Source: Paraglomus occultum
Lineage: Eukaryota > Glomeromycota > Glomeromycetes > Paraglomerales > Paraglomeraceae
NCBI GenBank assembly: GCA_910592205.1
Contig: CAJVPJ010000638.1
Span: forward strand, 1 to 20,288
Length of the DNA: 20,288 bases
Reading direction: 5' to 3'
The notes under the pieces are model-generated. The model searched no databases. It saw only the letters and a list, made by a program, of their open reading frames with translations, and was not told the origin of the DNA. The position numbers were made by a program, and so were the translations under genes. Shown in pieces: positions 1-20,288 of this stretch (positions within the stretch are counted from its first letter, which is position 1; every line of letters starts with the position of its first letter).

Positions 1-2741
1 GGGGAGAGGTATGACTGCATAGGAATGTGTTAAGGCGTAGCAAGCGTTTTAGGATTTGATCATTTATTTGTGGCGTATTACTAATATCTTACACATTATT
101 GCATTCCATTTCATATGCGAAACATTCACAGCATTGTTGACATCGATTTCCAACGTAATGGATTGTTCTCTGGGTCCCTTCATCCTCTTCATTTACATGT
201 TTGCGTTAGTAGTTCAGGCCTGAACTCTAATCTATTGATTGCATTGATTGTTCATGTTTCCGAGTGTAACCAAATTCTGTTTAAGGGGCGTATGACGGAT
301 GATAATGAATCAATAATTGCGTTATGAACTCGGTCGCTTTTTAAAGAGTACATCAGACTCTAACTAATAATAAACGTCGATATTGTAATATAACTAAGTT
401 TCAAATCATATTTACATATTGAGCGCCACCATTCTCATGGCACCGTGGGTATTTTTGATTACACAACTTGTTCTGCAAACGTGAGGTCACATGTGAATGC
501 GGCTCAAATGAGAAGAATTTGAATTGGTGTCTTTTCCGCAGGGTAAGAAGTAATTGTAGTAATCGTGACGCATATCTATTCCGTATCCGGCATATTAATA
601 ACTTGGATGGGGATAGATGCAAAGACGATAATGCACAGCTACGAACGCAAATAGGATTATGTATAGAACGCCACAAACCTGAATGCCAAGAGTGGTTACT
701 GTTACTATTACCATGACTATTACGGACTGATGCTTTTTGTCACACGGTAAAAAAAAAGGAGTCAGATCTGTTGCGGATCTTTTGTTTTACTAATGAGGTA
801 ACTCGATACACGTGCGAGTTTGACATCAAACTGGTGAAAAAAAAAATAGTCAAAATATTACACAAGACCAGCAACGGTTTACACATTACCGAATGGTTGG
901 GGCATACAAGGGACAACATTAGACAGTAGTTTAAGATAATTAAAGGCTTTTAATATGGAATTCCCATTCCCGGCAGCAGACGCTAAATCCCACGTGATAG
1001 TTTGTAACACGTAACATTAATATTTCAATTTAACTGGTTGGTCGGTTATAATTATAATTATGCAGAAGAAAAACAAGGTGTCAAACGATTAAAGCAGTAA
1101 AATAACTGTATATCGTTAGAATAAAAAAAAATCAACTATTTATAGCAACTGAATGATATGTAAATGAAAAGATTTGCGACATCGGATAAGAAAAGTAAGC
1201 CGATCCTGCTATCATGCAAGACGATCATTATATCGTTTATCATGTAGTTCTCGGTTAAGAAAATATATATATTACCCGACAGAACTGACCTCGGAATGAG
1301 CTGATGAAAACCATTTTCATACCGATATTATGATATTTCTAACGAGTCTGATGAGATCCGTGAAATAAACACTAAATCGTAGCACATTACCAGACAAGTA
1401 ACTTTACAATAATCTTGTGTTCAGTGCATGCAAGGCGTAATATTGTGCGACTATTGTTATGTGACTTTCTTATTGTTGTCCACCCAGCTTATCAAATATT
1501 CACCCGTCTGTTGTCCACTGTCCGAAAGAAACATTGAGTTGATTACTAATATTTATCTGCATTACGCCACACATTCTAACTGCAGATTGCAGCATTTCGT
1601 ATAACATTATAATTTACTCTTCTAGCTACTAAGAGTGAACATACTTTCGGTTTTGAGATATTTTAACAGCGCGATGCGAGATCACATTAAGTTTTATACG
1701 GTTTGAATACTAGCATTGGATTTTCTAAAACTCTGTTATTCGTGATTCAAAACGTTCTGCTGCAGTGTAAGTCAAGTCAGCAATTAGCATACGCGCTGTG
1801 GTATACACGCAAATAGTACATCATACTTTATGAAGAAATTGTTGAAATACGAGAGCAAACTACAAGTTCTAAAACGTAAAATCATGAGAAAAAAAACCAA
1901 CTTTTTTATGAGTATGGCGGAACGAACTAACTTTTTAATATTCGGCAATGCGTAGCATATAGTTCACGATATTTATAGTAACATTGGATTCTCGTCCTCC
2001 TATTGGACAATCTTGCCGAAGTCTCTCCGGTTTCTCCGAAGCTATAAAGTGCGATGACTATTTATAAATTAGATGATGGCCGATAGTCTGAATTATATTT
2101 ATGGGAAACGCTATCATTTACAATATCTTGCACTCAGGTAATCGAGTTATATTCACTTGTCTGTCGAGCACTACTCGCTGTAAATTTGATGTCATTCATA
2201 ACCGAAGCGCGGAAGTACGGAAACTTTTAAATTTGAGAATTTTAATCAGAACGACTATAATTCAATTTCTAGTTCAATGTTACTTAAGTTTGTTTTAAAA
2301 TTACACGTCTTTTAGCATTTCAACTAATTTCAATAATAACAGCTGAAACAATCAAATTGGTATTTTGCCTTCATATCCGGTACGGCGCGAACATATGATA
2401 TTCAACACGTTTGATTGGATACGTAATAATAATATTCTATTGGAAAAGAATTTCTCAAAATACAATTACAAGTGCCGATTGAAGAAGGTTTTGATGTTGT
2501 CAATACAAGATGTTTATCTGCCCAATTCAAGAGTTTATTGTATCGATTCAATGTCATTATCATCACTCAAACGGCCCTCCACTCCTCTTAACTTGACACG
2601 CACAATATGATTTATTAGAATTTTTACAATGATGTATATATAAAACAGTTGAATTGTCACACAATTGAAGAATATTTTCCATATGTTTATACTTTCTAGC
2701 TAGTACTCACAAAACTTAGCTAATTAACATCCCCCTTTTAC
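1..2741. other. AT-rich region without a supported gene
   Basis: No reading frame here has a recognisable domain, and none can be joined through plausible splice sites into a longer conserved product. The open stretches (about 115-327, 401-716, 2101-2298 and 2365-2610) are short and low in complexity, and one pair overlaps antisense. A/T homopolymers and short TATAAT-like repeats (near 1047-1060) are common. A TATA-like pair near 2043-2068 precedes a 65-codon frame, but nothing supports expression. The right end holds the 3' untranslated region of the minus-strand oxidase gene. A diverged transposon remnant or non-coding RNA cannot be excluded by eye. Confidence 0.6.
2611..2616 (-). terminator. 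Candidate poly(A) signal of the oxidase gene
   Basis: TTTATT on the plus strand is AATAAA on the minus strand, about 125 nt beyond the stop codon of the oxidase gene. The spacing fits a 3' untranslated region, but the hexamer is common in AT-rich DNA, so this is only suggestive. Confidence 0.35.
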
Positions 2742-4167
2742 TCAGTAAAGTAGAATATAATCATCATCCGCATATCCCATCTCCTTCAAACTTGCACCAA
2801 TTTTATCCAACATGGCTGCTGGACCGCAAGCAACGATTTTTTTCTGCACCATAAGATAATTAAATGAAGCTCCCCTTGAATAAGAGTGACTTGGCTGCCT
2901 TGTTGGAGGTTGGGGAAGAGGTCGCATGCTATTTGGTGATCCAGAGTTAGTTGAACCTTCCGATGGGGAGGTTCTTTCAGTCGTGATAATATCTTGTGTT
3001 CCTTTGTTGATAGTAGTAACTACTTCGTGATTAGTTAAATCTGGTTGATCAGACATATCGTATTGGTCACGAATAGCTAATTTCTGACTGTCTTTTCCAT
3101 CGTAATTACCAGTCACTTCACCAGCTCTCAAAGTCGGGCTGTATCTTTCGTCGAGTTGTCCCGTTGGGTCATAAGCAGTCGGGCTTCTCGGAAAACTCAC
3201 TGTATGCGTATTCATTCCATGATGCAATAACCACGTATGTAACACACTAGTAGTAACATGTCCATGCAAACCTTCCCATTCGTGACCCACTGTTGGTGGA
3301 TTGCTCAACATATAGGTAACTGTCAGTGCTCCTTTAGAGTTTGCCGCCAAACTTTCAAGTTCGAGACCCATAATGATATCTTCAACTCTTTTATTTGCAA
3401 AGAGTAGATGCATAGTAATGTGGCGATCTCGACTGGTGGCGAGAACTTTTAGATGGAAATTGATTAACTGTTTGGTTCGAGGGGAACAAAGTGAGTGAAT
3501 AGGAAAATACGCAAGTGTTAGCTGAAACGATGCATATTACATAACATGACACTAATTTTTCAATTTAACCTACCTGAACCATTGGTGTAATCCCACTTCC
3601 TCCGGCAATCATAACCAATTGATCCCAACAACCGTCAAAACTGTTCGGATTCAACAGCAAGTGGCCTGATGATCTGCCTGTCGTACTTGACCCAGCTGAT
3701 AAATTAGATATTACACTATGTGTTGAACTGAATCTACGTCCCATAATAGTTGATAATTCATTCTGCGTCATATGGGTCACTCCACGACGATCCAACAAAT
3801 CAAACGGTCCCCGAACTTTGAGTTCGTATCCAATTCTTTGATGAGCTAGGTGCTGAGACATTAGACCATGTTCATATACTTTCACAATAATGGAGAACCT
3901 GCGTGATATTCGGCCTTCAACTGGAGTGTAAGCACGGACAACCACTTGACCCTTAACTCGGGCTTGGATTTCGATGTAATCTCCCGGGATAATGCGATCA
4001 CCTTCGGAGTCTTTCAATTGATGAAGTTTAGAAAAAGTGAATTTTATGACAGGACGTTCTGGATCGCCATTAACCAAAGCTTTTTCAACCAGCTGATATC
4101 TTTTGAAAACTCTAACTGAAGTATCCTTTTTGAGATCCGTGACAAAGAACGGTTGTTGCAGTCTAAA
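2742..4167 (-). other. FAD- and NAD(P)H-binding reductase domains (residues about 1143-1583)
   Basis: This is a ferredoxin-reductase-like pair of the cytochrome b5 reductase/nitrate reductase type. The FAD half has RAYTPV (1222-1227; usual RxYTPV), GLMSQHL (1245-1251) and VRGPF (1262-1266). The nucleotide half has MIAGGSGITPMVQ (1330-1342), LLFANKRVEDII and ACGPAAM (1555-1561), and ends in YILLY with no typical C-terminal Phe. Two insertions interrupt the fold: Ser/Thr-rich at about 1272-1319 and Ser/Thr/Pro-rich at about 1431-1547, the second holding RPLPQPP (1524-1530). Both usual binding sites remain, so the reductase should work. NADH preference is likely from the b5-reductase resemblance but is not shown. 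Confidence 0.9.
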
Positions 4168-7100
4168 GTAAGACTGTTCTGATGTTGGCGTCGGCGGTGC
4201 ATCGTCAGCCTTTTCAACATTCCTTTCATCGTAACTGTCACCCTTTATTTTTCCAATTACCATGCCAGCGAATTGTCTCACTGCGAAATTCGTGTGCTTG
4301 TGTCTGGCGATCGGCTCGGATGATTTGTGGAATCGTTCAATGTTGAAATCGTCAATCTTTGCAGACATCGTTTTGCGTCTGCGAAGTTTTTGATCAGGGT
4401 CAAGAGCCTGTTGTTCCCACAGATGTGTATAACGTCCTAACACAGGGCTCACGAGATGGGCTCCTTTTGAATACGCCATCATGTCATTTTTGTCTGTGGC
4501 ATTGGGGTCCGGATCTATCTCTTCCTTTGGTGTTGCTGTTGGCCTGTGAGTGTTGTAAAAGTCTGGTGACAAATGGTTAGAGGGAGATGCATGAGTAATA
4601 TATTAGAATTGCTTGCATAACACGCTGTCTCTATTTCTTGCAATACATACCATTAGTTATATCCGTGCCAATAACGCGATGCAATATCTTCTCACCACCC
4701 GGATGTGAATGAATCCATCTCCTAATATCTGCCACAAATCCATCACAGACAACCAAAAACGCTCCTCTCTGCACACCCTCATTAACTTGATCCCACGTAA
4801 AGTCGGGCATCGCATTAAGTCCTGCGGCATCAAAAAATAGGTCAACTGTCTTCTCTTCTGCTTCAGCTCCGGTACAGGCCTTGATCCGACATTTTCCACC
4901 CATGATTTTCCAGATTTGACCCCCGATGAAAATCAAACAAATCAAAGCGACAACACCAATCAAAGCCCCTTGCCAGGGAACCTTATCTGCACCGTATGTG
5001 ATACAATATACGTTAATGCCCAAGTATAGAGAGAACCTATATGTATTGTACAAGTAATGTGTGAGTTGATTAATCGAGTGAAACAATTATACTCCATTCA
5101 CGCAAACATATTAATATGGCATTTACGGTTACACGCTCACGTTACCATGCTGTAATCATAAGGACCATGCCAAAGTATCGATGCGTTCTTTTAACAACTC
5201 TGAGAAGACCTTCGTTAACTGATTCAATTTTCTGTTGTGACCAATAAGTAGTCAATCCAAATGACATTTGAAGGAAAGTACCGATATAGACTGCTAATCC
5301 AATTCTACCAAAAAATTACAAAATTAGAAAAACGTTTTTAATAAAATAATAAAGACGTCGGCACTGCGTTATACTTACTTTGCGTGATTCGTTTGTAGGT
5401 TGGCGATAGTGGCAATGGCAGCAGCTCCAAATGTGCCAACAAGCAACACGCCAAACAATTGCATGTTCCTGTGAAACTTTAAGTAGAACGTGGTATGTTT
5501 GTAATATCTGATAACGTAAATCGAGGTTGGAAAGATTATGCTGTAAATAGACAGATGCTCATCAGTACTGGTTAATCGATAACTTTAAGCAAAAGATTCG
5601 ACTCACCAGAATATTGTAAACATTCCAAACCCGTGAGCCAATCTGGTCTGCCGTTGTCTCTCTGGAGAAGCTGCTATAGCTGTATCTTGTAAGTTAATAA
5701 CCTTGCCGAGACTAAAATCAACAAGCTGCCTGGCTCTATTTCTGGGTCCGTGATATGTAACAACGTTAGTCGTAGGGTTGAAAGCCATGATCATTTTCAT
5801 TTGCCCTTCTGTGATCGCCTTTCTGCCTGAACTGGCTGCTGCGAGGGGACGATTGAATTCAATCTGGTAAACGGACCCGTTAAGTGTCGTGCTGGTCAAT
5901 TGAAAGTCTTGATGACCCGAGTCAAGAACTGGTGGTTGGTATCCTTTGGAAATGTAATTCCCTAAACTGGCCGAACCAGATGACACCGTTCCTATGATAA
6001 AATCAGCGTCTGTCATGCCATTATCGGACGGACCAAAGCCTATACCAAACCAGCCATTTCCGCTTTCAGTTGCAAAATTGATTAAAAATTGTAGAGTCTT
6101 ATCCGTGACGCCAAAGCGTACTTGATATTCTGGCCATCTAGTCATGTCTCCTGGATATGGATCGGTTATAGGATTTGGTGCATTGCTGAGACTACTGTCA
6201 GTTGGTGGCAAAACAGTCCAAATGCTTGCAGGAAATGTTATGCCTTCCGGCAGTTCATCCGGTGTCAAATTATCGACTATTACATCTCTAAAGGTTCTGT
6301 TACGGAATGTCAATTGCTCAGTGGTACTGAAATAATTTTGAAACCAGAATCGGTCAGTAACGCGATAGCGATCAAACTGTCGGATGAGAGCCGTGTAGAC
6401 AAGCTCCCCAACATTGGCACCAGCAACGTGATCTTCGGCATGCGCACAGACAAACGCTTCACACTTGTCGACAGTGCCATAAACTTGTTGGAGTCTGGCC
6501 GCAATTTCTGCATTTGAGGTGACCTCAGCAAACGAATTTTTACGCGCAAGACCAAAACCTGCGCGGGCGTCGTTGTAAAGAGGGATACCTATCATTACCA
6601 AAAAAAAAAAAATAATTAGCAATAGCATCAGAATGTTAATTTTTTGCAAACTGGCGTGGCAGCAGCATATTGCGCTATTTGTTTACTCACCAAGATCTCT
6701 GCATCTCGAAACATCAAATGCCGCAATCTCGTACTTTAGTTTATTTGCACCAGTCCATGCCCTCGACCCATCCGACACGTATGCGTCAACCTCTTCTTGT
6801 CGTTGACTGGCCATCGATCGAAGAATAGGACCCAAACCGACCCGAAGCAAAAGATCAAATCTTACTGTATCAGACAATGGAAGTTCGGCAAGAGTTTCAC
6901 CGTTGATATTTAATATGTTGTACGTGTTACTGGAGAATACGAGAGTGAGAAAAGATATAAAAGATTCAGATAACGCCATATCCAACAACAACATTTTCAT
7001 TGATCGAATGGCTCGTTTCAATATCCACCTACCTAATCTCACTGTGACCATATCTAAACGCAACAATACTGAAAAACAAGTCTGTTCCGGGTTGTTGATT

Positions 7101-8254
7101 CGGATTATAGCCCGAATATGGTGGTAAGGGACGTCCAGTTACAATTCCCAGATATTCTTCGCTCACGATCTTTTGATACTGTCCAATATTCCATCGCCTA
7201 GCTTCTTGAAAATATTGCTCGTCGGTCCACGTGCTGTTGATCGAGTACAGCCAATCGCACAATCTGTTATGTTCCCTAAGAAATATAGTATTGATGGCCA
7301 GTGTAAAGATGTTTTGTGAACGAGCAAATGGTCCACCTAATTTAAAAGTTCTTGTTGTGTCATTCCATGGAGAATAGCCATTCACCATCAACAATTTTCC
7401 GCGTTGAGAAGCCGTATCTCTTACTGCATTAGACTGTTCAAGTGTCGAACCATACAAAGGATTTAAATCGAGGAATCCAGTTACACCATTTACTCCGAAC
7501 GTGGGGTTTGCGGGATCATAATAAGATCGATTTTGTCTCAGTACGCCAGCATTAGGGTAAGCAACGAGATCGGGACCTGCAGTCATTATATTTGCAGGAG
7601 GAGAGCCAGGAGGGTTATAGTTTGCGTCATCGAGAGGTGCATATATATAGGTCGGTAGGTTGATATTTTCAACTGCTGCACTCGTGTCGTAGGAGATGTA
7701 TTGCCCCAAGAATGTGATCTTTCAATATTAAGAAAAATGAATATTTAAATTATAAAAGACCCTGCACCCAATCGATGTTGTACGACCAAACACAAACATA
7801 ACCAAATATGATTTAGATCGACGCAGCTTACCATGTGTGAAGTTTTACGAAGGCTTTTATAAATGGGAACTTTACTGTCGTTGACTATAAGATTTGTTCC
7901 ATATCTCGACACAATGTTTGACACACATCTTGGCAATGGGTATACATCTGCTGCTAATTGATCTGTACAGCTAGAGTTTATGGCAGTACCAGGCAATACT
8001 CCATCGGTTGGTGTCTTTAGAGGCTGACTCCTTCCATCAACAAAGTTTGCGGTGGGCAAGTCAACACGAAGGTATTTATCACCCGTTGCACCAGCAGTAG
8101 GATAATTCAGATTGTTTCCTGTGCCGTCAATTGCACGATATTCGGTAGATGTGGCAAACTTGCAAGAGAGAAGCAAGCATAGGAACGTGAACGCAAGGTA
8201 AATTTGAATAAAAGAAGTTATAGAAGATTTGTGCGAACGTTTGTGCTTTGCCAT
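2742..8254 (-). CDS. Haem peroxidase-DOMON-cytochrome b561-cytochrome b5-flavin reductase fusion protein
   Basis: Nine exons join without a frame break into 1583 codons: 8254-7832, 7718-7033, 6929-6691, 6588-5607, 5540-5379, 5304-5146, 5036-4651, 4562-3574, 3467-2742. Introns are 66-113 bp with GT-AG ends, and every junction restores a conserved motif. The start is fixed by an in-frame TAA at 8275-8273. Order: signal peptide (hydrophobic residues about 14-31), animal-type haem peroxidase (39-565), DOMON (597-745), b561 helices (766-929), cytochrome b5 (960-1120), FAD and NAD(P)H domains (about 1143-1583). The likely role is to carry electrons from cytosolic NAD(P)H across a membrane to the outer or luminal face, giving reactive oxygen or an oxidised product; this is inference from architecture. 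It is not a NOX/DUOX, as there is no ferric-reductase/gp91 core or EF-hand, and not a psi-factor oxygenase, as there is no P450 domain. No close characterised homologue is known to me, so no symbol is given. The flanking spacers (2.1 and more than 2.7 kb) are the longest in the window. Confidence 0.92.
4240..4810 (-). other. Cytochrome b5 haem domain with a long loop (residues about 960-1120)
   Basis: The first haem ligand is clear: SHPGGE with His995, preceded by FTWDQV and followed by GTDITND. In ordinary cytochrome b5 the second His follows within about 25 residues. Here FYNTH supplies His1018 at nearly that distance, but the usual segment after the second His (H-x-A-x-x-L-x-x-x-x-VG) appears only after a polar insert of about 80 residues, as HKHTNFAVRQF...VIGKI (1100-1118). 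The true second ligand is probably His1100 or His1102 rather than His1018. The insert holds KLRRRKTMS (1071-1079), a basophilic phosphorylation-like stretch. An intron (4650-4563) splits the domain after GTDITN. Confidence 0.85.
4901..5641 (-). other. Cytochrome b561 transmembrane core (residues about 766-929), introns included
   Basis: Five hydrophobic segments can be read: about 768-787, 804-823, 830-852, 874-898 and 906-929. Four conserved His sit in the expected places: LAHGFGM (His768), FHRNMQ (His800), TNHA (His829) and THRYFG (His872). They can hold two haems b, one near each membrane face. An odd number of helices puts the peroxidase/DOMON part outside and the cytochrome b5/flavin part in the cytosol, as an outward electron chain needs. 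The core is split over four exons (5607, 5540-5379, 5304-5146 and 5036 onward), and each splice keeps the helix sequence continuous. The donor at 5145 is GTAACG, weaker than the others; a GTGAGC five bases on would leave an in-frame TAA. Confidence 0.92.
5702..6148 (-). other. DOMON domain (residues about 597-745)
   Basis: This beta-sandwich module has the DOMON pattern GWFGIGFGP followed by GMTDADFIIG, and a late YHGP. The usual haem b ligands of cytochrome-type DOMON domains are a Met and a His; the candidates here are Met641 and His729. The module lies directly before the b561 helices, the same order as in plant and animal DOMON-b561 (CYBDOM) proteins. There it is thought to receive electrons on the non-cytosolic face. 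Here it would link the b561 core to the peroxidase domain. Ligand assignment is by motif only. Confidence 0.85.
6242..8140 (-). other. Animal-type haem peroxidase domain (residues about 39-565), introns included
   Basis: The domain opens with YRAIDGTGNNLNYP (39-52), a start typical of bacterial and fungal members of the animal haem peroxidase superfamily. Other family landmarks are FLDLNPLYG (223-231), ARS with the presumed catalytic Arg274, REHNRL (289-294), FRYGH with the proximal haem ligand His366, SRCRDLG-IPLYND (444-456, equivalent to SRDHGLPGYN of myeloperoxidase), and TDRFWFQN (527-534). The distal site reads GQYISYD (146-152). Compared with the usual GQFLDHD, Gln147 and the Ca-binding Asp152 are kept, but the distal His is Tyr151 and the haem-linking Asp is Ser150. 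Haem may still bind, but normal peroxide cleavage should be impaired. The domain follows the signal peptide and so should lie outside the cytosol. Confidence is high for the family and moderate for the loss of activity. Confidence 0.9.
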
Positions 8255-10343
8255 GGATAAAGGAGAATGAAATTATATAATACAGAAACACTGATTGGCA
8301 ATGATTATTTGATACAAAATTAGTTTGGGTAAGGTGTAATAGATAGACTTCTACAACGTTAATGTTGCATCTCGTTCTACTCGTTCTCCGCTTAGGGAAA
8401 GTAAGTCCAAGAGTTATTGGATGATAAAGACCTTAAATATATGCATCCATGCTGCGTAGGTGTGACAAACATTGTATGATAGGCGAATCACAAACCCATA
8501 ATAGTCAGTATGAAGACAATCAATAAGCGCCGATGTATTAGTATAACCGAGCATATATTAATATTAATATTTTCCCCGACAAGTTTGTTTTCCAAACTCC
8601 GAAAAGCAGGAAAAAAATTTTTTTATCAATTTTATCGATCACATCAGCACCTTATCTTAACAATGTTGTGTAACTTCGGAGCAATATTCGGTCAACAAAC
8701 GTATCTGATGTTAATATAGTCAAAAATAGATTACGATATGACATTGATTAGAAGGCAAGTATGACATGGTAGGTATACTTGGTTGTAACGCATGTTAACC
8801 GTTTAATTATCGAGATGCCCGCAATTCCCCCAGGACATTATAATAATGGGACAATCATCAAGTAGCTTAAAAAGGTTAGTAAGTCTGCGCGGATAGCCAG
8901 AGCCATTTAGGAAACACTATTGTACAAGCCTGGTGTTATATACTATTATTAGACATACAATAATATAATATATTACGTAACTCGAACATCTTAATAGAAA
9001 ACGGGTCCCTTGTCCAACATATGAAAAGGCTAGCGATTAGATTGTGAGCTCCTATCAACAATTCATACCTTGACAGTTTGTCTGGTTGCCATTATCTATA
9101 TTTCTCCAATGACAAGAGAAAGAATGTCTTTAAGTAAACACAAGTTATACAGACGCCATATCTTGGAATGACCATTCTGTTTCTTGTCGGTTTCCCCCGC
9201 TTGTCCAAGATTCCCAAAGGCATTCAAATGACTTGTCGCAATATTACGTCTTTTGTATCACCGGACAATCACCAACGTGACTCTGTTTATTTGGTTTGCG
9301 CAGCCATAATGTCTACTTTGTACGCACACAATAGAGTCACCAAACCCTTGCATATCTAAACGTTAATTTCGTTATTGATAGGAGAAGCTAACCAAGCATC
9401 ATTACATCATAGCGACAGTCTCCATTGCATTATATAAAAATGGCTTGGAAATGTAGAAAAAAATTTTGTATGACAGCATTATAATTAAGGAAATTCTGAT
9501 AAGGATAAGGTTTGTTACTATTACCACCAACTTTAATATTGTTTAGTATAATAGTAAACATATCAATATTATAATTTTAGTGAATATGAACCAAAGCCAT
9601 GATATTTATCGAAAAGCGGCAAAGATAGCCAGCCAAATGCGCAAATACAATAAAGAACTCATTTAACAAATGCCACATTTCTTAACTGATTCGATACCAG
9701 TTTTTCCTTGTTCATGAAAGTTTGTGTCCATTGAGGAACAAATTGTTGGGTTTAATCGATCAAAAGATAAATACCCTACTAGCTTTTCAGGATACCCTTT
9801 GTTATTGCATTATTATTATTCTAGTCCTGACCAAACACGACACTAACCAAATTAAGATTCATTTTGGGTATTTGCTAAAAATATTTACTTATCAGCATTA
9901 ACACCGACCACTCATTGTGTCAAACATCGCTCCGTAACGAAAAGTAGTCACAAATAGTGAACAAGCAAGCATTCGAATGCTAAGATTGTTACAATGTCCG
10001 ATCTCAGATTTAACCGGGACCTAGTTCTGACATTCCGAGTCCAAGGCATCAAGTGTAATAACCGGTCAATTTGAAACATAATATCTCCTGTGATTCTGCC
10101 GTGCTGTTAAAAAATAATGGACGAGTTTCACGACATGTCTCTTAGGTTAATGAAATATTAATATGGGCAAGCTTATTTTCTTTGCACATAGCCTATCAGT
10201 ATGGATTGACCTTTCATCAATCCAAAGCATCGGTACATCGGTACATTCAGCTTTGATTATCTACACGTGATTTATTTCAATAGTCAATACGTCGTTTTCT
10301 CAAATTCTTTATATTACTTTCGCATTTTTTTTACACGGAAAGC
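8255..10343. other. Divergent spacer between the oxidase and arginyl-tRNA synthetase genes
   Basis: About 2.1 kb of AT-rich DNA lies between the two start codons. The only open frames (8510-8719 and 9168-9359, plus strand) have no domain and no splice partners. Near the synthetase gene are an E-box CACGTG (10264-10269) and a TATA-like TTTATATTA about 30 nt before its ATG. TGACTC (9280-9285) and GAGTCA (9333-9338), Gcn4-type half sites, occur about 1 kb from the synthetase start, rather far to be persuasive. A short direct repeat, CATCGGTA twice, lies near 10229-10244. Nothing else was recognised. Confidence 0.5.
8271..8298 (-). promoter_or_regulatory. CCAAT and TATA-like elements before the oxidase gene
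   Basis: On the minus strand a CCAAT box (8298-8294) lies 40 nt before the start codon, and a TATTATATAATT run lies about 17-28 nt before it. The in-frame stop that fixes the start codon overlaps the A/T run. The close spacing implies a very short leader if this is the core promoter; a start further upstream is equally possible. Confidence 0.3.
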
Positions 10344-12782
10344 ATGTCGCGTCTTTATTCTCGCATAATCTCACTTCCGTCCATGTGCACCATAATGCAA
10401 TTCAAACAATCTATAGCCACTCAACTATCCACCATCACAGGCCATCCGGAAACGCAATTGATTGAAATGATTGAAAGACCAAAAAATAAAGATTTTGGAC
10501 AATTTTCAATAGCAGTATACAAGTTGATGCAAGGTGGAATGCAAAAGAAGAGGAAACCGGATGAAGCAAAAAGTGTAAATGTTGAAGAAAATGCAAGAGC
10601 GGAAGAAGGGGGGAAAAGGAAAACTGCAGATGAATTCTGTAAAGAACTAGCCGAAAAGGTGAGGTGATGATTGATTGATCCACGATCAAACTATTAGAAC
10701 CGTATTTGTTTAACACATCTGGCATTATTTTACCCTAGTTTCAAAGTTCTCCAACGATATCGAGTACAACACCAATAGGCCCATATCTCAACTTTCACGT
10801 TAAAAAACCTGTATTTATCCAGCGTGTTGTTGACGAGGTTTTCGGTCAGAAAAATCTTTACGGAACATTCAAATCTCATGGACAAGGAAAAACCGTCGTG
10901 ATCGATTTTAGTTCACCCAACATTGCAAAACCATTTCATAGTGGTCATCTGAAAAGTACTATTCTCGGAAACTTTGTGAAAAGGATACATGATGCTTTGG
11001 GATACAAGACCATCGCTATAAACTATTTAGGAGATTGGGGCAAACAATATGGTAAGGAAATAATGATAAGATTCGAAGGGAAAAAAAAAAGGGGAAACAT
11101 TGCATTGGAGGTTTTGGTTATTCGATAACATCCGCTTTTAACATAATCTTAATAATCAGTTTGTTAAATTATAGACAATCACCATCATAACTCATAGTAT
11201 CAGTGGTTAATTGGTAGGATTATTGGCTGTTGGATTCAACACGTATGGATCACATGACGAGTTGGACAAAGACTCTATCAAGCATCTTTATGATGTGTAT
11301 GTGAAAATAAGCCAGGAAGCAAAGCACAATCCTACGATTGATCAAGAAGCAAATGATTATATCAAGAGAATGGAAGATGGTAAGTTTATGCGATTTGAAT
11401 AACTTGCACTTGTACAATTAGATGTCCAACATTAATGGGCGATAGCTATACAGTTAGTTATGTATGATTATCAGTTAATATCAAACAAGAAAAAAAAATT
11501 ACAATTCTCTCATAGGGGACGAATCAGTACTCAGCCTATGGCGAAAGTTCAGAGATCTAAGCATCAAAGAATACAAATCAATGTACAAAAGATTAAACAT
11601 TGAATTTACCTCATACTCGGGTGAATCTGAAACTCAACCTCTCATTCCTCAAGTTGAGCGCCTTCTTACTACCAAGAATCTTTTATCCACTCAAGACGAC
11701 GGTACATGCACAATCGATCTCTCCGAATACAATCTCGGTACTCCGCAGATCAAACGCATGGATGAGACATCTGTATACCTCCTTCGTGACATTGCTGCAG
11801 CCACACAACGCAGACAGCTGTATAACTTTGATCAAATGTTTTACGTTGTTGGGATGAGCCAGCAAAATCATTTTCAGAGATTGTTTAAAATTCTCGAGCT
11901 GACACAAAATCGGGAAGGCAATGGTGGGGAAAAATGGGCAGAGAACTTGGAACACGTCGGCTTTGGGATGATTCGAGGTGTGTCGACGCGGCATGGCACG
12001 GCAGTGTTTTTGAAAGACATATTGGATACTGCCAAGCAACGCATGTTGGACATTATGATGGGAAATGAGGAAAAGTATCGGGATATCGTTAATAGCGGAC
12101 CTAGTCGACAGGCCAAGAAGGCGGATAATAGTCGGTTTGTAGACAATTTGTCCCTTGATGATGACCAAATGGCATCAAGTGATGAGTATAATGAGGTTGG
12201 ATTGTATGGAAAGGAAGCAGCTGAAAAGATAGCCGATATTGTTGGGATATCTGCACTTGTAATACATGATTTTATGAGGGATAGATATAAGGACTATACC
12301 TTTGATTGGAAGAAAACTATAGATGCTCATGGGCATAACGGTGTCTACTTACAATATGCACACGCAAGGCTGAGCAGGTGGGAAGACAAATAGAACGATG
12401 GTGAGCACGTTGGAAATTTATCATTACTAACCTTTACCACTTGATCTATTTTCCAACTAGTATTGAAGAAAAAGCGGGAGTTACACTGAATCCCAAGGCT
12501 AATATTAAAGCTCTTAAAGAACAAGCAGCTTTTGATTTAGCTTACCAAATATCACTCTACCCTGAAATAGTTCTCCAAGCATACAAAGATTTCCAACCAT
12601 GTGTGATTGTAAACTATCTTTTCAATCTATCTCAAAGCATATCTCATGCTCATAGGACATTGAGGGTCAAGGGTATGAGTCCTGGAGTAGCGGAAGCGCG
12701 ATTACTGTTATTCTGGTGTGCTAGAGTGACCTTGGGGAACGGATTGAACCTGTTGGGATTGACTCCGTTGGAGAAGATGTAA
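10344..12782 (+). CDS. Arginyl-tRNA synthetase
   Basis: This class I synthetase charges tRNA-Arg with arginine in cytosolic translation. Five exons (10344-10658, 10739-11051, 11218-11379, 11516-12377, 12461-12782) give 657 residues, slightly longer than yeast RRS1. Seen in order: an N-terminal tRNA-contacting (Add-1 type) domain in exon 1, the ATP-binding region VIDFSSPNIAKPFHSGH with HIGH-equivalent HSGH at 172-175, LGDWGKQYGLLAVGF across the exon 2-3 junction, STRHG at 420-424 where fungal enzymes usually have STRKG, then the DALR anticodon-binding domain ending LTPLEKM. ARLSSIEEKAG is restored across intron 4, which confirms the weak donor GTGGGA. Two polar insertions stand out, about 73-95 and 455-490. 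The first 18 residues are Arg/Ser-rich with further Met at 14 and 18, which may allow mitochondrial as well as cytosolic forms. Certain as to family. Confidence 0.96.
12425..12431 (+). promoter_or_regulatory. Perfect TACTAAC branch site in the last intron of the arginyl-tRNA synthetase gene
   Basis: TACTAAC lies 29 nt before the CAACTAG acceptor at 12460. It supports this intron (12378-12460) despite its unusual GTGGGA donor. Related CTAAC or TTAAC boxes can be seen near the 3' ends of several oxidase and MSH6 introns. Confidence 0.7.
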
Positions 12783-13692
12783 TGCAAGTTATATACACAA
12801 AGCGTGGGCAGAAGCAGAATTTCACAACTCATTATGGTGTTCAATTGGAAGAATTGGCCGTCGATATCTATTTAATTAATATCGTTAGAATTAGTAGTAG
12901 TAGACTATTTTTCTTTGGTTTTGCAAAAGTATCGTAATAAGCAAAAAACGCTTCGAAAAATCTCTGACGTATGGAGCTTGTATTAATACTTTCAATAGTA
13001 TTATAGAACTTGTTTATCAAAAAGCAGGGAAGAGGGTGAGGTACGTGTCGGCAAAATAATTTGTGCGCTTAAATATTATCAGTGTTGTAGAGTATAGAAG
13101 ACCGATTCTCCAAGCCGTTTATCTGCATAGAGTGAGTTTCAAAATGATGCACGTTCATTAAATTTACAATTAATGCTAAGTTTATATGACAGTGAAAATT
13201 GAGTCGACAACGCGTCTTATTAGATTTAAAAGATCCATAAATCATTTCAAAACAGTAACATCAAATGACATTTGCAGTCAGGTACTACGGGTGTGTATGG
13301 ATCACTTGATGATTCCGCGTACATTAAAAATTCGGTTTTCATTGATGCGACTACGCGTTAGGAACCGAAACTAAAAATATGATTGTTTTCTTGAGAAATA
13401 TTTTAGTGACGAGCCACGCAAACCAAGTGGCCGTGGCCGTACAGCCTTTGTTTTTTATATGTTAAATTCCTTGGAGCCGCGAGGAATATGTATTACTCTT
13501 GTACTTGTCATGACAGTTACACCGATCTGAGCATCATTTCCGCAAGTATTGTGATGGAAACCTTAATCGCTCGAAATTTTTAACATTAGAGATCTTGCGT
13601 ACATTGACTGTAGAGTCGAATTATTTTATTATATACATTTGTTGATATTTACAACATTCAAACGTGGACATGCTACTATATCCAATTACTAT
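12783..13692. other. Convergent spacer between the arginyl-tRNA synthetase and MSH6 genes
   Basis: The two genes end facing each other across 910 bp of AT-rich DNA. A weak AATAAG (12936-12941) could serve the synthetase transcript. A 62-codon frame (13186-13374) has no recognisable features. Two perfect ACGCGT hexamers (13210-13215, 13353-13358) occur here. The second lies inside a loop flanked by a 7-bp inverted repeat, TTCGGTT (13331-13337) and AACCGAA (13363-13369). No gene is supported. Confidence 0.5.
13625..13630 (-). terminator. Candidate poly(A) signal of MSH6
   Basis: TTTATT on the plus strand is AATAAA on the minus strand, 63 nt past the MSH6 stop codon, a normal distance for a short fungal 3' untranslated region. 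Confidence 0.45.
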
Positions 13693-16600
13693 TCACTGAC
13701 CAATCTGACACTTTTTCTCAAATTCCTCTGCAATTTCCTCGGCTCTGGAAACAACCACCTCTGGCACTCCGGCCATTCTAGCCACGTTCAGTCCATACGA
13801 TCTCGGGCAAACTCCGTTTATCAGCTTATATAAAAACGTCACCCGTCGTTCTTCCTCATTGACTTCACACTGCATATGCATCAATTTTACAGCCCTGTCT
13901 GATTTAAACTCATCGGTCAGTCTGACATAGTGAGTCGAAAACAATCCAACACATTTAGTCTCCCTCACAAGGTGGGTTAATACGGAATAGGCAATGGCAT
14001 ATCCATCATGAGTCGATGTTCCACGACCGAGTTCATCAAGAATAACCATTGAGCGGTGAGTGGCTTCGTTAAGAATTTTTGCTGTTTCAATCGATTCGAC
14101 CATAAAGGTTGACTGTCCACTAAGAATACGGTCGTTTGCTCCGATGCGAGTGAAAATACGGTCAAAAGGTGTCAGTGTGCAAGAAGACGCCGGAACATAG
14201 CAGCCGAGTTGAGCCATTATTATTGCTACACAAGTCTATTCAAGTGGACGGACAAGTAAGCATGAAGAATCGGAATATGGATGCCAAAAATCAATACTCG
14301 CGTGTTGCTCGTCATTCTTACCTGTCTTAGTAAGGTCGACTTCCCACCCATGTTGGGTCCTGTCAACAAAATCATGTTGGGCTCATCGCTACCTAGTGAG
14401 ATATTATTAGGGATGAAATCGTTTGCGATTCTGTTATGAAAAAGAGTAATTGTTAATAGATGAAGAGAGGGAAGAAACAATGGGACTCAATGCTAAATTT
14501 ACCTCGGAGTAATACACGGATGTCGGAGATCTTCAAATTTAATAAAGTTCTTGTCGGCCTCAACAAACTGGGGCATACATCTTGTTGCTATCCGTTGGTA
14601 ACATTCGTATTAGTATTCATACCAACATAAACATGCCGAGGCAATAGCAATCGATATGTACAACGCTATCCAGTTTCCCTTATTCCACTTACCACCAAGT
14701 GCTAGCGAACACTTAGCTAAACTCACTAAGCAATCTATCTCCGCCACAATTTTCACGGCTTGTAACCATTCTGTATACGACGCATCGAATTTCTCGTATA
14801 ATCTATCACGGACCAGACGGAGGACGGATGATTGAATTTCACGAGATTCTTGAAGTTCTCGAATTAGTTTTTGTAGATGCGGAGTCCAATAACGATTTAC
14901 GACCTGTATGGAAATAAACAATAGGTTAAAGTCAAATTATTACCCAGTCACTTCACTAGTGTACAATACGAACCTTTGTACTAGTTAATTTTGTCCACTC
15001 GCCGGGAACTTTAACACTGCCCGGAACCTCAAGTTGGTATATCTCTTTACCAACATCCTTGTATTTCGCAGTCACTCTATAAACAAAAGAGAAAATCGTA
15101 AACTTTCTTCCGCACATCGTGTTTGATTGAATAGTCGTTTCCAACATACAGCTCTCACAATCCAACAACACTTCTCAAATTCCCAGCATGTGTACTCACC
15201 CAAGTTTTTTTGAAACCGTCATGCGATACCGTTCAAGTTCTTCTTCGATTGACCTCACTTTATTTCGACTTTCGTCGTAATCGTCATAAGCCCCATCTCG
15301 CGGCGTTATAAATCCGTTCGCCTTGGCATCTTTATACTCAAACACACTCCGGAAATATTCAAGTTTTGACCTCAAATCAGGCATAGAGGAAACAAGATAA
15401 AGTAAACGAGACGAGGAACAAATTTTCGATTGGTACGACGGAGTCGTGAGAACGTGCAAGCTGTTTACAACATTTTCAAAGCTTTCCAACATTCCCACAA
15501 ATTCTCCCACTTTACATCCTCGGGCATGCACTCTGCTTATGATTCGTTCTAAATCAGTAAGTTCTCTGCCCCACGATTCCACCCAGGTTCTTAATTCATG
15601 TTCTCTGATAAATACTTCTACACCGTCTTGTCTTTCTTTGATTTCCTCAATCTTCCATAGCGGCTGGCAGGTCCACTTTCGCAACGTTCTTTTTCCAAAC
15701 GCCGTCGTGCAATGATCTATTAATTCGAATAATGTCCCTGCGGTGCTTCCATCATAACTGTTGGTGAATACTTCGAGATTCGATAATGTACGGCTGTCAA
15801 GAAGGAGGTACGAAGGATGCAGAGGAGTGTAATAAGAGAAGTTGGCAAGTGAAAGAAGAGCACGTTCCAGTTGCAATGTGCGTAGGTAATACGTTAAACC
15901 ACCAAGGGCTGAAAGAAGATGTGGGGATGTTTTGCTTGCAGTTAGGATAGGAGGAAGTTCATCAGTTTCGTTGGATTCGGCCGCGTCATTACTACGAGTG
16001 CCCTCACGCTCGTCAACTGTTTTCTTAAAATACTGTCCAATTGTCAACTCTCTTATCGTATCTTCGGCATTCCAGAACTCTGTCCCACTCTTTATCCCGT
16101 TCAGAATTGGCTCGTCTAGACAGTTTTTCAAAACCTTCATTGACTTTGGACTGAGCAACCCTTTTTCAAATACAATTTCTTTCGGCTTTACCTGCACAAT
16201 TAGCGTTTCGAATTGTGACCTATCGGCATCATCCGTAAAAGAGGAAAAGTGAAATGAGGCCGTGGAGGTATCGACGAAAACAATGCCAAACGTTGGACAA
16301 GAGTCAGCAGAAGAAAAGTATTCCTTTATTGACATGCAGTATGTAGAATGCGGTGTTGAAAGCATCGAAGGGTCGACCAACGTGCCAGCAGTTAAGATTG
16401 TGGTTAATTCGCGTCGAATTATTTTCTCGGGTTGGCTCGAAGCTGATTTGGAAGAGGGTTTATTCGACTTTTCCCTCATTTCTTTCGCGAGGGCGGTCTC
16501 CATCTGATCTACCTTGGCAACCTTATACCCCGCGGCGATAAATTTGCCTGCCCAATGTTCGAAACTCATTTCAGGTATTCCAACCATTCTCATGTTGACC

Positions 16601-18012
16601 CTATCCGTCAATTTCAAGTCGAACTCTTTGTGACCAATATCTGCGTCTTTCTCGTACAGCTCGTAAAACTTTCCTTTCTTGAAGAATACGACGGTATCCC
16701 AGTGCGTGCCCTTGATTTCCCAGAATTGCTTTTCAAATGGTGTAAACTTTTTCCACGCATCGGGTGGAATGTACAGCGTGCGCGAGTCGTAGTTGGGTGA
16801 GTTTTCTGGATTGCCTTCAGCATCACGAACATTGAGAAGCCAAGCATAACGTTCTTCATTTTTGGATTTAAAGTCCGTTTGCCGTTGTTTTTGACGTTCC
16901 TTTTTACGGTCTTGTGGAGATAAGACGGCCGTGCTGGTTGTCGGAGGTGAAGAGGTTGTTTTGGTTGGAGATGAAGAGTTTTTAGAAAAGGCAAAATTTT
17001 GCAAGCGAGAGTCATTGTTAGTGCTGGACAAAGTGGATATTGAGTCAGTTGATGTGTTGGAACGTTTCGCAGTGTGGCCTGCGGCTGTTACAGCAGATTT
17101 GCCTTTTTTCGAGGAAGAGGGCGGCGAAGATTTTACTGGACTGGAGGAGGGTGTAGTTGGAGGAGAATCGCCCGAGTCATCTTGGTATTCATCATCGTCT
17201 CTGTTCAAGTCCTCTGATTCGTTTTCTGATTCGGATAGCATGTTCCTGTAATCCGTAATCCGACTTTTAAATGAACGGGGTTGTTTTTTACGGAACGTAT
17301 ACTTGCGAGGGGTTGCTGGATTGTCTACATCCATGACTTCTGGTGATGTCGTTACAGAGTTGGAATCCGAAAAGACTTTTTGCTTTTTCTTTTGGTTGAG
17401 TTGATCATTTGATGCACCTATGCAGGAAGTGTAGAATATATCGCGGTTATTATAAACAAATTCAATCATTCATTAAACGATCGATTATTCTTTTGACATG
17501 TAAATCCGGCCTTTTCACAAAGGAATAAGTCTTTTTTATAACATTACCAACATACCATGGAATTCCTGCATTCCGTCATCACCGTCTTCATCCTCTGACA
17601 GTACAATCGTTTTACGTTTCTGTTTCAGCTAAGAAAAAAAACATGCCCGATAACGACGAGGGGAAAGGTAGTTTCAGAATGAATTAAACAATCTAATTTT
17701 AATTGAAACATATCCCTCCACCACTCCATTTTTATTTACCCGTTTAAGCTGCTTCTTCTTCTCGGGAACGTCTACCTCCATCTCTTCTTTTATTTTAATA
17801 TTTTCGAGACGAATATCCTGCGAGTCATTAGGGCAAGTACGCGTATCCTCAACAGTATTGTCAACAGTCTTCTTTGAGCGACTAGAATCGAGCGCGGCAG
17901 GTTTGCTGGTAGGCTTGGGATTGCAAACATTATCAGGTGTAAAAAAGGCCTTAATACTCGACTGCGTTTTGCCAGTCTGAGGTGTCGATGTTCGCTTGGA
18001 AGCGTTCTTCAT
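13693..18012 (-). CDS. MSH6: DNA mismatch repair protein MSH6 (MutS homologue)
   Basis: As MutS-alpha with MSH2, MSH6 recognises base mismatches and small loops in the nucleus. Eight exons (18012-17740, 17628-17556, 17417-15200, 15076-14974, 14903-14693, 14587-14503, 14430-14322, 14235-13693) give 1204 residues. An in-frame TAA 12 nt upstream fixes the start. In order: a PCNA-binding box QSSIKAFF (17-24); an acidic, Ser/Pro/Lys-rich linker to about residue 300, without a PWWP domain as usual in fungi; the mismatch-binding domain with GKFYE (364-368), whose Phe366 and Glu368 are the Phe-x-Glu pair that marks MSH6 rather than MSH2 or MSH3; connector, lever and clamp domains; then the ATPase with Walker A GPNMGGKS (1012-1019), ILDELGRG (Asp1091, Glu1092) and STHY (His1126). 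Exon 5 joins at GTAAGT (14692), giving LGATRCMPQ; the GTGGTA three bases earlier is in the same phase but less conserved. Intron 4 has an unusual GTTCGT donor. All catalytic residues seem intact. Confidence 0.97.
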
Positions 18013-18681
18013 GTGTTTCTGTTACGAAAGAAAGCAATAATCTCGATCTTTATTAGAAGTAATGGAAGAACAATGTGGGGCAATTCTTCGCGTATAATAT
18101 CGTTGGAATGTGGTGAATATTTAAACGTGCGTGTTGTAACGGAGGGCGCGTCGTGAAAATGTGAATGTTGAGATGGTGTGGTGATCAACTCCCCAAATAG
18201 ACAAATTGCATGTGTTTCGCTGAGAAACACTGGTTGTTGCTACGTCAGCATCTATGTTCGAAATAACAAGGATAAATTTACGAGTGGTGCCCAATTTTTG
18301 GTCGGCACCTAAAATCTGACTACGACGGCTGGAGATGTAGAATAATCTGTAATCTAATGCAGTATCACTTAAGACTTTCGGCCATGTCTTCCTACAATGT
18401 TTTATATGCTAATTCTGAATAAAAGGTATAATTAATAATAATCAGCTTGAGTTAAGGCTGTTTACGTGAGTGTCAGATTAAAATAATGTCTATCGGAATT
18501 AGATGAGATAGAATATTGTGTGTGTCATGCAGTGTACATGATACAGCAGAACTTTAACCAATAATAAATAACCAAGAGGTATAGAAACAAACCGAACACT
18601 TTAGATTATATTGGGCCTTCTTCGACTGCCATCTTGGTACAAGACGACTTACAACGACAAGCGCATATTTCTACGTCAACA
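18013..18681. promoter_or_regulatory. Divergent spacer and promoters of MSH6 and the RING-like gene
   Basis: Both genes read outward from these 669 bp. Visible elements: a perfect 7-bp stem, GTGTTTC-gctga-GAAACAC (18212-18230); a dyad GGTGCC/GGCACC (18286-18291, 18304-18309) enclosing CCAA/TTGG; ACGTCA at 18242-18247 and again at 18673-18678, just before the RING-like start codon; CCAAT (18558-18562) and a TATATT (about 18607-18612) upstream of the RING-like gene. None is proven functional. No open frame of note lies between the genes. Confidence 0.4.
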
Positions 18682-20288
18682 ATGAACAGCACTGTAAATC
18701 AAGGAAATTGCCCTAAACTTGTACACAGCCTGATTGAACAAGGACACACCTCAGCAGATGCGCAAATAGAGGAATTGTTAAAGAACGTACATCGTCTAGA
18801 GAATCTTTACGCACTCAAATACGTTCTTGAACATGAAGGAACGTCTGTGTCATCTGAAGTATTGATTGCGGCTATGGAGAGTTTGTTTCCTCAAAAAACT
18901 GACAAAGTTTTTCTAAAAGAAGCGCCTGTTAAGTTAGAGTGGCAATTACGAATTGTTATATTCATATTGGAGCAATTATGTGAGCGCGAATCTCAATTCA
19001 CATGTCAATTTCTTGATGATACTAGAAACGCTATCTCTGTATACAAAAAGACGCACCAAAGAATCATGCAGCATGAAGGGAAAGTCTGGAAAGCTAATTG
19101 TGCAGAATTTAATGAACCGAACAAAAATATCAAAAGCTTTAAATGCAATTATGATAATGCATATCTCTTCAAAATTATTAAAAATATGTTAAATAGTATT
19201 TGTGGCGATAAAAACTACCAGCAGACAAATTTAGATCGAGCCATTGCTGCATTAAAAGCTCTACTTGTTTCTGCTCCTGCATTAGTTAAAATTGGGGTTA
19301 AAGTGACCACTAGTGTTGAAGTTCCTCTTGGTGATTTCGACCTGGAGAGAGCATGGAATTATCTTGCGGAAGCATTCCAGATTGAACCATCAGGTGAACC
19401 ATGGTACACAACTTGGAGAAGGCTTATTGAATTGCAAAAGACTCTTGATGAGTGGAGTCAGGAAAAAGATTTTGGCATTCCAACAGCCTTTAAGGAACGA
19501 TTGTTTCTTGAATTTCTCTGGTTTCATATAAGTTTGTGTTATTCTGAGAATGCAAATGAAGAAGTTAGTGATGTGCTTTGGTTTGGGATTTTAGATCTTG
19601 TTCAACAACTTATCCAGAATACGTTTTCTGCAGCTACACAAGCTATCTGCTATTACCTAGCATTAGACTCACTCAACAATGCAGTCAGTGAGTTTATCCA
19701 ATTTAAGTCAATTGAAGTCTTATTGAGTCTTGAAGCTAAAAACAAGGAATTATTTGTTACAACACCTGATGATATTGCTAGTTGTGATGAGGAAGATTTA
19801 CCAAAACTGGTGGAAATTTATCATTATTTGAAAGAAAAATTAGAAATTGAATCAAAGCTGTGCATGAAATATTCACAAGACACAACAGTGGTGGTGAATC
19901 AGGATGTGAAAGGCAAAGGTAAAGAAAGAAGTGATGGTAAAAGCCCAGTCGACTATATTGCAGAAGATTTTAAATGCCCAATTACTTGTGACACTGTTGA
20001 AGGGTTATATCAGCTCAACTGTCAACATTCAGTCAGTCCCAAGGTTTTTTCATCTTTGGAGAAACAGGAATGCCCCTACTGTAGAACTGAGATTAAAAAG
20101 AATGGTGTGTATTATCTACCACAGCAGACTATATACAACAATGTTCAGCATTACATCACAGAAGGTGATTATACTGCAACTATTGAAATCAACACAGTCA
20201 AAGAACTAGTTGTTCAACATGATGATCTTAAAAAACAAAAGAAAAAGAGTAGGAGGCAGTACAATTCTGGTTCTACTTTGAACACAAT
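18682..20288 (+). CDS. RING/U-box-like protein, 3' end outside the window
   Basis: The frame is open from ATG 18682 to the right edge: 535 complete codons with no stop and no intron, in contrast to the intron-rich genes beside it. An in-frame TAA at 18565-18567 with no ATG between supports the start. Residues 1-405 look alpha-helical and match no family I can name. A Lys/Gly-rich link (KGKGKERSDGK, 410-420) leads to a zinc-finger-like segment: FKCPITCD (430-437), LNCQH (445-449) and ECPYCRTEI (463-471), then a basic stretch KKQKKKSRR (517-525). Potential ligands are Cys432, Cys436, Cys447, His449, Cys464 and Cys467. The fifth and sixth positions of a classical RING are absent, so it binds one zinc or folds like a U-box. 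A ubiquitin-ligase role is possible but unproven. CPxxC-CQH-CPYCR proteins of this kind are, as I recall, numerous in arbuscular mycorrhizal fungi. The base composition is lower in G+C than MSH6. Confidence 0.82.
   Translation, partial: MNSTVNQGNCPKLVHSLIEQGHTSADAQIEELLKNVHRLENLYALKYVLEHEGTSVSSEVLIAAMESLFPQKTDKVFLKEAPVKLEWQLRIVIFILEQLCERESQFTCQFLDDTRNAISVYKKTHQRIMQHEGKVWKANCAEFNEPNKNIKSFKCNYDNAYLFKIIKNMLNSICGDKNYQQTNLDRAIAALKALLVSAPALVKIGVKVTTSVEVPLGDFDLERAWNYLAEAFQIEPSGEPWYTTWRRLIELQKTLDEWSQEKDFGIPTAFKERLFLEFLWFHISLCYSENANEEVSDVLWFGILDLVQQLIQNTFSAATQAICYYLALDSLNNAVSEFIQFKSIEVLLSLEAKNKELFVTTPDDIASCDEEDLPKLVEIYHYLKEKLEIESKLCMKYSQDTTVVVNQDVKGKGKERSDGKSPVDYIAEDFKCPITCDTVEGLYQLNCQHSVSPKVFSSLEKQECPYCRTEIKKNGVYYLPQQTIYNNVQHYITEGDYTATIEINTVKELVVQHDDLKKQKKKSRRQYNSGSTLNT

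What the first reader, a model, noticed from the sequence alone, without database searches (positions are those of the whole stretch)
2742..8254. Single-chain outward electron pathway ending in a peroxidase-type domain: a DUOX-like design built from other parts
Joined exons show signal peptide, haem peroxidase, DOMON, b561, cytochrome b5 and an FAD/NAD(P)H reductase in one 1583-residue protein. Each module keeps its main cofactor motifs, and the five-helix topology puts donor and acceptor on opposite sides of the membrane. In animals, DUOX joins a peroxidase domain to a NOX core; here the NOX core is replaced by b561 plus b5 plus b5 reductase. I know of no characterised fungal enzyme with this order. 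It may be a convergent system for extracellular oxidant production or substrate oxidation.
Basis: partly seen in the sequence, partly recalled or inferred. Interest (0 to 1): 0.88.

Follow-up and report, generated by a model that had tools for sequence, protein, structure and literature searches.

The report
Fungal six-module transmembrane redox enzyme
A mycorrhizal fungus carries one large membrane protein that appears built to pass electrons from inside the cell to a peroxidase-shaped head outside it; the same design recurs across many plant-partner fungi, but the head has lost key residues of a working peroxidase.

Summary
Observation confirmed. On the minus strand, 8254..2742, nine exons give one 1583-residue protein: signal peptide, animal-type haem peroxidase, DOMON, b561 helices, cytochrome b5, FAD/NAD reductase. 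Neighbouring modules share exons (the peroxidase end, DOMON and the first b561 helix lie in one uninterrupted exon). The genome is most likely Paraglomus occultum, an arbuscular mycorrhizal (AM) fungus. It is no one-off: 39 AM-fungal database entries carry peroxidase+DOMON+b5+FAD+NAD, plus one transcript from an unidentified eukaryote.

DOMON and b561 haem ligands are almost fully conserved, but the peroxidase pocket is not a peroxidase's: the distal catalytic His is absent in every family row with a residue there (0 of 46), and the proximal Asn is Asp in 52 of 52. Fold and proximal His persist. The second b5 His is missing in half the covered rows.

Most likely: an NAD(P)H-driven trans-plasma-membrane reductase (CYBDOM logic, with b5 and b5 reductase in place of ascorbate) ending in a non-peroxidatic haem domain. 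The terminal acceptor is unknown. It is DUOX-like by convergence only. Eight paper searches that bear on it (of ten run) showed no description of it.

The parts
7832..8254 (-). exon 1: start codon, signal peptide (hydrophobic stretch aa 11-29), start of peroxidase domain
   Evidence: hydropathy
7033..7718 (-). exon 2: peroxidase, with distal-helix motif GQYISYD (distal His replaced by Tyr151), Ca-site motif VTGFLDLN and proximal His366 (FRYGH)
6691..6929 (-). exon 3: peroxidase, with Asp442 where animal peroxidases have the proximal Asn
5607..6588 (-). exon 4: end of peroxidase, whole DOMON and start of the first b561 helix (His768) in one uninterrupted exon
5379..5540 (-). exon 5: b561, with His800 and His829
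5146..5304 (-). exon 6: b561, with His872
4651..5036 (-). exon 7: last b561 helix and most of cytochrome b5 (His995, HPGG)
3574..4562 (-). exon 8: end of b5 (His1018), linker, FAD domain (RAYTP) and start of NAD domain (GGSGITPM)
2742..3467 (-). exon 9: rest of NAD domain, low-complexity insert aa about 1436-1548, CGP motif, stop codon
6263..8140 (-). An_peroxidase domain (aa 39-558), interrupted by introns 1-3
5780..6130 (-). DOMON domain with Met641; the second predicted haem ligand His729 lies just after it
4898..5647 (-). b561 helix domain (aa about 764-930), interrupted by introns 4-6
   Evidence: five helices in homologue model
4534..4798 (-). cytochrome b5 domain (aa 964-1022), interrupted by intron 7
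3222..4005 (-). FAD and NAD binding domains of b5-reductase type, interrupted by intron 8 (3573..3468)

Best explanation
A single-chain, NAD(P)H-driven trans-plasma-membrane reductase. Cytosolic NAD(P)H reduces the FAD of the C-terminal b5-reductase module, which passes electrons to cytochrome b5, then to the inner (His800/His872) and outer (His768/His829) b561 haems, then to the DOMON haem (Met641/His729) and probably to the His366-bound haem of the peroxidase-fold head. From there they reach an external one-electron acceptor, most likely a ferric or cupric chelate. The b5 and reductase modules replace the ascorbate that powers plant CYBDOM proteins. The head is a repurposed, non-peroxidatic haem domain. 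Shown by computation: architecture, candidate ligands and their conservation, peroxidase fold and five helices in a homologue's model, loss of the distal pocket. Inferred: haem occupancy, electron direction, plasma-membrane location, acceptor.
Against: No biochemistry. The b5 second axial His is absent in 22 of 44 covered rows, so a standard bis-His b5 is not universal. The NAD-module motifs are less constant (first Gly 38 of 45, CGP Cys 36 of 44 covered rows), partly through poor gene models. The insert inside the NAD module is large and unexplained. Metal as acceptor is borrowed from plant CYBDOM proteins; nothing in the sequence names the acceptor.
Confidence: 0.5

Rival explanations
1. Convergent DUOX: the chain reduces O2 outside the cell to superoxide or H2O2, and the peroxidase-fold head serves as a scaffold or O2/H2O2 site, as in DUOX whose peroxidase domain is also degenerate.
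Against: No NOX core, EF-hands or FAD_binding_8 in the window protein; the genome has separate FAD_binding_8 loci. b561 proteins are best known as metal or ascorbate-radical reductases (abstract starts; passages).
Confidence: 0.22
2. NAD(P)H-fed peroxide or hydroperoxide reductase: the peroxidase-fold haem receives electrons through the chain and removes plant-derived H2O2 or lipid peroxides, a cytochrome-c-peroxidase-like role helped by the His366-Asp442 pair.
For: Proximal Asn-to-Asp change in 52/52 covered rows creates a His-Asp pair as in cytochrome c peroxidase (recalled). Two outside rows with Asp there, P0065 and P0083, keep the distal His, so Asp need not mean a dead enzyme. Arg445, partner of the proximal triad in DdPoxA (PMC5787809, passages), is kept in the window protein. 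The head is strongly conserved.
Against: Distal His lost in 46/46 covered rows and the distal Arg/Glu not conserved in place, so peroxide cleavage should be slow. An Asn-to-Asp change impairs myeloperoxidase (recalled; the paper is not held).
Confidence: 0.14
3. Oxygenase: the head binds and activates O2 with electrons supplied by the chain, oxidising an extracellular or membrane substrate such as a lipid or phenol.
Against: Those enzymes use a tyrosyl radical and need no reductase for that step (recalled). The window has Tyr151 at the distal position but the family mostly has Phe or Met there. No substrate evidence.
Confidence: 0.08
4. Artefact: several genes wrongly joined, or a decaying gene.
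For: Several database models of the family are fragments or skip helices (P0006, P0007, P0040, and P0044 with P0111). No transcript from this species was available.
Against: Modules share exons; separate full-length models in many AM fungi; a Trinity-assembled transcript ORF with the same order in an unidentified eukaryote (P0056); at least three intron places (introns 4, 7, 8) fit the match ends on paralogue contig C77 (other introns differ).
Confidence: 0.03

Closest known systems
Plant CYBDOM metalloreductases (Arabidopsis HYP1 and CRR)
   Same: HYP1: signal peptide, outer DOMON with a modelled Met/His haem pair, five-helix b561 with two His pairs, outward electron flow (passages). CRR: a CYBDOM protein, seen only as a search listing with the start of its abstract.
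   Different: HYP1 is described as DOMON plus b561 only and uses cytosolic ascorbate. Here a peroxidase head, b5 and reductase are added and electrons would come from NAD(P)H.
DUOX (dual oxidase)
   Same: N-terminal peroxidase-fold head outside, haem-bearing helices, cytosolic flavin reductase; peroxidase domain catalytically degenerate.
   Different: DUOX has a ferric-reductase/NOX core and EF-hands, absent here. The literature says DUOX lost the proximal His (PMC4420034), though the mollusc DUOX P0092 shows His at that column in my alignment; here the proximal His is kept. Peroxidase domain on a different branch.
Animal-type haem peroxidases (LPO, MPO, Dictyostelium DdPoxA)
   Different: Distal His lost, haem-ester Asp lost, proximal Asn replaced by Asp.
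Fungal linoleate diol synthases (Ppo)
   Same: An_peroxidase-type module fused to another redox module.
   Different: Their partner is a P450; none of the AM-fungal relatives returned here lists PF00067.
NADH-cytochrome b5 reductase with cytochrome b5
   Same: FAD RxYT, GGxGITPM and CGP motifs; PDB matches to b5 reductases.
   Different: Fused to transmembrane and outer modules; long insert inside the NAD module.
DOMON-bearing ferric reductases and sponge DspNOX
   Same: Show that electron-transfer modules (DOMON, b561) are repeatedly bolted onto reductase cores (PMC3591440 passages; PMC9524095 passages).
   Different: Both keep a NOX/ferric-reductase core; no peroxidase head joined to DOMON-b561-b5 is mentioned in the passages seen.

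Membership tests
DUOX | N-terminal peroxidase-homology domain outside the membrane | tested here: met
   domain and fold; outside location inferred from signal peptide and topology
DUOX | NOX core (ferric reductase helices, FAD_binding_8, NAD_binding_6) | tested here: not met
   one search lists B561, FAD_binding_6 and NAD_binding_1 only for the window protein; NAD_binding_6 (PF08030) is listed for some relatives beside NAD_binding_1
DUOX | EF-hands | tested here: not met
   none
Catalytically active animal haem peroxidase | peroxidase-cyclooxygenase fold | tested here: met
   Pfam 285.5 bits; fold match of homologue P0020
Catalytically active animal haem peroxidase | proximal His | tested here: met
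   49 of 49 covered rows, 6 gaps
Catalytically active animal haem peroxidase | distal His | tested here: not met
   0 of 46 covered rows, 9 gaps. Of 12 outside rows, P0055, P0056, P0062, P0064, P0065, P0067, P0083 and P0089 keep it; P0057, P0058, DUOX P0092 and the doubtfully aligned P0096 do not
Catalytically active animal haem peroxidase | proximal Asn | tested here: not met
   Asp in 52 of 52 covered rows, 3 gaps; outside the family P0065 and P0083 also have Asp while keeping the distal His
Catalytically active animal haem peroxidase | distal Arg | tested here: inconclusive
   an Arg or Lys lies one or more residues off the aligned place in many rows
CYBDOM | DOMON followed by five-helix b561 with two His pairs | tested here: met
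   domains; His columns; five helices in the model of homologue P0020, (hydropathy alone finds four in the window protein)
CYBDOM | DOMON Met/His haem ligands | tested here: met
   Met 52/52, His 45/46 covered rows; assigned by analogy with HYP1, not by a structure with haem
CYBDOM | ascorbate as cytosolic donor | not testable with these tools
   needs assays; the fused b5 and reductase argue for NAD(P)H instead
Cytochrome b5 / b5 reductase | b5 bis-His haem ligands | tested here: met
   met in the window protein (His995, His1018, 23 residues apart); second His in only 22 of 44 covered family rows
Cytochrome b5 / b5 reductase | FAD and NAD motifs | tested here: met
   RAYTP, GGSGITPM, CGPAAM in the window protein

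The most novel reading that the evidence does not exclude
A transmembrane oxidoreductase class so far seen almost only in AM fungi and a close relative, in which an animal-peroxidase fold was stripped of its peroxide-cleaving residues, given a His-Asp proximal pair, and turned into the extracellular terminal haem of an NAD(P)H-powered DOMON-b561-b5-reductase chain: an independent, non-NOX answer to the DUOX layout, kept in many copies and possibly working at the plant-fungus interface.
Probability: 0.4. Interest if true: 0.8.

Novelty: new variant of a known kind. Interest (0 to 1): 0.6.

Why it matters
AM fungi partner with most land plants (recalled), and how they handle iron, oxygen and reactive oxygen at the root interface is poorly understood. 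A conserved, multi-copy NAD(P)H-powered outward electron pathway would be a testable candidate. If the degenerate peroxidase head still takes electrons, it shows a peroxidase fold converted to a terminal electron-transfer or reductase role, and a layout that evolution reached separately from DUOX. It also warns that 'heme peroxidase' is a misleading label for these deposited proteins.

Tried and rejected
First acceptor for intron 8 (1601 aa) rejected in favour of the one giving 1583 aa, because none of 14 homologues has the 18 extra residues. 'NOX replacement' rejected: FAD_binding_8 loci exist on C71, C20, C601 and C447 (not resolved into NOX and ferric reductase). 'Peroxidase-less ancestor among relatives': a search with the C-terminal 1024 residues found 22 proteins, all AM fungal; the three without a peroxidase domain are P0106 and P0109 (partial models) and P0111, which is numbered next to P0044 on a contig of equal length, hence probably a split model. 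Models P0040, P0045 and P0046 lack DOMON or b561 helices; read as poor gene models, not tested. Organism of P0056 could not be identified. The tree is a quick LG+G4 tree with long-branch warnings; it supports the AM-fungal plus Endogonales clade (SH-aLRT 100) but does not place P0056, P0057, P0058 or P0065. Protein searches scored only the 8000 candidates sharing most words, so rarity outside AM fungi is not proved. Haem distances could not be computed: model coordinates were not in the Python box. In one search the listed rows cover the peroxidase part (19-564; three mouse DUOX1 rows run on to 903 at rmsd 27 A, not meaningful), so DOMON, b561 and b5 folds were not tested by fold search. One search translated exon 4 in a wrong frame and (an E. 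coli record) was irrelevant. The b561 locus on C69 (L021) was not worked out. Two of the ten paper searches were on side questions (NOX in AM fungi, myeloperoxidase Asn).
Full report
WHAT IS THERE. Pfam-A gives six families in the order stated, each above its curated cut-off. Exon 4 (6588..5607) carries the end of the peroxidase, all of DOMON and the start of the first b561 helix without a break; exon 7 carries the last b561 helix and most of b5; exon 8 carries the end of b5, FAD and the start of NAD. So no intron separates one module from the next: introns fall inside modules. A hidden second gene between peroxidase and DOMON is thereby made very unlikely, although transcripts were not available.

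WHOSE GENE. The genome is a 32.3 Mb, 1408-contig assembly. The contigs carrying its two other full-length paralogues, C77 (48,381 bases) and C606 (20,992 bases), have exactly the contig lengths listed for the P. occultum proteins P0002 and P0003, so the source is almost certainly Paraglomus occultum, an AM fungus (Glomeromycotina, Paraglomerales). This is an inference from lengths. P0001, 91% identical and collinear, is a second P. occultum sequence on a 7.6 kb contig. In the held assembly it matches only the window's gene at that level, so it may be an allele, a recent duplicate or another isolate.

DISTRIBUTION. A whole-protein search gave 14 hits, all AM fungi. A profile search gave 95 hits: 50 from AM fungi (P0001-P0011, P0015-P0051, P0053, P0054), one from Jimgerdemannia flammicorona (P0052; Endogonales) and 44 others (P0055-P0098). 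A search with the C-terminal 1024 residues gave 22 hits, all AM fungal. By the precomputed Pfam lists I count 39 AM-fungal entries with PF03098+PF03351+PF00173+PF00970+PF00175 among the 111 distinct proteins, with or without the weak B561 hit. They come from Paraglomus, Gigaspora, Scutellospora, Cetraspora, Racocetra, Dentiscutata, Acaulospora, Diversispora, Entrophospora, Funneliformis and Rhizophagus. The only non-fungal full set is P0056, a 1341-residue Trinity-assembled transcript ORF from an unidentified EukProt organism with the same order (B561 at 22 bits, just under its cut-off of 23). P0052 has peroxidase and DOMON and ends with a CGPxxM motif like the reductase end, so its model probably skips the middle exons (inference). 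Searches score only 8000 candidates each, so absence elsewhere is not proved; but animal and bacterial peroxidases of about 24-34% identity were scored, so a full-length fungal homologue of higher similarity would have been expected to show.

THE PEROXIDASE POCKET. In DdPoxA the distal residues are Gln97, His101 and Arg233 with Glu236, and the proximal triad is His325, Asn403 and Arg406 (PMC5787809, passages). Aligned to the family, DdPoxA WGQFLIHN corresponds to FLGQYISYD in the window. At the distal-His column, 46 of 55 rows (window plus P0001-P0054) have a letter: Phe 27, Met 14, Tyr 3, Ser 1, Ala 1, His 0; one Phe comes from a truncated model (P0012) whose placement is doubtful. The haem-ester Asp column holds no Asp or Glu in 45 covered rows. 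The proximal His is present in 49 of 49 covered rows; the proximal Asn is Asp in 52 of 52; two Ca-site Asp are kept in 45 of 46 and 53 of 53. The distal Arg is not conserved in place, but a basic residue often lies one position off, so I call it inconclusive. Controls, 12 rows outside the family: eight (P0055, P0056, P0062, P0064, P0065, P0067, P0083, P0089) keep the distal His; the GPCR-linked P0057 and P0058, the DUOX P0092 and the doubtfully aligned P0096 do not. Against a simple reading, P0065 and P0083 have Asp at the proximal Asn column and yet keep the distal His, and P0056, with the same architecture, keeps distal His and proximal Asn, so loss is not a necessity of the architecture. 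The same genome also encodes a separate secreted peroxidase on C47 with distal His and Arg motifs kept (FFGQFVNHD, GDTRCSE). Recalled, not read: an Asn-to-Asp change in myeloperoxidase abolishes chloride oxidation.

THE ELECTRON PATH. The model has five long helices at 731-762, 769-794, 801-829, 836-871 and 875-910. The four b561 His map to P0020 residues 741, 773, 802 and 845, one in each of helices 1-4. A hydropathy scan of the window protein finds only four of the five (helix 3 is under the threshold) plus the signal peptide and one weak soluble stretch. With a signal peptide in front and more positive residues in the loops after helices 1, 3 and 5 (K+R 4, 5 and 4 against 1 and 1, loops chosen by hand), the outer pair is His768/His829 and the inner pair His800/His872. 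Seven N-glycosylation sequons lie in aa 37-762 and two in aa 930-1583. This matches HYP1, in which H211-H278 and H245-H314 are modelled to hold the two b561 haems and M90/H174 the DOMON haem (PMC10784544, passages). HYP1 takes electrons from ascorbate; here fused b5 and b5-reductase modules would supply them. Against a uniform mechanism: the second b5 ligand is found in only 22 of 44 covered rows (Pro 17, Asn 3, Thr 1, Lys 1 otherwise). In the 20 chosen rows it is in 9 of 10 of subfamily A (not P0023) and 0 of 10 of subfamily B.

EVOLUTION. In a quick tree of 92 peroxidase domains, 49 AM-fungal rows and Jimgerdemannia form one group (SH-aLRT 100), split into subfamily A (27 rows, the window here; support 99) and B (22 rows; 99, with Jimgerdemannia attached at 82); DUOX falls with mostly animal peroxidases (84). 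Long-branch warnings apply. Distal-pocket loss is thus most simply a single event before the two subfamilies split, and likeness to DUOX is convergence.

LITERATURE. Ten searches of the held library were run. Eight bear on this architecture and two on side questions (20, 57); each lists only its best-ranked papers, and I read only passages of the papers opened. None showed a description of this architecture. PMC10629195 (passages) notes animal-like haem peroxidases in Mucoromycota and likens their architecture to peroxidase+P450; none of the AM-fungal relatives returned here lists a P450 domain. A word search of the P. occultum genome paper (PMC9453076) and of the Gigaspora rosea survey (PMC4771724) finds no 'peroxidase' in their main text. 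Subscription papers and preprints are mostly not held.

VERDICT. A real, conserved and, as far as searched, uncharacterised single-chain redox protein family of AM fungi. It works most plausibly as an NAD(P)H-powered outward reductase with a repurposed peroxidase-fold head. DUOX-like in layout, not a DUOX; CYBDOM-like in its core with a new power supply and a new head.

Noticed in passing
L019 (contig C47), about 3913-6361, minus strand: A separate secreted animal-type haem peroxidase in the same genome, no DOMON match there, with distal motif FFGQFVNHD and GDTRCSE kept.
   Followed up: partly
window protein aa 140, 1100 and 1102: Three extra His identical in 20 of 20 chosen family rows: His140 just before the distal helix, and His1100/His1102 in the b5-FAD linker. 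The linker pair might supply the b5 ligand missing in subfamily B; untested.
   Followed up: partly
P0057, P0058: Peroxidase + DOMON fused to a class C GPCR seven-helix domain (PF00003) in unidentified eukaryotic or metagenomic entries; distal His also lost. Pfam scan confirmed for P0058.
   Followed up: partly
P0001: A second P. occultum sequence 91% identical to the window's protein, not found as a separate locus in the held assembly.
   Followed up: partly
window 10284-12782, plus strand: Arginyl-tRNA synthetase exons (tRNA-synt_1d found in 11479-12390).
   Followed up: partly
window 13693-17469 (possibly to 18021), minus strand: MutS homologue (MutS I, II, III and V) with a long acidic and Ser-rich N-terminal part, MSH6-like by layout.
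   Followed up: partly
window 18568-20286, plus strand: 573-residue frame running off the window, no Pfam hit, with a CPITC...CPYC zinc-finger-like stretch.
   Followed up: no
window protein aa about 1436-1548: Low-complexity insert inside the NAD module, variable in length and sequence across the family (24% identity in subfamily A).
   Followed up: no
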